A program made the position numbers and the translations under genes. From Aureimonas ureilytica (GTDB taxonomy: Bacteria > Pseudomonadota > Alphaproteobacteria > Rhizobiales > Rhizobiaceae): 64,000 bases of DNA. Each line of letters begins with the position of its first letter. Position 1 is the stretch's first letter. This document shows, piece after piece, positions 1-64,000 of this stretch. The notes beneath the pieces are model-generated. The model did not search any database, had not been told where the DNA came from, and worked only from the letters and a program-made list of their open reading frames with translations. The DNA lies in the NCBI RefSeq assembly GCF_001475935.1, contig NZ_LDQA01000013.1, positions 18,656 through 82,655 on the forward strand. Direction: 5' to 3'.

Positions 1-1
1 A

Positions 2-1117
2 AAGCGAGCGGAACTGACGGGATCTTTGAACTCGCAGCGCAGCGTCTTCGCATCGATCAGTATGCTGAGGACAAACGACGGCGCGGCTTACGCCGCTCTT
101 TTTACAATGCGCGAACTTACTCGGTCTACGAAGGATGTCGCACCGGACAGGTTCCGTTTCGAGACAGACATCTTGCAGGATGCAGCTGTACGCTACGTCC
201 AGAACGATCGCCTGCGAGACCTCGCCAAGCTCGCCGCAACGGCGCTTGAGCGCGGCAGCCCCGTGATGCTGTTGGGCGAGAGCGGAACAGGAAAGACTGA
301 ATTCGCTCGTCACGTCAGACAAAGCGACGTCGCGACCGGTCTCCCGTTCGTGCACGTCAACTGTGGCCTCCTATCAGAACAGCACTTTGATACGGAGATG
401 TTCGGAATTGAGCCGGGCTCTGCACTGGACACTTCCACGCGTGGAAAGCTTGGATATGTCGAGGTCGCTGACGGAGGTATTCTCTTTCTTGATCAGGTCT
501 CCGATCTGTCACTTGCAGCCCAGATTAAGCTTGTCGCCTTTTTGGAGTCGAGAACCTTCAGCCGTGTTGGATCAACACAGCGTCGTCAAACCCGCATCCA
601 TCTCGTGTCAGCGACGAACCAGAACATATTATCTCTGATCGATGCCGGCCGCTTTCGAAAGGACCTCTACTATCGGTTAGCGTCCGTCGTGGTCGAGATC
701 GGAAAACTATCCGGTCAGGACGACCTGATAAGGCTTCTCGTCGATCTAAAAATGAACGCCATCAATCATAAGATCGCGGGTGTCCTCAAAGTGTCAGAAG
801 GCTTTCACGAAAAGCTTCTGACATACGACTACCCCGGCAATGTCCGAGAGCTCTTCAATATTTTGGACCGTGCCGCGGCTCTAGCGAGCGACATCATACA
901 GCCCGAGCATTTCATCATTCCCTATTCACCGGCTGGGCCGTCTAACATGTCTGCTCCAAAGGCCCAAGAGCCGACATCCCGGACCTTCAAAGAACTCGTG
1001 CGCGAGTTCGAGGCTTGGCTAGTCGAGAAAGCCGTTGCTCAGAACGGAAGCAAGAGGAGCGCCGCAAAAGCCCTGGGCATTGATGTCGCAACTCTTCTCC
1101 GGAAGAGCAATCGATAA
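2..1117 (+). CDS. Enhancer-binding-protein-like AAA+ transcriptional regulator (5' end outside window)
   Basis: The frame is open to the left edge, so the N-terminal part is missing; a TTG at 26 is only the first in-window candidate start. Visible are an AAA+ domain (Walker A GESGTGKT, about residue 84 from that TTG), a sensor-like R-F-R-K-D-L-Y-Y-R-L stretch, the YPGNVREL motif and a C-terminal Fis-type helix-turn-helix ending TLLRKSNR. The family normally activates sigma-54 promoters. Here the GAFTGA loop reads GSALDT, and Walker B reads LFLDQ instead of the usual LFLDE. That suggests it does not remodel sigma-54 and may act as a TyrR/DhaR-like regulator. It sits 29 bp upstream of the polyamine transporter genes and probably controls them (inference). 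Confidence 0.8.
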   Translation, partial: KRAELTGSLNSQRSVFASISMLRTNDGAAYAALFTMRELTRSTKDVAPDRFRFETDILQDAAVRYVQNDRLRDLAKLAATALERGSPVMLLGESGTGKTEFARHVRQSDVATGLPFVHVNCGLLSEQHFDTEMFGIEPGSALDTSTRGKLGYVEVADGGILFLDQVSDLSLAAQIKLVAFLESRTFSRVGSTQRRQTRIHLVSATNQNILSLIDAGRFRKDLYYRLASVVVEIGKLSGQDDLIRLLVDLKMNAINHKIAGVLKVSEGFHEKLLTYDYPGNVRELFNILDRAAALASDIIQPEHFIIPYSPAGPSNMSAPKAQEPTSRTFKELVREFEAWLVEKAVAQNGSKRSAAKALGIDVATLLRKSNR

Positions 1118-1146
1118 ATTTCAAGCTTTTACCAAGGAGAAGGGCA

Positions 1147-2199
1147 ATGACATTTCGGAAGTCCATTGCGGCGATCATCGCGGCTGCATCGATCATCCCG
1201 TCTGCCGCGACCGCGTCAGCGGGTGAGTTGAATCTACTCACGTGGGAGGGCTACGCTCCCGATTCATACATCAAGCCGTTCGAGTCAGCATCGGGCTGTA
1301 GCGTCAGCGCGACATATGTCGGATCGAACGACGACTTCGCCGCGAAGCTCGCGGCCGGTGGCGGTGTCTACGACATCATCACCCCCTCCCTCGACACCGT
1401 GCCGATGATGCAAATGGCTGGTTTTACAGAGCCGGTAGATACGGCCAGAGTAGAAGGCTACGATAGCATCTATTCTGAATTCTCGAAGGCAGAAGCTCTC
1501 GTTGCCGATGGCCAGACTTGGGCGGTTCCGATGGTTTGGGGATCCGTCTCGATCATCTATCGGCCAGATAAGGTCGCGAAACCGGACTCGATCGGCGTGC
1601 TCTTCGATCCGCAATTCAGCGGACGAATTTCGATGTGGGACGACAAGTCCGCTATCTACTGGACCGCTCGGCTCCTCGGGTACGACAACATCTTCGACCT
1701 GTCGGATCAGCAGCTTGAAGCTGTCAGATTCAAGCTAATCGAACAAAAATCCCTCGTCCGCAAATACTGGACGTCGGCGGGTGAGCTTACCGAACTCATG
1801 GCTAACGGCGAGGTCTACGTCTCGAATGCATGGACCGGACTGACTTTGAAGGAGGTCAACTCGCTCGGCAAGGACTTCGCCGTCGCGGAGATTACTCCCA
1901 AGGAGAAGGCCGAAGGCTGGATGGACTCCATGATGCTCGTGGCAGGATCTCCGAATACGGACTGCGCGTACAAGTTCATGTCGTTCATGCAGTCTCCCGA
2001 AGGCCAGTGCGGCATTGCGGCATCGACAGGCTACTTTCCGGTCAACCCCGCTGCTGTCGCTACCTGCATGGATGAGACGATGAAGGCGGAGCGAAAGGTC
2101 GGCAACATCGACTTCGTCAAGAGCCTCGTCATGTGGAAGCAACCCAAGCGGCTGGATAAGTATCTCGAAGTCTGGAACGCGGTGAAGTCCGCGCCCTGA
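1147..2199 (+). CDS. Periplasmic polyamine-type substrate-binding protein
   Basis: A 350-residue protein with a Sec signal peptide (charged start, hydrophobic AAIIAAASII, cleavage near ATASA-GE). It has the PotD/PotF-type opening LNLLTWEGYAPDSYI and the WAVPMVWGSVSIIY segment typical of spermidine/putrescine-binding proteins. It would capture the ligand in the periplasm and hand it to the permeases encoded downstream. A good ribosome site (AAGGAGAAGGGCA) precedes the ATG. First gene of a transporter operon continuing with ATPase and two permeases. The exact polyamine or amino-acid-derived substrate cannot be read from sequence. Confidence 0.88.
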   Translation: MTFRKSIAAIIAAASIIPSAATASAGELNLLTWEGYAPDSYIKPFESASGCSVSATYVGSNDDFAAKLAAGGGVYDIITPSLDTVPMMQMAGFTEPVDTARVEGYDSIYSEFSKAEALVADGQTWAVPMVWGSVSIIYRPDKVAKPDSIGVLFDPQFSGRISMWDDKSAIYWTARLLGYDNIFDLSDQQLEAVRFKLIEQKSLVRKYWTSAGELTELMANGEVYVSNAWTGLTLKEVNSLGKDFAVAEITPKEKAEGWMDSMMLVAGSPNTDCAYKFMSFMQSPEGQCGIAASTGYFPVNPAAVATCMDETMKAERKVGNIDFVKSLVMWKQPKRLDKYLEVWNAVKSAP

Positions 2200-2284
2200 C
2201 GAGCGGGATCCGACGGGTCCATTTCCCAGAGCCGTAGCGTCATCGCAAAAAGGCGGCTCTCCTCCTCAAATCCATGAGTTAACG

Positions 2285-3394
2285 ATGTCGCAACCTATCG
2301 TATCGATAGCCGGCGTGACGAAGACGTTTGGCCCGTTCACAGCGCTCCACGAGACCAACCTTCAGTTGAATGCAGGTGAATTCGTCACGCTGCTCGGCCC
2401 CTCGGGCTGTGGAAAGACGACGACGCTTCGCCTCATCGGAGGCTTCGAGTTGGCGACAACGGGATCGATCGCGATCGAAGGGCGGGATGTGACATCGCTG
2501 CCGCCCTATCGTCGTCCGGTCAACACTGTTTTCCAGGACTACGCGCTCTTCCCGCATATGAGCGTTGAAGAGAACGTGGCATACGGCTTGACCGCGGGAT
2601 CGAGCGTCGTGCCGAAGGCAGACCGGGAAGCACGTGTTCGAGACGCTTTGGGACTCGTCGGTCTGACCTCTTATGGATCTCGCCTGCCGGGGGCTCTCTC
2701 CGGCGGGCAACGTCAGCGCGTCGCAATGGCACGGGCGATTGTGAAGCGGCCTCGCGTGCTTCTTCTCGACGAGCCTCTCTCAGCGCTTGACGTAAAGCTT
2801 CGCGAGACCATGCAGATCGAGCTGAAGCGCCTGCACCGAGAACTTGGCATCACATTCCTCATGGTGACCCATGACCAGGGTGAGGCATTAGCCTTGTCGG
2901 ACCGTATCGTGGTCATGAGCCAAGGCCGCGTTGTGCAAGTCGGGGCTCCGACCGACCTCTATGACCGTCCTTGTTCGGCCTACATCGCAGACTTCATCGG
3001 TGCATCCAATCTCTTAGATGCAACCTTTGAAGCAGCCTCTGGCGGGGTTGATGTCTTCCAACTGAGCGATGGTACGAGGATTCACAAGGCCCGGCGGGAC
3101 GGCGAGTCGATCCAAAAGCTGCAGATCGGCTCGCGCGTTCAGCTTGGCATCCGCCCCGAACACGTTCACCTGTCACCCATAATTGACGGTAATGAAATAG
3201 AGGCGCGCCTAGCTGGTAACCTCTTTTTGGGCGATCGCCTCCGTCTCGAACTGTTTCCCGCGCGTAGCGACAGACCCTTCTTCGTCGATCTACATCGCGA
3301 CGAATCCTCGCGTCGGGCGCCTGAGCTGGGCGAGAAGGTCAAGCTCTATGTTGGAGCGGCAGACATCATGTGCTTCGCGGAGGCGGAGCGATGA
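2285..3394 (+). CDS. ABC transporter ATP-binding protein, polyamine (PotA/PotG) type
   Basis: A 369-residue cytoplasmic ATPase. It shows Walker A GPSGCGKTT (about residues 38-46), Q-loop F-Q-D-Y-A-L-F-P-H, signature LSGGQRQRVAMARA, Walker B LLLDEPLSALD and H-loop VTHDQGEA. A C-terminal TOBE regulatory domain follows (IRPEHVHLSP region), as in PotA/PotG and other CUT1/polyamine importers. It powers uptake by the two adjacent permeases. Its stop codon overlaps the ATG of the first permease (ATGA), which implies translational coupling. Confidence 0.93.
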   Translation: MSQPIVSIAGVTKTFGPFTALHETNLQLNAGEFVTLLGPSGCGKTTTLRLIGGFELATTGSIAIEGRDVTSLPPYRRPVNTVFQDYALFPHMSVEENVAYGLTAGSSVVPKADREARVRDALGLVGLTSYGSRLPGALSGGQRQRVAMARAIVKRPRVLLLDEPLSALDVKLRETMQIELKRLHRELGITFLMVTHDQGEALALSDRIVVMSQGRVVQVGAPTDLYDRPCSAYIADFIGASNLLDATFEAASGGVDVFQLSDGTRIHKARRDGESIQKLQIGSRVQLGIRPEHVHLSPIIDGNEIEARLAGNLFLGDRLRLELFPARSDRPFFVDLHRDESSRRAPELGEKVKLYVGAADIMCFAEAER

Positions 3395-4263
3395 ACTTCG
3401 TCACGAGGCGTAATGCTCCGGCCTTCCTAGCCCTCTTCTCCGGTCCCTTCTTATGGATCGCCATCTTCATGATCGTGCCGTACGCGGTCATGATCTCGGT
3501 AAGCTTCTGGACCCGCCAGTTCCCGCTCTTCGTCCCCGACTTCCAGTTCGGAAATTACGCTCAGCTCTTCCTCGATCCGCAATATGCGGCAGTTATTTTG
3601 CGAACATTGAAAATCGCAGCTATTGTGACTGTCATTTCTAGCATCCTCGCCTATCCGGTCGCCTATATGCTAGCGTTCACGATCAAATCCGAAGCGCTGT
3701 CTAACCTTGTTTACATGCTAGTTATCGTTCCGCTTTGGGTCTCGTATTTACTGCGCGCTTATACATGGAAGATAATCCTGGGAACGAACGGAGCACTCAA
3801 TTCCCTCCTGATGTCTGTCGGCATCATCAACGAGCCGCTGTCCGTATTCCTGTACAATCAGACCGCGATGGTTATCACGCTGGTCTATATATTTATTCCC
3901 TTTATGATCATGCCGCTCTATGCGGTGCTGAAGAACATACCCAAGTCACTAGTCGAAGCGTCGGAGGATCTCGGCGTTGGCCCGTTCCAGACATTCGTTC
4001 GCGTCATCCTGCCTTTGTCCATGGGTGGACTGGTCGCCGGAATGACCCTGACCTTCTGCCTGTCCTTCGGCGATTTCGTGGCCCCGGTCTTGGTCGGCGG
4101 ACCCGATGGCACGATGGTAGCGAACCTACTGCAGAGCCAGTTCGGCGCCGCGCTCAACTGGCCTTTGGGCTCGGCCCTCGCGACCCTCGTTCTCCTACTC
4201 GTTCTCGTCGTCCTCCAAGTATCCAGCCGCTTCGACCGGGCTGGGCAGCTCGACCTTCGATAG
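3391..4263 (+). CDS. ABC transporter permease, PotB/PotH type
   Basis: About 290 residues with six predicted membrane spans. The EAA loop reads V-E-A-S-E-D-L-G-V-G-P-F-Q-T-F, the ATPase-docking motif of binding-protein-dependent permeases. I prefer the ATG at 3391 because it overlaps the ATPase stop as ATGA and has GCGGAGGCGGAGCG just upstream; a GTG at 3370 in the same frame would add seven residues. It forms the inner-membrane channel with the next gene product. Confidence 0.92.
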   Translation: MNFVTRRNAPAFLALFSGPFLWIAIFMIVPYAVMISVSFWTRQFPLFVPDFQFGNYAQLFLDPQYAAVILRTLKIAAIVTVISSILAYPVAYMLAFTIKSEALSNLVYMLVIVPLWVSYLLRAYTWKIILGTNGALNSLLMSVGIINEPLSVFLYNQTAMVITLVYIFIPFMIMPLYAVLKNIPKSLVEASEDLGVGPFQTFVRVILPLSMGGLVAGMTLTFCLSFGDFVAPVLVGGPDGTMVANLLQSQFGAALNWPLGSALATLVLLLVLVVLQVSSRFDRAGQLDLR

Positions 4264-4271
4264 GAGCCCCC

Positions 4272-5054
4272 ATGCGATCGCTTCTCTGGTGGCAACAAGC
4301 TCTCGTCGGCGTAAGCCTCCTTGTCCTTGCGTTTCTCTACGTGCCGATCAGTCTCCTCATCCTCTTTTCGTTCAACGACAGTCCGGTCACCTCGTTTCCG
4401 CTCGCCGGGTTCACATGGCGATGGTACTCGGCAGCTCTCGCGAACGGTCAGATGCTGACGGCGCTGCAGAACAGTCTGATCGTGGCAGTTTGTGCCACGA
4501 TCGTGAGTGTCGTGATCGGCGTTGCGGCAGCGATCGCACTCGATCGTTACGATTTTCTAGGCAAGCGCCTGTTCCAAAACGTCATCCTATTACCGCTTAG
4601 CCTACCCGGCCTCGTCACGGGTATCGCGATGCTCAACTTCTACAAGCAGATCGGCATCCCGCAGAGCCTCACCGCGGTTGTCATCGGTCATTCGACGGCG
4701 CTTCTCGGGATCGTGGTGTCGCAGGTCATGGCCCGGCTCGCGAAAGTCAATCGACGGATGTTGGAGGCCTCAGCCGACTTAGGTGCCAAGCCTCTTGAAA
4801 CGTTCTGGCGCGTAACTCTGCCTCAGATCCGCACGTCAATTATCGGCGCCGCGCTCCTGTGTTTCACTCTCTCGTTCGACGAAATCCCGGTGACTTATTT
4901 TCTCACGGGGCGGGACGTGACGCTTCCGATTTACATCTACTCGACCCTTCGGCGCGGCATTACGCCTGAAATCAACGCCATCGGCAGCATTATCGTAGCG
5001 GCATCGCTCTTGCTGGTGATCGCGTCGGTCAAACTCCTCCGAAATTCGAAGTAA
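4272..5054 (+). CDS. ABC transporter permease, PotC/PotI type
   Basis: 260 residues, beginning MRSLLWWQQALVG, preceded by TAGGAGCCCCC. It has multiple hydrophobic spans and an EAA loop (L-E-A-S-A-D-L-G-A-K-P-L-E-T-F-W). The F-S-F-N-D-S-P and F-D-E-I-P-V-T-Y-F segments are typical of spermidine/putrescine permease PotC. The open frame extends about 540 bp upstream of this ATG, but that part overlaps the first permease gene and is not coding. Eight bp separate it from the preceding stop. It completes the four-component importer. Confidence 0.92.
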   Translation: MRSLLWWQQALVGVSLLVLAFLYVPISLLILFSFNDSPVTSFPLAGFTWRWYSAALANGQMLTALQNSLIVAVCATIVSVVIGVAAAIALDRYDFLGKRLFQNVILLPLSLPGLVTGIAMLNFYKQIGIPQSLTAVVIGHSTALLGIVVSQVMARLAKVNRRMLEASADLGAKPLETFWRVTLPQIRTSIIGAALLCFTLSFDEIPVTYFLTGRDVTLPIYIYSTLRRGITPEINAIGSIIVAASLLLVIASVKLLRNSK

Positions 5055-5075
5055 AACGCCTCAAAGGAGAAAATC

Positions 5076-6581
5076 ATGAACGATACATCGTTCACCAAGG
5101 AATTCTGGCACGCCAAGGCGACGGCGGTGAAGCTGCGCACGCAGCACTTCATCGATGGCGATTATAGGCCTGCGGCCGATGGACGTACGTTCGTCTCGAT
5201 CAACCCGGCGACGGGAGCCCCGATAGCTGAGGTCGCACGCGGTAGCGCTGCGGAGGTCGATCTGGCCGTTAAGGTCGCCCGAAAGGCGTTCCGCTCAGGG
5301 GGCTGGTCCCGAATGGATCCGCGTGCTCGCATGGCCGTCCTGGAGAAGTTCTCCGCGCTCGTGGCCGAGCATGCCGAGGAGTTCGCCGTGCTCGACAGCC
5401 TCGACATGGGCAAGCCGGTCATGGACATGATGAATATCGATGTCCCAGCATCGGTGGGGGCGCTGAAGTTCTTCTCCGAAACGATCGACAAGATCGAGGG
5501 CGCTGTTACATCGACGACCTCCAGTGCCCTTCACTACATCCTGCGACAGCCGCTCGGCGTCGTCGGCATCATCGTTCCTTGGAACTACCCCCTGATGATG
5601 GCTGCATGGAAACTGGGGCCTGCGCTAGCGACCGGAAACTCGGTCGTTCTGAAAGCGGCGGAACAGTCTCCGCTCTCGGCGAACCTTCTGGCCGAACTCT
5701 TTATCGCAGCGGGCGGACCAAGCGGCGTGCTGAATGTGGTGCATGGCCTCGGCGAAGAAGTGGGCAAGGCGCTAGCCCTCCACGACGATGTCGACAAGAT
5801 CGGTTTCACGGGCTCTACCGAGGTCGGCAAGCTCCTGATGATCTATGCCGGCCAGTCCAATATGAAGCGGGTGACGACGGAATGCGGCGGCAAGACCCCG
5901 CAGATCATTCTCGGCGACTATGACGACCTCGACACCGTGGTAACATATGCCGTGAATGGCATATACGGAAACCAAGGGGAGGTCTGTAACGCCGGCTCGC
6001 GCATCCTTGTGGACAAAAGCATCCACGATGACTTCGTGGAGCGGTTCACCGCACGCACGCGCGAGACTTTCGTCCTCGGCGATCCGCTGGACCCGTCGAC
6101 GACGATCGGCCCGCTGGTCACGGCGTCCCACCAGAAGCGCGTGCTCGACTACATCGACGTTGGGCGCGCCGAGGGTGCCTCGCTTCGCTTTGGTGGTGGG
6201 CGGTTCGACGCTCTTCCCGATGGTGCCTTCGTTGAGCCGACCCTCTTCACCGGTGTTAATAACTCCATGCGGATTGCCAAGGAGGAAATTTTCGGACCGG
6301 TTGCGGCGATCATGCCGATCTCAGGCCTCGAGGAGGCCGTGGAGATTGCCAACGATTCCATCTACGGGCTCGCTGCCTCAATCTGGACGCGCGACGTGGG
6401 CAAGGCCCATCGCTTCGCACGTGACGTTGAGGCGGGTGTCGTCTGGGTGAACTGCTTCGATCATGGCGACATGACGTCGATCTGGGGGGGCTTCAAGCAG
6501 ACCGGCAACGGGCGCGACAAGTGCCTTGAAGCCCTCAGCCAGTACACTCAGACGAAGTCAGTCTGGGTCAATCTCGACTGA
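5076..6581 (+). CDS. Aldehyde dehydrogenase, PuuC-like (gamma-glutamyl-gamma-aminobutyraldehyde type)
   Basis: A 501-residue NAD(P)-dependent aldehyde dehydrogenase. The cofactor-site PWNYPL and FTGSTEVGK motifs are present, as are the catalytic glutamate in TECGGKTPQ and the catalytic cysteine in GNQGEVCNAGSR. Length and motifs fit the PuuC/AldH group, which oxidises aminoaldehydes made from putrescine. It follows the transporter operon by 21 bp with a GGAGAAA ribosome site and is probably co-transcribed. Substrate assignment rests on context; betaine aldehyde or other aldehydes remain possible. Confidence 0.88.
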   Translation: MNDTSFTKEFWHAKATAVKLRTQHFIDGDYRPAADGRTFVSINPATGAPIAEVARGSAAEVDLAVKVARKAFRSGGWSRMDPRARMAVLEKFSALVAEHAEEFAVLDSLDMGKPVMDMMNIDVPASVGALKFFSETIDKIEGAVTSTTSSALHYILRQPLGVVGIIVPWNYPLMMAAWKLGPALATGNSVVLKAAEQSPLSANLLAELFIAAGGPSGVLNVVHGLGEEVGKALALHDDVDKIGFTGSTEVGKLLMIYAGQSNMKRVTTECGGKTPQIILGDYDDLDTVVTYAVNGIYGNQGEVCNAGSRILVDKSIHDDFVERFTARTRETFVLGDPLDPSTTIGPLVTASHQKRVLDYIDVGRAEGASLRFGGGRFDALPDGAFVEPTLFTGVNNSMRIAKEEIFGPVAAIMPISGLEEAVEIANDSIYGLAASIWTRDVGKAHRFARDVEAGVVWVNCFDHGDMTSIWGGFKQTGNGRDKCLEALSQYTQTKSVWVNLD

Positions 6582-6594
6582 CACTTGCAAGGGC

Positions 6595-6622
6595 GGCGGC
6601 TTTCGAAAAAAGGGGAGCCGCC
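6595..6622 (+). terminator. GC-rich hairpin after the transporter/ALDH operon
   Basis: A 7-bp inverted repeat GGCGGCT/AGCCGCC encloses an A-rich loop 14 bases after the aldehyde dehydrogenase stop. No T-run follows, so it may be a weak terminator or an mRNA-stabilising hairpin. Confidence 0.4.
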
Positions 6623-6735
6623 TCCACGATTGCGAGAGCTTTGTGCGATACCCTGCTCTTTACCGATGCTATCGGAATGCGATGTGACTGCTCATAGCAG
6701 TCTCATATGCATGATATATTGAGCGCAGGGTATAT

Positions 6736-7308
6736 ATGGCGGATAAAGAGTTCGATGTGGGCGGTCGGCTTCGAACGCTTCGGGCGCAGGCAGGTCTGTC
6801 TCAGCGCGGCCTTGCGGAACGTGCCGGTGTGCCTCATGCGCAGATTTCGGTGGTCGAGCAAAATAAGTCGAGCCCTTCGGTATCCACTCTGCGCAAAATC
6901 CTTGGCGGGCTCGGCGTCAGCATGTCTGACTTTTTCAACGACAGCCGCTCTGCAGAGCAGGCTGGTCCCTTCTTCGCTGCGAACGGTCTGATCGATCTAA
7001 CGTCGCGAATTCGCAGTCCCGGCTACCTCTCCCTTCGTCAGGTGGGCGACGCGAAGGAGCACAATCTGCAGATTTTACATGAGGTTTATGGGCCGGGAGC
7101 CGATACGGGTGAAATCCTCCTGCAGCACGCCTCGAGCGAGGGCGGCATCGTTGTTGAAGGAGAGATTGAGGTAACGGTTGGCACTCTAGTGCGCATTCTG
7201 CGCGTCGGGGAGTCCTATCTGTTCGACAGCCGCATTCCGCATCGCTTCCGCAACGTTTCATCGACGACTGCCGTGGTGATCTCGGCCTGCTCGCCGCCGT
7301 ATCTTTGA
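6736..7308 (+). CDS. XRE-family regulator with C-terminal cupin (PuuR-like)
   Basis: A 190-residue regulator. An N-terminal helix-turn-helix (LRTLRAQAGLSQRGLAERAGV and following, about residues 10-65) is followed by a cupin_2 sensor domain (about 110-185, with GEILLQHASSEGGIVVEGE and SRIPHRFRN). This architecture is that of PuuR and related repressors of putrescine or amino-acid catabolic genes. It lies between the uptake genes and the gabT-like gene, so it is likely the local repressor. The short sequence CTCATATGCATGATATATTGAG just upstream is an imperfect inverted repeat and a possible autoregulatory site. The coding end is only 2 bp from an IS630 insertion. Confidence 0.85.
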   Translation: MADKEFDVGGRLRTLRAQAGLSQRGLAERAGVPHAQISVVEQNKSSPSVSTLRKILGGLGVSMSDFFNDSRSAEQAGPFFAANGLIDLTSRIRSPGYLSLRQVGDAKEHNLQILHEVYGPGADTGEILLQHASSEGGIVVEGEIEVTVGTLVRILRVGESYLFDSRIPHRFRNVSSTTAVVISACSPPYL

Positions 7309-7310
7309 TC

Positions 7311-8335
7311 TAGAGCGTTTTCCGGCCGGGTAGAGTCTTTGCGTCATTCGCGATTCCCTCTGTCGATTGGAAGGGAGGCGTGTATGGCGCGAGCGTTATC
7401 GATTGATCTTCGACATCGGGTTTTGCGGGCGATGCGTGATGGCGCCTCGACGCATGCGGCGGCCGAGCGGTTCGGGATCGCAATTGCCACGGCTGTGCGC
7501 TGGCGGTCGCAGGATCGTGCAGGCCGCAGTGATCCCCTGCCGATGGGCGGGGACAGGTGCTCGGGTCGCATCGAGGCGCAAGCCGAGTTCCTGCAAAGCC
7601 TGATCGACGGCAAGGACGACATCACGCTGCACGAGATGCAACGGCGTCTGGCCGAGGAGCGGGGGCTCAAGGTCGGGATCGGCACGCTCTGGCGCTTCTT
7701 TGACAGGCATGGACTGACGTGGAAAAAAAGACCGTGCACGCGAGCGAGCAAGAGCGCCCGGATCTCCTGAAGCGGCGCCAGGCCTGGTTCGACGATCAAT
7801 TCGATCTTGATTCCGCCAAGCTTGTCTTCATCGACGAGACCAGCCTGTCGACGAAGACGGCACGGCGCTTCGGCCGCGCGCCGCGAGGTGAACGCTGCCG
7901 GTCCGGCGTTCCGCACGGCCATTGGAAGACGCCAACGTTCACCGGCGCTCTGCGCCTGACGGGCATGACCGCCCCTATGGTGCTCGATGGTCCGATGAAC
8001 GGCGTGGCGTTCCGGGCTTATGTCGAGCAGGTCCTGGTGCCGACACTCTTGCCCGGCGACATTGTCGTGATGGACAGCCTTCCGGCCCACAAAGCCGAGG
8101 GCTTGCGATTGGCCATCAAAGACGTAGGCGCTTCCTGCTGCCCTACAGCCCCGACTTCAACCCGATCGAGACGGCCTTCTCAAAGCTCAAGGCGCCCATG
8201 CGGGCCAAGGCCGAGCGAACGGTCGAGGCGCTCTGGAAAGCCGTCGGCACCCTCATTCCGCTCTTCCAGCCTGCCGAATGCGCCAACTACTTCAAAGCCG
8301 CAGGCTACGATCCAGACTGATCGGAAAATGCTCTA
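7311..8335 (+). mobile_element. IS630-family insertion sequence
   Basis: The element is bounded by inverted repeats TAGAGCGTTTTCCG (7311-7324) and CGGAAAATGCTCTA (8322-8335), which match at 13 of 14 bases including the terminal TA. IS630 elements insert at and duplicate TA. It is about 1.02 kb and sits between the PuuR-like gene and the gabT-like gene. It may therefore have disconnected the latter from its original promoter. Confidence 0.9.
7384..8320 (+). pseudogene. IS630-family transposase, frameshifted
   Basis: The reading frame from ATG 7384 encodes the N-terminal helix-turn-helix (RHRVLRAMRDGASTHAAAERF) and ends at 7770. An A7 tract (7723-7729, GGAAAAAAAG) allows the -1 slip typical of this family into the second frame, which holds the catalytic VFIDETS and DNLPAHK-like MDSLPAHK regions. 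Near 8130 a second frame change is needed to reach LLPYSPDFNPIE with the last acidic residue. A single missing base would explain it. The first shift is probably programmed; the second is probably a mutation, so this copy is likely unable to move itself. Confidence 0.85.
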
Positions 8336-8425
8336 GGTCCACATGCGCCAACTGAGTTCGCTCACTGGCCCAGCGAGCGCATTGGCGTGATCCGCCTTGG
8401 CTCCGCAAATAATGCGCTCCAAATT

Positions 8426-8443
8426 ATTGCAACGTTGCGCAAT
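8426..8443. promoter_or_regulatory. Palindromic operator-like site upstream of the gabT-like gene
   Basis: ATTGCAACGTTGCGCAAT contains the perfect palindrome GCAACGTTGC at 8429-8438 and lies 45 bp before the aminotransferase start in an AT-richer stretch. It is a plausible regulator-binding site; the protein that would bind it is unknown. Confidence 0.35.
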
Positions 8444-8487
8444 ATTTAGAGCGGTGCTACCTCTACCCCATTCAATCCAGGAGGACG

Positions 8488-9804
8488 ATGATGGGACAGG
8501 CACAGGCACTGCGTGCACGGCAACAGAATGCAGTTGCGGCAGGCGTGGCGACTAAGGCCATATTTGTCGAGAAGGCTGCAAACGCCGAATTGTGGGATGT
8601 CGAGGGTCGGCGCTTCATCGACTTCGCAGCGGGCATCGCCGTCAATAACACAGGTCATCGTCATCCCCATGTAATGCAGGCTGTGGCGCGGCAGGCCGAG
8701 CAGTTCACGCATACCTGTTTCCACGTGGCGCCCTACGAGAGCTACATCCAATTGGCCGAACGGCTCAATACGATCGTAGACACAGGCGAGGTCAACCGGA
8801 CCATGCTCGTCACCACTGGCGCCGAAGCCGTGGAAAACGCGATCAAGATCGCCCGTGCCCACACAAAGCGGTCGGCCGTCATCGCTTTCACCGGCGCCTT
8901 CCACGGCCGGACGATGATGGGCATGGCGTTGACTGGTAAGGTGGCTCCCTACAAGAAGGGCTTCGGGCCGTTTCCGGCGGAAGTCTTCCATGTACCATTC
9001 CCTGCGGCCTTCTCGGGCGTGGACGTTGAGGCGTCCCTGCGGGCGCTGGATCATCTTCTGGCGTCCGATGTGGATCCCGAACGCGTTGCGGCCTTCATCA
9101 TCGAGCCCGTACAGGGGGAGGGGGGCTTCAATGCCGCTCCCGCGTCCCTGTTGCAGGGGCTGCGCGACCGGGCCGACCGTTATGGGATCGTCCTCATCGC
9201 CGACGAGATTCAGGCAGGCATGGCTCGCACCGGCACGATTTTGGCCATCGAGCATTCCGGCGTGAAGCCCGATCTAGTCACGCTGGCCAAAGGTCTGGCG
9301 GGTGGCTTCCCGCTCTCTGCTCTGGTTGGTAAGGCGACAATCATGAACGCCGCGCATCCAGGCGGACTTGGCGGAACTTATGCAGGCAATCCGATTTCCG
9401 TCGCGGCTGCGAACGCTGTGCTTGACGTGATTTTGGACGAGGGGCTCTGCGCGCGGGCAACTTGGATCGGGGAACGCGTAGGCTCGTTCCTGATCGACCT
9501 CGCCGCTCGCCAAGGGATGGAGCGCCTGGGAGACGTCCGTGTCAATGGCGCGATGATCGCGTTCGAACTGGTCGAAGATGCCGATGGGTACCAAGCCGCG
9601 CCGCAGCTGACGTCGCAGATCGTGGCGGAAGCTGAGGAGCGTGGTCTCATCATTCTCTCTTGCGGGGTCCGCTACAACGTCATCCGCCTGCTTCCCCCTC
9701 TGACAATCGAGGAATCGGTTTTGGAGGAGGCCCTACGCATTTTGGAAGTCTCGATCGAGGCAGCTTTCGCCAAGGTGCCTGCGGCACCGCCTGCCACGGC
9801 CTGA
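8488..9804 (+). CDS. gabT: Class III aminotransferase, 4-aminobutyrate transaminase (GabT-like)
   Basis: A 438-residue PLP enzyme. Recognisable motifs are TTGAEAVENAIKIAR (cofactor phosphate site), the FHGRT motif, EPVQGEGG, IADEIQAGMARTG and the Schiff-base lysine in TLAKGLAGGFPLS. GabT-type enzymes move the amino group of GABA to 2-oxoglutarate, giving succinate semialdehyde. A strong GGAGGA site precedes two consecutive ATG codons (8488, 8491); the second has the better spacing. The next gene starts 4 bp after its stop, so both act as one unit for the final steps of putrescine/GABA breakdown. Other omega-amino acids could also be substrates. Confidence 0.88.
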   Translation: MMGQAQALRARQQNAVAAGVATKAIFVEKAANAELWDVEGRRFIDFAAGIAVNNTGHRHPHVMQAVARQAEQFTHTCFHVAPYESYIQLAERLNTIVDTGEVNRTMLVTTGAEAVENAIKIARAHTKRSAVIAFTGAFHGRTMMGMALTGKVAPYKKGFGPFPAEVFHVPFPAAFSGVDVEASLRALDHLLASDVDPERVAAFIIEPVQGEGGFNAAPASLLQGLRDRADRYGIVLIADEIQAGMARTGTILAIEHSGVKPDLVTLAKGLAGGFPLSALVGKATIMNAAHPGGLGGTYAGNPISVAAANAVLDVILDEGLCARATWIGERVGSFLIDLAARQGMERLGDVRVNGAMIAFELVEDADGYQAAPQLTSQIVAEAEERGLIILSCGVRYNVIRLLPPLTIEESVLEEALRILEVSIEAAFAKVPAAPPATA

Positions 9805-9808
9805 AATC

Positions 9809-11245
9809 ATGACGATCCATCAGAATCTAATCGGTGGCGACTGGGTGGGTATGGACGGCGTACCCAACATCAATCCGTCCGACACGCGGGACGTCGTGGG
9901 TCTTTATGCTCAAGGGTCCGTTGATGACGCACGACAAGCCGTTGCGGCCGCAAAGGCCTCGTTTGCGAACTGGTCGCAGACTGGACTTCTAGAGCGTCAT
10001 GCGATCTTGAGGCGGGCTTCCGACCTCATCCTCCTGCGGAAGGGCGAGCTTGGCCGCCTCTTGTCGCGGGAGGAGGGCAAAACGCTGCTTGAAGGCATCG
10101 GCGAAGTCGTTCGTGCGGCGCAGATATTTGATTTTTATGCGGGGGAGTGCCTTCGGCCTATGGGCGAGTGCTTGCCCTCGACTAGGCCGAATGTGGGTGT
10201 CGAGATCACACGCGAGCCGATTGGTGTTGTTGGAATCATAACACCCTGGAATTTCCCTATCGCTATCCCCGCATGGAAGATCGCGCCGGCTTTAGCCTAT
10301 GGTAATTGCGTGGTTTTCAAGCCTGCCGAGCTCGTGCCTGGTTCGGCCTGGGCTCTGGTCGATATCTTGAAGCAGGCGGGTCTGCCGAACGGAGTGCTCA
10401 ACCTCGTCATGGGGCGCGGATCGGATGTTGGTCAGACTCTGCTCGATAGTCCCGATTTGGCCGGAATCTCCTTTACTGGCTCAACCGGTGTCGGCGCCCG
10501 AGTTGCCGCCTCCTCAATTGCGCACCAGCGCAAGTACCAACTTGAAATGGGCGGCAAAAATCCGTTCGTTATTCTAGACGACGCCGATCTGGCGATCTCC
10601 GTAGAGGCCGTAGTTAACTCAGCGTTCTTTTCGACGGGCCAACGCTGCACCGCGGCCTCACGCCTGATCGTGACGGAGGGGATTCACGACCACTTCGTGG
10701 CGGCGCTGGTGGCTCGTATGGCAGGCCTTAGGGTCGACCATGCCCTCAAGGATGAGACGCATGTCGGACCGGTGGTCGATGATGGACAACTCCAGCAGGA
10801 TCTCCGCTTCATCGAACTCGGACAGAAGGAAGGCGCGAGGCTCGTCACGGGCGGTCACCGTCTTAACCGGGAGACGCCCGGATTCTACATCCAGCCAGCA
10901 CTCTTCGCCGAAGCGACCAGCAAGATGTCGATCTGCCAAGAGGAGATATTCGGACCTGTGGCTACGGTCATCAAGGTGCGGAATTACGACGAAGCTTTGG
11001 AAACGGCAAACGACACGCGCTTCGGCTTGTCCGCAGGCATCGCGACGAGCAGCCTTAAACATGCTTCGCATTTCAAGCGAAATGCCCAAGCTGGAATGGT
11101 TATGGTCAACCTGCCGACAGCTGGAGTAGACTTCCACGTACCATTCGGTGGTCGAAAGTCCTCGTCCTACGGCAGCCGCGAGCAGGGGCGCTATGCGGCC
11201 GAGTTCTATACGACCGTGAAAACAGCCTACACCTACGCCGGCTGA
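9809..11245 (+). CDS. Aldehyde dehydrogenase, succinate- or ketoglutarate-semialdehyde type
   Basis: A 478-residue ALDH with cofactor motif TPWNFPIAIPAWKIAPAL, FTGSTGVG, catalytic Glu in EMGGKNPFV and catalytic Cys in STGQRCTAASR. The C-terminal G-V-D-F-H-V-P-F-G-G-R-K-S-S-S-Y-G-S-R-E-Q-G pattern is closer to alpha-ketoglutaric-semialdehyde/YcbD-type enzymes than to classical GabD. Its position 4 bp after the gabT-like gene argues for succinate semialdehyde oxidation to succinate in this pathway. Substrate is inferred from context. Confidence 0.85.
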   Translation: MTIHQNLIGGDWVGMDGVPNINPSDTRDVVGLYAQGSVDDARQAVAAAKASFANWSQTGLLERHAILRRASDLILLRKGELGRLLSREEGKTLLEGIGEVVRAAQIFDFYAGECLRPMGECLPSTRPNVGVEITREPIGVVGIITPWNFPIAIPAWKIAPALAYGNCVVFKPAELVPGSAWALVDILKQAGLPNGVLNLVMGRGSDVGQTLLDSPDLAGISFTGSTGVGARVAASSIAHQRKYQLEMGGKNPFVILDDADLAISVEAVVNSAFFSTGQRCTAASRLIVTEGIHDHFVAALVARMAGLRVDHALKDETHVGPVVDDGQLQQDLRFIELGQKEGARLVTGGHRLNRETPGFYIQPALFAEATSKMSICQEEIFGPVATVIKVRNYDEALETANDTRFGLSAGIATSSLKHASHFKRNAQAGMVMVNLPTAGVDFHVPFGGRKSSSYGSREQGRYAAEFYTTVKTAYTYAG

Positions 11246-11400
11246 TATAAACGCAAGGCCTGGGCGATCGACACGGTCTGCTCGATCGCCCCTGCGAACG
11301 ACGTAATGATTGACCTGATACTAGGGCCAACATCCCGTAGGCAATTGCTGTCGCCGTCGGACAGGGGCGTGCCGTTGAAATCGCGGGTCGTGTCGCTCAT
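11233..11400 (-). CDS. Possible 55-residue ORF at a composition boundary, perhaps a truncated gene
   Basis: An ATG at 11400 lies 12 bp downstream of the 3-hydroxybutyryl-CoA dehydrogenase stop on the same strand. The first 17 or so codons (MSDTTRDFNGTPLSDGD) have the GC-rich style of the upstream operon. The rest has lower GC and runs into the 3' end of the opposing aldehyde dehydrogenase gene. This looks like the stump of a gene cut where two DNA blocks were joined. It could also be non-coding. Confidence 0.3.
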   Translation of the reverse strand: MSDTTRDFNGTPLSDGDSNCLRDVGPSIRSIITSFAGAIEQTVSIAQALRLYQPA

Positions 11401-11412
11401 GCCCTCAGCCTT

Positions 11413-12291
11413 TCAGCGGGTCGGGACGGGCGTCTCGCCGCGATAGTCGTAGAAGCCGCGCTTCACCTTGCGACCCAGCCACCCGGCCTCGACATATTTC
11501 ACCAGAAGCGGGCACGGCCGGTACTTCGAATCGGCCAGCCCGTCATGCAGCACCTGCATGATCGACAGGCAGGTGTCGAGGCCGATGAAGTCGGCGAGCT
11601 GGAACGGGCCCATCGGATGGTTGGCGCCGAGCCGCATGGAGGCGTCGATCGATTCCACCGAGCCGACGCCCTCGTGCAGCGTGTAGATCGCCTCGTTGAT
11701 CATCGGGATCAGCACGCGGTTGACGATGAAGCCCGGAAAGTCCTCCGAGATCGTCATGGTCTTGTCGAGGCTGGCGACGAAGCGCTTCGACTGCTCGAAC
11801 ACCGCCTCGTCGGTGGCGATGCCGCGCACCAGTTCGACGAGCTTCATGACCGGCACGGGGTTCATGAAGTGGATGCCGAGGAAGCGCTCGGCCCGGTCGG
11901 TGCCCGACGCGAGGCGCGTGATCGAGATGGACGAGGTGTTGGAGGCGAGGATCGCGTCGGGCCGCAGCACCGGGCACACCTGCGCGAAGATGCGCCGCTT
12001 GATCTCCTCCTTCTCCGTCGCCGCCTCGATCATGAGATCGCAAGGGGCGAGGTCGTTGACCCCGTCGGCGGGCTTGAGGCGGGCGAGCGCGGCGTCGCGC
12101 GCGCCCGCATCCAGCTTGCCGCCGGCGACGAGCCGGTCGAGACCGGCCGCGATCTTCTCGACGCCCTTGGTCGCCAGTTCCAGGCTGACGTCGTAGAGAA
12201 CGACGTCGTAGCCGGCCTGCGCGCTCACCTGCGCGATGCCGGCGCCCATCTGCCCGGCGCCGACGACGCCCACCGTCCGAATGTCAGCCAT
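11413..12291 (-). CDS. hbd: 3-hydroxybutyryl-CoA dehydrogenase
   Basis: A 292-residue NAD-dependent enzyme with N-terminal Rossmann motif GVVGAGQMGAGIAQ. The catalytic histidine region G-I-H-F-M-N-P-V-P-V-M and the C-terminal dimerisation part (NHPMGPFQLADFIGLDTCL, GRKVKRGFYDY) are complete. It oxidises 3-hydroxybutyryl-CoA to acetoacetyl-CoA. In this block it would act after glutaryl-CoA has been converted to crotonyl-CoA and hydrated. Last full gene of a leftward operon with etfAB and the glutaryl-CoA genes. Confidence 0.93.
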   Translation of the reverse strand: MADIRTVGVVGAGQMGAGIAQVSAQAGYDVVLYDVSLELATKGVEKIAAGLDRLVAGGKLDAGARDAALARLKPADGVNDLAPCDLMIEAATEKEEIKRRIFAQVCPVLRPDAILASNTSSISITRLASGTDRAERFLGIHFMNPVPVMKLVELVRGIATDEAVFEQSKRFVASLDKTMTISEDFPGFIVNRVLIPMINEAIYTLHEGVGSVESIDASMRLGANHPMGPFQLADFIGLDTCLSIMQVLHDGLADSKYRPCPLLVKYVEAGWLGRKVKRGFYDYRGETPVPTR

Positions 12292-12318
12292 CGTCCCGTT
12301 CCCCGCCGCGCGCCGTCG

Positions 12319-13248
12319 TCAGACCTTACCCGTCAGCTCGGGGATGATCTGGAAGATGTCGCCCACCAGCCCGTAATCGGCGACCTGGAAGATGGGAGCG
12401 TCCTCGTCCTTGTTGATGGCGACGATGACCTTCGAATCCTTCATGCCAGCGAGATGCTGGATCGCGCCCGAGATGCCGCAGGCGACATAGAGGTCCGGCG
12501 CCACGACCTTGCCGGTCTGCCCGACCTGCCAGTCGTTCGGCGCGTAGCCCGCGTCCACCGCCGCCCGGCTCGCGCCGACCGCCGCGCCGAGCTTGTCGGC
12601 GAGCGGCAGCATGACCTCCTCGAACTTCTCCTTGGAGCCGAGCGCCCGCCCGCCCGAGACGATGATCTTGGCGCCCGAGAGCTCCGGCCGCTCGGAATGG
12701 ACGACGGCCTCGGAGACGAACTTCGACACGGCGGGGTCGGAGGCTGCCCCGACGCTCTCGACGGAGGCCGAGCCGCCCTCGGCGGCGGCGGCGAAGGCCG
12801 CGGTGCGGATGGTGAGCACCTTGATCTTGTCGGTGGAGCGCACCGTCTCCACCGCGTTGCCGGCATAGACCGGGCGCTCGAACGTGTCCGCGCCGTGGAC
12901 GGCGATCACGTCCGACACCTGCATGACGTCGAGAAGGGCGGCCGCGCGCGGCAGGGCGTTCTTCAGCGCCGCCGTCGCGGGCGCGACGATCGCACCGTAG
13001 CTCGGGGCGAGTTGGACGACGAGGGCCGCCAGCGGCTCCGCCAGATGATGGCCGAGAGCGGGATCTTCTGCGTGCAGTACCTTGGCGACGCCTTGGAGCT
13101 TGGCGGCGGCCTCGGCGACGGCGCCCGAGCCCTGGCCCGCGACGAGGACATGGACCTCGCCGCCGAGTTGGGCGGCGGCGGTCAGGGCCTTGGCGGTCTC
13201 GCCCGACAGGTGGGCGTTGTCGTGTTCGGCGATCAGGAGCGTGGTCAT
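12319..13248 (-). CDS. etfA: Electron transfer flavoprotein alpha subunit
   Basis: 309 residues from the ATG at 13248 (M-T-T-L-L-I-A-E-H), preceded on the minus strand by GTGAGGTTCATTCC. The C-terminal FAD-binding segment reads [19 protein letters not shown], followed by [10 protein letters not shown], both hallmark ETF-alpha motifs. With EtfB it accepts electrons from acyl-CoA dehydrogenases such as the GcdH encoded in the same cluster. The longer open frame upstream of this ATG is an artefact of GC-rich DNA overlapping etfB. Confidence 0.95.
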
Positions 13249-13298
13249 GGAATGAACCTCACGGAAAACGGGAGAAGACGAGCAGGGTGGCGGGGGGC

Positions 13299-14045
13299 TC
13301 AGACCAGCCCGGCGCCCTTGAGGGCCGAGACCAGCTCGTCCACCGAGCCGACCTTGACGCCCGCCTGGCGCGCCTTCGGCTCGGCGACCTTCACGACCTC
13401 GAGGCGCGGCGTCAGGTCGACGCCGAACTCGGACGCGTCCTTCTCCTCCAGCGGCTTCTTCTTCGCCTTCATGATGTTGGGAAGCGAGGCATAGCGCGGC
13501 TCGTTGAGGCGAAGGTCGGTGGTGACGATCGCCGGGAGGGTGAGGCCCACCGTCTGGAGACCGCCGTCCACCTCGCGCGTGACGTTCAAGGCGCCGTCCG
13601 CGACCTCGACCTTGGAGGCGAAGGTGCCCTGCGCCGAGCCCAGAAGCCCCGCCAGCATCTGACCGGTCTGGTTGCAATCATCGTCGATCGCCTGCTTGCC
13701 GAGGATCACGAGGTCGGGCTTCTCGGCTTCCACCACGCCCTTGAGGAGCTTGGCGACGGCCAGCGGCTCGAGACGCCCTTCGGCCTTCACCAGGATGCCG
13801 CGGTCGGCGCCCATGGCGAGCGCGGTGCGGATCGTCTCCTGGGCTTGCGCGGGACCGGCCGACACGACCACGATCTCGGCGGCCGCACCCTTCTCCTTCA
13901 GCCGCAGCGCCTCCTCCACCGCGATCTCGTCGAACGGGTTCATCGACATCTTCACGTTGGCGAGCTCGACGCCCGTTCCGTCCGCCTTCACCCGGACCTT
14001 CACGTTGTAGTCGACGACGCGCTTCACGCAGACGAGAATCTTCAT
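13299..14045 (-). CDS. etfB: Electron transfer flavoprotein beta subunit
   Basis: 248 residues starting [14 protein letters not shown]. It has the adenine-nucleotide domain with [19 protein letters not shown] and the [20 protein letters not shown] recognition loop of ETF-beta. It pairs with EtfA, encoded 50 bp downstream. Co-location with glutaryl-CoA dehydrogenase suggests a dedicated electron outlet, although ETF usually serves several dehydrogenases. Confidence 0.95.
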
Positions 14046-14059
14046 GGGTCGTTGGCCTC

Positions 14060-15274
14060 TTACAGTTTTGTTGAGACGTTCCTACCATCCCTTGCCCGTT
14101 CGGCATCGGCATCGGCATCGGCATTGGCCTCGCCGAGCGCGGGCGAGGCCCGCTCGACGACGAGGGGGCTGCGCGAGAAGCGGATCGGCGTGCGCAGGCC
14201 CGGCACGCCCTCCGGCGCGACCTGAAGGCCGCGATGGCGGATCTGCGGGTGATCGAGCGCGTCGGCGACATCGTTGATCGGGCCGCCTGGCACACCCGCG
14301 CCCTGCATCGCCGCGATCAGGACGTCGCGCTCGAAGGTGGACGCGTGCTCGGCGAGGAGGGCGCAGAGGGTGTCTCGGTTCTCGACGCGGGCCGGGTTCG
14401 TGGCGTAGCGCGGGTCGGCGGCGAAGTCCCCAAGGCCCAGGATCGCGGCAAAGGCGGCGAACTGCCGGTCGTTGCCGCAGGCGACGATGACGTGGCCATT
14501 TGCGACGGGAAACACCTGATAGGGCACGATGTTCGGGTGGGCGTTGCCCATGCGCCGGGGCGCGATGCCGCCTGCCAGATAGTTCATCGCCTGATTGGCG
14601 AGCGCCGCCACCCCGCAGTCGAGGAGCGAGAGGTCGACATGCTGCCCGCGACCCGAACGCGCGCGTTCGGCAAGCGCGGCCTGGATGCCGATCGTGCCGT
14701 AGAGGCCGGTCAGGATATCGATCCAAGCGACCCCGATCTTCTGCGGCTCGCCGCCCGGCTCGCCCGTCAGGTCCATGATTCCGCAGAGGCCCTGGATCAG
14801 GAAGTCGTAGCCGGGGAGCGGCGCATAGGGCCCGTCCTGCCCGAAACCGGTGATCGAGCAGTAGACGAGCCGCGGGTTGAGCGCCGATAGCGTCTCGTAG
14901 TCGAGACCGTACTTGCGCAGGCCGCCCACTTTGAAGTTCTCGACCAAAACGTCTGCTTCCCGCACCAGATCGAGGAGAGCCGCGAGGTCGGTCGCCTTGT
15001 CGAAGTCGCAGGTGACCGATCGCTTGCCCCGGTTGGCGGCGTGGAAATAGGCCGCCGTCCGGTCGATGGCGCCGCCCGGCAGTTCGCGTTCCACGAAGGG
15101 CGGGCCCCAGCGCCGCGTGTCGTCGCCGCCCGGCGCCTCGACCTTCACGACCTCGGCGCCGAGATCGGCGAGCGTCTGGCCGATCCAGGGTCCGGCGAGG
15201 ATGCGCGCGAGCTCCACGACCTTGAGGCCGGCGAGCGGTGCCGCCGCGCCACCGGGCGATGTCCCGTCCGTCAT
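14060..15274 (-). CDS. CaiB/BaiF-family CoA-transferase, probably glutarate CoA-transferase
   Basis: 404 residues from the ATG at 15274 ([23 protein letters not shown]). It has the family III CoA-transferase pattern: [51 protein letters not shown] and [11 protein letters not shown] CaiB-family enzyme beside glutaryl-CoA dehydrogenase commonly activates glutarate using succinyl-CoA (GcdG/SUGCT type). That function is inferred here from the neighbour 11 bp upstream. The extreme C terminus carries an Ala-Asp tandem encoded by a hexamer repeat. Confidence 0.85.
14101..14126. repeat. In-frame hexanucleotide tandem (GGCATC)
   Basis: Four near-perfect copies of CGGCAT in the 3' end of the CoA-transferase gene encode a short Ala-Asp repeat. 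The unit is a multiple of three, so copy changes would alter length without a frameshift. Confidence 0.7.
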
Positions 15275-15285
15275 GGCGGCGGGCC

Positions 15286-16494
15286 TCAGAAGAAGGCCTG
15301 GAGACCGGTGACGGCACGGCCGAGGATCAGCGCGTGGACGTCGTGGGTGCCCTCGTAGGTGTTGACCGTCTCGAGATTGACCATGTGACGGATCACCTGA
15401 AACTCCTCCGAAATGCCGTTGCCGCCATGCATGTCGCGGGCGCGGCGAGCAATCTCCAGCGCCTTGCCGCAGTTGTTGCGCTTGACGATCGAGATCATCT
15501 CGGGGGCCGCCTCCGCCTCGTCCAGCAAGCGCCCGACCCGCAGGCTCGCCTGCAGTCCGAGGGCGATGTCGGTCAGCATGTCGGCGAGGCGCAGCTGAAA
15601 GAGCTGCGTCTGCGCCAGCGGGCGACCGAACTGCTTGCGGTCGAGCCCGTATTGGCGCGCGGCATGGAAGCAGAACTCGGCCGCGCCCATCACGCCCCAG
15701 GAAATGCCGTAGCGAGCGCGGTTGAGGCAGCCGAAGGGCCCCTTCAGGCCCTCGACGTTGGGTAGCAGGGCGTCTTCCGACACCTCGACATCGGAGAGAA
15801 CGATCTCGCCGGTGATCGAGGCGCGCAACGAGAGCTTGCCGCCGATCTTGGGCGCGGAAAGGCCCTTCACGCCCTTCTCCAGCACGAAGCCGCGGATCTT
15901 GCCGCCATGGGCCTCGGACTTCGCCCAGACGACGAAGACGTCGGCGATCGGGGCGTTGGATATCCAGGTCTTGGAGCCGTTCAGCACGTAGCCGCCGTCG
16001 GTCTTGCGGGCGACGGTGCGCATGCTGGCAGGGTCGGAGCCGGCGTCGGGTTCTGTGAGGCCGAAGCAGCCGATCCATTCCCCGCTGGCGAGCTTGGGCA
16101 GATACTTGCGGCGCTGCTCCTCCGAGCCGTAGGCGTAGATCGGATACATCACCAGCGAAGACTGCACGCTCATCATCGAGCGGTAGCCGGAGTCGACACG
16201 CTCCACCTCGCGCGCGACGAGGCCATAGGCGACGTAGGAGGCGCCAAGGCCGCCGTATTCCTCCGGGATGGTGACGCCGAGGAGGCCCATCTCGCCCATT
16301 TCGCGGAAGATCGCGGGATCGGTCTTCTCCTCGCGATAGGCCTCGACGACGCGTGGCTGGAGCCTCTCCTGCGCGAAGGCGCGGGCTCCGTCGCGCAGCA
16401 TGATCTCCTCGGCGCTGAGCTGACCGTCGAGCCGGAACGGATCCTCCCAGGAGAAGCGGCCGAGATCGGGTGCGTCCTTGGGCTTCAACGTCAT
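15286..16494 (-). CDS. gcdH: Glutaryl-CoA dehydrogenase
   Basis: 402 residues from the ATG at 16494 ([19 protein letters not shown]), with GAGGAAG just upstream. Acyl-CoA dehydrogenase motifs include [13 protein letters not shown] and [20 protein letters not shown]. The GCDH-specific segments are [17 protein letters not shown] and the catalytic glutamate in [16 protein letters not shown]. It oxidatively decarboxylates glutaryl-CoA to crotonyl-CoA and passes electrons to EtfAB encoded downstream. It is transcribed divergently from a LysR gene, an arrangement known for gcdH/gcdR in Pseudomonas and rhizobia. Confidence 0.94.
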
Positions 16495-16673
16495 GACGGC
16501 TTCCTCGAAACGTCGCGCGGCTGCGCGCGGACAGACCACCAGACTAAGCGTGCGACGCGTGGTCTTCCAATGAGTTCGGCTGGCCAAACCATGAGAAAAA
16601 GGAATGAACTCGAAGGGGAGGCCGCTTGTCGCGGAACCGTTGCCGCGCCAAGGGTTGGAGGAGGAGGCCTTTC

Positions 16674-17582
16674 ATGAAACGATCCTTCACGCCCACCTTG
16701 TCCGAGCTTCAGGCCTTCGGCGCCTGTGCCGACAGCGGGTCGGTGACGGAGGCCGCGCGCCGCCTCGGCCTCACGCAGAGTGCCGTGAGCCGTTCACTGG
16801 CCTCGCTCGAAGCTCGGCTCGGCGTCGAACTGTTCCACCGGGTTCGCAAGCGTCTGGTGATCTCCGATGCCGGCCGCGCCATGCTGCGCGATACGGAGCG
16901 GATCCTCGCCGATCTCAACACAGCCGCCCTGACGGTGATGGCCTTCGGCGACAAGGCCCGCGTGCTACGGCTCGCCGTCCTGCCGACCTTCGGCACGAGC
17001 TGGCTGATCCCCAGGCTCGCCGACTTCCATCGTCGCTCGCCCGGTCTTTCGATCGACCTCGCCGCCCGCCTTGGCCCGGTCGACTTCGAGCGGGAGCCCT
17101 TCGACGCGGCCATCCAGCGCACCGAACTCGCGGCACCGGGCACCGACGTCGTGCCGTTCCGGGAAGAGACGCTGGTGGCCGTGGCCGCGCCCTCGCTGCT
17201 GCCGCCGGGCGGCGGGCCGACCTTGAGCGATGCGGCGATCGCCGGACTGCCGCTCCTGCAGCAATCGACCCGGCCGGAACTCTGGCTGGAATGGTTCCGC
17301 GACGCAGGGCTCGACCCCGTCGCGATCCTGCGCGGCGCGCGGTTCGAGCACTTCGGCATGGTGCTGGCCGCCGCGCGCTGCGGTTTGGGCGTTGCCCTCG
17401 TGCCGAAGGTCCTCGCCCTCGACGATCTGGCGGAGGGTCGCCTCTGCCGCGTCTCGGACCGCGAGTTGCCCGGCCCGTCACACTACGCGCTGATCTATCC
17501 TGCCCGCAGCCGCGCCAATCCGGCGCTGGCCGTTTTCCGCGAGTGGATTGAGTCGACGGGGTCTGTTGCGAATAGCGATTAG
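16674..17582 (+). CDS. LysR-family regulator (GcdR-like); 3' end provided by an IS6-type element
   Basis: 302 residues from the ATG at 16674, with an N-terminal winged helix (SVTEAARRLGLTQSAVSRSLASLEARLGVELFHR) and a substrate-binding-like effector domain. Divergent orientation to gcdH suggests it controls glutarate catabolism (inference). The coding sequence runs into the left inverted repeat of an IS6-type element at 17558, so the last residues G-S-V-A-N-S-D and the stop codon are IS-derived. The native C terminus is lost, but probably only by a few residues because the domain looks nearly complete. Confidence 0.85.
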   Translation: MKRSFTPTLSELQAFGACADSGSVTEAARRLGLTQSAVSRSLASLEARLGVELFHRVRKRLVISDAGRAMLRDTERILADLNTAALTVMAFGDKARVLRLAVLPTFGTSWLIPRLADFHRRSPGLSIDLAARLGPVDFEREPFDAAIQRTELAAPGTDVVPFREETLVAVAAPSLLPPGGGPTLSDAAIAGLPLLQQSTRPELWLEWFRDAGLDPVAILRGARFEHFGMVLAAARCGLGVALVPKVLALDDLAEGRLCRVSDRELPGPSHYALIYPARSRANPALAVFREWIESTGSVANSD

Positions 17583-18394
17583 GGATGCGAGCCTCGGTGC
17601 TCAAGGCGGCTGAAGTCGGGGGCGTAAGGCATGAGTTTGGCGTTCAAGGGCCGGCATTTTGCGCCCGATATCATCCTGCTCTGTATGCGCTGGTACTGTC
17701 GCTATGCCCTCAACTACCGCGACCTCGAGGAGATGATGGCCGAGCGCCATCTCTCGGTGGATCACACGACGATCTATCGATGGGTTCAGCACTACGCGCC
17801 CGAGCTGGACCGCCGCGTCCAGTGGTGCAAACCCCTGCAGACCAAGACCTGGTACGTCGACGAGACCTATGTGAAGGTCCGAGGCGAATGGATGTATCTC
17901 TACCGTGCGATCGGCGACGGTGGCGAGACGCTCGACTTCTATCTCTCGCAAACCCGTACGACGAAGGCGGCGAAACAGTTTCTCAGCAAGGCTTTGAACC
18001 GCTTGCCGCATCACCGGCCTTCGGTGATCTCGACCGACAAGAACCGGGCCTATAACGAGGCGATCGCCTCGCTGCGCAAGGAAGGACGCCTGCCACCGAC
18101 CTGCGAGCATCGGCAGGTGAAATTCTTGAACAATCGCCTTGAGTCAGACCACGGGAAACTGAAGCAGCGGATCCGCCCGGTGCGAGGGTTCAAGTCGCGC
18201 AAGACGGCGCACAATACCATTCGCGGGTTCGAGGTGATGCGGATGTTCCGGAAGGGACAGTTCCGCTCGATGGTCGACAGCTTGGCTGGAGGATCGGAGG
18301 CCCGCTACATCGGACGGCTGTTCCAGGTGTTCATCGCCTGACGAAAGAACATAACGGGATCATTGCGACCAAGTTGGCTATTCGCAACAGACCC
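17558..18394 (+). mobile_element. IS6-family (IS26-like) insertion sequence
   Basis: Perfect 18-bp terminal inverted repeats GGGTCTGTTGCGAATAGC (17558-17575) and its complement (18377-18394) enclose one intact transposase gene; total 837 bp. The 8-bp flanks (GAGTCGAC left, TCCTGAGC right) are not a direct repeat. This suggests cointegration or an adjacent deletion rather than simple insertion. Confidence 0.95.
17631..18341 (+). CDS. IS6-family transposase
   Basis: A 236-residue DDE transposase. It has the N-terminal motif RYALNYRDLEEMMAERHLSVDHTTIYRWVQ, the catalytic Asp in TWYVDETYVKVRGEWMYLYRA, the second Asp in VISTDKNRAY and the Glu in NNRLESDHGKLKQRIRP. Length and motifs are those of a complete, probably active enzyme. 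Replicative transposition by this family readily joins replicons and deletes neighbouring DNA, which fits the mosaic structure here. Confidence 0.95.
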   Translation: MSLAFKGRHFAPDIILLCMRWYCRYALNYRDLEEMMAERHLSVDHTTIYRWVQHYAPELDRRVQWCKPLQTKTWYVDETYVKVRGEWMYLYRAIGDGGETLDFYLSQTRTTKAAKQFLSKALNRLPHHRPSVISTDKNRAYNEAIASLRKEGRLPPTCEHRQVKFLNNRLESDHGKLKQRIRPVRGFKSRKTAHNTIRGFEVMRMFRKGQFRSMVDSLAGGSEARYIGRLFQVFIA

Positions 18395-18482
18395 TCCTGA
18401 GCCTATATCACCCCTCAGGGTTCTTCAGCATTTGCCTCGGGATGAGCGCTCGTCTGAGACGCGCCTCGTTACCGGCTGCGGG

Positions 18483-18650
18483 TCAACCGAAATGCTTGTA
18501 ATAGATTACGATGGCGCAGATGCCTGATACCAGGACAATCCCAATCCATCGGATCGTATTCAAGACCCTGACACGTCCGCAGTCTCGGCCGCCGCTCGGG
18601 CCAGGATCAAAGCCAGCAATTTGCAGAAGAAATATGATCGCTTCGAGCAT
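18483..18650 (-). CDS. Possible small membrane protein (55 residues)
   Basis: ATG at 18650; the product begins MLEAIIFLLQIAGFDPG and contains one hydrophobic span (I-R-W-I-G-I-V-L-V-S-G-I-C-A-I-V-I-Y-Y) near the C terminus. A weak ribosome site (AAAGGCGGTCAC) precedes it. No family recognised. It stands alone in the 400-bp gap right of the IS6-type element. Confidence 0.4.
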   Translation of the reverse strand: MLEAIIFLLQIAGFDPGPSGGRDCGRVRVLNTIRWIGIVLVSGICAIVIYYKHFG

Positions 18651-18795
18651 GTGACCGCCTTTCGCAGACCGATGCTATCCATCACGCATAGCCCTTAACG
18701 ACCCTCAAGACCTTTCTAGCGGCGGGCTCGCGGCTTTGCCGCTGGAGGCCGTTTCGGATGCCGTCCGATCTGTGCGCGAGAGCAAACAGCGCGCC

Positions 18796-19305
18796 CTATG
18801 GGTGCTGCTTCTCAGTGATGCGCCCCACGCCTAACTGCTTCCGAGGCGGGAACACGTCATCACTCCAGAAACCCGGTGAACGAATTGGCTCAATGGTCGC
18901 AACGTTGTCTACGAGCGAATGGGGGACACCAGCGAGGATACCGTGGTCGCCGACGTTGGGAATTCGGTCGCAGGACGATACCTCATCCATGTCTATGACA
19001 ATCTGCGTGACATCAGGGCCACCCGAAATAACAGAGCGCACTTTCGTGATGATAACGAGCTGAGGAAACGAGCGTTCTACAGACGTCACTTCGACCTCTG
19101 CGACGAGGCTGTCAGCAGGCAGCTTAGGAGGGATAGTGGTCGTTAGATAGAACCTCTCATTGCCATATGTGCAGGCATGAACTGGCTCGCGCATCACGAG
19201 GACGGCTGCGACTGCGGCCAAAGCGATTGATGAGGAGCGGTGTCTCGCACAATAGACGAGTGTCATGATGGCGGACAAAGAAAGAAATCCGAAGCGATTG
19301 GCCAT
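18796..19305 (-). CDS. Hypothetical exported protein
   Basis: 169 residues from the ATG at 19305 (MANRFGFLSLSAIM). A long hydrophobic N-terminal region ends near E-P-V-H-A-C, consistent with a signal peptide or lipoprotein-like signal. The mature part has a beta-rich pattern (SLVAEVEVTSVERSF, VRSVISGGPDVTQIVIDMDEVSSC) resembling small secreted proteins that report metal- or tissue-inhibitor-like folds. No function can be assigned. A start at 19341 would add 12 residues. Confidence 0.55.
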   Translation of the reverse strand: MANRFGFLSLSAIMTLVYCARHRSSSIALAAVAAVLVMREPVHACTYGNERFYLTTTIPPKLPADSLVAEVEVTSVERSFPQLVIITKVRSVISGGPDVTQIVIDMDEVSSCDRIPNVGDHGILAGVPHSLVDNVATIEPIRSPGFWSDDVFPPRKQLGVGRITEKQHP

Positions 19306-19640
19306 TCTAATGCTGCCCCGTGTTGGTTGCCCCTGGTGCATGCCATTTCAGCGTCGGCCGATCTGAGGGCACTCGCGAACTGCGCGCCCGAATTGGATAG
19401 GCCGGTTCGCTATCGGCAGGCTGTGCTCACTTCGACACGAGGTATCCCAAAGCGAACAGCGCAACCCATGCGGCGACCGCATATCGGACCTGAGAGCCCT
19501 CGATAGCGAACTGCTGCAAGGCTCCCCTTCGAGCTTTGCGCTACTGCGGAAGGGAAGCGAGGCGTAGGTTCTGGGCATCGGAAGAACACGCACATGCCGG
19601 CCACCACCGATGAGAGGCCGGGCACGAAAGGCAAGACACC

Positions 19641-19784
19641 ATGTCCCTCGCTCGCTCCTTCAGCACCTGGCGCCAGTATCGCAACACGGCCGCCAAGCTG
19701 AACCGCCTGTCGCAGCGCGAACTCTCGGACCTCGGCATTGCACGCTCCGACATTCCGGCCATCGCCCGTCAAGCGGTCCGCTAA
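19641..19784 (+). CDS. DUF1127 small protein
   Basis: A 47-residue basic protein (MSLARSFSTWRQYRNTAAKL...) with the DUF1127 core L-N-R-L-S-Q-R-E-L-S-D-L-G-I-A-R-S-D-I. These proteins are widespread in Hyphomicrobiales, where some members bind RNA or influence phosphate and carbon metabolism. It is followed by a strong terminator hairpin, so it is probably a monocistronic unit. The 330 bp upstream (19306-19640) contain no other gene I can support. Confidence 0.85.
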   Translation: MSLARSFSTWRQYRNTAAKLNRLSQRELSDLGIARSDIPAIARQAVR

Positions 19785-19870
19785 GAGTTTTCCTCTTTCA
19801 CTTCAGCTGGTTCTCCCCATCTGAAGTGAACCGGTCGAGCGGTTCCTCCCACCCTTTGGCTTATCTCAAA

Positions 19871-19903
19871 CGCCCTTGCCGGTCCTCCCCCGGCGAGGGC
19901 GCT
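19871..19903 (+). terminator. Rho-independent terminator after the DUF1127 gene
   Basis: CGCCCTTGCCGG and CCGGCGAGGGCG form a 12-bp stem with one mismatch, followed by CTTTCGTTT. It lies about 85 bp after the DUF1127 stop. Confidence 0.75.
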
Positions 19904-19956
19904 TTCGTTTGCAGACGCCTAGTACCGCTTTCACGAGATCAGGATCCCTCTTCAAA

Positions 19957-19990
19957 CAAAAGGGGCGCCGCTCAAAAAGCGACGCCTTGG
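19957..19990 (-). terminator. Terminator of the host-attachment-family gene
   Basis: Read on the minus strand, AGGCGTCGCT TTTTG AGCGGCGCCC forms a hairpin followed by a T-rich CTTTTGTTTG tract, 25-55 bp past the gene end. Confidence 0.6.
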
Positions 19991-20013
19991 TGGCTAGAAA
20001 TCAAACTGAATGT

Positions 20014-20418
20014 TTAGGCGGCGGCAATCGCCTTCTCGATGTCGGCGCTGGTCTGCCCCGTCAGATCCTTTGAGATTTCGCCGACGAGGGCTTCCTTGAG
20101 CTTGGCGTGGTAGTGTTTCCGCATTTCACCAAGCGCCTTGGGCGCTGCGATGACCACGAGTTTCGTCAGCTTCCCGGAAATGGCCTGATTGTTCAGGATG
20201 TCGGTCACCCCAGCCACAAAGCCGTCTTCATCCTGCGTGCTGTCATCCGGGTTGGCAGAACTGCTGGCGTGACCTTTGCCCCCGCTCTTGTTGTCGGTGT
20301 TAACGGACTCCGTGGGGAGGGCGGTCAGGTTCGGCTGGCCTTCGTCGCCGCTGTTGCGGAACAGGCTGAGTTTCTGACCATCGACCACTGCAACCGTCGC
20401 GCCGCTGGGGAGCTGCAT
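20014..20418 (-). CDS. Host attachment family protein
   Basis: 134 residues starting MQLPSGATVAVVDGQKLSLFRN, with FVAGVTDILNNQAISGKLTKLVVIAAPKALGEMRKHYHAKLKEAL. This matches the family annotated as protein required for attachment to host cells (AtsE-like, PF10116 group), here with the usual central low-complexity part replaced by a short Ser/Gly/Asp linker. The fold resembles the release-factor eRF1 domain 2 superfamily, so the attachment role is annotation history rather than proven chemistry. Confidence 0.8.
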   Translation of the reverse strand: MQLPSGATVAVVDGQKLSLFRNSGDEGQPNLTALPTESVNTDNKSGGKGHASSSANPDDSTQDEDGFVAGVTDILNNQAISGKLTKLVVIAAPKALGEMRKHYHAKLKEALVGEISKDLTGQTSADIEKAIAAA

Positions 20419-20517
20419 CGCTTATCTCCGTTCTGATGGACAGCGAATATCGCTGCCTTTAAGCGAACTTAACGTCGTGCGCGCTTCATCGCTCCAAGCT
20501 AATCGATGCTCTACAGG

Positions 20518-20787
20518 TCAGAAGCGTCGTCGCATCGCAGGCGGCGCCTTCCATTGCGCCAAGCTCTCACGCTCCAGCTTGTCCAGAAGCGTGTAACGGA
20601 CATAGGTGGACCGTGTTCGGCAGCCTGAACACCGCCAGTTCAGCGCCTCAATGTCGGCACCGGGCGCGATGAACCCTTGGAAATCAAGGCAGCGATAGAT
20701 GGTCCGCGCGTTGCAGGGATCGCAGCGTATGACGATGCCCAAGCCCTTGCGCAGCCCTTCCTCGAAACTCCGTATCGCCTGCACCAT
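20518..20787 (-). CDS. Hypothetical protein with two CxxC zinc-ribbon-like pairs
   Basis: 89 residues. Two cysteine pairs (R-C-D-P-C-N and W-R-C-S-G-C-R) about 32 residues apart suggest a zinc ribbon. A third cysteine (Y-R-C-L) lies between. No known family is recognised. It is transcribed divergently from the 20890 gene pair. Confidence 0.55.
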   Translation of the reverse strand: MVQAIRSFEEGLRKGLGIVIRCDPCNARTIYRCLDFQGFIAPGADIEALNWRCSGCRTRSTYVRYTLLDKLERESLAQWKAPPAMRRRF

Positions 20788-20889
20788 GCGCGGACCCCAT
20801 TCCTAATTCTGTGAACAAAATAGGAACATCGTCTTTCCAGCAAGGCCGTTCGGAGTCATGGTCGGCGCACTGATTCATGAGGCGGGGCC

Positions 20890-21087
20890 ATGTCGAGAAT
20901 TGCAGAACGGATCACGGACCTGTCGTTGAAGGACGATCTGGACGAGGCGATTGACGAAGCCATCCGCACTTGCGGCGGTGACGCCCGTGTCGCGGTCGGC
21001 GCGTTAATCCTGGGGCAGCGCTCGTTGCAGGAAGCCTATTCCGAACGGATTTCCGCTGGCTACGTCAGGCGAGGGCTCGCGAAATGA
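20890..21087 (+). CDS. Hypothetical small acidic protein
   Basis: 65 residues, beginning MSRIAERITDLSLKDDLDEAIDEAIRTCGGDARVA... Predicted helical, no recognised domain. Its last codons overlap the start of the next gene by ATGA, so the two are translationally coupled; GGGGCC precedes its ATG. Confidence 0.6.
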   Translation: MSRIAERITDLSLKDDLDEAIDEAIRTCGGDARVAVGALILGQRSLQEAYSERISAGYVRRGLAK

Positions 21088-21383
21088 TCCGTGAGGGCAA
21101 ACGACCCGTTGGCTCGGGCAAGGACGCGGAAACGATCGGGATCGACGCCCTGTCGTTCCTGGCTGGCAATGGCGAGCTTCTCACGCGCTTTCTGGACCTG
21201 ACGGGCCTGACGATCGAGCAGCTCCGCACGGAAGCGACCAAACCCGCCTTCTTTGTCGGGTTGCTCGATTTCATCCTGGGACACGAGCCGACGCTCATGG
21301 ACTTCGCCAATGCGGCCGAACTGGACCCCGCAGAGGTCGCGTTGGCCCGCGAGCGCCTCGCCAACCGTCAAAGCGCAACCTAA
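21084..21383 (+). CDS. DUF3572 family protein
   Basis: 99 residues. The pattern D-A-L-S-F-L-A-G-N-G-E-L-L-T-R-F-L, then LTGLTIEQLR and a C-terminal FFVGLLDFILGHEPTLMDFANAAELDP, matches the small helical DUF3572 family of alphaproteobacteria. Function unknown. Start overlaps the preceding stop. Confidence 0.75.
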   Translation: MIREGKRPVGSGKDAETIGIDALSFLAGNGELLTRFLDLTGLTIEQLRTEATKPAFFVGLLDFILGHEPTLMDFANAAELDPAEVALARERLANRQSAT

Positions 21384-21454
21384 ACGATCCTTGTGTTGCA
21401 TCCTCTGCGCGTATGGGGCTTCCTACATGCTGATGGCGCAGCACAAGGGCTCTC

Positions 21455-21850
21455 ATGGACGACCTTCCAGAAAGCCGAGAGATCGATATCCATCTGGGGC
21501 GCAGGCTGCGCGAACTGCGCCAGCGTGCCGGTCTACCCATGTCTATGCTGGGTGAGCAGCTGGGTCTGAGTCATCAGCAGATTTACAAATATGAGTCCGG
21601 CGCGAACCGACTTTCCACTAGCGGGCTGGTTCGTCTGGCTCGCGTGCTTGGGGCTGATGTTCCTGATTTTTTCGAAGGGCTTCCGGGCTTCTCGTTCTCG
21701 GGAAAGGGTGCGGAAGTTTTGCAGGACCCGCATTCGAGTGTTGAAACCGTACCCATCGATCATTTGCCTCCCGTCATCCAGAAGCGACTGGCTGACCTCG
21801 TTGACGCAATCGTGAAGTCGTCTGAACGAGATGCTCTACAGGACCAATAG
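21455..21850 (+). CDS. XRE-family transcriptional regulator
   Basis: 131 residues. A helix-turn-helix spans about residues 12-68 (RLRELRQRAGLPMSMLGEQLGLSHQQIYKYESGANRLS), followed by A-R-V-L-G-A-D-V-P-D-F-F-E-G-L. This is typical of the SinR/xre-like regulators abundant in rhizobia. The C-terminal P-P-V-I-Q-K-R-L-A-D-L-V-D-A-I-V helix may oligomerise. Target genes unknown. Confidence 0.85.
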   Translation: MDDLPESREIDIHLGRRLRELRQRAGLPMSMLGEQLGLSHQQIYKYESGANRLSTSGLVRLARVLGADVPDFFEGLPGFSFSGKGAEVLQDPHSSVETVPIDHLPPVIQKRLADLVDAIVKSSERDALQDQ

Positions 21851-21926
21851 CCTTCTCACGAAATAACAACTTGTGCGCCATATTTTCAAGAAAGGGTAAT
21901 TTGAGCGTGTGGCGAACGGGTGTGCT

Positions 21927-22097
21927 ATGGGCGAAGCGAATGAGAAAGATGCAGAGCGTTCGTTGATCAATGTGGCATTGAGCCATCTCGACTCTGCCAT
22001 GCGTGAAATGGCTCTGGCTCGCCAGATGATCGATTACGTCGTGAACAACACCAATCCGGCAGAACTGCCTTCTGAGGAGCAACTGCAGGGAGGCTAG
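21927..22097 (+). CDS. Hypothetical small protein
   Basis: 56 residues from the ATG at 21927 (MGEANEKDAERSLINVALSH). A GTG at 21909 would add six. Predicted amphipathic helices (SHLDSAMREMALARQMIDYV). No family recognised. Its 3' end converges with and overlaps the SRAP gene by 4 bp. Confidence 0.5.
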   Translation: MGEANEKDAERSLINVALSHLDSAMREMALARQMIDYVVNNTNPAELPSEEQLQGG

Positions 22098-22750
22098 ACC
22101 TCGCTGTCGTTCCGCTGTCCCCGCGCCACGATCCGCAACGCATCATCGGGCAGAGGCCGCTGGAGCGCTGACGCATCTTTCCAGTCGGAACGCAGCCAGA
22201 TCTCGAACTCGTCCGGCTCCGTCAGGATCACCGGCATAGCTTTGGGATGGATCGGCCCGACCACGCCGTTCGGTTCGGTGGTCAGAAAGCCGTAGGCGTC
22301 CACCGTCACCTCGCCCTCCGCCTTCTTCCGCGTGCTCGTCCACTGCGTCCAGAGGCCTGCAAAGGCCATCAGAGGGCGCTCCTCGTTGGCTGCGAACCAG
22401 ACCGGCACCTTCTTGCCGTTCTCGTCCGTGTCGTATTCGGAGAAGCTGGTGAACGGCACGAGGCACCGATGCGCTGGCCCCAGCCAGCGACGCCAATGCG
22501 GCGAGGCCGTGTTGCGGATATTGGTGACGCCTGGGTCGGTCGCCTTGCCCTTCAGGGCGAAGGCGGGAGATGGCATCCCCCAGCGCGCCATCGCCAATTC
22601 TCGCTCGCCCTCCACGATCCGCACAATTGGCGCGGCCTGATCGGGGAAAATGCCGGGCATGGGTGGCAGATTGCCTGTCCTGTCCTTCATCGCCCGCGTA
22701 AACGCCAGGATCGCGGCTTGGCCTTTGGTCAAGGAGTAGAGGTTGCACAT
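22094..22750 (-). CDS. SOS-response-associated peptidase (SRAP/YedK, HMCES family)
   Basis: 218 residues from the ATG at 22750, chosen because the family begins Met-Cys with Cys2 the catalytic nucleophile; here M-C-N-L-Y. Other conserved positions are NIRNT (substrate Asn), R-C-L-V-P-F-T-S-F-S-E-Y (the family Glu) and H-P-K-A-M-P-V-I-L (His). The protein forms a thiazolidine crosslink to abasic sites in single-stranded DNA and protects them. Confidence 0.9.
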   Translation of the reverse strand: MCNLYSLTKGQAAILAFTRAMKDRTGNLPPMPGIFPDQAAPIVRIVEGERELAMARWGMPSPAFALKGKATDPGVTNIRNTASPHWRRWLGPAHRCLVPFTSFSEYDTDENGKKVPVWFAANEERPLMAFAGLWTQWTSTRKKAEGEVTVDAYGFLTTEPNGVVGPIHPKAMPVILTEPDEFEIWLRSDWKDASALQRPLPDDALRIVARGQRNDSEV

Positions 22751-22884
22751 GGTCCCGCTCCAGCGTCTGCGAACGTCTCGCTCCGAACATATGGAAGAGT
22801 GGATAAAGCGCCACGCGGCCCCTCTCGCCCCATAGACAACCTCGGGGCGTGAAGACACAATCCTGCCTTAATCGGGAGGAGCTT

Positions 22885-23184
22885 ATGGGACGCTTCAGTT
22901 TCGCGGCATTGGTCGCCTTCTTCATGCTCGCTAGCGGTCCAGTTCATGCGGTGGAGGCGACGCCGATCCATCCAGAGCAGTCTGGTTCAATCCTCGCTCA
23001 GCTTGAGACTTACCGCGTCGCGGCTGGCAGGACATGCAAATCGATATCGACGTGCCGAGAGGCTGTAGAGCTCTGGTGCAGCGGCTACAGGCGAGCTGAT
23101 GGGGATGGAGACGGCATCCCCTGTGAAACGGTCTGCCATTCGAAGGCGGAGGTCGATAGGATTAGGGCTGAAATCGGATGCTGA
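22885..23184 (+). CDS. Secreted Excalibur-domain protein
   Basis: 99 residues from the ATG at 22885, chosen for the GGGAGGAGCTT site before it and the signal peptide that follows (GRFSFAALVAFFMLASGPVHA). The mature part ends in an Excalibur calcium-binding motif D-G-D-G-D-G-I-P-C-E, with paired cysteines. The domain usually occurs in extracellular proteins and beside nuclease-like domains. It overlaps the start of the next gene (ATGCTGA), so both are probably co-translated and exported. Confidence 0.75.
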   Translation: MGRFSFAALVAFFMLASGPVHAVEATPIHPEQSGSILAQLETYRVAAGRTCKSISTCREAVELWCSGYRRADGDGDGIPCETVCHSKAEVDRIRAEIGC

Positions 23185-24467
23185 GCCGATTTCTAAGCTT
23201 GGCTGTTGGCCTTCTCTCGTTGCTGAGCGTCGATCTCGCCGCAGCTGCCGAACCGTCGGCTCTGGCCCCTTTCCGACTGGACCCGGCTCGCCTCGATATT
23301 ATCGAGCTCAACGGCGAATTGACGTCAGGTTCAGCGCTGGCCTTTCGCCGTGCTCTGCTCGCCGCCCCTAATGCGAAGATCCTCCTCCTGAACAGCCCTG
23401 GTGGGAGTGTCGATGCTGGTCTTCTGATCGCGGACGACGTTCACACCCGTAAGCTTGCGACGCTCATTCCTGAGGGCTCGACCTGCGCATCTGCTTGTTC
23501 TTACATCTTTTTGGCAGGGCACGAGCGGCAAGCCGATGGTCGGCTCGGCGTCCATCAAATGTGGTCACAGAAGCCAGATCTCGAAAGTGCACAGATGTCG
23601 ATTGCGGACGTGATCGATACGCTGAACCGCTTTGAGACGCCGATCGGCGTGGTAACGATCATGTTCCGTACGCCGCCCGATGACATGCACTTCTTCTCGC
23701 CCGAAGAAGTCGTGCGCCTTGGGATCAACAACAAGGGCGGCAGCGTCGAGCAAGTCGGACCGCAAGTCGCCGGCTCGGAGCGTGCATCCCCGCAGCCTTC
23801 GCCATCGATCACAAGTGCGGACGCCGAACCCAAGGAGGCCGCCAAGCTTTCGGAAGGGATTGCAGCAGCCGCACCCGCGCTCTCCGATCGGTCGTCAGCA
23901 GCTCTTTCGACGCTCGAAACCTACACGCGCCAGCCGACGCGGATGGCGATCTACGCAGGCCTCGACTTCTTCGGTGAGGATGTCGGAACGGCGAGCGTGG
24001 CTGACGCTCCGGCTTGCGCTGTGAAGTGCTTCGAGATGGGCGGATCGTGCAAAGCCTTCACCTTCAACATGAAGACCCGGCCGGGGCGAGGGCCGAACTG
24101 CTTCATGAAGTCTGGTCGCGGCGAGGTGGATGGCAATTCCGCAGCCTTCTCAGGTCAGTTGCTCGCACGCTCCGAGCGCGACCCCCCGTCCATGACGCTC
24201 GACGTTATCGATCCAAACTCGGACCTTTATCAGGATGTGGACATACCGGGCATGGACCTTTCGCGCCGGCCTCATCCTGCTACATCGCAACTGGATTGCC
24301 GTCGCGCCTGTGTGACGGATGCTCGCTGTGTCGCCTTCACCTATCTCAAACCAAAGAAGCAGTGCTGGCTGAAGAGTGGTGTGGGTACGCCTCGGGCGCT
24401 TACGGGAGCCGTGACAGGGGGAAAGAAGTCGCAGACGTTCTCGCCCAAAGTCATCTCATTGGACTGA
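23178..24467 (+). CDS. Exported ClpP-like serine protease fused to two PAN/Apple-like domains
   Basis: 429 residues with a signal peptide (LSLAVGLLSLLSVDLAAAA). Residues about 40-180 match the ClpP/crotonase-type periplasmic proteins: LNSPGGSVDAG oxyanion region, S-T-C-A-S-A-C-S-Y-I-F-L-A-G (catalytic Ser about 105) and G-V-H-Q-M (His about 126). After a Ser/Ala-rich linker come two cysteine-containing PAN/Apple-like modules, about 234-315 (CAVKCFEMGGSCKAFTFN) and 345-425 (CRRACVTDARCVAFTY). PAN modules bind proteins or glycans, so the protease may be targeted to a surface ligand (inference). Confidence 0.8.
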   Translation: MLSRFLSLAVGLLSLLSVDLAAAAEPSALAPFRLDPARLDIIELNGELTSGSALAFRRALLAAPNAKILLLNSPGGSVDAGLLIADDVHTRKLATLIPEGSTCASACSYIFLAGHERQADGRLGVHQMWSQKPDLESAQMSIADVIDTLNRFETPIGVVTIMFRTPPDDMHFFSPEEVVRLGINNKGGSVEQVGPQVAGSERASPQPSPSITSADAEPKEAAKLSEGIAAAAPALSDRSSAALSTLETYTRQPTRMAIYAGLDFFGEDVGTASVADAPACAVKCFEMGGSCKAFTFNMKTRPGRGPNCFMKSGRGEVDGNSAAFSGQLLARSERDPPSMTLDVIDPNSDLYQDVDIPGMDLSRRPHPATSQLDCRRACVTDARCVAFTYLKPKKQCWLKSGVGTPRALTGAVTGGKKSQTFSPKVISLD

Positions 24468-24471
24468 TCCC

Positions 24472-24807
24472 ATGACCCGTCCTATTGCGGATACGAAACT
24501 CCGAACTCTCGATCAGGAGCACGCATGGGCTGCGCTCGCGGATGTCGTAGAGGGGCGGCCGATCGATATATCGATGGAGCGAATTATTCGAGAGCGAGAA
24601 GCCATGGAGCGAGCGCTGTTCGAGAGATTGGCAGACAAGCCGGAGGAGCCATCCCTTCCTGTTGCAACTCGCACATTTTGGCGCCCTTGGCATGGGCTAG
24701 CGATAGCTGGCGCTGCGGCCTTGACCATATGGCTCGCCTCCACACCAGCCCCGGCCGCTGAGCGCATCAAGGGCGCCATCTCCTGCCATACTTCTGCTTG
24801 GAACTGA
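24472..24807 (+). CDS. Hypothetical single-span membrane protein
   Basis: 111 residues starting MTRPIADTKLRTLDQEHAWAAL, with a helical charged N-terminal region and one hydrophobic span (G-L-A-I-A-G-A-A-A-L-T-I-W-L-A). A short tail ending C-H-T-S-A-W-N follows. It starts 4 bp after the ClpP-PAN gene, so it is likely in the same operon. No recognised function. Confidence 0.6.
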   Translation: MTRPIADTKLRTLDQEHAWAALADVVEGRPIDISMERIIREREAMERALFERLADKPEEPSLPVATRTFWRPWHGLAIAGAAALTIWLASTPAPAAERIKGAISCHTSAWN

Positions 24808-24817
24808 TCTCAAGCGA

Positions 24818-25138
24818 TCAGCCGAATGGATTACGAACGCGCTTGGTTGGGGCATTCTGATCGGCGGAAGTCTCCGGCAAATCGCCTTTCTTCTCCAGCG
24901 CGTCCACAATCGCGTTGATCGCTGTTTTCAGTTCACGCGCTTGTTCGAGGCCCCGCTTGTCGAGAGCTAAGTCAATCGAGCCGCTGATCGAAACCCGATC
25001 CGTGCCGTTCTCGATTGTGAGCCCGCCAACCGTCAGAGCCACGCTGTCATTAGCAAAAGGATGGAAAGGGTTCGATCCCTGCGAACTGGAGGACGCGCCT
25101 TGAGCCGCTTCGGTCTCCGAATGCTTGTCGCGTGTCAT
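24818..25138 (-). CDS. Hypothetical protein
   Basis: 106 residues from the ATG at 25138, supported by TCAGGAGTAGGC upstream. Ser/Gln-rich start, then a beta-strand segment (S-V-A-L-T-V-G-G-L-T-I-E-N-G-T-D-R-V-S-I-S-G) and a helix with Lys/Glu. No family recognised. It begins 2 bp after the nuclease gene stop, so the two are probably co-transcribed. Confidence 0.6.
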   Translation of the reverse strand: MTRDKHSETEAAQGASSSSQGSNPFHPFANDSVALTVGGLTIENGTDRVSISGSIDLALDKRGLEQARELKTAINAIVDALEKKGDLPETSADQNAPTKRVRNPFG

Positions 25139-25140
25139 GC

Positions 25141-25914
25141 CTACTCCTGACGACAGGCCCGTGGCTGCGTCAGCGCCAAGCGCTGCGTTCCTACGGGCAA
25201 TGATGGGTATATCTCGATGCCGCTCATGGTCTTGAACGCTTCGACGCTCATGATGCGACAATTGGGCGTGTCGTCGTTGTCGGCAACATACACGGCCGCT
25301 CCGCCTCGTTTGGGATCATAGACCGCCTTCCAGACTATGGTCGGAACGAGGACATTGTTCGTGCCTATGGCCTGGACATCTTGGCCAATGAACAAAGGGC
25401 CGGTGACGATCCACACCTCACCGTCCATGGAGGCGACGTCACGCACCGTTTCTTCGATCTGGCTCCATAGGCCGGTGTTCAGCCGGTGATTTTGCGGGAC
25501 CATGTTGGAGAGCGAGAAGCTCTCGGCTTGCGACTTTGCATCGGGCATATCGCCGGAGGGGGCCATATGGCCCCGATCGAAGCCAGACCCCTTGTAGTCC
25601 GCCAGCTCGGATCGCTCTGAAGGGGGCAGAGCCTTCTCTGCGTGAAATCGATTGGTTCGGGACATGCCCTCGGCCGCCTCGACCTGGGCAGCCGTCAGAT
25701 GCTCACCGACCCAGAGTGGGGTTCGAGTTATGCCGGAATGAAGTACGGCGAATTGGCGAAAGCAGAGTTCGCGCGTGGGCATTGCCTGAGCCAGACGGTT
25801 GAAATCTGGTGCCTGCCCCTGAAGGAAGCTGTCGGGACAGTTCGAGGTGACAGCGTAGGCCGGTGAGCCGCAATTCAGAAAAGCCAACGCAGCGAGACCT
25901 AAAAGGCAATTCAT
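25141..25914 (-). CDS. DNA/RNA non-specific endonuclease (NUC1 type)
   Basis: 257 residues from the ATG at 25914 with a signal peptide (MNCLLGLAALAFLNCGSPAYA); a GTG at 25938 is an alternative start. It has the beta-beta-alpha-metal active site D-R-G-H-M-A-P-S-G-D-M with the general-base His, then the metal Asn in S-L-S-N-M-V-P-Q-N-H-R-L-N. Secreted or periplasmic family members hydrolyse both DNA and RNA for nutrition or competition. Intact catalytic residues suggest activity. Confidence 0.88.
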   Translation of the reverse strand: MNCLLGLAALAFLNCGSPAYAVTSNCPDSFLQGQAPDFNRLAQAMPTRELCFRQFAVLHSGITRTPLWVGEHLTAAQVEAAEGMSRTNRFHAEKALPPSERSELADYKGSGFDRGHMAPSGDMPDAKSQAESFSLSNMVPQNHRLNTGLWSQIEETVRDVASMDGEVWIVTGPLFIGQDVQAIGTNNVLVPTIVWKAVYDPKRGGAAVYVADNDDTPNCRIMSVEAFKTMSGIEIYPSLPVGTQRLALTQPRACRQE

Positions 25915-26187
25915 GGTCCCGATAGCTCTGATCACCACCTCTTCCCCTCATTTGCGTTCGAATGCAGCGGCTGATGATCCGATGCTCTTCTTTACACGAT
26001 CACCAGAAACTGTGTTGCTCTTCTCATAGGCTCCGTTGCGAGGCTTTTCGAGTATGGTAGCCCCTGGACCGAAGCCTCTTTGAAGAGGACGATCCGTCTG
26101 TCCAATCGAGCGGCGTGAGAACGCAATCGATAACATCAGGGCGACATGCTATGCCGCACCGCACACTATGGCGGTGGACGGGCGACG

Positions 26188-28074
26188 ATGACCTACAGGG
26201 AAGACATTGACGGCCTTCGAGCGATCGCTGTTCTCAGCGTAATCCTCTATCATTTTAAGTTCACCTCTTTCGGGGGTGGCTACATCGGCGTCGATGTCTT
26301 CTTTGTCATCTCCGGCTATCTCATCACCGGAATTATCGCCCGCGAGATCGAACAAGGCAGGTTCTCCTTCCTCTCGTTCTACGAGCGCCGTATCCGCCGG
26401 ATTTTTCCGGCCCTCTTCGTCGTCCTTATGGCCACGGCGGTCTATGGGCTCTGGGGTCTCTATCCCACGGAATACAAGGAACTCGGGGGCAGCATCGCCG
26501 CCACCCTCGCGTTCGCTTCGAACTTCTTTTTCTACTCTCTGAGCGACTATTTCCGACCAGACGTCGAGATCAAACCCCTCCTGCACACGTGGTCGCTGGC
26601 GGTGGAAGAACAGTATTATCTGGTGTTCCCGCTCTTCCTGGTGTTGGCCTATCGCTATAGCCGGCGTCTCGTCGTGCCGCTGATTGTCGGGATCGGTCTC
26701 GTATCGTTCGCGCTTTCGGTTTGGCTTGTACGATCGCAGCCAGCGGCAGCCTTCTATCTCTCGCCTCCGCGGTTTTGGGAGATGCTGGTCGGCTCCTTCC
26801 TCGCTCTCGCACCACTGCCAGCCCTGAGGGCACGCTGGTCGCGTGAGATCGTGTCCATTCTCGGATTGGGTGCGATCCTGGCGTCTGCGCTCTTCTACAA
26901 GTCTGGAGCGCCATTCCCTGGGTTTCGCGCGCTACCGCCCGTCTTGGGAGCTGCGGCCGTTCTCTATGCTGGGGAGCATGGAACGAGCTGGGTCGCTCGC
27001 CTCCTGTCCATGCGGCCGATGGTCGTCATCGGGCTCATGTCCTATTCGCTCTATCTCTGGCACTGGCCCATCGCTGCCTTTGCCCATCTCTGGTTCGATC
27101 GGCCGCTGGAGGTTCAGGACAGTTGGGTCTTGCTGCCCCTGACTGCGGTCCTGTCTTTCGTGTCCTGGCACTTTGTGGAGCGACCCTTCCGAAAGCCAGG
27201 AGTGATGTCGCGCTCTCGGCTATGGGCGACAAACCTATCCCTCTCTGGCATCGGGATCGTTCTCGGGATCGCTGTTCTGTTCGGTAGCGGGTTCCCGTCG
27301 CGGTTCACACCACAGGTCGCGGCGATGGCATCGAACTTGGAATATGACGATGCCGCCGTTTATCGACGCGGCACCTGCTTCATCGACAGCAACATCCAAT
27401 CTGCCTCGGATTTCTCCACCGATGTCTGCCTGGCCCGAGATCCTGCGAAGCCCAACCTCCTTTTGATCGGGGATAGCCATGCGGCGCATCTCTGGATCGG
27501 ACTGAAGGAGGCTCTGCCCTCCATGAACGTCATGCAGGCCGCTTCCACCGGGTGCAAACCCGTGATCGGCGGGAAGGGCCTTCCCAACTGCGTCGCGTTC
27601 ATGAATGGGATATTCGAGCGGCTCAATGAGCTTCATCCTTCGCTCGTGCTGTTGTCGGGTCGCTGGTCTCCAGACGACCTACCCTATGTCACCGCGACCG
27701 CTTCAAAGCTCAAGGCGGATGGCTGGAACGTCGTCGTTTCAGGCCCGATCGTGGAATACCAGATCGCGTTGGCTCGAATTCTGGCGGATGCCGATCGAGA
27801 TCACCATCCAGGGCTACCCGCCGAGCGTCTGGTGTCTTTGCCAAAAAAGGTCGATGCGTTGCTGCGCGAGCGAATGGCGAGCGTGTCCGTCCCATACGTT
27901 TCCGTCTATGAGCTTATGTGCCCCAACGGCGTCTGCCAGACGACGACATCAGACGGTGATCCCATGCAGTGGGATTACGGTCATCTCACAAAGCAGGGCT
28001 CCATCGAGCTCGCAAAGCGGATCGTGAAGCAGCTGCCTTTTGCGGCGGGCACCGATATCTCGCAGACCCAATAG
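26188..28074 (+). CDS. Acyltransferase family 3 (OafA-like) with C-terminal SGNH domain
   Basis: 628 residues from the ATG at 26188, chosen because the family opens Y-R-x-D-I-D-G-L-R-A-I-A-V. About ten membrane spans with Y-H-F and G-G-G-Y-I-G-V-D-V-F-F-V-I-S-G-Y-L-I motifs are followed by a periplasmic SGNH esterase-like domain (LLIGDSHAAHLWIGL, about residue 425). Such proteins O-acetylate surface polysaccharides or lipopolysaccharide. It is the first gene of a polysaccharide-related region. Confidence 0.9.
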   Translation: MTYREDIDGLRAIAVLSVILYHFKFTSFGGGYIGVDVFFVISGYLITGIIAREIEQGRFSFLSFYERRIRRIFPALFVVLMATAVYGLWGLYPTEYKELGGSIAATLAFASNFFFYSLSDYFRPDVEIKPLLHTWSLAVEEQYYLVFPLFLVLAYRYSRRLVVPLIVGIGLVSFALSVWLVRSQPAAAFYLSPPRFWEMLVGSFLALAPLPALRARWSREIVSILGLGAILASALFYKSGAPFPGFRALPPVLGAAAVLYAGEHGTSWVARLLSMRPMVVIGLMSYSLYLWHWPIAAFAHLWFDRPLEVQDSWVLLPLTAVLSFVSWHFVERPFRKPGVMSRSRLWATNLSLSGIGIVLGIAVLFGSGFPSRFTPQVAAMASNLEYDDAAVYRRGTCFIDSNIQSASDFSTDVCLARDPAKPNLLLIGDSHAAHLWIGLKEALPSMNVMQAASTGCKPVIGGKGLPNCVAFMNGIFERLNELHPSLVLLSGRWSPDDLPYVTATASKLKADGWNVVVSGPIVEYQIALARILADADRDHHPGLPAERLVSLPKKVDALLRERMASVSVPYVSVYELMCPNGVCQTTTSDGDPMQWDYGHLTKQGSIELAKRIVKQLPFAAGTDISQTQ

Positions 28075-28226
28075 CGGGCTTGGCCAAGGGTCTAGTCGTG
28101 GATGCAGCTGCGCTCAAGCATGAGCGCCCCACACGATAAGGGGGCTTGTCGGCTGCTTCGGAGGTATCACCGTCAAGGGCGCCTGCACGCCACCTGATGA
28201 CTCTATGGCTTCCCTTCCGATCTCGG

Positions 28227-29321
28227 TTACGTTCGCTCGGGCACAGCTTCGAGGACGCGGGGTCTACGCATGTGCAGGGCTCTGCTCAACCGAGTTGTCA
28301 GAGGTCGCTCGATAAGCTCGTACACCAGCGCTGCGCCGATGAGGGCGATCGCCGTCGCCAGGGCTACGTATGTCCAAGGATTGTTGACACCGAGCCTCGA
28401 GGCCGCGATCGCCACCAAATTAATGGAGAAAGGATGGGAGAGGTATAGCGCGAAGGAGGCATCTCCTCCGAACACGAGGGCGCGCTTGAACAGGCCGTTA
28501 GTCGCATGATCCCTCTGCGCGATCAGCGCCGGGCCAGCGCACATCACAAGCGCGGGAATGCCAACCCAAACGGCTCTCAACCCGTATTCGAAGTGCATTC
28601 CCGCGACGTGCATCAGCGAGAGCAGACCACATCCAACTGCGAAAACCAGCCAACCTTTGACGGCGGAGAAACGGAAGCCACGGGCGCGGATCTCCGCCAG
28701 AGCGATGCCGTAGACGAACTCCAGAACGATCGAGTTCGACCAGAATGCCATAGGCCCGGATTGGAAATGGATGACCAGAGGCGAGAGGCCGAGGAGGGTC
28801 ACGGCGCCCACGATGATCGACAGGCCGACCTTCCTGCTGAAGAACAGCCCGACGCAAAACACGACGTAGAAGAGGAACTCGAACTGGAGCGTCCACCCCA
28901 AAATCATGATCGGGTAGAACTGACCGTAGGGGTTTTCGACCGGGAAGAAGAGGAAGGATCCCAGGACATGCCAGGGGTCGATTTCCGCATGACTGATGTG
29001 CCCGGCGAACAACCAGATGGCCAATAGCATACAGACGGTTGCCCCCCAGTAGGGAGGCACGATCCGCACGAGGCGTCGAACGATGAAGTTCGCCGGCGCC
29101 CCCTCAAGGCCGAACTGATCGCGGCACAGATGGTACATGATGAAGCCGCTGATCACGAAGAACACGTCCACGCCAGCGCCCCAATAGACGGGGTTGATCG
29201 GCGTGTAGCTCGCCAGATTGAGGAAGCGCTGTTCTCCCGCTTCATGCTGGACGTGGCTGATCAACACCATCATCGACGCGATAAAGCGAAGGATCTGAAG
29301 TTCGTAGATGGTCTTGTTCAT
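28227..29321 (-). CDS. Acyltransferase family 3, ExoZ-like
   Basis: 364 residues with about ten membrane spans and no SGNH domain. Family motifs are L-Q-I-L-R-F-I-A-S-M-M-V, a His in I-S-H-V-Q-H, G-V-D-V-F-F-V-I-S-G-F-I-M and R-R-L-V-R-I-V-P-P-Y-W. This architecture and the ExoZ-type N terminus suggest transfer of acetyl groups to exopolysaccharide. It faces the OafA-like gene tail to tail. Confidence 0.88.
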   Translation of the reverse strand: MNKTIYELQILRFIASMMVLISHVQHEAGEQRFLNLASYTPINPVYWGAGVDVFFVISGFIMYHLCRDQFGLEGAPANFIVRRLVRIVPPYWGATVCMLLAIWLFAGHISHAEIDPWHVLGSFLFFPVENPYGQFYPIMILGWTLQFEFLFYVVFCVGLFFSRKVGLSIIVGAVTLLGLSPLVIHFQSGPMAFWSNSIVLEFVYGIALAEIRARGFRFSAVKGWLVFAVGCGLLSLMHVAGMHFEYGLRAVWVGIPALVMCAGPALIAQRDHATNGLFKRALVFGGDASFALYLSHPFSINLVAIAASRLGVNNPWTYVALATAIALIGAALVYELIERPLTTRLSRALHMRRPRVLEAVPERT

Positions 29322-29601
29322 TCCAGCACCGATCCGTTGCGAGCATGGGTCGCAATAGGGCTATTTTTGAACCCACTCGATAGCAGATATCGACAAGGCT
29401 GCCAGGGAAGAACGCCTCGATGTACGGTGCCGGAACGCGCGGTGATTGGAGCATACGGCGCGCGAAGACCATACCCTTCCAGTGACGGCAAGGCGCGAAG
29501 AAGCGGTCAGGCGTCATCGAGGATGATCCTTGAAAACGCTCGGGCAGGGGGATATTTTGTGGAGGTGGACGCCAGGGTTGCTGCCCTGACGCCCGGTACG
29601 C

Positions 29602-29691
29602 TTAGATGAAGAGATGGACCCGGAGTTCAGCCTGCCAGCCGCTCCGGGTCTTCTTCACTTTTAGCGTGATGTTCAGTGGAAAGAACCACAT
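29602..29691 (-). CDS. Putative 29-residue microprotein with strong Shine-Dalgarno
   Basis: On the minus strand TTGGAGGTGAT lies 8 bases (counted from GGAGG) before an ATG at 29691. That is an almost perfect match to the 16S anti-SD. The ATG opens 29 sense codons and a TAA: a product beginning MWFFPLNITLKVKKTR, with a K/R-rich middle and aromatic ends. A hairpin (CAGGG/CCCTG core) follows the stop. I recognise no family. The SD strength and spacing, in an otherwise gene-free 800-bp gap, are the grounds for calling it. Confidence 0.5.
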   Translation of the reverse strand: MWFFPLNITLKVKKTRSGWQAELRVHLFI

Positions 29692-30056
29692 CGACATCAC
29701 CTCCAAGGAGAGCAAAGCCGTTGCCTCGGCCGTGGTGGCTTATCCTCCACGGTAGCGCCCGGCTGGCTTGACGCGGCTGCTTTAGCTCTCGATCTTGGTC
29801 CAGCGGTTCATAAGCATCAGCAGTGCGATCAAGGCAAGGCTTCCAGGGAAGAGCGCCGAGCGGACTTGCAAGGCCGGAAGCGTACCGAATGGCCGGATCG
29901 CCTCGGCTGGCCGTTTGGGTTCGAGCGCGACCCCATCCCGAAAAAGGGCTCCAGGGACCATCAAATGGCTGACCTTGCCGGCGCAATTCAGCCATAGCGT
30001 CCTGTGGTATAAACGGGCAGGCGAGTTCAGGCAGTGACGGAGACCGAAGGCGCGTT
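29692..30056. other. Gap without a supported gene
   Basis: Only weak frames occur here. One minus-strand frame (29782-29964) ends with a hydrophobic segment S-L-A-L-I-A-L-L-M-L-M-N-R-W, but it has no convincing ribosome site. Its A-L-F-P-G-S-L motif resembles A-F-F-P-G-S-L encoded near 29400, so both may be old remnants. The promoter of the polymerase gene probably lies near the right end. Confidence 0.3.
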
Positions 30057-30143
30057 ATGACCCTCAGAAAGCTGACGGCATCCCGTTTAAGATTTGAACC
30101 TGGCGTCCGATACGCCCAACTCGGCGCAGGTCCGTCATGGTGA
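30057..30143 (+). CDS. Possible 28-codon leader ORF overlapping the polymerase start
   Basis: ATG at 30057 (MTLRKLTASRLRFEPG...) runs to a TGA at 30141-30143, inside the second and third codons of the downstream gene. A modest GAAGG site precedes it. The overlap geometry would couple translation. Evidence is positional only. Confidence 0.25.
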   Translation: MTLRKLTASRLRFEPGVRYAQLGAGPSW

Positions 30144-31426
30144 ATGTCCCCTACCAGCGGACCGACAACAGCATCGATCGCGCAGCCAACGCCTTCCTCG
30201 ATCGCGGCCTCTTCAAGCTCCTGATCGTTCTATCGATCATCCAGTTCAGTGGCGCCTGGTATTGGGGCGGCTTCGACGCTAGCTCGGCATCGCTGGAAGG
30301 CCAGCAAATGTTCGGGACACCGTTCCGATATCTGGTGTGGGGGAGCATATCCCTGGCGTTTGCCGTCTACCTGTCTCGATATACGTACCGAGCTCCTCTG
30401 CGGGCGCTGATGCCCTTCCTCCCGTTTTTGGGGGTGGGGGTCATATCCGGGTTGCTGGGCGAAAATATCCTGATCGCGGTACGATCCATCACGTTCTGGA
30501 TACTGATGTTCCTGAGCGCTTTCGCCTCGGCCGCCATGCTGAAACCGCGATCGATCGCGTTCATCATCACCAACACGTTGATGGTGCTCGTTCTCGCGTC
30601 CATTGCCATGTCGATCCTCAATCCGACCATCGGTGTCTCAGTCTACGGCGGCGAGACGGTTTGGGTTGGCTTGTTCACGCAGAAGAACACGTTCGGCTTT
30701 CTCGCCATGTGCGGCTTCCTGTGCGCTTACGCATTCCATCCCACGATCGGACGCCTCAGAACGGCGTTGCTGGGCATAGGGTCGGCCGTTTGCCTCTTCA
30801 TGTCCGGATCGATGGGAGCGCTCATGATCGCGTTTGGTGCGATCAGCTACATGGCGCTGGTGATTGCGATCCTGCGTGCCCGTGTCACGACTCCGATTGC
30901 GTCGACAATCATCATCGTCAGCGTGGCGTCCCTGGTTGTGTTCGTTCTGACCAACTGGACCGACATCACGCAGACTTTGGGACGAGATCCGACCCTGACG
31001 GGGCGAACCGAAATCTGGTCGGCCTACCTCAGCGAAGCCTACAAGAACTGGTTCATCGGCCTTGGACCCGGCTCCTTCTCGGGTGAATCCCGAACCGTCA
31101 TGACCCTGTTCTACATGTTGAAGGAGCTGGGCAATATCAGGCAGCCCCACAACGCCTACATTCTGTCGTTCGGCGAAGGCGGCATTCTAGGGGTGACCGC
31201 CTATGTGTCGGCGCTGGCCTACATGGCGTTCGTGGCTCCGTTCCGGCATCGCACCCCTGAATCCGCCGTCTGCGCCATGTTTGCGTTCGCGATCCTGGTC
31301 GCCAGCATTTCGGAGGGGCGAGGCGTGTTCATCGCCACGATCGAGGGGTATCTGCTTCTCCTGTTCCGTACGCTTGCAGTCCGCTCTACGGGGCCGAACT
31401 ACATTCATAGCAGCCGGCGTGTTTGA
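30137..31426 (+). CDS. O-antigen ligase/ExoQ-like polysaccharide polymerase
   Basis: 429 residues with about ten membrane spans and a periplasmic loop containing G-R-D-P-T-L-T-G-R-T-E-I-W and G-L-G-P-G-S-F. This is the pattern of Wzy/WaaL/ExoQ proteins that join repeat units in the periplasm. The nearby acyltransferases, glycosyltransferase and RTX protein support a surface-polysaccharide role. ExoQ (polymerase) is more likely than a lipid A ligase given the ExoZ-like neighbour, but sequence alone does not decide. Confidence 0.85.
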   Translation: MVNVPYQRTDNSIDRAANAFLDRGLFKLLIVLSIIQFSGAWYWGGFDASSASLEGQQMFGTPFRYLVWGSISLAFAVYLSRYTYRAPLRALMPFLPFLGVGVISGLLGENILIAVRSITFWILMFLSAFASAAMLKPRSIAFIITNTLMVLVLASIAMSILNPTIGVSVYGGETVWVGLFTQKNTFGFLAMCGFLCAYAFHPTIGRLRTALLGIGSAVCLFMSGSMGALMIAFGAISYMALVIAILRARVTTPIASTIIIVSVASLVVFVLTNWTDITQTLGRDPTLTGRTEIWSAYLSEAYKNWFIGLGPGSFSGESRTVMTLFYMLKELGNIRQPHNAYILSFGEGGILGVTAYVSALAYMAFVAPFRHRTPESAVCAMFAFAILVASISEGRGVFIATIEGYLLLLFRTLAVRSTGPNYIHSSRRV

Positions 31427-31501
31427 TTTCCGGCGCTGGAGCTGTTGCCAATGGGGGCTTGTGATGGGGCTATCCGCCCCAATCACTTTCCCTCGGCGAA
31501 T

Positions 31502-31702
31502 TTACCAAGCGTCGCCGGAAACGAAGTCGGCGACCTCCTGCTCGGTTGCGCGCCTGTACTGACGAGCACCGTTGATCCAACGGGTCATGACGACCTCTTT
31601 GCAAACTTCACCCGTATCCAGCTTCACAGGAGACAACTGGACAATCGCCTCCCACTCGCTCGATCGCCGAGCACCGAAAAACCAATGCAAAAGTTTGAAC
31701 AT
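31502..31702 (-). CDS. Hypothetical small basic protein
   Basis: 66 residues from the ATG at 31702 (MFKLLHWFFGARRSSEWEAIVQLSP). The frame is open 171 bp further upstream, but the ATG gives a compact product with a conserved-looking end (W-I-N-G-A-R-Q-Y-R-R-A-T-E-Q-E-V). The ribosome site is weak. No family recognised. The remaining gap to 31905 shows nothing else. Confidence 0.4.
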   Translation of the reverse strand: MFKLLHWFFGARRSSEWEAIVQLSPVKLDTGEVCKEVVMTRWINGARQYRRATEQEVADFVSGDAW

Positions 31703-31905
31703 GCCAGACACCGTTCGCAATCTGAACGCTCTATAAGCGTGTGAAATAGCACGTACCAGTTTAAAAGCCCAAGCGTATTCCCCAAGGGCACACGACGCTA
31801 ACAGAGGCTTATCATTTAACTCGAGAAGCCACTTCGTTGTTGGACAGACACGTGGCGACCCGTCTTGTAACAAAGAAACTTTACCCGTCCTCTAAAGAAT
31901 GAAGT

Positions 31906-32010
31906 ATGAAGAACCGACGCGTGTGCGTCGCGATATGGGAGCGTCTACATCAGGTCGTTGAAGCATCGCTCGAAGCCGATGGGACGCAGATGGGATCGAT
32001 TTGGGCATGA
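31906..32010 (+). CDS. Possible 34-codon leader ORF overlapping the GT2 start
   Basis: ATG at 31906 (MKNRRVCVAIWERLHQVVEA...) ends at a TGA that overlaps the glycosyltransferase ATG as ATGA. Only a weak AAAGAA precedes it. This repeats the arrangement seen before the polymerase gene. Confidence 0.25.
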   Translation: MKNRRVCVAIWERLHQVVEASLEADGTQMGSIWA

Positions 32011-32915
32011 CGGATCTTGTCATCGGGATACCTACCTTTCGGCGCCCTGGTCTCCTGCTGAGATTGCTCGAAAGCCTCCAACCAGAAATCGCCGGTCGTG
32101 AGCTGACGCTTATCGTCGCCGACAATGACTGCGATCCCGTAGTTGAGACGCTCGTCTCCGAGTTTCCGCGCGAGGCCGGGCAGCGCTTCATCTATCTGCC
32201 CGTGTCCGAGCGTGGCCTTTCTCCCAACCGCAACGCTCTCGTGGACGCGGCTATGCGGGAAGCGCCCGACTGGCGCCGCCTCATCATGATGGACGACGAT
32301 GGGTATGTGTCCGAAGGTTGGCTGGCGACCCTTCTCGCCTGCGCCGACACTTACGAGCCGCACCTTGTGGGCGGGCCAGTTGAAGGCTTGCTTCCGCCCG
32401 ATGCCGGGCTTCTTGCGCGCAACAGCATCTTTGCCAGCCGTCGCGGCGCCGCGACAGGGCCGACCAAGCTCCTGCGTACCGCGCAGAACCTTCTCATCTC
32501 ACGCCGCCTACTCGACCTCGTGGAAAGCCCTCTTTTCCGCAACGCCTACAAAGCCTCCGGTGGAGAGGACTACGACTTGTTCCGCCGAGTTCAAGCGGCT
32601 GGGGGAGAGATGGTCTGGTGTGAAGAGGCATTGGTCTACGAGCCGCCTGCGGAGCAGCTGCGCCCCGCTACGGTGCTGAAACGCTACTATACGACCGGCA
32701 TCTACATGTCGAAAATCGATCAAAGCTATGATGGCACGGGCGCGACGTGGCGGCTGGCCGTCAAGGGCAGCGTCGGTGCGCTCGCTCGGCTTGCCTTATC
32801 GTTGCCAAAGCTGCGCAAGGATCCCATCGCCAAGAACCTTCTGACGATCGCCCATTACTCGGGCCGCCTCGTCGGGATGGCCGGAGGCCATACGTCGCGA
32901 TACGACAAGTCATAG
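32007..32915 (+). CDS. Glycosyltransferase family 2
   Basis: 302 residues from the ATG at 32007; a TTG at 32001 is possible. The GT-A fold is shown by L-V-I-G-I-P-T-F-R-R-P-G, the nucleotide-binding I-V-A-D-N-D and the metal-binding M-M-D-D-D-G, with an acceptor-side G-G-E-D-Y-D-L-F-R-R motif. Probably adds a sugar to a lipid-linked polysaccharide intermediate on the cytoplasmic face. A C-terminal amphipathic/hydrophobic part (VGALARLALSLPKL) may contact the membrane. Confidence 0.88.
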   Translation: MTDLVIGIPTFRRPGLLLRLLESLQPEIAGRELTLIVADNDCDPVVETLVSEFPREAGQRFIYLPVSERGLSPNRNALVDAAMREAPDWRRLIMMDDDGYVSEGWLATLLACADTYEPHLVGGPVEGLLPPDAGLLARNSIFASRRGAATGPTKLLRTAQNLLISRRLLDLVESPLFRNAYKASGGEDYDLFRRVQAAGGEMVWCEEALVYEPPAEQLRPATVLKRYYTTGIYMSKIDQSYDGTGATWRLAVKGSVGALARLALSLPKLRKDPIAKNLLTIAHYSGRLVGMAGGHTSRYDKS

Positions 32916-33058
32916 GGCTCTGTCAGGCAGACGCGGCTTTCTGTTTGAAGCGCCTTAGCTCTCTGGTGTTGCCCTTCCGTCATCACCCATAGAGTGTGGA
33001 CGTGCAATTCATACGTTTCGGTAAGTTAACGAAATGTGTGTCTATCGCGGGGGACTAA

Positions 33059-34414
33059 ATGGCGACGTCAGTTGCACAGAGCGCTTCGACTCAAGCAGGC
33101 ATGAATGTGATGCCTCCTCTGGTGTTGGATGAATACACCATCGTAGGAACCGAGGGCGATGATAACCTATCCCCGCCCAATCCAGAAAATCCACATATTC
33201 CAGAACGTTACGTGGTGTTCGGACTAGGGGGCAATGATGTTCTGTCGCCTGGTAGCATTGGCAACACGGCCACGATCTACGGCGGCGCAGGGAACGACAC
33301 CATTTACGGCGGTGGAGGAAGTCAGCTTTTTGGAGAAGACGGGGACGACACCATCCACAGCGGCATCAGCTATGATATCACCAATGCCCCGGTGGGCGAC
33401 TCCATTGATGGCGGAGCGGGTATTGATACCTGGGTGACCAATGTCTCCCTCTCCAACTACACCGCGAGACTCGACGGCACGTCCATCTATCTCGACTCCG
33501 CATCCGAAACGCGTCCTGCCTATCCTTTGTATGCGCAGAATATGGAGATCGTGAGTTTCATCGAAGGCACATTCACGATCCAAGACCTTCGTGACCATGT
33601 GTATCGGGGCACTGACGGGAATGACACGCTTCGGGCGCCCACGAATGCTCCCTGGACGCTCGCCGGGGGCCTTGGAAACGATCGGTATTTCATCGAGAAG
33701 GCCGGGGACGTCGTGAGCGAGAAAGCCGGCGAAGGCTACGATCAGGTGATCACCTCGCTCAGCCATACCCTGGAAGCAAACGTCGAGAGCCTTCAGCTCG
33801 TCGGTTCGGGGAACATCGCTGGTACGGGCAACGATCTTGCCAACTACATCGGGGGCAACAGCGGCAACAACACGCTCGATGGTCGAGGTGGCGCTGACAC
33901 CATGGTCGGCGGGCGCGGCAACGACAGCTATATCGTGGACAACGTAGGCGACCGCGTTGTGGAAGGCGTTGGCGAAGGCACCGATCGCGTCATCTCCTCG
34001 ATCAGCTACACGCTGACGGACAACGTTGAGAACTTGCAACTCGTGCATAGCGGGAACACGCAAGGGATCGGCAACTCGCTTGCCAACTACATGGGCGGCA
34101 ATAGCGGGAACAATCTCCTCGACGGTCGCGGCGGTGCGGATACCCTCTATGGAGGAGGTGGAAGGGACACCTTCGTTTTCCGCGCCGGCGAAGCGAACGG
34201 CGACGTCGTTGGCGACTTCACGGGTGCCAGCCAAACAGGTGGCGACGTTCTCATGTTCGTCGGCTACGGTGAGGGCGCGTCTCTGACCCGCGTTGGTGCG
34301 ACAGACAAATACGTCGTGAAAAATGCCGACTCCTCCATCGTGGAAACGATCAAGATCACGGGCGTGTTCGACGTGGCGACGGGCTCGGATTTCGACGACG
34401 TTCTGTTCGCCTGA
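33059..34414 (+). CDS. RTX calcium-binding protein, probably type I secreted
   Basis: 451 residues with no signal peptide. Nonapeptide-type repeats GGXGXDXUX occur near residues 60-105, then three longer modules of about 80 residues follow. These modules have G-N-D-R-Y-F-I, G-D-V-V, E-G-x-D-x-V, S-Y-T-L and N-V-E-N-L-Q-L as in alginate-epimerase-like R modules. The end F-D-D-V-L-F-A fits a C-terminal type I secretion signal. No catalytic domain is visible, so a matrix or surface role beside the polysaccharide genes is likely. No transporter genes for it lie in this window. Confidence 0.88.
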   Translation: MATSVAQSASTQAGMNVMPPLVLDEYTIVGTEGDDNLSPPNPENPHIPERYVVFGLGGNDVLSPGSIGNTATIYGGAGNDTIYGGGGSQLFGEDGDDTIHSGISYDITNAPVGDSIDGGAGIDTWVTNVSLSNYTARLDGTSIYLDSASETRPAYPLYAQNMEIVSFIEGTFTIQDLRDHVYRGTDGNDTLRAPTNAPWTLAGGLGNDRYFIEKAGDVVSEKAGEGYDQVITSLSHTLEANVESLQLVGSGNIAGTGNDLANYIGGNSGNNTLDGRGGADTMVGGRGNDSYIVDNVGDRVVEGVGEGTDRVISSISYTLTDNVENLQLVHSGNTQGIGNSLANYMGGNSGNNLLDGRGGADTLYGGGGRDTFVFRAGEANGDVVGDFTGASQTGGDVLMFVGYGEGASLTRVGATDKYVVKNADSSIVETIKITGVFDVATGSDFDDVLFA

Positions 34415-34456
34415 TCGAAGGGGGGCATCGTTGCATCTGGGTTAGCAGTCTATCGA

Positions 34457-34484
34457 AAGACGCCGCCGAAAGGGGCGGCGTCTT
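34457..34484 (+). terminator. Terminator after the RTX gene
   Basis: A perfect 11-bp stem AAGACGCCGCC/GGCGGCGTCTT with a 6-base loop, followed by ATCTCCTTG, 40 bp after the RTX stop. The U-tract is poor but the stem is strong. Confidence 0.75.
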
Positions 34485-34618
34485 ATCTCCTTGATTGGAG
34501 GCGACGACGACTATCGACCCTTCGAAGCCGTTTGTCGCCCTTTCAGCTTGCGCCGTTAGCGGACGTTCCGTCTGAAACGCCGAACTGACCCCGCTCGTCT
34601 CAAATTTTCAGTCCTTTG

Positions 34619-34644
34619 GGAATAAGCGCCGTTCCCCGTCGTCT
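34619..34644 (+). promoter_or_regulatory. ECF-type promoter motif GGAAT-N16-CGTCT
   Basis: GGAAT (34619-34623) and CGTCT (34640-34644) are separated by exactly 16 bases and lie 40 bases before the SnoaL-like start. The same motif and spacing occur at 39293-39318. Shape and distance fit an ECF sigma -35/-10 pair and suggest autoregulation by the sigma factor encoded two genes down. Confidence 0.6.
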
Positions 34645-34684
34645 TCCGTGGGCCAATCTCGGCCGAACCGAAGGACACCGAGCC

Positions 34685-35101
34685 ATGAAGACCCTCCTCG
34701 CAGCCATCGCCATTCTCTCCGCCGGGGCTTCGGCCGCGCTTGCGGGGCCCGCCGGCGACATGGCGAAGGCGCATATCGAAGCGATCGCCAAGGGCGATAC
34801 CGCTGCGGTCACCGCCGCCTACGCGCCATCCGCAACGCTTCACTGGGTCGGCGGTCCGCTCGATGGCACCTATACGGGTCCCGAGATCGCCGCGACCTGG
34901 GCGAAGTTCGCCAAGGCGCAGACGGGCCTGAAGGCCAACGTCGTGAACATGACCGAGAGTATGAACCCGAAGGGCGCCACCGTCCTCGCCGATGTCGTCT
35001 TCGCCAACGACAACAAGATCCCCGTGCGCTACGTCATGCTATTCCGGGACGGCAAGCTCGCCGACGAGATCTGGCAGATCGACCCCGCGCTGGCGAAGTA
35101 A
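34685..35101 (+). CDS. Exported SnoaL/NTF2-like protein
   Basis: 138 residues with signal peptide (MKTLLAAIAILSAGASAALA). The mature part is an NTF2-like fold (DMAKAHIEAIAKGDTAAVTAAY, then YVMLFRDGKLADEIWQID). It starts the operon that encodes the ECF sigma factor 3 bp later. NTF2-like partners of ECF factors are known (ECF41 has one fused), but a free exported one is less usual. Ligand unknown. Confidence 0.75.
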   Translation: MKTLLAAIAILSAGASAALAGPAGDMAKAHIEAIAKGDTAAVTAAYAPSATLHWVGGPLDGTYTGPEIAATWAKFAKAQTGLKANVVNMTESMNPKGATVLADVVFANDNKIPVRYVMLFRDGKLADEIWQIDPALAK

Positions 35102-35104
35102 GGC

Positions 35105-35620
35105 ATGTCCACCGACGAGATCGCGGCGCGGATCGAACCGCTCATTCCGGGCCTGAGGCGCTACGCCTATGGGCTGGTGCGCGATGGCGACGCCGCCGAC
35201 GATCTCGTCCAGGACTGCCTGGAGCGCGCCGTCGGGCGCTGGCACCTGCGTCGACCGGAGGGCGACCTGCGCGCTTGGCTGTTCGCCATCCTGCGCAATC
35301 TCCACCTCTCGGGCCTGCGCCAGCACAAGCGGCGTGGGCCCCACGTTGCGCTCGACGAGATGGCCTCGCCGCCGGCGGTGGACGGCGACCAGGACGGCCG
35401 CGCCGGGCTTCGCGACGTCCTGGCCGGGCTCGATGCGCTGAGCGAAGAGCACCGCACCGTCCTCCTTCTCGTCGGCGTCGAGGACATGAGCTACGACGAG
35501 GCGGCGCGGGTGATCGGGCTTCCGGTCGGCACGGTCATGTCGCGCCTGTCGCGGGCGCGTGAGAAGCTGCGCGCCATCCTGGAGACCGGGATCCGCGCGC
35601 CCTTGAGGAGAGTCAAATGA
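35105..35620 (+). CDS. ECF-family RNA polymerase sigma factor
   Basis: 171 residues with region 2 (L-R-R-Y-A-Y-G-L-V-R-D-G-D-A-A-D-D-L-V-Q-D-C-L-E-R-A) and region 4 (YDEAARVIGLPVGTVMSRLSRAREKLR). The next gene overlaps its stop by ATGA and encodes its likely anti-sigma factor. Predicted to read the GGAAT-N16-CGTCT promoters in this window (inference). Confidence 0.92.
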   Translation: MSTDEIAARIEPLIPGLRRYAYGLVRDGDAADDLVQDCLERAVGRWHLRRPEGDLRAWLFAILRNLHLSGLRQHKRRGPHVALDEMASPPAVDGDQDGRAGLRDVLAGLDALSEEHRTVLLLVGVEDMSYDEAARVIGLPVGTVMSRLSRAREKLRAILETGIRAPLRRVK

Positions 35621-36426
35621 GCCGCAGGGACGCGCCCGTCGGTGAGGACGACCTGCAAGCCTATGTGGACGAACGGCTCGGGCTAGAGCGGCTGTCCGCA
35701 GTCGAGGCCTATCTCACCGAGCGACCGGAGATCGCCGTGGCCATCGAGCGCGACCGCGAGATCGCCCGAGCGCTGCGCGAACGGCTGGCCTTCAAGGCGG
35801 AAGAGCCGATCCCGGCGCGGCTGCGCATCGCGAACATCCGCGAGGCCCGGCGCGGTCGCTTTGCTGTCACGCGCCTGCGCATCGCGGCCGTCATGGGCTG
35901 GCTCATCCTCGGCAGCGCCGGCGGGTGGCTGGCGAACGACGCCTTACGCGCGCCGGTGGAGCCGACCCGAGTGGCCGTCATGGCCGACGAGGCGATCGCG
36001 GCGCATCGCACCTTCGTGGTCGAGGTGGTCCATCCCGTCGAAGTGCGCGCCGAAGAGGAGGCGCATCTCCTGCAATGGCTGTCGAAGCGGCTGGGAACAC
36101 GGCTGTCGGCCCCGGACCTGACGGGGCTCGGCTATCGGCTGATGGGCGGGCGGCTCCTGCCTGCGGGCGCGGGTCCCGCCGCGATGCTGATGTACGACGA
36201 CGACCAGGGCACGCGGCTGACCCTCTTCATCAAGACCGACGAGAAGGACGAGACGTCGTTCCAGTTCGTCGAGGAGGACGGCATCTCCGCCTTCTTCTGG
36301 CGCGACGCCGGCCTCGGCTATGTCGTCTCGGCCGAGGCGCCCCGCGAGCGATTGATGGCGGTGGCGACCGCCGTCTACGACAGCCTGAACCGCCCGGCGC
36401 CAAGCTTCTCCGGTGGTACGCTGTGA
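35617..36426 (+). CDS. Transmembrane anti-sigma factor
   Basis: 269 residues. An N-terminal cytoplasmic helical domain (DDLQAYVDERLGLERLSAVEAYL) resembles anti-sigma domains but lacks the zinc HxxxCxxC motif. One membrane span follows (A-A-V-M-G-W-L-I-L-G-S-A-G-G-W-L-A, about 90-107), then a periplasmic domain. Overlap with the sigma gene supports pairing: it would hold the sigma factor at the membrane until a periplasmic signal arrives. Confidence 0.85.
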   Translation: MSRRDAPVGEDDLQAYVDERLGLERLSAVEAYLTERPEIAVAIERDREIARALRERLAFKAEEPIPARLRIANIREARRGRFAVTRLRIAAVMGWLILGSAGGWLANDALRAPVEPTRVAVMADEAIAAHRTFVVEVVHPVEVRAEEEAHLLQWLSKRLGTRLSAPDLTGLGYRLMGGRLLPAGAGPAAMLMYDDDQGTRLTLFIKTDEKDETSFQFVEEDGISAFFWRDAGLGYVVSAEAPRERLMAVATAVYDSLNRPAPSFSGGTL

Positions 36427-37316
36427 CGCTCGACCAGCTTCGCGTGTTCGTCGCCGTGGCCGAGCGCGAGCACGTGACGGAAGCGGCAAAGGCGCTGAAC
36501 CTCACGCAGTCGGCGACGAGCGCCGCCATCGCCGCGCTGGAGGAGCGCCACGACGTCCGCCTGTTCGACCGCGTCGGACGGCGGATCGAACTGACCGAGG
36601 CAGGTCGGCTCTTCCTGCCCGAGGCTCGCGCCGTCCTTGCCCGTGCCGAGGACGCCGGCATCGCGCTGGCAGAACTCGCCGGACTGAAGCGGGGTCGCCT
36701 CCGCATCGTCGCCAGCCAGACGGTCGCGAACCACTGGCTGCCGCCGATGCTCGCTCGCTTCAAGGCCTGCCATCCCGGGATCGACCTTCGGCTGAGCATC
36801 GCCAACACGGCGCGCACGGCCGAGGCGGTGCTGGATGGCACGGCCGATCTCGGCTTCGTGGAGGACGAGCTTGGCGATGTCCGGCTCGGCACGCAACGCG
36901 TCGCCGATGATCGACTGATGCTGGTCGCGGCATCAGGGCACAGAGGCTCCGGGTCTCCCGTCGCGGCCCGGGATCTCGCGTCGGCGCGCTGGGTGCTGCG
37001 CGAACGGGGTTCGGGCACCCGCGCGATCCTCGAAGGCGCGCTCGAAGCCTTCGGTGTCGATCCCACCGCGTTGTCGGTCGAACTTGAACTGCCCTCGAAC
37101 GAGGCGGTGCGCACGGCGATCGAGGCGGGCGCCGGCCTCGGAATCCTCCCCGCCGTGGTCGCGGATGCCGGCCTTCGCATGCGGACACTGGTGGCGCTGC
37201 CCTTCGACCTGCCGTCGCGCGGGTTCCATTCGGTGCTGGCGAGGGACCGTCACCCGAGCCGAGCCGTCGCCGCCTTTCTCGCCGAGTTGCCGACGATCGA
37301 GGTTCCGCCGGCGTGA
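36423..37316 (+). CDS. LysR-family transcriptional regulator
   Basis: 297 residues from the GTG at 36423, which overlaps the anti-sigma stop (GTGA). Winged helix EREHVTEAAKALNLTQSATSAAIAALEERHDVRLFDRVGR and a type 2 periplasmic-binding-like effector domain. Architecture resembles CysB/CbbR-like regulators that sit beside transporter genes. It may control the TDT exporter that converges from the other side. Continuous overlaps suggest it belongs to the same long operon. Confidence 0.88.
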   Translation: MTLDQLRVFVAVAEREHVTEAAKALNLTQSATSAAIAALEERHDVRLFDRVGRRIELTEAGRLFLPEARAVLARAEDAGIALAELAGLKRGRLRIVASQTVANHWLPPMLARFKACHPGIDLRLSIANTARTAEAVLDGTADLGFVEDELGDVRLGTQRVADDRLMLVAASGHRGSGSPVAARDLASARWVLRERGSGTRAILEGALEAFGVDPTALSVELELPSNEAVRTAIEAGAGLGILPAVVADAGLRMRTLVALPFDLPSRGFHSVLARDRHPSRAVAAFLAELPTIEVPPA

Positions 37317-38017
37317 TCGATGGATCGACCACGTCCGGACGACATTCGGTCGACGCGATCGTCGAGCGTCTCGCGGAACTGCCCGGCAAGGCCGACCTGT
37401 TCAACCCGTATGCCGGGTTCGACGCGGAGATCGAGGACGCGGACGCGCCGGCGACCCGCTGTCGCAATCTCCAGCGCTATCTCGCTGGGATGGCGGATCG
37501 CGGCGTCAGCGACCTCTGGCTCGGCGAAGCGCCCTCGCGCTTTGGGGCGCGTCGGACCGGTGTGCCGTTCACGGGCGACGGGCGGCTCGCCGACCTGTCG
37601 CAGCGGCTCGGCGTCGTTCCGCCGCTGGCGCGGGCGACGCGCGAGACCCTGCCGACCCGGGAGTCCGGAACCTCTCGTGAGATCTGGAACGCGATGCCCG
37701 CCTCGCTGCCGCTGTTCTGGAACGCGGTGCTTTTCCATCCCCATCGCGGCGTCCTGCCCTTGCGCAACCGGACGCCGACCTGGACCGAGATCGCCGCGCA
37801 CCGGGAGGTGCTGGCGATGATCGTCGCGATCTTCGCGCCGCGCCGTATCCTCTGCATCGGCCGGGTGGCGCAGCGTGCGGCGGACGGACTCGGCATCCCC
37901 ACCACCTACGTGCGCCACCCCGCCCAGGGTGGCGCGGTCCGGTTCCGGGCTGGCGTCGCCGCGTTCCTCGACAACCGCCCGCCGGCGGCTGCCCCTCCTT
38001 CTCTCAGCCGGCCTTGA
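37313..38017 (+). CDS. Uracil-DNA-glycosylase-superfamily protein
   Basis: 234 residues from the GTG at 37313 (GTGA overlap with the LysR stop). Motif L-W-L-G-E-A-P-S-R-F-G-A-R-R-T-G-V-P-F-T resembles the G-E-A-P-G-x-x-G-C-R-x-T-G-I-P-F motif of SMUG2-like glycosylases. F-W-N-A-V-L-F-H-P-H precedes the C-terminal Y-V-R-H-P-A-Q-G-G. The putative second motif reads R-H-P-A rather than H-P-S-x-x. Likely excises uracil or a related base; activity is unproven. Its 3' end overlaps the convergent transporter gene by 14 bp. Confidence 0.75.
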   Translation: MIDGSTTSGRHSVDAIVERLAELPGKADLFNPYAGFDAEIEDADAPATRCRNLQRYLAGMADRGVSDLWLGEAPSRFGARRTGVPFTGDGRLADLSQRLGVVPPLARATRETLPTRESGTSREIWNAMPASLPLFWNAVLFHPHRGVLPLRNRTPTWTEIAAHREVLAMIVAIFAPRRILCIGRVAQRAADGLGIPTTYVRHPAQGGAVRFRAGVAAFLDNRPPAAAPPSLSRP

Positions 38018-39155
38018 GGCAGGGCGAGACGAAGAGATCGCCCCGCCAGGCGCCGCGCACCGTCCGCGTGCCGACGATCACCCAAAGCACCGCCAGCACC
38101 GCGACGAGCACCGCGCCGAAGACGTGGATGGCGGCAATCGGCAGGAGGGTGCCGAGCTTCAGCGTGGCCACGGCATAGACGCCGAGCGGGAACGTGTAAC
38201 CCCACCAGCCGATGTTGAAGGGAAGGCCGTCGCGCAGGTAGCGCAGCGTCACGAGCACGGCCATCGCCAGCCACCAAAGCCCGTAGCCCCAGAGGAGCAG
38301 GCCGCCGAAGAGACCGAGTCCTTCCGCAAAGGCGCTGAAGCGCTCCAGACCGTTGGCGGACAGGATCGCGGGCGCTGCGCCGCCCAGCGTCATCAGCCCG
38401 AGCGCGCCGGTGCCGATCGGTCCGAGCGCAAGCCAGCTCGACGCCGCCATGTTGGCATGCGGCAGCTTGTGGATGGCCATGCGCAGGAGGAGCACGACGA
38501 GGATGCTGAGCGCGATCGGCACCGACAGCGCCCAGAGCGCATAGGAGAGCGTCAGCACGACGAGCTGGGAATGGGGGGCGACGAGATGCGGCGCGAGCAG
38601 CCCACCGGAGACAGCCGCGACTTCGGCCGCGACCACCGGCAGGAGCCAGACTGCGGTCATCTGGTCGATCGTGTGGCTCTGGCGCGTGAACATCATGAAG
38701 GGGATGGCGACCCCGCAGGCCGCCGCCATCGCGACGTCGATCCACCAGAGCGTCTCTGCGATCCCGACCGCCACCTCGCCGTAGCGCGGCAGGCCGAAGA
38801 TCAGGAAGCCGTTGACGATGGTGGCGAGGCCCATCGGGATGCAGCCGAAGAACATCGACACGACGGAATGGCCGAAGATGCGCTTGGCCCCGTCGAAGAA
38901 GAAGATCCAGCGGGCGGCGTAGAGCCCGGCGAAGAGCGTGAAGAGCGCGATGTTGCACATCCAGAGGCCCTCGGCCACCGGATGCAGCATCGGCACGTCA
39001 GCCTGGAACTGCGACAGCGCGATCGCGAGTATCCCGGTGCCCATCGTGGCGGCGAACCAGTTCGGGGTGAACTGGCGCACGACCTCGCGCGGGCTGTCGA
39101 GGCGCGACAGGGGTTGAAGGCCGAGGGTGACGGCACGCATCTGTTCGAAGGTCAT
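38004..39155 (-). CDS. TDT-family transporter (TehA/SLAC1/Ssu1-like)
   Basis: 383 residues from the ATG at 39155, with ten predicted membrane spans. The opening F-T-P-N-W-F-A-A-T-M-G-T-G-I-L-A-I-A-L matches tellurite-resistance/dicarboxylate transporters and fungal sulfite pumps. Substrate could be sulfite, a dicarboxylate or another anion. It is divergent from the DUF305/beta-propeller operon. Confidence 0.88.
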   Translation of the reverse strand: MTFEQMRAVTLGLQPLSRLDSPREVVRQFTPNWFAATMGTGILAIALSQFQADVPMLHPVAEGLWMCNIALFTLFAGLYAARWIFFFDGAKRIFGHSVVSMFFGCIPMGLATIVNGFLIFGLPRYGEVAVGIAETLWWIDVAMAAACGVAIPFMMFTRQSHTIDQMTAVWLLPVVAAEVAAVSGGLLAPHLVAPHSQLVVLTLSYALWALSVPIALSILVVLLLRMAIHKLPHANMAASSWLALGPIGTGALGLMTLGGAAPAILSANGLERFSAFAEGLGLFGGLLLWGYGLWWLAMAVLVTLRYLRDGLPFNIGWWGYTFPLGVYAVATLKLGTLLPIAAIHVFGAVLVAVLAVLWVIVGTRTVRGAWRGDLFVSPCLKAG

Positions 39156-39292
39156 CGGTGGGGGTCCTTGTCCTGCGCGGACCATGCGCCACCGCGATCG
39201 TTCGATCCAACGCGTTGTTTATGTCGTTTCGATCGACGGAGGCGATGGATCCCGTTCGGTCGCCTCGCCCTCGAAAAAATGTTGCCGCCACG

Positions 39293-39318
39293 GGAATGAA
39301 TGGCGTCCGCGCGCGTCT
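39293..39318 (+). promoter_or_regulatory. Second ECF-type promoter motif GGAAT-N16-CGTCT
   Basis: GGAAT at 39293-39297 and CGTCT at 39314-39318, again with 16 bases between, lie 36 bases before the DUF305 start. The preceding GG and trailing TTC are also shared with the site at 34619, extending the match to GGGAAT and CGTCTTC. Confidence 0.6.
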
Positions 39319-39354
39319 TCTTTCCGACCCGTGCTTCGAGGATCCTCCGTTTCC

Positions 39355-39759
39355 ATGCTGAAGACGCTTCTCCTGACCCTGGCCTTCGCCGGGGCGTCAC
39401 TCTCCTCGGCCGAGGCACAGGACGCGCCCGCCCACCAGCACTCGGCGATGGCGCCGGCCACGCTCGACGGCTCTCACTATGCCGAGGTTACCGCCGAGGC
39501 GATGGAGAGGATGCACGCCGGCATGATGTCGGCTCCGGTGACCGGTGATCCCGAGCACGACTTCCTGTCCCAGATGATCCCGCATCACCAGGGCGCGATC
39601 GACATGGCCAAGGCCGTCCTCGGCTCCACCGAGGACCCGGCGATCCGCAACCTCGCCCAGTCCATCATCACCGAACAGACCTACGAGATCACGCTGATGC
39701 GCTCGATGCTCGCCGCATCCGCCGACACGACCGCACTCGTTCCGGAGACGACACCATGA
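39355..39759 (+). CDS. Exported DUF305 protein
   Basis: 134 residues from the ATG at 39355 with signal peptide (LLLTLAFAGASLSSAEA). The DUF305 core D-F-L-S-Q-M-I-P-H-H-Q-G-A-I-D-M-A has the conserved His pair, and several Met/His residues (MERMHAGMM) suggest copper or other metal binding. It overlaps the next gene by ATGA. Predicted member of the ECF regulon. Confidence 0.85.
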   Translation: MLKTLLLTLAFAGASLSSAEAQDAPAHQHSAMAPATLDGSHYAEVTAEAMERMHAGMMSAPVTGDPEHDFLSQMIPHHQGAIDMAKAVLGSTEDPAIRNLAQSIITEQTYEITLMRSMLAASADTTALVPETTP

Positions 39760-41138
39760 TCCGCACAACCCTCCTCGCCGCCGCGCTTCTCGTCTCGACG
39801 TCGGCCTTCGCGCTGCCCGCCGCCTCCGACCGGGTCTACACCGCCGACCAGAACTCCAACACGGTCTCGGTCATCGATCCCGTCGCGAACAAGCTTCTGG
39901 GCCAGATCCGGCTCGGCAATCCGCGCCCGGACGTTCTGAGCCCCCTCTACAAGGGTGAGGTCAACGTCCACGGCCTCGGCTTCTCGCCAGACCACAGGAC
40001 GCTCGTCGTCGTCTCGACGGTGACGAACTCCGTCACCTTCATCGACACGGCGACCAATGCCGTGAAGGGCACGACCTATATCGGGCGCAACCCGCACGAG
40101 GCCTTCTTCACGCCGGACGGGAAGCAAGTCTGGGCGACGGTCCGCGGCGAGGACTATCTGTCGGTGATCGATGCCGCGACCTTCAAGGAGACGGGCCGCA
40201 TCCCGACGACGAGCGGTCCGGGCATGACCAAGTTCTCGCGCGACGGCAAACTCGCCTTCGTCGCCAACTCGTTCAACCCGGTGCTCGAGGTCTTCGACGT
40301 CGCCAGCCATGCGTTGGTGAAGCGGATCCCGGTCGTCTCGCCCTTCGTACCCTTCGTACAGGTGAGCCCGGACGGCAGCGACGTCTGGCTGACGCACAAG
40401 GACGTCGGCAAGGTCACCCGCGTCGATGCCAGGACACTCGAGGTGAAGGAGGTGATCGACAGCGGGCCGATCTCCAACCACCTCGGCTTCGGCACGGTGG
40501 ACGGCGAGACGCTGGTCTACGTGACGATCGGCGGCGAAAACGTCGTCAAGGTCTACAAGTCCGGCGAGAAGACCCAGCTCGTCGCGACCATCCCGGTCGG
40601 CGCACTGCCGCACGGCATCTGGGGATCGGAAGACGGCAGCCGGATCTTCGTCGGGCTCGAGAACGGCGACAAGGTCGATGTGATCAACACGGCCGAGCAG
40701 AAGGTCGTGGCCGATATCCCGGTCGGACAGGCCCCGCAGGCCCTTGTCTTCGTGCCGGGCGCGGTGCCTGAAGGTGCGGGCACTGAAAACCTTATGCCGT
40801 TGAAGGCGGGTCGGGAGAACCTGACGCTATCGCTGAAGGCGCCCGAGGGCGCGGACGGTTCCGGCATGGTCGTCTCGCGCAATCTCGGGCTCGTCGATGC
40901 GATCGACGTCAGCGTCGCCAAGCTGAAGCCGATGACCGAATACGGCGTGTTCTTCGAAGGCCAGGACGAGCCTGTCGTGGTGCTGAAGACCAACGACAAG
41001 GGCGCCGGCATGGCCTCCAGCATCGGCCCGGTGCGCACGATCGCCGTCCCAGGAGAGCCGATGGCGGCAAAGGAGCCGCGGCTGGTCGTGGTCGAGGGTC
41101 TGAAGGGCACCGCCAGCCCGATCCTCACCAGCCGCTAG
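39756..41138 (+). CDS. Exported YVTN/YncE-like beta-propeller protein
   Basis: 460 residues with signal peptide (TTLLAAALLVSTSAFA). At least six beta-propeller blades, each with a V-x-V-I-D or V-F-D repeat (NSNTVSVIDPVANKLLG, NSVTFIDTATNAV, DYLSVIDAATF, KVDVINTAEQKV). A C-terminal beta domain of about 100 residues follows. Co-translated with DUF305; such pairs occur in periplasmic metal or redox stress settings. Specific role unknown. Confidence 0.85.
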   Translation: MIRTTLLAAALLVSTSAFALPAASDRVYTADQNSNTVSVIDPVANKLLGQIRLGNPRPDVLSPLYKGEVNVHGLGFSPDHRTLVVVSTVTNSVTFIDTATNAVKGTTYIGRNPHEAFFTPDGKQVWATVRGEDYLSVIDAATFKETGRIPTTSGPGMTKFSRDGKLAFVANSFNPVLEVFDVASHALVKRIPVVSPFVPFVQVSPDGSDVWLTHKDVGKVTRVDARTLEVKEVIDSGPISNHLGFGTVDGETLVYVTIGGENVVKVYKSGEKTQLVATIPVGALPHGIWGSEDGSRIFVGLENGDKVDVINTAEQKVVADIPVGQAPQALVFVPGAVPEGAGTENLMPLKAGRENLTLSLKAPEGADGSGMVVSRNLGLVDAIDVSVAKLKPMTEYGVFFEGQDEPVVVLKTNDKGAGMASSIGPVRTIAVPGEPMAAKEPRLVVVEGLKGTASPILTSR

Positions 41139-41335
41139 AGACGGCGGGGTCCAAAATCGCCATGTTCGGCGCCAGCAACAGTCCGCGCCGAATAGGCTTG
41201 GTGGCATGTTCGCTGCGTGTGGCGATGTCCTTGGAGCCAGTCGTTACGGGGTGGACTCAATTTGAGTGTTGCCGAACCCGTCGGGAGCAAATGAATGTCA
41301 GCTATATACGAGGAGCAGCAGTAAGCGGACAGGCG

Positions 41336-41410
41336 GAAAACCACCCTGTCCGGTCTGTGGCGGCAGAGAAGCAGACGCCCGCAAGCGGTCCATCCGCTTT
41401 CGACCCATTC
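41336..41410. repeat. Intergenic repeat, copy 1
   Basis: About 75 bp: GAAAACCACCCTGTCCGGTCT..., ending in GCAAGCGGTCCATCCGCTTT and CGACCC. It shares the layout TTTCCACC-CTGTCCGGTCT-GCGGC-AGAA-CAAGCGGTCCATCCGCT-CGACCC with the copies at 41941 and 42881. The 41139-41465 gap has no gene I can support. Confidence 0.75.
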
Positions 41411-41465
41411 GCGACTGCCAGTCACCTGTCGCTGACAATCCAAAGCGGACGTCCGACAACGTCGC

Positions 41466-41840
41466 TTAGAGGTCTCCGATCCTAGAACAATGACCTGCCG
41501 AAATGCGCCATCCGTGTTCGTCTTGGTGCCAGATCCGAGTGTAGGCAAATGTGCCGGATACCGGATTCTGGTCGTACATCGCTTCGAGCCTTGCCTTGGT
41601 CGTTACGACGATGAATCCGTGCAGAGGATGAAAGGCAGTCTCGAAAAGATCAAGACGCTGGATGCATAAGACCCGGCTGCGGTGGGCCTCCAAATCCTCT
41701 TCCTTGGTCATCACGTTTCCCATCGGACCCGTGAAGACGAGATCGTCATCGATCAATTCTGACAACGTCTCGACGTCCCCGGCAATCATCGCCGTCCGAA
41801 GCTTCTCCTCGCAGGCCAATATGTCCTGGGCTTCCCGCAT
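41466..41840 (-). CDS. NTF2-like protein (DUF4440/SnoaL type)
   Basis: 124 residues from the ATG at 41840 (MREAQDILACEEKLRTAMIAG). It has a cone-shaped NTF2 fold pattern: L-I-D-D-D-L-V-F-T-G-P-M-G and R-I-W-H-Q-D-E-H-G-W-R-I-S-A-G-H. These proteins are often small enzymes or ligand-binding domains; no residue set identifies the reaction. It lies between two intergenic repeat copies. Confidence 0.8.
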   Translation of the reverse strand: MREAQDILACEEKLRTAMIAGDVETLSELIDDDLVFTGPMGNVMTKEEDLEAHRSRVLCIQRLDLFETAFHPLHGFIVVTTKARLEAMYDQNPVSGTFAYTRIWHQDEHGWRISAGHCSRIGDL

Positions 41841-41940
41841 TGCCGCTCCTGATACAGTCCGTCGCACAGAACCTACGTGGATCTGGCCGGTCGAGGAAGG
41901 GCCGCATTCGCAAGCATCTTTCTCGGAAACTACCTAGTAG

Positions 41941-42015
41941 CTTTCCACCCCGTCCGGTCTCCTGCGGCCTAGAAAGTGGATGTCCGCAAGCGGTCCATCT
42001 GCTAGCGACCCAACG
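41941..42015. repeat. Intergenic repeat, copy 2
   Basis: CTTTCCACCCCGTCCGGTCT then GCGGCCTAGAAAGTGGATGTCC and CGCAAGCGGTCCATCTGCT. Same orientation as copies 1 and 3. The inner AAGTGGA..TCC-AAGCGGTCC part is partly self-complementary. Confidence 0.75.
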
Positions 42016-42091
42016 CTTCCTTGGCCTGGTCCTTTGCGATCTCCAAGAAGCGGTCCTAGACTGCAGATCGTTTTGGTTTTCGAGCGTTCAA

Positions 42092-42826
42092 ATGTCCCTA
42101 GTTTGGCATGTCGAAGAGGTCGCTCTGAACGTCCGTCCCTCACCCGTGGAGACTTATCAGGACGGCTGGTTGATCCGGGCCTCCGGCGGCACGGTGCGAC
42201 GGACGAACTGCATCAGTCCGACGCCTTTTCGGTCGGACGATTTCACATCTGTACTCGCCGCTGGCGAGGCCCTGTATCATCGGCTCGGGCGACCGACGAT
42301 CGTCAAGATCCTGTCGATCGGCGACGATGTCGACGAGATGCTCGCTGATCGCGGCTATACCATTGATGCTCCCAGTCAGGTTCTTTTGGCCCCCGACATC
42401 GCGAGTCGGTCCCGATCCAAAGCAGTGGCAGTCGAGACGGGAGCCGTGCCTGCGGATTGGATCGAGGCTTGGATGGCGTTCGGTGGCTCGCCCCCGGCTG
42501 GCAGCTTTCTGAGTGCGTCCTTGTCAGCCATAACCTTGCCTGCTGCTTATGCATCGTATCGGCAGAAGGGCGAGATCGTTGCCTTGGCGTACGGCATCAT
42601 CCATCGCGGCATTCTCGGTATCGACGCCGTCGCGACAAGACCTGATGCGCGGGGACGAGGGCTGGCGGGGCAGGTTGTGTCGAGCCTCCAGAATTGGGCG
42701 CATCAGAACAAGGCGACGTCCGCCTGTTTGTCGGTCCTGGCCGACAACCCGGCCGCACATGCCCTCTACCGTCGAACAGGATTTGTCCGCCATCTCTACG
42801 ACTACCACTATCGCCTAAGGGATTAA
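42092..42826 (+). CDS. GNAT-family N-acetyltransferase
   Basis: 244 residues from the ATG at 42092 (MSLVWHVEEVALNV). The frame is open further upstream but that part covers the repeat. The acetyl-CoA site R-P-D-A-R-G-R-G-L-A-G-Q-V-V-S-S-L lies near residue 180 and is followed by the typical N-P-A-A-H-A-L-Y-R-R-T-G-F-V end. An N-terminal domain of about 110 residues precedes it. Acceptor substrate unknown. Confidence 0.85.
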   Translation: MSLVWHVEEVALNVRPSPVETYQDGWLIRASGGTVRRTNCISPTPFRSDDFTSVLAAGEALYHRLGRPTIVKILSIGDDVDEMLADRGYTIDAPSQVLLAPDIASRSRSKAVAVETGAVPADWIEAWMAFGGSPPAGSFLSASLSAITLPAAYASYRQKGEIVALAYGIIHRGILGIDAVATRPDARGRGLAGQVVSSLQNWAHQNKATSACLSVLADNPAAHALYRRTGFVRHLYDYHYRLRD

Positions 42827-42880
42827 GCCATGCGTCGAACCGCAGCTAAGTAGCCCTGACAGCCGAAAGCTGCCTGACCG

Positions 42881-42955
42881 GTTTCCACCCCGTTCAGTCT
42901 CAGACCGCCAAGAAAGCGGACGCTCGAAAGCGGTCCATCCGCTATCGACCCTTCT
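42881..42955. repeat. Intergenic repeat, copy 3
   Basis: GTTTCCACCCCGTTCAGTCT, AGAAAGCGGACGCTCGAAAG, then CGGTCCATCCGCTATCGACC. It matches copies 1 and 2 in order and orientation. It lies between the GNAT gene and the LysE-type exporter gene. Confidence 0.75.
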
Positions 42956-42997
42956 AAGACCACCAGCGGCGACGCCGACCCGCCCCGAAGCGGACGT

Positions 42998-43639
42998 TCA
43001 CGCTCGCCGCCATCCGGCTGCCAGGACGCCCGCGCCGATCATGAACGAGCCGCCCGTCCGGTTCACCCAGCGCTGGACGTTGGGCTTGCGGATCGAGGAC
43101 CGGGCGGCGGATGCGAGCAGAGCGTAGAGCGCGGCATTCAGCGTCGCCAGAACTAGGAACGTCGCCTCGAAGATTGCGAGCTGCGGCAGGAGGGGTCGGG
43201 CCGTGTCTAGGAACTGGGGCAGGAAGGCGACGAAGAAGACGAGACCCTTCGGGTTGAGCGCGGTGACGACGTAGGTGTGAAGGAAGATGCATAGCGGGCG
43301 CTCGCGTCCCGCAGAGGCCTCGCCTTCACCACCCTCCTCGGTGCCGAGGGAACGCACTGGTGCGCGCCATAGCTTGATCCCGAGATAGACGAGGTAGGCC
43401 GCGCCCATCCATTTAAGGGTCGTGAACAGCGTGGCCGACGTGGCGAGAAGCGCGCCGAGCCCCAGCATCGATGCGGTCATGGCGGTGAAGTCGCCGAGCG
43501 CGACGCCGGCGACCGTGGCTGTCGCGATCCGGCGGCCGTGGCTGAGGGCGTAGGAGACGACGAGCAGGAGCGTGGGTCCAGGGATGGCGAGAAGAACGGC
43601 GGAGGCCGCCGCGAAGGCAAGCCAATGTTCCAGCGACAT
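42998..43639 (-). CDS. LysE/RhtB-family amino-acid exporter
   Basis: 213 residues from the ATG at 43639, with six predicted spans. Family marks are the N-terminal I-P-G-P-T-L-L-L-V-V-S-Y-A-L-x-H-G and N-P-K-G-L-V-F-F-V-A-F-L-P-Q-F. Exports an amino acid or homoserine lactone-like compound. The acidic/Gly loop (EEGGEGEASAGRER) is longer than usual. Confidence 0.88.
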   Translation of the reverse strand: MSLEHWLAFAAASAVLLAIPGPTLLLVVSYALSHGRRIATATVAGVALGDFTAMTASMLGLGALLATSATLFTTLKWMGAAYLVYLGIKLWRAPVRSLGTEEGGEGEASAGRERPLCIFLHTYVVTALNPKGLVFFVAFLPQFLDTARPLLPQLAIFEATFLVLATLNAALYALLASAARSSIRKPNVQRWVNRTGGSFMIGAGVLAAGWRRA

Positions 43640-43710
43640 GGGTGTCGGCTCCATGCGGCGGGAGCTGAGAGCAATCCATCGAAACGGGATCAGCGCAAGT
43701 CCTGCCAAGG

Positions 43711-44307
43711 CTACCAATCGCCTGCACCGTCGGCACCACCGATCGCCGTCACCACGATCTCGTCCAACGGCTTGCGGGACCGAGGCGCCCGCTCGCGCTC
43801 ATGCAACGCGGGCGGCAAGCTCTCCGGGGCGCCGAGGTAGCCGACGGCGATCACCGTGACGGGAACCAGATCGGGCGGGATGGCGGCGACCGTGCGAACC
43901 CGCTCCGCGTCGAAGCCCGCCATCTGGTGGACGTGGAGATCGAGGGCGCTGGCTTGGAGCGTCAGGTGCGCGACAGCCTGACCAAGATCGTAGCGGGCGT
44001 GCGGGTGGGGCGTACCGTCCGGCTTCAGGGGCCGCTCCAGCGCCAGGATCAGGAGCGGGGCTTGGGTCGCCCAGACCGCGTTCGTGTCCGTCAAGCAGCT
44101 TGCGAGCCCATCGAACGCGTCGGTTCCCCTCGCACCATGGGCGAAGGCCCAAGGCTGGAGGTTGTTGGCGGACGGTGCCCAGCGCGCCGCCTCGAACAGC
44201 GTCGCGACGACGTCATTGGGAACGGGAAGGCTTGCGAAGGCCCGCGGGCTTCGCCGGGACGCCAGGAGAGGGTGAAGCGTCGGCTCTGCGAGGATGGTCT
44301 GGGACAT
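43711..44307 (-). CDS. Nitroreductase-family protein
   Basis: 198 residues from the ATG at 44307. FMN-binding R-R-S-P-R-A-F near the start, A-A-R-W-A-P-S-A-N-N-L-Q-P-W and C-terminal A-V-G-Y-L-G are classic nitroreductase motifs. It is divergent from a LysR gene, with a 99-bp shared promoter region. Natural substrate unknown. Confidence 0.88.
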   Translation of the reverse strand: MSQTILAEPTLHPLLASRRSPRAFASLPVPNDVVATLFEAARWAPSANNLQPWAFAHGARGTDAFDGLASCLTDTNAVWATQAPLLILALERPLKPDGTPHPHARYDLGQAVAHLTLQASALDLHVHQMAGFDAERVRTVAAIPPDLVPVTVIAVGYLGAPESLPPALHERERAPRSRKPLDEIVVTAIGGADGAGDW

Positions 44308-44406
44308 GGGGTTGGTCTCCGGTTCGCCCCGTCCTGCCATCGGGCGCGCCGTGGTCCCAGCGCAGAATTCGCGATAGGGTGTGCGACGAGATCACAGGTT
44401 CGACGT

Positions 44407-45330
44407 ATGCCGCGCAAGCTCCCGCCTCTGTCTGCCGCGCTCGCCTTCGAGGCGACGGTTCGCCTTGGCACGACGGTCGCGGCAGCCGCCGAGATCGGCG
44501 TGACGCACGGGGCGGTCAGCCGGCGGATCGGACAGTTGGAAGCGTGGCTCGGCCGTCCCCTCTTCCGCCGTGAGGGTGGGCGCCTCGTGCCGAACGACGA
44601 AGGCGTGGCCTACGCGGACATGCTCGCTCGCACCTTCGACCTCATTGAGAAGGGAACCCGATCGGTCGCCGACGAGGGCGAGCGGGTGGTTCGCGTCAAC
44701 ACGACAGCCTCGTTTGCGGCTGAATGGCTCCTGCCGCGCTTGGCCCGCTTCCGAAGCACCCACCCGGATGTCGAGGTCTGGGTGGACGAGACGAAGAACC
44801 ATGTCGATCCTCGGTCGGGCGGCTGCGATGTTGCGATCCGCATGGGAAGCAGACCCCAGCCCGCAGGCGGTGCGGAAGCCTTGATAACGGACCGCCTCGT
44901 GCCCGTCTGCACGCCGGAGATGGCGCGTCAGCTCGTCCGCCCCGCCGATCTGCAAGACGTCCCCCTTCTGCACGACCTCGACCCCGCCGCGCAGTGGAGC
45001 CGCTGGGCGTCGCTTTTCTGTCCAACTGACGGTCCGCCGGACGACCGCCTCGGACGCGGGCAGCGCTTCGCCAGTTCTTCGCTTCTCCTACAAGCGGCTG
45101 CGTCGGGTCAGGGCGTCGCGCTTGTGCATGAGCGACTGGCCGAGCGGTGGATCGGCGATGGGCGGCTCGTCCAGCCGTTCTCCGAGGCGGTGGATCTGGG
45201 CGAGGCGCATTGGATCGTCGTCCGCTCGACTGATACGCATCGCCGCCCGCTCCGACGGTTCCTCATATGGCTGCGCGAGGAAGCGGGTAGACCAGTGGGC
45301 GAACGGCAGCTTTCTCCAATGTTGGTTTGA
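44407..45330 (+). CDS. LysR-family regulator, GcvA type
   Basis: 307 residues from the ATG at 44407 (MPRKLPPLSAALAFEATVRLG). The P-L-x-A-L-x-x-F-E-A opening and H-G-A-V-S-R-R-I-G-Q-L-E-A-W-L-G-R-P-L-F-R-R match the GcvA/AmpR-like branch. The region before this ATG is antisense to the nitroreductase gene and is not coding. Likely regulates the divergent nitroreductase. Confidence 0.9.
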   Translation: MPRKLPPLSAALAFEATVRLGTTVAAAAEIGVTHGAVSRRIGQLEAWLGRPLFRREGGRLVPNDEGVAYADMLARTFDLIEKGTRSVADEGERVVRVNTTASFAAEWLLPRLARFRSTHPDVEVWVDETKNHVDPRSGGCDVAIRMGSRPQPAGGAEALITDRLVPVCTPEMARQLVRPADLQDVPLLHDLDPAAQWSRWASLFCPTDGPPDDRLGRGQRFASSSLLLQAAASGQGVALVHERLAERWIGDGRLVQPFSEAVDLGEAHWIVVRSTDTHRRPLRRFLIWLREEAGRPVGERQLSPMLV

Positions 45331-45407
45331 AACCGGACAGTCGGCAATCCACCCAACACGGTCACTATGCGGGCGCCTGAATCCGTGATCGAGCAAGCAC
45401 TTCACCG

Positions 45408-46034
45408 CTATGGATGAGCAGCGGATGTTTCGACGCCACCATCGGGTTCGTCCTGTCCTCTCACCTCGTCCCGCGCCCGCTGGATCGTCTGCCGGCTGAC
45501 GCCATAGTCGCGCGAGAGCTTCGACACCGAAGCCCCCTCCCCCAGCTTCTCGCGGACCACATGCTTCTGTGCATCCGTCAGGCTGCGCGGACGGCCCAGC
45601 ACCTTGCCCTGTTCCTTTGCCCGGATCAGGCCCGCATGGGTGCGCTCGATCAGGAGATCGCGCTCGAACTCGGCGACCGCGTTGATGACGCTCATCGTCA
45701 TACGGCCTGTCGAGCTGGTAAGGTCCACACCGCCCAGGGCCAGGCAATGAACCTTCACGCCCATCGCCGCCAGCGTCTCGACCGTCGTGCGCACATCCAT
45801 CGCGTTGCGGCCGAGCCGGTCCATCTTGGTGACGACGAGGATGTCGCCTTCTTCCATCCGGTCGAGAAGACGCGTGAAGCCCTCGCGCTCCTTTGTGGCA
45901 ACCGATCCGGAGACGGTTTCCGAGACGACGCGGCGGGCATGGACGTCGAAGCCGGCGGCCTTGATCTCACCGATCTGGTTTTCGGTGGTCTGGCCGTGTG
46001 TGGAGACGCGGACATAGGCAAAAGTTCGGGACAT
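45408..46034 (-). CDS. Serine recombinase (resolvase/invertase family)
   Basis: 208 residues. Catalytic domain F-A-Y-V-R-V-S-T-H-G-Q-T-T with the nucleophilic Ser, M-D-R-L-G-R-N arginines and E-F-E-R-D-L-L-I-E-R-T. A C-terminal Hin-type HTH (VSKLSRDYGVSRQTIQRARDE) completes it. Upstream DNA (46040-46105) has repeated TTATA/GATACG-like motifs that could be its recombination site. It marks the left edge of the accessory region; no transposase lies beside it. Confidence 0.9.
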   Translation of the reverse strand: MSRTFAYVRVSTHGQTTENQIGEIKAAGFDVHARRVVSETVSGSVATKEREGFTRLLDRMEEGDILVVTKMDRLGRNAMDVRTTVETLAAMGVKVHCLALGGVDLTSSTGRMTMSVINAVAEFERDLLIERTHAGLIRAKEQGKVLGRPRSLTDAQKHVVREKLGEGASVSKLSRDYGVSRQTIQRARDEVRGQDEPDGGVETSAAHP

Positions 46035-46300
46035 CGGGCCTCGAAAACGACCTTATACGTCACGATCTTATAGGGCATGTCCGATACGTCGGATAGCTGG
46101 TTTCTGATCAGCCTCTGCGGAGCCTGTCCTTAAACGATCGATTTAGTGCAGTTCATGTTGGAGCGAACTGGGTAATTTAGCCGTCTTAAGGCTTTTGCAC
46201 GTCGACGCACCGGATGCGATATTGTGCACCATTTGGGCGATTTGGCACATATGTCAGGAAATGGGCCAGAAAAGTTCGAAGTAGATTGAAGGTATGGGTG

Positions 46301-46549
46301 ATGGCTGCTGCAAAAGGTAAGATCGTAGAAGGTGGACGTGTGATCCTGCCCGCCGCGTTTCGCAAATCCATGGGTCTGGCGAAAGGCGATACCGTCCTGA
46401 TCGAACTGCATGGCGAGGAGCTTCGCATTCGCCCCGCACGCTCTGCCCTACGGCGTTTGCAGGACAAGCTGAGGGACTATGCCCCCGAAAACGGATCGGT
46501 CGCAGATGAGCTGATTGCCGATCGTCGGCAGGAAGCGGCTGGCGAGTAA
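46301..46549 (+). CDS. AbrB/MazE-type antitoxin (VapB-like)
   Basis: 82 residues from the ATG at 46301. The swapped-hairpin DNA-binding N terminus reads G-K-I-V-E-G-G-R-V-I-L-P-A-A-F-R-K-S-M-G-L, and the rest is a toxin-neutralising tail. It lies 3 bp before the PIN-domain toxin gene. An imperfect inverted repeat (TTGTGCACCA / TTTGGCACAT) at about 46223-46250 may be the operator. Confidence 0.85.
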   Translation: MAAAKGKIVEGGRVILPAAFRKSMGLAKGDTVLIELHGEELRIRPARSALRRLQDKLRDYAPENGSVADELIADRRQEAAGE

Positions 46550-46552
46550 GGC

Positions 46553-46939
46553 ATGGCCTGCGTTCTCGATGCCTCCGCCGTCCTGTGTTTGCTGTTTTCC
46601 GAGAAGGGTGCCGAGAAGGTCGAAGCCCGTCTTGGTGATGCCAGTATCTCGGTCGTCAACTACACCGAGGTTCTTTCCAAGCTCGTTGATCGCGGGCTCA
46701 ATGCCGAGGAGGCGATCCGGGATCTGTCAGATCTCGACATCACCGTTCTGCCGGTCGGCCAAGAGGTCGCGGAAGAAGCGGCCCGATTGCTTAGCTTGTC
46801 GAAGGAAGCCGGGCTGTCGCTGGGCGATCGCTTCTGCTTGGCGCTCGCCCGCAGCCTCGACGTCCCAGCCCTGACCACAGATCGGGCTTGGAAGGACATC
46901 GCTAAACCCGCTGGGGTTAAGGTCGAGCTCGTCCGTTGA
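46553..46939 (+). CDS. PIN-domain toxin (VapC-like)
   Basis: 128 residues. PIN acidic residues are present: V-L-D-A-S-A-V, N-Y-T-E-V, L-G-D-R-F-C-L-A and T-T-D-R-A-W. VapC toxins cut tRNA or rRNA when free of antitoxin. The complete acidic set suggests an active toxin. Confidence 0.88.
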   Translation: MACVLDASAVLCLLFSEKGAEKVEARLGDASISVVNYTEVLSKLVDRGLNAEEAIRDLSDLDITVLPVGQEVAEEAARLLSLSKEAGLSLGDRFCLALARSLDVPALTTDRAWKDIAKPAGVKVELVR

Positions 46940-46964
46940 TCGGACGCGACGAGGCGATGACGAC

Positions 46965-48020
46965 ATGACGAGACGCAAGACGCCAGTGGCCAGCGAGCAG
47001 TCCGTACAGATCGATCTGTTCGGAGGCACCTCTTCCCTGCGCCATCCGCGCAAGGAACCTCATTCACCTGCCCCCATGCGTCGTATTCCGACCGCCAAGA
47101 CGACGGCGTCCGCGGCACCGCAGCCCGAGGTTGAGGCGGCCATGGTTGAGTGTTTGGAGCACACCGGTCGCTACCGCGTCTTGCGCAAGCTCGCGCCGCG
47201 CGAGGTCAAACCTCACCTTCATCCCCCGGCCGATCGCGCGCCGGGCTCCTGGCCACGCCTCGGCGTGATCCTCGACACGGAGACGACCGGCCTCGACCAC
47301 GCCGCGCACGAGGTGATCGAGCTTGGCATGGTCGCGTTCACCTATGACGAAGCGGGCGTGTGCGACGTCGTCTGCGTGTTCTCTCAGTTGCAGCAGCCGG
47401 CGGGGCCTATCACGCCTGACATCACGAGGATCACCGGCATCACGGACGAGATGGTCGCCGGGCAGCGGATCGACGTCGAGGCGGTTCGCCGCTTCGTCGA
47501 GCCCGCCGATCTCGTGATCGCGCACAACGCGCGCTTCGACCGCCCCTTCTGCGAGAAGCTCTGCCACGGGTTCGAGGCCAAGCCCTGGGCCTGCTCGGTG
47601 TCGGAGGTGGATTGGACAGCGCTCGGCTTCGAGGGGACCAAGCTCGGCTATCTCGTCGGCCAATGCGGCTATTTCCACAACGGGCACCGGGCGGTGGACG
47701 ACTGCCACGCGCTGCTCGAAGTCCTTGCCCAACCGTCGCGAACAGGGGCAGAGCCCGCTTTCCGCCAGCTTCTGTCCTCGGCCGCTTCCGCGCGCCTTCG
47801 CGTGCACGCGCTCGGCTCGCCCTTCCACACCAAGGACATTCTCAAGGCACGAGGTTATCGCTGGAGCGACGGAACGGGACGCCAGCCGAAATGCTGGTGG
47901 CGCGAGATCGCGGAAGACGCGATGGACGAGGAAGCACACTTTCTGGAAACCGAGGTCTATGCCGGCGGCATGAACGCCCATGTCGAGCGCCTCACCGCTT
48001 GCGAGCGGTTCAAGGCATAG
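46965..48020 (+). CDS. DEDDh 3'-5' exonuclease (DnaQ/epsilon-like)
   Basis: 351 residues. The exonuclease core starts near residue 100: I-L-D-T-E-T-T-G-L-D, H-N-A-R-F-D-R-P-F and H-R-A-V-D-D. A C-terminal domain rich in Trp and acidic residues (DILKARGYRWSDGTGRQPKCWWREI) follows. Near the N terminus V-Q-I-D-L-F-G-G matches the pentapeptide clamp-binding pattern Q-x-D-L-F. It could be a repair or plasmid-borne proofreading nuclease. It begins 25 bp after the toxin gene. Confidence 0.85.
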   Translation: MTRRKTPVASEQSVQIDLFGGTSSLRHPRKEPHSPAPMRRIPTAKTTASAAPQPEVEAAMVECLEHTGRYRVLRKLAPREVKPHLHPPADRAPGSWPRLGVILDTETTGLDHAAHEVIELGMVAFTYDEAGVCDVVCVFSQLQQPAGPITPDITRITGITDEMVAGQRIDVEAVRRFVEPADLVIAHNARFDRPFCEKLCHGFEAKPWACSVSEVDWTALGFEGTKLGYLVGQCGYFHNGHRAVDDCHALLEVLAQPSRTGAEPAFRQLLSSAASARLRVHALGSPFHTKDILKARGYRWSDGTGRQPKCWWREIAEDAMDEEAHFLETEVYAGGMNAHVERLTACERFKA

Positions 48021-48084
48021 GCCGCGCACAGCGGATATAAGCTGCTGGCATTCCGCAGAGCCCGCCGAAACTGAAATTAGCATC

Positions 48085-48196
48085 GGCAGCTAAGCGCCCA
48101 TCCCCGTCGTTCAGCCCACGTGCGACCTGTCTTCAAAGCTGCCGTTCATTCAGCGCCGCTGAATGGTTTTGCAAGAACCACTCCCGTGAACGGCAG
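48085..48196. repeat. Degenerate intergenic repeat, copy A
   Basis: GGCAGCTAAGCGC (48085-48097) followed by CTGCCGTTC (48139-48147) and its inverse GAACGGCAG (48188-48196). The first two elements recur at 50603-50686. The surrounding gap (48021-48434) has no supported gene. A third partial CTGCCGTCC lies at about 48347. Confidence 0.4.
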
Positions 48197-48434
48197 TCGA
48201 TGGGCATAGTACCTATTAATCGTTCGAAGCTGTGATCTGTGAATAAAGCTGACCGTTGGAACGCACTTCAGTGGTTCGTGCTATCTATCATTACAAACGA
48301 TACCGATATCGCGACGCAATACGGTTGGGTTGCTACTGTCTATAACTGCCGTCCATCGATTTGAAGAAAGTGGTGGAATTCGTATCTGCATTAGCTGGAC
48401 GTACAGTGCGTTCACCGACCTGCATAAGAGGGAA

Positions 48435-49625
48435 ATGGCCATGACTGAGGGAGTTGGTGTGCACCTGCCCGTAGCTAGCAGTAAAGCGATCCTGGGCCAC
48501 GAGGGTGAGATGCTGGTATCGTTGGCGGTGGCGAAGGCCGGGCATCACTATCGCCCAAACTCTGGACTGGACTTCGGTGTCGACGGCCGCATCGAAATAC
48601 TCCGCCCTGACGGGAAGCAGATGGTCGCGACGGGTCGTGAAATCGCCGTCCAGTCGAAGCGGGGTAAGGGCGTGATGCAGTCAACGCGCTACGGGCGAAC
48701 CTACTACTTCTCCGAAGCTCATGCCAACTACTGGCTAGGTCATTCCCTTCCAGTAATCGTCGCGCACTCTTGGGAGGGGGACGCCGTCCGCTGGGCACCG
48801 GTGACGACCGACACGGTGCGAAAGACAGAGCACGGATATGCTATCGATCTGCCCGAATACAGCGATCTCGCGTCCGCTGGAACGGAGCTTGCCAAGCTCG
48901 CCGATCCTACTGCCCGGAAGGCCTCGGGAGCTCGCACGGAGACTTTTCTCATCAGAGTCTCCATTCACGGCGACCTCACCGATGATCCCGAGGAAATCGG
49001 ACTGGGGGCACTCGAAACCTCCCGGAAGATGATCCGCGGCGTCAGTGCAACGGTGGAAGTGGAGCTCGAGGGAACTGACATTCTGATAGCGGAACTCGAC
49101 ACGCTCGCCGACCTGGAGTCGCCGGACGGCAATGCGCGCCGTCGCCGGATGCAGTTCGAAGATGCACTCGCTGCTTACCGCTCTAAAGCGGACTTCCTTA
49201 CGCGAGCGGTCTCTCTGCTCCTCGGAAGCAAGGAACTGATGGAGTTCTTCGGCAACGATGATCATGCGTTGACAGACGCCTTAGTCACACTTCTCCGCGA
49301 CCAAGCCAGGAGAGACGGTGATCGCACCGCGCTGCAGACCTGGCCCGGGTCACGCCAGCACGCGCTCGTGGTCGGCTTCGACGTAAATCGGGCGGAGCTG
49401 AACGAGATGTTCGCTCGCGCGCCTGAGCTCGCCGGTACGTTTAGACTCGCCGACGCCAGCGGTTTCCTCGTAAGGGATTTACCGCGTTCGGCGATCCAAT
49501 CAGGACTGCTTCCACGCTTGGCTCGCCGCTTCGTCAATTACGCGATCACCACCGGCATGGCTGATCACGAGGTACTGTCGTCTTCCCGCATGGACCTCGA
49601 AAATTGGATGGTCGGTCTTGCCTGA
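48435..49625 (+). CDS. DUF4365-like nuclease-fold protein, partner of the next gene
   Basis: About 396 residues; starts at 48435 or 48441, the latter better placed after AAGAGGGA. Residues about 20-160 fit DUF4365: I-L-G-H-E-G-E-M-L-V, G-L-D-F-G-V-D-G-R-I-E-I, A-V-Q-S-K-R-G and P-V-I-V-A-H-S-W, W-A-P-V. The E...D-x(3)-E...Q-x-K series resembles a PD-(D/E)XK nuclease core. The C-terminal 240 residues match nothing I know. It overlaps the DUF3800-like gene by 8 bp. Lower GC and flanking repeats suggest horizontal origin. Possible anti-phage function (inference). Confidence 0.65.
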   Translation: MAMTEGVGVHLPVASSKAILGHEGEMLVSLAVAKAGHHYRPNSGLDFGVDGRIEILRPDGKQMVATGREIAVQSKRGKGVMQSTRYGRTYYFSEAHANYWLGHSLPVIVAHSWEGDAVRWAPVTTDTVRKTEHGYAIDLPEYSDLASAGTELAKLADPTARKASGARTETFLIRVSIHGDLTDDPEEIGLGALETSRKMIRGVSATVEVELEGTDILIAELDTLADLESPDGNARRRRMQFEDALAAYRSKADFLTRAVSLLLGSKELMEFFGNDDHALTDALVTLLRDQARRDGDRTALQTWPGSRQHALVVGFDVNRAELNEMFARAPELAGTFRLADASGFLVRDLPRSAIQSGLLPRLARRFVNYAITTGMADHEVLSSSRMDLENWMVGLA

Positions 49626-50475
49626 GGCGACGCGACAGCCCCGGGATTTCTCTGCCGCCGAACTGCATGCGCTTGCCCACTCGCTTCCGCTGGATGGCAG
49701 TGTCGTGTTCTGCGACGACAGCGAGGTGGGCGCCGCCGATGGCATGCTGCCCGACGTGGGTCTGCTGGCAGCGATCGAGATGACGCCAGTCGCCTACGCG
49801 TCCGCAGCAAAACGCCTGACCTCCTATCGCGAGAAGAATACCCTTCCCGAGTTCCACGCCACTGACATCGTAGCAGGCCGTCGGAATACCTTCTGGGCCA
49901 CCGTGCCGCACGAAATGAGACTTCAGGCGTTCCGCGAGGTCTCCACGGCGTTGGTCGAGACCCAAGCCCGCCTTTCCTATGTGCACCTCCCGCGAAGCCA
50001 GTACGAGGAGATGCGGACGCGGCTGAAACAGAACGGTTTCGACCCGAAGCTGAATTGGAAGGCAGCGATGAGGAGAGTTGTTCTGCGAACGCTGATCGAG
50101 GAGGCGGACCGCAGGTCGGCTCCGACATTGATCGTAATCGACCAGGATCGGCCACTGCACGGACCGCGGCTTGTCACCAGCGAGGCGGCACCAAGTTTGG
50201 CAGGCGGGGGTGTGCTCGCCGCCCCCTCGGACCAAGTGATCGGCCTGCAACTCGCCGACATGGCCGCTTTTTGCATGGGACGCTATCTGCGTCGACGTCC
50301 GCGCAACCGGACTATCTCCCTCGCAGGGAACAAGGACCAGATGCTTTTGATCGCCTCGGAAGGTGACGACGAGCGTGCGCGCGACACGATCGCTGGACTC
50401 GAAGGCTTTGACGGAGTGGTGATCGAGACGGTGGCGGCCTTCGCGGGCCGCACGCGGTCGCTCCTGCGTTCCTAG
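49618..50475 (+). CDS. DUF3800-like protein
   Basis: 285 residues from a TTG at 49618. The series V-V-F-C-D-D-S-E (near 30), F-H-A-T-D-I-V (near 80), I-V-I-D-Q-D (near 170) and S-D-Q-V-I-G-L-Q-L-A-D-M-A-A-F matches DUF3800, an RNase-H-like-fold family with acidic residues placed like a nuclease. The first acidic motif reads D-D-S-E rather than the common D-E-S-G. Starts inside the DUF4365-like gene, so the pair is coupled. Confidence 0.7.
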   Translation: MPEATRQPRDFSAAELHALAHSLPLDGSVVFCDDSEVGAADGMLPDVGLLAAIEMTPVAYASAAKRLTSYREKNTLPEFHATDIVAGRRNTFWATVPHEMRLQAFREVSTALVETQARLSYVHLPRSQYEEMRTRLKQNGFDPKLNWKAAMRRVVLRTLIEEADRRSAPTLIVIDQDRPLHGPRLVTSEAAPSLAGGGVLAAPSDQVIGLQLADMAAFCMGRYLRRRPRNRTISLAGNKDQMLLIASEGDDERARDTIAGLEGFDGVVIETVAAFAGRTRSLLRS

Positions 50476-50482
50476 GCAGCGC

Positions 50483-50611
50483 CGTCTGCATCTCATTGTT
50501 GCCAAGACTTTGTCGAGCGATGGCATCAACGAGCTATTCGGCTATGCCGATACCGCGCTCTACCGCGCCAAAGCCAACTGCAGCGCCCGCTTGGGAGACG
50601 CTGGCAGCTAA
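50483..50611 (+). pseudogene. 3' remnant of a GGDEF (diguanylate cyclase) gene
   Basis: One frame encodes about 42 residues ending E-L-F-G-Y-A-D-T-A-L-Y-R-A-K-A-N-C and a stop at 50609. That is the typical C-terminal helix of GGDEF domains (L-x-x-A-D-x-A-L-Y-x-A-K). No GGDEF motif or start precedes it. It suggests that the DUF4365/DUF3800 block replaced or cut a chromosomal cyclase gene. Confidence 0.7.
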
Positions 50612-50686
50612 GCGCGCTGCGTCGGCGGCATCGCGCCCTTCTTAGCCGTGCAGATTGATCGAGCTCGATCCTGCAACTTGCCGTTC
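50603..50686. repeat. Degenerate intergenic repeat, copy B
   Basis: GGCAGCTAAGCGC (50603-50615) and TTGCCGTTC (50678-50686) repeat the order seen at 48085-48147. Together the two copies bracket the DUF4365/DUF3800 pair. The first element overlaps the stop of the GGDEF remnant. Confidence 0.4.
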
Positions 50687-50732
50687 GTGAACTAAGCTCC
50701 GAATCGCAGTCAGAACGACTGGCATCGGGACG

Positions 50733-52568
50733 TTAGACGCTTGCCGCGAGCAACTTGCCACGCCAGCGATCGATGACATCGTCGAAATTGATCTCTCGCC
50801 AATCGGCATTCCACTCCTGAAGATAGTTGACGCTGCGCGAGTGCGGTTCGGGAACCGGCAGTGCGAAGCGGCCGACCGTCGGCATTAGGGGGGCGTCACC
50901 GACAATGAGGAACTCGCCTTGACCAAGATTGGGGAGCAGGTCACCGATGCCGGCGGAGAGATCGGGAAGGAGAGATTTGATGTAGCTTTGATCGACAGCG
51001 TTGGTCAGCCGAAGCGAGATGAAGTTCGAGCATTGCGAGAAAATCGTCTCCGATACCTCCGATGGCCGCTGGCTCACAACCATCAGCGTGACGCCGTATT
51101 TGCGGCCCTCTTTCGCGATCCGCTCGATCGATTTACGCGATGAATCATATTGCGCCCCTCCTGATCGAGGCACGTAGTTATGGGCCTCCTCACACACTAC
51201 CATTATCGGCACGTCGCTAACGTCGCCGTCGACATGGCGCCTCTTTGAATAATGGAAGCCAAAGTCGAAAATTATCCGCGAGATCAAGCTAACGACAATG
51301 CTTAGCACCTCGAACGGGATGCCGCTCAAATCAACGATCGACACGTTGGATTGTGTGAGATAGCCGATAAACTGGCGTACCACGTTGGCAAAGTCGCCTG
51401 TAGTCAGATCGCTACCATCCGATCGTTTTGGATAAAAAAGAAATCGAAGCCGGGGATCTGCTAGTCGTGTCCTCAGTCGAAGTATCAACCTGTCGAACTC
51501 ACCGTTAAACGGACCCCCTTTAGCTTTGGCTTCCTTAGTCTGACTGGCGACCACGAACTCCAATAGATCCGTAAAGTAATGATCCTCTCGATTGTGGATG
51601 AGGGTGCCGTCAGTGCACTTAGGTCTATTTTCTCCCGCCATCTGACTAATGACCTCGGAGTTCATATTTTCGAGGTAATTTACCACTTCATCGATCGAAA
51701 AATAGACAGGCGTGTCAAATGAAATATTGGTAAGAGTCGGGTTGTGACGGCACTTGTTTTGTACCACTGCATGGCGGAACTGAGATATCTGGTTATGTGA
51801 ATTAAGTTCGCTGCTTTCAATGAAGATTTCTTCCAGCTCCTGAGCGTTCATAAGCCAGTAGGGAAGCTGGAGCGTATCGACGTCCAGCAGGTTGAGCGTG
51901 AAGCCCTCGGCTTTTTCGAGCCTGAAAGCCGCTGCGTATTCGGCATGTATGTCGAATATGACAATGTGAGAGTTCTTCTGCGCACCCTTGTGCGCATTCG
52001 CCTTTGCCTGGATGCCCACAACGGTCTGCAGGATTTTCGCGACCGCGCATGATTTTCCAGATCCGGTCGATCCGACCACCGCGACGTGTTTGCTGAAAAA
52101 CCGGTCCCCATCGATCTCGAATTTTACGTCGGGCGCGACGCTGAGCGTCCCAAACGAGAAAGGCGATCGTATCTGCTTTGAGAAAATGTCTCCGAGAACC
52201 GCTGGCGGCGTCACGTAGGCGTATTCCGTCGGGACCGGCAGCGCCGGCGTTCCGCGGGTGAATTCGTCTTCCTCAGAAAGCGTGCCGATCGGCTGAGTGT
52301 CGATCTGGAAGCGGAAGGCGACTGAATCAGCGTCAGCGCTGTTGCCGTCGTCAGCAGCAACGGGCTTCGCGCGGTCGATGTGGGACGCACGAACCGCCGT
52401 GATCGTGGCGAGCAAGTAGAGATTATTCCCTGAGGCAATCAACAGGTATTGCCCGACGCCCAGTTTGGTTTTGTGATTTTCGAAATCTTCGGCGCTGCTG
52501 ATTTCGATGCGCACCAGCGACGGTGAGCTATCAGTTACACTGCCGATGTGGTTTCCGAGATCAGGCAT
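50733..52568 (-). CDS. herA: HerA-type (DUF87) hexameric ATPase, defense-associated
   Basis: 611 residues. An N-terminal HAS-barrel-like part is followed by Walker A V-V-G-S-T-G-S-G-K-S (about 165-173), Walker B M-V-V-C-E-E-A-H-N, sensor-like V-S-Q-R-P and a C-terminal segment with R-F-A-L-P. HerA-like translocases form rings that move DNA. In defense loci they partner with nucleases. Its start overlaps the end of the adjacent DUF4297-like gene by 8 bp, so the two are translated together. GC is lower than the flanks. Confidence 0.88.
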   Translation of the reverse strand: MPDLGNHIGSVTDSSPSLVRIEISSAEDFENHKTKLGVGQYLLIASGNNLYLLATITAVRASHIDRAKPVAADDGNSADADSVAFRFQIDTQPIGTLSEEDEFTRGTPALPVPTEYAYVTPPAVLGDIFSKQIRSPFSFGTLSVAPDVKFEIDGDRFFSKHVAVVGSTGSGKSCAVAKILQTVVGIQAKANAHKGAQKNSHIVIFDIHAEYAAAFRLEKAEGFTLNLLDVDTLQLPYWLMNAQELEEIFIESSELNSHNQISQFRHAVVQNKCRHNPTLTNISFDTPVYFSIDEVVNYLENMNSEVISQMAGENRPKCTDGTLIHNREDHYFTDLLEFVVASQTKEAKAKGGPFNGEFDRLILRLRTRLADPRLRFLFYPKRSDGSDLTTGDFANVVRQFIGYLTQSNVSIVDLSGIPFEVLSIVVSLISRIIFDFGFHYSKRRHVDGDVSDVPIMVVCEEAHNYVPRSGGAQYDSSRKSIERIAKEGRKYGVTLMVVSQRPSEVSETIFSQCSNFISLRLTNAVDQSYIKSLLPDLSAGIGDLLPNLGQGEFLIVGDAPLMPTVGRFALPVPEPHSRSVNYLQEWNADWREINFDDVIDRWRGKLLAASV

Positions 52569-53859
52569 AGGTGGTCCTTAGCTGCAGAGCATATTCAAGG
52601 TCGGAGAGCCGCTCGATCTCGAAACGGTGGACATCTACGTCATGGTGAGCCCAAGGGTCATCCGCGACGTTGACGAGGAAAAGCTCGTCGGGCCGCTTTG
52701 GCGGTTCTTCCTTCACGATGTCCCGGCTGGCAAGGCGCAAACTAAACTCAATGGCGAACGGCGATTTTTTGACCATCGGGCGCCGGAATAAATCATTGGC
52801 CCGAAACGCGGTGCCCACGAGCCCGTTGGCGCAGCGAAGACCGGCATCATGGAGGCGCGTTTCCAGCCCGCTGACGTCGTATTCTCCGACGACCATGAAT
52901 AGTGGAGGGTTCGAATGCAGGTACTTGCAGCAATATCGCTCGACGAATTTCTTGATGAAGCGGACGATGTCTTCGTCGAACTTTTCAATCGCAGCGGGGG
53001 CAAGGACGAAGGTACGCCCGCGCGAATTCTGTCCAAGCGATGGCTTGAGGTCTTCGCGAAGCCGCTTGAAGATCTGGGCGCGTGTCGCAAGCTCTCGGGT
53101 CCAGCGAGTGAAGGTCACCTTCCGAACGTCGTGAAGGGCGCCGAGGAAAGCCGATGGATCAACGGTCCGATCTGCCACGCTGGCTTGGGTAGCTAAATCG
53201 ACGATGCGTTGAATCGCATGGGGATAGATGACCGCCTCGACATCCTCGGCCGAGAACCCCTTGCCGCGTAGTTCATCCAGAACCTTCTGTTGGAGAGCGT
53301 CGGTTGATTGCCCGAACTCGATGGTTAACCGCTTAAGAAACTCTTCGTGATCAACGCCAGCCACAATGCGTCTTATAATCGCTTTGAGTGGATCTGACCC
53401 TGTCCCAAGAACCGTTTCCAGTTCCAGCTTGGACAGTGTGCGGCTGCCACTCTGGTCAGGAAAATGGCAAAAAAGTCGATAATAGACTTTGGGCGTTTGG
53501 CTCGCGTTTTTCGAGAAATGCTCAAGCATAAGCAAGATTGGCTTATATATCTTACCCAGCGTAAACTTATCGGCCTGCTCATGATATTTACACTGCACGG
53601 CGGTCGTGAAGCCGGCCGTCGCCACATCGATGTCCTCGATCGCGCCTTCAATGGTTACCTTGGTGCCAGTTCCAGCCGCCAGGATCTCCGAAAGGTATCG
53701 GAGAAATTGGTAGAGGTAGCCCTTGATCGAATATTCTGCAGTTCTGGCCACGTCCCCACCCTTCTCGGCGAGAATGATCTGCGGCCTCATCTGCGTCAAG
53801 CAATCCAAGTCCGGAGATCGTACGGGGCGGAGTATCAGGACAGCTTTTCGCTCGTTCAC
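52561..53859 (-). CDS. DUF4297/Cap4-like nuclease, HerA partner
   Basis: Up to 432 residues; an internal ATG at 53790 (M-R-P-Q-I-I-L) is an equally good start. Near the N terminus Y-S-I-K-G-Y-L-Y-Q-F-L-R-Y-L is followed by I-E-G-A-I-E-D-I-D-V and A-V-Q-C-K-Y-H. This is the E/D...QxK active-site series of the DUF4297/Cap4 nuclease branch. The rest is helical and unrecognised. HerA-DUF4297 is described as an anti-phage pair in which the ATPase ring assembles with nuclease subunits. Here gene order is nuclease first. Confidence 0.75.
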   Translation of the reverse strand: MNERKAVLILRPVRSPDLDCLTQMRPQIILAEKGGDVARTAEYSIKGYLYQFLRYLSEILAAGTGTKVTIEGAIEDIDVATAGFTTAVQCKYHEQADKFTLGKIYKPILLMLEHFSKNASQTPKVYYRLFCHFPDQSGSRTLSKLELETVLGTGSDPLKAIIRRIVAGVDHEEFLKRLTIEFGQSTDALQQKVLDELRGKGFSAEDVEAVIYPHAIQRIVDLATQASVADRTVDPSAFLGALHDVRKVTFTRWTRELATRAQIFKRLREDLKPSLGQNSRGRTFVLAPAAIEKFDEDIVRFIKKFVERYCCKYLHSNPPLFMVVGEYDVSGLETRLHDAGLRCANGLVGTAFRANDLFRRPMVKKSPFAIEFSLRLASRDIVKEEPPKRPDELFLVNVADDPWAHHDVDVHRFEIERLSDLEYALQLRTTYA

Positions 53860-53965
53860 CCCAAAGGCGGACAGACCGCTATCGGCCCGTCACTTGGTTT
53901 CATCCCATAAGCCGTTCGCGCAGTCTCACACTCCCGTCGGCCATTCAGGCCATGGGAGAACGACA

Positions 53966-54598
53966 ATGGGACATTCGACATTTGATCCGGCAACCAACGG
54001 AAGGAGAGCATGGAACGCAGGCCGAGTGGTCGGCGCCAAGCGAGCATTGAAGCCGCCACAGGTTTGGGCGATCCGCTTCTGGCTCGATCATGAGGGACGG
54101 CTGCGCGACAGAGCCCTGTTTGATCTTGCCATCGACAGCAAGCTGCGTGGCTGTGACGTCGTGAAGGTGAAGATCGGCGACCTCGTGTCGGGCGGACGTA
54201 TTCGTGCCCGCGCGATCGTGGTGCAGCGTAAGACGAAGCGGCCAGTGCAGTTCGAACTTATGGAAGCAGCACGCACGAGCCTGCTGGCATGGCTGGAGCG
54301 ACGCGGCGGAACGGTCGATGATTACGCCTTCCCAAGCCGCATTGATCACTCCTCTCACCTCAGCACGCGACAGTATGCTCGCCTCGTCGATGAGTGGGTG
54401 ACGGCGATCGGTCTGCGGAAGGAGGACTACGGCACGCATTCACTGCGGCGGACGAAGGCTTCGATCATCTACCGCGCGACCGGAAACCTTCGCGCTGTTC
54501 AGATCCTGCTTGGCCATACCAAGATCGAAAGTACGGTGCGTTACCTCGGTGTCGATGTCGAGGATGCACTAACCCTTGCCGAGGGAACCGAGGTTTAA
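53966..54598 (+). CDS. Tyrosine recombinase/integrase (short form)
   Basis: 210 residues from the ATG at 53966. The catalytic set is visible: Arg in S-K-L-R-G-C-D, Lys in V-V-Q-R-K-T, H-S-L-R-R, L-L-G-H-T and Tyr in V-R-Y-L-G. The N-terminal arm/SAM-like domain of phage integrases is absent. This compact integrase family is common on alphaproteobacterial plasmids and islands. It is divergent from the nuclease/HerA operon. Confidence 0.88.
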   Translation: MGHSTFDPATNGRRAWNAGRVVGAKRALKPPQVWAIRFWLDHEGRLRDRALFDLAIDSKLRGCDVVKVKIGDLVSGGRIRARAIVVQRKTKRPVQFELMEAARTSLLAWLERRGGTVDDYAFPSRIDHSSHLSTRQYARLVDEWVTAIGLRKEDYGTHSLRRTKASIIYRATGNLRAVQILLGHTKIESTVRYLGVDVEDALTLAEGTEV

Positions 54599-54792
54599 GA
54601 CCCCCTTCGATCGCAGCATCTCAACGCGGGACGGCCGCTTACGAGCCTCGTTTGCGACCGTTCCCATAGCGACGTGGGGTGGTTTCCTGCCGGTCCGCTT
54701 CCAAATGCCAAATGCATCCAAGCGGACATAGCCGGGAGACCGGCGACGACCCGTTGCAGACGATTGACCCCTTTGTCGGCAGGAAGTTTTGC

Positions 54793-55266
54793 ATGAACGA
54801 ACATACGAGCATCCACGTGCGTCGCGCCGATCATGTCGGCTTTGCGGTCGCCTTCCTCGACGAGGCTCTTCGGTTCTGGGTCGATGGGCTCGGCGCGAAG
54901 CTTATACGAACTGGCGAGATGGGTGGCGAGTTCCTTGGTCAGGTGACAGGCGCTCATGGGGCACAGGTTCGCATGGCGATCGTCTCGCTGGCGGATCAGA
55001 CGATCGAACTTCTGGAATATCGGGGGCTGGATCGACCAACTGTGACGGCTAAGCCGTTCGAACCGGGCTTTGCTCATCTGGCCCTTGTCGTCGATGACAT
55101 CGACGCGCTCCTGGTGCGGATCGCCGCCTACGGCTGGAAACCGCAGGGCATTCCGCAACCTATCGCAAGCGGTGCGCGGGCCGGAACGCGCGTGATCTAC
55201 GCTGTTGGCCCTGACGGCGCGACGATCGAGTTCATGCAGCCGCCAACCTCTGTCCAAGATCTGTGA
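54793..55266 (+). CDS. VOC/glyoxalase-family protein
   Basis: 157 residues from the ATG at 54793 with GGCAGGAAG before it. It has two beta-alpha-beta-beta-beta modules: D-H-V-G-F-A-V ... E-L-L-E-Y and F-A-H-L-A-L-V-V-D-D-I-D ... G-A-T-I-E-F-M-Q-P. The metal ligands His, Glu, His and Glu appear in place. Function could be lactoylglutathione lyase, epimerase or dioxygenase; not resolved. Confidence 0.85.
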   Translation: MNEHTSIHVRRADHVGFAVAFLDEALRFWVDGLGAKLIRTGEMGGEFLGQVTGAHGAQVRMAIVSLADQTIELLEYRGLDRPTVTAKPFEPGFAHLALVVDDIDALLVRIAAYGWKPQGIPQPIASGARAGTRVIYAVGPDGATIEFMQPPTSVQDL

Positions 55267-55430
55267 CGACGCCGGGAGAGAGGTCGCTTGTCGCCCCGAT
55301 CCGAAGTCGACAGGGCCGCGGCGAACGACCGCTTCAGGGAAGCCTCGACGGCAGTTCGGGCGACTGGGTTGGGTCGAAAGGCGACTATCCGGTTCCAGAC
55401 GCGAAAGGCCGGAAGCGGACTGATCAGCCT

Positions 55431-56384
55431 TTAGGATTTGCCGTGGCGCTTCGCTAAAGCCAACGCTGCTTCCTGCGTGGTCTCGCTGGTAGCAGACACG
55501 TCGGGACGCACGCCGACACCCCCCCAGTTTCTGCCAGTGACGGGGTTCTCAGCTCTGCCGGTCGGTACGACGACGAAGAAATCCGAACCAACCTCGTTTA
55601 GGCCGCCGGGATTGGCGCCGCCGCGCGTCGTCTCGCCGACGACGGTTGCCCTTTTCAACGCTTGGAGGTCGTAGGCAAACTCTTCGCCGGCCGAGTAGGT
55701 CTTCGGCCCAACCAACACGTAGACCGGCTTGCCGAGGTAGCTGACTGGCGTGGGCGAACTCCAGAACGACTCCGTCCGGAAGTTTGTCGTTCCACGATTG
55801 CGCCAGATCAAATCATTGATGTGGACGCGTTGGCTTGGATCGAGAAAGAAGCTCGCGAGGTAGGCGACGGAAGCCGGATGGCCGCCGCCATTGTCCCGCA
55901 TGTCGATGATGAGCGCTGTGGTGTCGGCCAAGTCCCTCATCGCCTTGTCGGCAGCAGAGTTGAACGTTTCGGGCGGAACGAAGCTGGCAAGGTGGATGTA
56001 TCCGACGTTACCCTCCAGACGCTGAGTTTCGAACCCGGCCCCCTGCGAAGCTGTAGGCTTGGGTCGGTTCGCAAACGGGTCGCCATGGATTACGCGCACG
56101 TGGCTGTCGCTGGTGAGCGAGCGCAGCCGTTCGGTCAGTAGCCCAGCGAACTCAGCAGGATCGCTCGCTGTGGCGTAGGCGTTGGACCGTAGGTCGCTCT
56201 CGATGGCATTCGCGGCCCGGTCGCCCAATTCAGGGAAGACATATCCTTCCCGCAACTCGACCGCGATGCCGTCCACGACCTTCTTAGCCGCGTCAGGAGC
56301 GAGCGGTGGAAGCTTCACCTCCTGAGCGGAAACCTCGGCCTTCGAGATCGTAGGAACTACAACCGTGCCTACCACGGTTGCGAA
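55431..56384 (-). pseudogene. S41-family peptidase, 5' end removed by IS66
   Basis: The frame reaches the IS66 left end at 56385 without a natural start; only a GTG at 56375 is available. A fragment of signal peptide (A-T-V-V-G-T-V-V-V-P-T-I-S-K-A) remains. The body has an N-terminal helical region and the S41 core: L-I-I-D-M-R-D-N-G-G-G, T-Y-S-A-G-E-E-F (catalytic Ser) and V-V-G-E-T-T-R-G-G. An intact copy would be an exported carboxy-terminal-processing-like peptidase. Loss of start and signal peptide probably inactivates it. Confidence 0.85.
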
Positions 56385-56468
56385 GTAAGCGTCGTCCCGA
56401 CCGCACCTTGCTGACGGCGTTATAGACGTCGAGTTTGAGCCCTTCGCGTTGCATGAGGGCTTGGAGTT

Positions 56469-56930
56469 ATGTCGATGTCATGTGCCGATACTGGCACGGA
56501 GCCGGTTCGTCGGTTCGAGGTGTTCACGGGGGCGGGCCGTCGGCGCGAATGGAGCGAGGAGGCGAAGGCTGCGATTGTGGCCGAGAGCTATTCGGGCCTG
56601 GAGAGCGTGAGCGCGGTGGCCCGTCGCTATGGGCTCGGCCATTCCCAACTCTTCACTTGGCGCCGCCAGCTTCGCGGACCGATGAAGGACGCCGATCAAG
56701 CTTCGCCGCTTTTGCCCTCGTCGGTCATCGAGCAACGCTTCGTGCCGGTGGTGGTCGCGGCGCCGAGCGTGGAGAGCAAGGGTCCGGCGCCCAAGCGACG
56801 CCCGCGCACTGCTGGCAAGGCAGGCCCCGCGATCGAACTGATGATCGACGGCGTCTCGGTTCGAATCCCCAAGGGCACCGACCCGCGCACGATCACGGCG
56901 GTGATACAGGCACTGAAGGGCTCTTCGTGA
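56469..56930 (+). CDS. tnpA: IS66 accessory protein TnpA
   Basis: 153 residues. A helix-turn-helix (EEAKAAIVAESYSGLESVSAVARRYGLGHSQLFTWRRQ) is the standard IS66 TnpA N-terminal region. The C-terminal part reads V-S-V-R-I-P-K-G-T-D-P-R-T-I. Its stop overlaps the GTG of tnpB (GTGA). Confidence 0.92.
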   Translation: MSMSCADTGTEPVRRFEVFTGAGRRREWSEEAKAAIVAESYSGLESVSAVARRYGLGHSQLFTWRRQLRGPMKDADQASPLLPSSVIEQRFVPVVVAAPSVESKGPAPKRRPRTAGKAGPAIELMIDGVSVRIPKGTDPRTITAVIQALKGSS

Positions 56931-57283
56931 TCGGCCCATCAGGCGTGGTCCGGGTGATGGTGGCCACACAGCCGGTGGACTTCCGCAAGGGCACTGAGGG
57001 GCTGGCGGCCCTGGTGCGCGACACGATGGGCGCCGATCCCTTCTCGGGCGCGGTCTACGTGTTCCGCGCCAAGCGGGCCGATCGGATCAAGCTGCTGTTC
57101 TGGGACGGCACGGGCGTCGTCCTCGTCGCCAAACGCCTGGAGGACGGCGAGTTCTGCTGGCCGAAGGCGCAGGACGCCGCGCTGCATCTGACAGCGGCCC
57201 AGCTCTCGGCGCTCCTGGAAGGCCTCGACTGGCGCCGTGTGCATGCCGTGCGGGAGACCCGTGTGCCGGCTCTGCCAAGCTGA
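56927..57283 (+). CDS. tnpB: IS66 accessory protein TnpB
   Basis: 118 residues from GTG 56927. It has the conserved V-A-T-Q-P-V-D-F-R-K-G-x-x-G-L-A-A-L-V and L-L-F-W-D-G-T-G-V-V-L-V-A-K-R-L-E of IS66 Orf2. It is needed together with TnpA for transposition in family members. Confidence 0.93.
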   Translation: MIGPSGVVRVMVATQPVDFRKGTEGLAALVRDTMGADPFSGAVYVFRAKRADRIKLLFWDGTGVVLVAKRLEDGEFCWPKAQDAALHLTAAQLSALLEGLDWRRVHAVRETRVPALPS

Positions 57284-57338
57284 CGTAGTAGCGGCGAAGC
57301 CTGTTGCCGCTGGGATTGGGAGGTGATTCACTGGCTCT

Positions 57339-58874
57339 ATGACCCTAGCGGCCGACACGCTTTCCGACGATCCCAGCACGCTCAAGGCGATGCTGATCGC
57401 CGAGCGGCTGCGGGCCAAGCGGCTCGAGCAAATCATCAAGGAACTGCAGCGCCATCGCTTCGGTCGCCGCGCCGAGACGCTGCCCGAGGACCAGCTTCTG
57501 CTCGGGCTGGAAGAGGTCGAACAAGGTGTTGCCGCCGATGAGATTGCCGAAGAGACCGCGTCAGCGTCGCTGAAGGCAGAGCGCGCCGTCCGCCGCCGTG
57601 CGAACCGAGGCTCGCTGCCCGCCCACCTGCCGCGGATCGAGACCGTCGTCGATATCGAGGACAAAACCTGCCCCTGCTGCCAGCATAGGCTGCATGTGAT
57701 CGGCGAGGACTTCGCCGAACGGCTCGACATCGTTCCTGCGCAGTTCCGGGTGCTGGTGACGCGACGCCCGCGCTACGGCTGCCGCGCCTGCGAGGGCATC
57801 GTGGTCCAGGCGCCGGCGCCGGCGCGGTTGATCGAGGGCGGCATGCCAACAGAGGCCACCGTCGCGCAGGTGCTCGTCTCCAAGTTCGCCGACCACCTGC
57901 CGCTTTACCGCCAAACGCAGATCTACGCCCGGCAGGGTGTCCATCTCGATCGCTCGACGTTGGCCGACTGGGTCGGGCGCGCCGCCTTCCTGCTGCGGTC
58001 CGTCCACGAACGGCTGCTCGGTCATCTGAAGGCCTCTTCCAAGCTCTTTGCCGATGAGACCACCGCGCCGGTGCTCGATCCCGGCCGCGGTCGCACCAAG
58101 ACCGGCCAGTTCTTCGCCTATGCCCGCGACGATCGCCCCTGGCAGGGAGCCGATCCGCCCGCCGTCGTCTTCATCTACGCTCCCGATCGCAAGGCCGAGC
58201 GTCCAATCGACCATCTGCAGGGCTTCACCGGCACGCTGCAGGTCGATGGTTATGCCGGCTACCGGGCGCTCGCCGAGAAGGGGGATGTCAGGCTCGCCTT
58301 CTGCTGGGCGCACGTGCGCCGCAAGTTCTACGAACTGGCCGCCTCCGGTCCTGCGCCGATCGCCACCGAGGCGCTGGAGCGCATCGCCGCGCTCTACCGG
58401 ATCGAAGGCGAGATCCGCGGACGATCTGCTGAGGCGCGCCGCCTCGTGCGTCAGGAACGCGCCCGGCCGCTTCTCGACGCGCTCGAGGCCTTCCTTCGCG
58501 ACAAGCTCACGCTGATCAGCCAGAAGACCGAGCTCGCCGAGGCCATCCGATATGCGCTCTCGCGCTGGGAGGGCCTGTCCCGCTTCCTCGACGACGGCCG
58601 CGTTGATCTCGACAACAACACGGTCGAGCGCTCCATCCGCCCGCTCGCCCTAACGCGCAAGAACGCGCTCTTCGCAGGATCAGACGCGGGTGCCCAGCAC
58701 TGGGCCGTGATCGCCACGCTCGTCGAAACCTGCAAGCTCAACGGCGTCGATCCGCAGGTCTACCTGGCCGATGTCATCACCCGCATTGTTCAGGCCCATC
58801 CCAACCGCGGCATCGACGAACTCATGCCGTGGCGCTTCGAGCCCGTCCAAGCCAGTCTCGCCGACGTGGCCTGA
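57339..58874 (+). CDS. tnpC: IS66 transposase TnpC
   Basis: 511 residues. It has a leucine-rich N terminus, a zinc-finger-like region (C-P-C-C-x-H ... Y-G-C-R-A-C), and the DDE core with F-A-D-E-T-T-A-P-V-L-D and V-D-G-Y-A-G-Y. C-W-A-H-V-R-R-K-F-Y and N-N-T-V-E-R-S-I-R-P follow. Full length and without interruption, so this element may be active. Confidence 0.95.
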   Translation: MTLAADTLSDDPSTLKAMLIAERLRAKRLEQIIKELQRHRFGRRAETLPEDQLLLGLEEVEQGVAADEIAEETASASLKAERAVRRRANRGSLPAHLPRIETVVDIEDKTCPCCQHRLHVIGEDFAERLDIVPAQFRVLVTRRPRYGCRACEGIVVQAPAPARLIEGGMPTEATVAQVLVSKFADHLPLYRQTQIYARQGVHLDRSTLADWVGRAAFLLRSVHERLLGHLKASSKLFADETTAPVLDPGRGRTKTGQFFAYARDDRPWQGADPPAVVFIYAPDRKAERPIDHLQGFTGTLQVDGYAGYRALAEKGDVRLAFCWAHVRRKFYELAASGPAPIATEALERIAALYRIEGEIRGRSAEARRLVRQERARPLLDALEAFLRDKLTLISQKTELAEAIRYALSRWEGLSRFLDDGRVDLDNNTVERSIRPLALTRKNALFAGSDAGAQHWAVIATLVETCKLNGVDPQVYLADVITRIVQAHPNRGIDELMPWRFEPVQASLADVA

Positions 58875-58887
58875 GAACGACGCTTAC

Positions 58888-59569
58888 GGTGCGGTATGGC
58901 TACAGACGCATCCATGTGCTGCTTCGACGGGAGGGGTGGGTCGTGAACGCCAAGCGGATCTATCGTCTCTACAGGGAGATGGGTCTGCAATTGCGGCACA
59001 AGCCACCCAAACGCCGGGTGAAGGCGAAGCTGCGGGAAGGTCGCTGCGTGGCGTCCTGCCTGAACGAGGTATGGGCGATGGACTTTGTCCATGACCAGCT
59101 TGCGACCGGACCGAAGCTTCGGATCCTGACCGTCGTGGATACCTTCAGCAGGTTCTCGCCGGCGGTGGTGCCACGCTTCAGCTTTCGGGCTCCCGACGTT
59201 GTGGACGTGCTCGAACGCGTCTGCGGTGAGGTCGGTTATCCCGCGTCGATCCGGGTCGATCAGGGAAGCGAGTTCGTCTCGCGCGAGCTGGACCTGTGGG
59301 CTTACGTCCGTGGTGTCGTGCTCGACTTCTCCAGGCCCGGAAAGCCGACGGACAACGCCTTTATCGAGTCGTTCAACGGCAAGTTCCGGGCAGAGTGCCT
59401 GAACCAGCACTGGTTCATGAGCCTCGACGACGCGGTGCGCAAATGCGAGGTTTGGCGTAGAGACTACAACGAAGTGCGACCCCATAGCGCCATCGGCAAC
59501 AAACCGCCGATATCGCTGGTGAACCGGTCAGCGGCACATGGCCCACCGCCGCCGGTCGAAGCTGGATGA
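58888..59569 (+). pseudogene. IS3-family transposase OrfB, 5'-truncated
   Basis: From the junction the frame reads V-R-Y-G-Y-R-R-I-H-V-L-L-R-R-E-G-W and continues through the rve integrase core: W-A-M-D-F-V-H-D, I-R-V-D-Q-G-S-E-F and F-I-E-S-F-N-G-K-F-R-A-E-C-L-N. All three catalytic acidic residues remain. The first 50 or so residues and OrfA are absent, so it cannot make the normal fusion transposase. Confidence 0.88.
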
Positions 59570-59655
59570 CCACCGGCCAAGTGGTCCAGGAACGGGTAGC
59601 AGGTCACAACCCCGGAAATCCTCCAGCCGAGCGGTCCAAAGTCGGGGGCACGTCA
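58888..59655 (+). mobile_element. IS3-family element, left part missing
   Basis: Only the right part survives: most of OrfB and a right end AGTCGGGGGCACGTCA finishing at about 59655 in the IS3-type TCA. The left inverted repeat, OrfA and the OrfB start are replaced by IS66. No other part of it was found in the window. Confidence 0.8.
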
Positions 59656-59665
59656 TTGAGTATGC

Positions 59666-60280
59666 CTAAACCCAAGCGTCGAAACCGAGCCGAAGGCCTA
59701 GCAGCAGGAAGGCCACAGCGAACGCCCACCTAATGGTGGCCATAACACTTGGCTTGGTGATTACGTAATCCCTAACCCAAGACGCGAGCAAGCCATAGCC
59801 TATGAACGTTACAAGCGTCATGGCTACGAAGACGAGACCGAGGACGAAGAAGGCGACCCTTGCGCTTTCCATACCCGCTGGGACGAACTGAGGCAGGAAG
59901 GCGAGGAAAAACACGCCTAGCTTTGGATTGAGAAGGTTCAGCCAAATCCCCGTACCAATTATTTGTTGGTCGGAGCGGTCCTTTCGATTTGGCTCGATGG
60001 TGAGAACACCGTCTCCACGTAAGACCTGCCAACCCATGTAGAGCAAGTAAAGTGTGCCGACGATCTTTAGCATGTGAAAAGCGAAACTACTCGCATGAAA
60101 AATTGTCGATAGGCCAAAGGTTGCGAGCAGGAGTTGAGGAACGATTCCAAGCGTGCAGCCCAGTGCGGCCACGACTGAGGCGCGTGCGCCCATGCCAAGG
60201 CCAGTCGCCAGGGTGTACAAGACACCAGTTCCAGGAAGTAGAACTACAATGAAGGCAGTCAGCAGGAATTCGGTCGTCAT
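59666..60280 (-). CDS. LysE/RhtB-family exporter
   Basis: 204 residues from the ATG at 60280 with six predicted spans. It shows V-V-L-L-P-G-T-G-V-L-Y-T and N-L-L-N-P-K-L-G-V-F-F-L-A-F-L-P-Q-F. Encoded 83 bp downstream of an AraC-family gene on the same strand, which probably controls it. Likely exports an amino acid. Confidence 0.88.
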   Translation of the reverse strand: MTTEFLLTAFIVVLLPGTGVLYTLATGLGMGARASVVAALGCTLGIVPQLLLATFGLSTIFHASSFAFHMLKIVGTLYLLYMGWQVLRGDGVLTIEPNRKDRSDQQIIGTGIWLNLLNPKLGVFFLAFLPQFVPAGMESARVAFFVLGLVFVAMTLVTFIGYGLLASWVRDYVITKPSVMATIRWAFAVAFLLLGLRLGFDAWV

Positions 60281-60363
60281 GTTCCTGATACTCATCATGA
60301 AAGGGCTTCGGAGAGCCCATCGGCTATCGCCGTGAGGATCGTGCACTGTAATTGACGACGTAA

Positions 60364-61161
60364 TTAAGCAACATGACGGTCCTTGGGGCGCCGGAATTGG
60401 CCCGGTGTGACGCCAAATTGGCGCACGAACGCGCGCGTCATATGACTCTGGTCGGAGAAACCGGAGGAAAGCGCTGCCTCTGTTAAAGTCGAACCCTCAT
60501 TGATCGCCCGGAAAGCACGCCGGACTCGATACTGAAGGACATAGGCGTGCGGCGTGGTGCCTAGTTCCCGCCGGAAACGGCGAACTAGGGTGTAGGGCGA
60601 GAGGTTCGCGATTGTGGCCAGTTCGGCCAGCGTCGGCGTGTGGATCGGATCATCGTGGATGCGTTCGAGTATCAACACCATGGACCGCGATGGCCTCGAT
60701 GTGAGAGGAGGCTTGGCTGCGCCGTCCAGCAGGAGTCCGAGCAGCTCCATGATGCTCTCAGCTACCTCGTCGGCGCAGGAATGCGGCAATTCCCGAAACG
60801 TCATTGCGATACGGTGGACGAGATTGACGTCCGTGATGACAGGTTGAGGAAATTCCCGTTTTGCGAACTCGGCGCCGGCGAGTCGTAGAACGATAGAAGG
60901 TTCGACGAAAAGCATGACCCAGCGGCGGGGAGCGCCACCAATCGGCATCCCGTCGTGAATCTCATTGGGACTGACTGTGATGACATGGTTCGGGCCGGCT
61001 TCTACTTGGCCGCGACCGCTCCATGAGCGATGGGCGCCATCCAACATTATGCCGATACCGAAATGATCATGAGCATGGCGCGGGAAATGACGATCGGATC
61101 TAATTTCGAAAGCCTGAAGTCCCACCAGTGGTGAATTAAGATAATTTACCTTATGTGCCAT
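60364..61161 (-). CDS. AraC-family transcriptional regulator
   Basis: 265 residues. An N-terminal cupin-like AraC sensor domain (R-H-A-H-D-H-F-G-I-G-I, about residues 28-38) is followed by two HTH motifs at about 165-260 (LAELATIANLSPYTLVRRFRRELGTTPHAYVLQYR; AALSSGFSDQSHMTRAFVRQFGVTPGQFRR). Arrangement with the RhtB exporter suggests ligand-induced export of an amino acid. Confidence 0.9.
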   Translation of the reverse strand: MAHKVNYLNSPLVGLQAFEIRSDRHFPRHAHDHFGIGIMLDGAHRSWSGRGQVEAGPNHVITVSPNEIHDGMPIGGAPRRWVMLFVEPSIVLRLAGAEFAKREFPQPVITDVNLVHRIAMTFRELPHSCADEVAESIMELLGLLLDGAAKPPLTSRPSRSMVLILERIHDDPIHTPTLAELATIANLSPYTLVRRFRRELGTTPHAYVLQYRVRRAFRAINEGSTLTEAALSSGFSDQSHMTRAFVRQFGVTPGQFRRPKDRHVA

Positions 61162-61304
61162 AAATCTACCTCGTCTCCGCGTCTCGCAATCGCCGGTTTA
61201 ATAGCTAGTGAGATCCACCGGCCAGCGCTCGACACAAACTCGGTGGTCGTTACCGACATAAGCTCTGCAAGACGCAATCTCGGTTCCTTGTACTCCGCGG
61301 TCTA

Positions 61305-61378
61305 TGGAGGCGTGTGATGGATTCGAACCACCATCTACGGATTTGCAATCCGCTGCATTTCCACTCTGCCAACACGCC
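61305..61378 (-). tRNA. tRNA-Cys (GCA)
   Basis: A 74-nt cloverleaf on the minus strand. The acceptor stem GGCGTGT/ACACGCC is complete, with discriminator U and encoded CCA. The anticodon loop is TTGCAAA (anticodon GCA), and the T-arm contains GGTTCGAATCC. U73 is the known cysteine identity base. It lies 10 bp from the pdxH stop. Confidence 0.93.
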
Positions 61379-61388
61379 TAAATTGACT

Positions 61389-62024
61389 TCAAGGGAAGAG
61401 CTTACGACTGCCCCAACTCGATCCTGGCGTGTCTCGTTCGAATACGAGACGATCATGAAGCCGAAAAGGCTTGTCCATCCAGAATTCCATGTACGTGGGC
61501 TGAAGCCGATACCCTCGCCAGTGTGGTGGCCTGGGTATCGGGCCGATCGCGAAACGCGCGCTTTCCTGCACAACGGCGCGTTGGAGTGCGAGCCGACTTT
61601 CGAGAGGCCGCGACTGCTGGCTGGCCCACGCGCCTATCCTGCTTGCCCGAGGCCGTGTGTCGAAATAGGCGTCTGCCTCATTGTCTGTCACGGGCACGAT
61701 CCGACCTCGCAGGCGCACTTGGCGCCGGAGGGACTTCCAATGCAGGACCACCGCCGCCTGCATATTCCCCGCCAACTCCCCGCCCTTCTGGGACTCCGCA
61801 TTGGTATAAAAGGAGAAGCCGCCCGCGTCGAAGCCCTTCAGAAGCACCATTCTGACGTTGGGTAGCCCGGTCTTATCGCACGTCGCCAATGCCATGGCAT
61901 TCGCGTCGTTAATCTCTTTGGATTCCGCTAACTTCAGCCACTCCGCGAACAGCGAGAGCGGGTCCTCGCCGCCGATGCCCTCTCCAGCATCAAACGCAAT
62001 CTCAGTGTCATCCAGCACGTCCAT
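61389..62024 (-). CDS. pdxH: Pyridoxamine 5'-phosphate oxidase
   Basis: 211 residues. Conserved regions are [27 protein letters not shown] and the C-terminal [14 protein letters not shown]. It oxidises pyridoxamine or pyridoxine phosphate to PLP using FMN. It follows a PLP-fold decarboxylase-like gene by 15 bp, an unusual pairing that suggests local cofactor supply or shared regulation. It might be an extra copy beside a chromosomal one. Confidence 0.93.
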
Positions 62025-62039
62025 TTCTATCCTCCTCGA

Positions 62040-63368
62040 TCAATAAGTTTTCGCCTGATGAGACTCCGGATCGGCCTGGGGTGGGGCCGAAAGGATCGCC
62101 CGTGGCTCCACGAGCAGGTTTCGCCACTTGTCGAGCTGGCGTCCTGGCTCGGTAATGAGATGCGCCGTTCCGTTTACGTCGACCAAGACCTCACCAGCGG
62201 GCGGGACGTTCAAGAACTCCATGTGTTGTGTCGCGCAATATGCGCCCACATCCATGATCATCAGGTGATCGCCCCGGCATACAGCACGGGGGACGAGAGC
62301 CTCTCCGGGGAGGATGTAATCGTTGCGGAGGATCGTTCGGCCGCGGATCTTGCAGGCTCGTGAAAAGGATTCATCCCAGATTTCATTAAAGTTTCGATCA
62401 AGGAAGACCGTGTTGTGAGGACGATTGCGCAACTGAGCCGAGGGCATGAGCATCCTTGTCCCATCGGTCACCAAGATGCTCCCATTCGGATTGGTGATCA
62501 CGTCACGCTTGATCTCGGTGATGAGCACGCCAGCGTCGGCGAGGATGTCACGTGCCGGTTCGAAGAGGAAGCGGACTCGTTCGGGAATGCCCATGCCGGT
62601 GGCGAGCTCTGCTATACTCTCGAAGTAGCTTCGCCAGTCGAAGTGCTTCTCCTCCTCCCCCCATTTCTCATAGTCGAACCCATGTCCGCCCGCGAAGTTA
62701 ATAGATTGCGCGTCAGGGAAATGGTCGAGGTAGATTTGAAAAATCTGCTTTACGATCCCCACCATCCCGGCAAGCGAGTTCCCGCTGCCACAGTACACCT
62801 CGAAGCATTCCAGCGTCCTGCCGTACTGTTTGAGCATCGTGGCCAGGGACGCGAGTTGCCCAACCTTGATGCCGGGCTTGTCGCAGCCAAGGCTATCTAC
62901 GCGCACGCTGATCGTTTCGGCCTTCTCACGCAGCGCAAATTCGACCTCGTCTAGGCTTGCGAGGAACGTCCGATACTGTTTGGCACCCCAGAATGCTATC
63001 TCCTCGTTCGAGACGTGACCCGGGGATACGATGAAGTCACGGAAACCGTGACCTACGAGGATATCATGCTCGTTCGGCATCTGGACGAGGATTCCTATAC
63101 CCTCCTCTCGCAGTGGAGCGAGCACGTGCGGGTTCGCGTTGGGGAAAAAGGGGACGTAAAGAGAGACACGCTTGGCAAGGCCCGCGGCGGCAGCGGCGTC
63201 CTTAACGCGTCGCGCATTCCTTACGATCTGTTCCGCGCTATAAATGAAAATTGGCGTACCGATTGCGGCGCATATCAACTTCAGGCCTGCAGAGGACGTC
63301 CAGTGCGTCGCAAGACGCGATGCTTGGTCGATGGGCTCGAAAACATCCGAAGGCAAATTCTTGTTCAC
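62040..63368 (-). CDS. PLP-decarboxylase-fold (alanine-racemase-like) protein with altered active site
   Basis: 442 residues from GTG 63368, chosen because it overlaps the trpC stop as GTGA and has AGGAG 9 bases before it; an ATG at 63392 would overlap trpC further. A TIM-barrel then beta-domain order like DapDC/ornithine decarboxylases is seen: I-N-F-A-G-G-H-G-F (phosphate loop), F-E-P-A-R-D-I-L and M-D-V-G-A-Y-C-A-T-Q. The usual Schiff-base lysine motif Y-A-V-K-A-N-x-N is replaced by Y-V-P-F-F-P-N-A-N. The catalytic C-x-S-x-D also looks changed. It may be a pseudoenzyme or have new chemistry. Confidence 0.75.
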   Translation of the reverse strand: MNKNLPSDVFEPIDQASRLATHWTSSAGLKLICAAIGTPIFIYSAEQIVRNARRVKDAAAAAGLAKRVSLYVPFFPNANPHVLAPLREEGIGILVQMPNEHDILVGHGFRDFIVSPGHVSNEEIAFWGAKQYRTFLASLDEVEFALREKAETISVRVDSLGCDKPGIKVGQLASLATMLKQYGRTLECFEVYCGSGNSLAGMVGIVKQIFQIYLDHFPDAQSINFAGGHGFDYEKWGEEEKHFDWRSYFESIAELATGMGIPERVRFLFEPARDILADAGVLITEIKRDVITNPNGSILVTDGTRMLMPSAQLRNRPHNTVFLDRNFNEIWDESFSRACKIRGRTILRNDYILPGEALVPRAVCRGDHLMIMDVGAYCATQHMEFLNVPPAGEVLVDVNGTAHLITEPGRQLDKWRNLLVEPRAILSAPPQADPESHQAKTY

Positions 63369-63985
63369 GTCCAATCTCCTATCTTGCGGCATATATTCCG
63401 AGTCGAAGCCTCGATGTCGTCGGCCTTGAGGAGGCTCTCGCCGATCAGGAAGGCGTGGATGCCGTAATCGCGCAGTCGCGCGACGTCGTCGGCACAAGTA
63501 ATGCCGCTCTCGCTTACGATCAGGCGATCGGGTCCAATGAGTTGGGCTAACCTCATCGAGAGACCCAGATCCGCCTCGAACGTTCGTAGATCGCGATTGT
63601 TGATGCCGATCAACCGGGACTGCATTTGAAGGGCACGACCAAGTTCCATCTCATCGTGGACTTCGATTAGGACATCGAGTCCAAGCTCGATCGCCGCCGT
63701 CTCCAACTCTATGGCTTGGACGTGATCGACCATTGCCAGGACAAGAAGCACGCAATCCGCGCCGATCGCGCGCGCTTCTAGCGCCTGGATAGGATCGACT
63801 AGGAAATCCTTGCGCAGGACGGGTAGCCCCGAAACCGCTGCAGCCAGCGCCACGTCGCCGTTATCACCGCCGAAGAACCGCGTGTCTGTAACGACTGAAA
63901 GACAGGCGGCTCCCCCATGCAGGTAAGCCCTCGCCAATCTTGTGACATCGAAGTCCGGACAGATCACTCCCTTCGACGGACTAGG
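63365..63985 (-). pseudogene. trpC: Indole-3-glycerol-phosphate synthase, 5' end missing
   Basis: From S-P-S-K-G-V-I on, the sequence follows TrpC: V-L-R-K-D-F-L-V-D-P, L-I-E-V-H-D, I-G-I-N-N-R-D-L-R and V-S-E-S-G-I. The first 55 or so residues are absent, including the Glu and Lys before A-S-P-S-K-G that are catalytic in the family. Upstream the frame meets a TAG at 63998-64000. The only start is a GTG at 63967. Tryptophan synthesis by this copy is very unlikely. The decarboxylase-like gene overlaps its stop. Confidence 0.8.
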
Positions 63986-64000
63986 GTCTGTTAGCGCCTA
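63984..64000 (+). mobile_element. Possible start of another IS6-type element
   Basis: GGGTCTGTT at 63984-63992 equals the first nine bases of the 18-bp terminal repeat of the element at 17558, and it lies exactly where trpC similarity ends. Only 17 bases are in the window, and after the ninth base they differ. Confidence 0.35.

Follow-up and report, generated by a model that had tools for sequence, protein, structure and literature searches.

The window, a stretch of 64,000 nucleotides from Aureimonas ureilytica, contains two overlapping genes between a toxin-antitoxin and exonuclease block and a HerA-nuclease pair (Table 1). Both reading frames are intact, free of internal stops on translation, and overlap as an earlier note on this DNA had described. 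The first can also be read from an alternative start at 48441, which gives 394 aa, the length of the database copy of this protein (P0003).

Table 1. Features of the locus, with positions counted from the first base of the window
Feature	Position	Strand	Details
MazE/AbrB-type antitoxin	46214-46549	+	Pfam PF04014, E 1.3e-8; upstream flank, outside the pair
PIN-domain toxin	46553-46939	+	Pfam PF01850, E 1.9e-15; upstream flank, outside the pair
DEDDh 3'-5' exonuclease, PRK09182 type	46965-48020	+	Pfam RNase_T, E 4.2e-20; left flank
13-bp direct repeat GGCAGCTAAGCGC, left copy	48085-48097	+	exact 13-mer
DREN–C-terminal-domain fusion gene	48435-49625	+	396 aa; domain after DREN uncharacterised
DREN/DUF4365 nuclease domain	48468-48923	+	residues 12-163 of first protein
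C-terminal domain of first protein	48924-49622	+	residues 164-396; without assigned family
DUF3800-type protein gene	49618-50475	+	285 aa; TTG start; 8-bp overlap with first gene
Short open remnant	50477-50611	+	translation; stop codon within right repeat
13-bp direct repeat GGCAGCTAAGCGC, right copy	50603-50615	+	exact 13-mer
Right flank, homologue of the sequence straight after the paralogous exonuclease gene	50619-50733	.	marks empty site
HerA ATPase of HerA-DUF4297 pair	50733-52568	-	PADLOC HerA, 542.7 bits; neighbouring system
DUF4297 nuclease of HerA-DUF4297 pair	52561-53859	-	PADLOC DUF4297, 125.1 bits

The N-terminal half of the first protein had been taken for a PD-(D/E)XK-like DUF4365 domain. 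Pfam agrees (PF14280, residues 23-145, E 1.7e-13, 51.3 bits, cut-off 24.3), and the fold search narrows the assignment to the DREN nuclease of SPARDA, a kind of short prokaryotic Argonaute immune system in which DREN serves to destroy nucleic acids. The alignment retains the catalytic residues D50, Q73, and K75, so that the first protein carries the DREN (DUF4365) nuclease with the D-Q-K set that characterizes SPARDA. By profile and fold comparison, this half is a DREN collateral nuclease of the SPARDA type. The same nuclease also occurs in another fusion, a 1200-aa open reading frame of Micromonospora sicca (L012:8001-11603) that opens with a DUF4365-like domain.

Beyond about residue 161, the C-terminal half (some 235 residues) gives chance-level matches only in Pfam, PADLOC, NCBIfam, and PHROGs, and stays as unrecognised as it was at first sight. 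It is matched by none of the APAZ, pAgo, and DUF3800 profiles and, compared by hhalign with 10 putative APAZ regions, it scores 0.0%, against 99.4% for the DREN half used as positive control. The PADLOC SPARDA profile ends at residue 160 in this protein, whereas it spans residues 1-437 in the SPARDA protein of the same genus. Structure prediction gives an alpha/beta domain, confident over most of the model, and it is conserved in 24 sequences with invariant residues of its own. In a structure search with the whole first protein (VIA, Foldseek), the matches listed all fall on the N-terminal domain.

The second protein narrowly misses the Pfam cut-off for DUF3800 (PF12686, residues 30-223, E 0.0016, 19.6 bits against 21), but DUF3800 is matched by 37 of the 42 members of its family alignment at E <= 0.01. 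The family thus appears to be of the DUF3800 type, even though the window copy scores below the cut-off. An RNase H2-like fold is predicted for it, in keeping with the RNase H-like reading made from the sequence alone, and the conserved residues (D33, E78, D175, Q211, and D214) include the acidic ones. Its profile does not match pAgo (0.1%). Two of its closest homologues, P0027 and P0028, are extended at the N-terminus by a hydrophobic stretch absent from the window protein; two members of the family alignment, possibly these same two, match the Pfam VTT domain weakly.

The flanking genes are those that the earlier note had named. The DEDDh exonuclease scores 403 bits with NF006615 (cut-off 207) and has a paralogue on another contig (G000:C143). 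On the other side, HerA (NF042944, 599.8 bits) and the DUF4297 nuclease (NF042945, 148.7 bits; no Pfam match) fall under their NCBIfam cut-offs of 850 and 300, and they are a divergent copy of a two-gene anti-phage system that has been described. No Cas protein was found by Pfam, PADLOC, or NCBIfam among the genes scanned around the pair.

The end of the exonuclease gene matches 20 further places in the genus and in the genome itself, of which the 10 with the longer matches were fetched; PADLOC was run on 18 proteins from eight of these loci, picked by size and position (L073 and L075 lay outside the scan). Defence models above 120 bits lie near four of the 10 loci: HamA-like and LmuB matches at L070, a three-gene Lamassu system at L072 (5174-11621, genome G014; LmuA 1109.7, LmuB 1282, LmuC 305.9 bits), LmuA and LmuB about 7 kb off at L074, and SngA about 3.6 kb off at L076. 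Weaker matches were obtained at L077, the C143 locus, which encodes a 1814-aa protein (DUF626_VIII 66.1, Avs4 49.8 bits), and at L068 (HTH and ATPase matches, best mad3 with 86.9 bits), the latter being left uncounted. The proteins scanned at L069 and L071 gave no PADLOC match. Overall, the defence setting of the gene pair is well supported.

The two genes are bracketed by short repeats, as had been noticed. The repeat, GGCAGCTAAGCGC, has three exact copies in the 5.0-Mb genome, two of them flanking the pair, and its reversed control has none; with one mismatch permitted, two of 100 shuffles of the window likewise give two matches. The third copy lies on C143, behind the second exonuclease gene, which is 88.5% identical to that of the window over 512 bp. 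On this contig, the left flank passes directly into sequence homologous to the right flank of the window (75% over 117 bp, E 5e-17; equalled by none of 1000 shuffles). Since the two flanks are directly joined there, the paralogous locus represents a site without the segment of about 2.5 kb that, in the window, holds both genes and the short remnant. The left edge of this segment is imprecise by tens of bases, with weak similarity to C143 continuing past 48112 (15 of 1000 shuffles equal), and the alignment of the two window flanks with each other is limited to the 13-mer (1 of 1000 shuffles equal).

Concerning the gene remnant that the earlier note placed next to the pair, the open stretch is there, but Pfam finds no family in it; it may resemble the C-terminus of a diguanylate cyclase (GGDEF). 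On C143, the paralogous PIN/exonuclease locus (L066/L077) is followed by an open reading frame that resembles, by eye, an IS3-type transposase. The translation of the contig end (L077:15965-16309) resembles sequencing-adapter read-through, and this end may be an artefact.

How stable the pairing is can be judged from homologues elsewhere. The closest non-self ones, P0004 (71% to the first protein) and P0027 (63% to the second), have a single contig apiece on record, in either case 6121 bases long, and we infer from this matching size that they form a second case of adjacency. Direct adjacency was observed once, in the window. When the longest contigs of 22 non-self homologues for the first protein and 43 for the second were compared by size, many of them too short for deciding adjacency, P0004 alone among the 22 shared a size with any of the 43; P0005 (70% to the first protein, on a 13618-base contig) has no such match.

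Full-length relatives of the first protein are encoded in Rhizobium mesoamericanum (L004) and Ferranicluibacter rubi (L005), where no neighbour is matched by the profile of the second protein's family (P0002). At L004, a different DUF3800 gene (49.9 bits) is adjacent in divergent orientation, and none of the five L005 neighbours scanned by Pfam is a DUF3800 gene. Because of these two loci, the DREN–C-terminal-domain protein may be able to act alone or with other partners. Conversely, no DREN gene lies beside the relatives of the second protein at L002, L082, L083, and L084 within the fetched stretches. At L002 (Ensifer adhaerens pCasidaAB, 3916-10139), an HTH regulator, the DUF3800 relative, and an AspBHI-like/Mrr restriction enzyme are followed by an AIPR gene; the neighbours are an OLD-TOPRIM/UvrD pair at L082 and, at L083, a large protein that matches STAND weakly. 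Two loci (L004 and L050) have DUF3800 genes near other DUF4365 genes, without overlap. A survey of adjacency across genomes, as had been proposed, yields one inferred further case, with other relatives of each gene lying apart; the defence setting of the original proposal is well supported, whereas a stable pairing is less well founded.

Both families are rare. With up to four candidates scored per genome, and the genome itself counted, the full-length first protein occurs in 1 of 397 genomes of the order and 2 of 394 of the family. With up to six candidates scored per genome, the second protein's family was found in 1 of 397 genomes of the order and 1 of 385 of the class, and with up to 18 in 3 of 146 of another genus. 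Given this rarity and the mostly separate relatives, the pairing, if real, would be limited to one small clade.

The same-genus genome G007 offers a direct reference for SPARDA, with a complete system (L046:5394-8173) in which DREN-APAZ (443 aa) and pAgo (482 aa) genes directly adjoin; this pAgo has no Pfam match at E <= 0.01. PADLOC defines SPARDA as Aga_REase-PNTD1-PNTD2 with pAgo_I. In the SPARDA control set, a same-strand open reading frame of more than 250 aa lies within 200 bp at eight of 10 loci; two of these neighbours were scanned and called pAgo by PADLOC, while at the other loci protein length and the match to DREN served to assign DREN-APAZ. Used as a query, the G007 protein finds no short pAgo in the 99.5%-complete genome of the window, and one in each of five control genomes, which had been picked for the DREN-APAZ-like genes that they carry. 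The gene that follows the first one here is of the DUF3800 type, with no adjacent short pAgo (MID-PIWI). With APAZ unmatched and no pAgo, two defining features of SPARDA are therefore lacking, and on these sequence criteria the pair is probably not a SPARDA system.

The reading put forward here, with a probability of about 0.4, is that the DREN–C-terminal-domain protein and the overlapping RNase H-fold DUF3800 protein form an anti-phage module that kills or stalls the infected cell. The DREN half makes it likely that such a module would do so by cleaving nucleic acids unspecifically. Its basis consists of DREN homology, catalytic residues, the gene overlap, the shared segment, the defence neighbourhood, and the finding of neither APAZ nor pAgo. 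In such a module, the two proteins would act jointly. The C-terminal domain and the DUF3800 protein would take the role of APAZ-pAgo, keeping DREN inactive until the nucleic acid of an invader is encountered, and would then gather DREN copies together. The trigger could be RNA-containing invader nucleic acid, bound or trimmed by the RNase H-like protein. A more specific version, an Argonaute-free SPARDA in which the RNase H2-like DUF3800 protein and a new sensor domain replace the APAZ-Argonaute half and RNA-containing nucleic acid triggers DREN, is considered unlikely.

The main rival is stand-alone action of the first protein, a possible though doubtful reading in which the C-terminal domain holds the sensor of a self-contained defence nuclease, with the DUF3800 gene as a separate, loosely attached or chance neighbour. 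It draws on the full-length relatives at L004 and L005, the second-protein relatives beside other genes at L002, L082, and L083, the non-overlapping DUF3800 genes near other DUF4365 genes, and the single size match among 22 homologues. The 8-bp overlap argues the other way, as do the location of both genes within one segment that the paralogous locus is without and the closest homologues of both proteins on contigs of one size. Overlap and the small two-gene arrangement, together with the MazE/PIN genes nearby, would also suit a toxin-antitoxin or immunity-like relation, in which the DUF3800 protein restrains DREN and lifted restraint, rather than guide activation, triggers it. Nevertheless, this is distinctly unlikely: the partner retains conserved acidic residues for which a protein that only inhibits would have no use, the first protein has relatives without a DUF3800 partner of this type, and a toxin gene in first position is not the commonest toxin-antitoxin order.

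A true SPARDA relic, i.e., a DREN-APAZ gene whose APAZ half has diverged past recognition while the short Argonaute lies elsewhere, would account for the strong DREN match and the comparable length (396 vs 443 aa in the same genus). It is highly improbable, as the method that gave 99.4% for the N-terminal half returned 0.0% for APAZ, the pAgo query was positive in all control genomes and negative in this one, and the C-terminal domain is conserved with invariant residues of its own.

The gene pair is best read as a joint module, likely a rare and undescribed anti-virus one in which a SPARDA-type effector would be coupled to a partner other than an Argonaute. The earlier note knew of no named two-gene system with both proteins; the role of DUF4365 as effector in an already characterised defence system had escaped it. 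No paper with DUF4365 and DUF3800 together was found in the full text of 5.39 million open-access papers, a scope mostly exclusive of subscription papers and preprint servers. If the module is real, the DREN collateral nuclease would be a swappable effector, independent of Argonautes, and a partner role open to testing would be given to DUF3800 proteins, which accompany effector nucleases in some CRISPR loci for reasons so far unexplained. Both genes are small, making direct testing easy.

Compared with known systems, the pair is closest in layout to SPARDA: of two neighbouring genes, the first opens with a DREN/DUF4365 nuclease carrying catalytic D, Q, and K, and the product of the second has an RNase H fold (in PIWI of pAgo there, predicted for DUF3800 here). 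It differs by the missing APAZ match and Argonaute and by a far shorter second protein (285 vs 482 aa). This protein retains its acidic residues, whereas the PIWI domains of short pAgos have lost their catalytic ones, according to PMC12205087. The same paper describes that the pAgo-APAZ part forms filaments on meeting target DNA, where DREN tetramerises and becomes active; one of the seven tetramer-contact residues that it names is retained (E45, which is E54 of the window protein), at most a hint that the guide-RNA-triggered filament and DREN tetramer of SPARDA may not form here.

Other known systems share parts of this layout. Cas12a2 is an effector nuclease that cuts collaterally. DUF3800 accessory proteins occur in type V-A2 (Cas12a2) and VI-F CRISPR loci (PMC10910872, PMC12669027), and there, as here, the DUF3800 RNase H-fold protein is encoded alongside an effector nuclease, although the partner here is DREN. 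The direct neighbour HerA-DUF4297 consists of separate genes on the opposite strand, with different Pfam and PADLOC families, but it is likewise a two-gene module with a nuclease.
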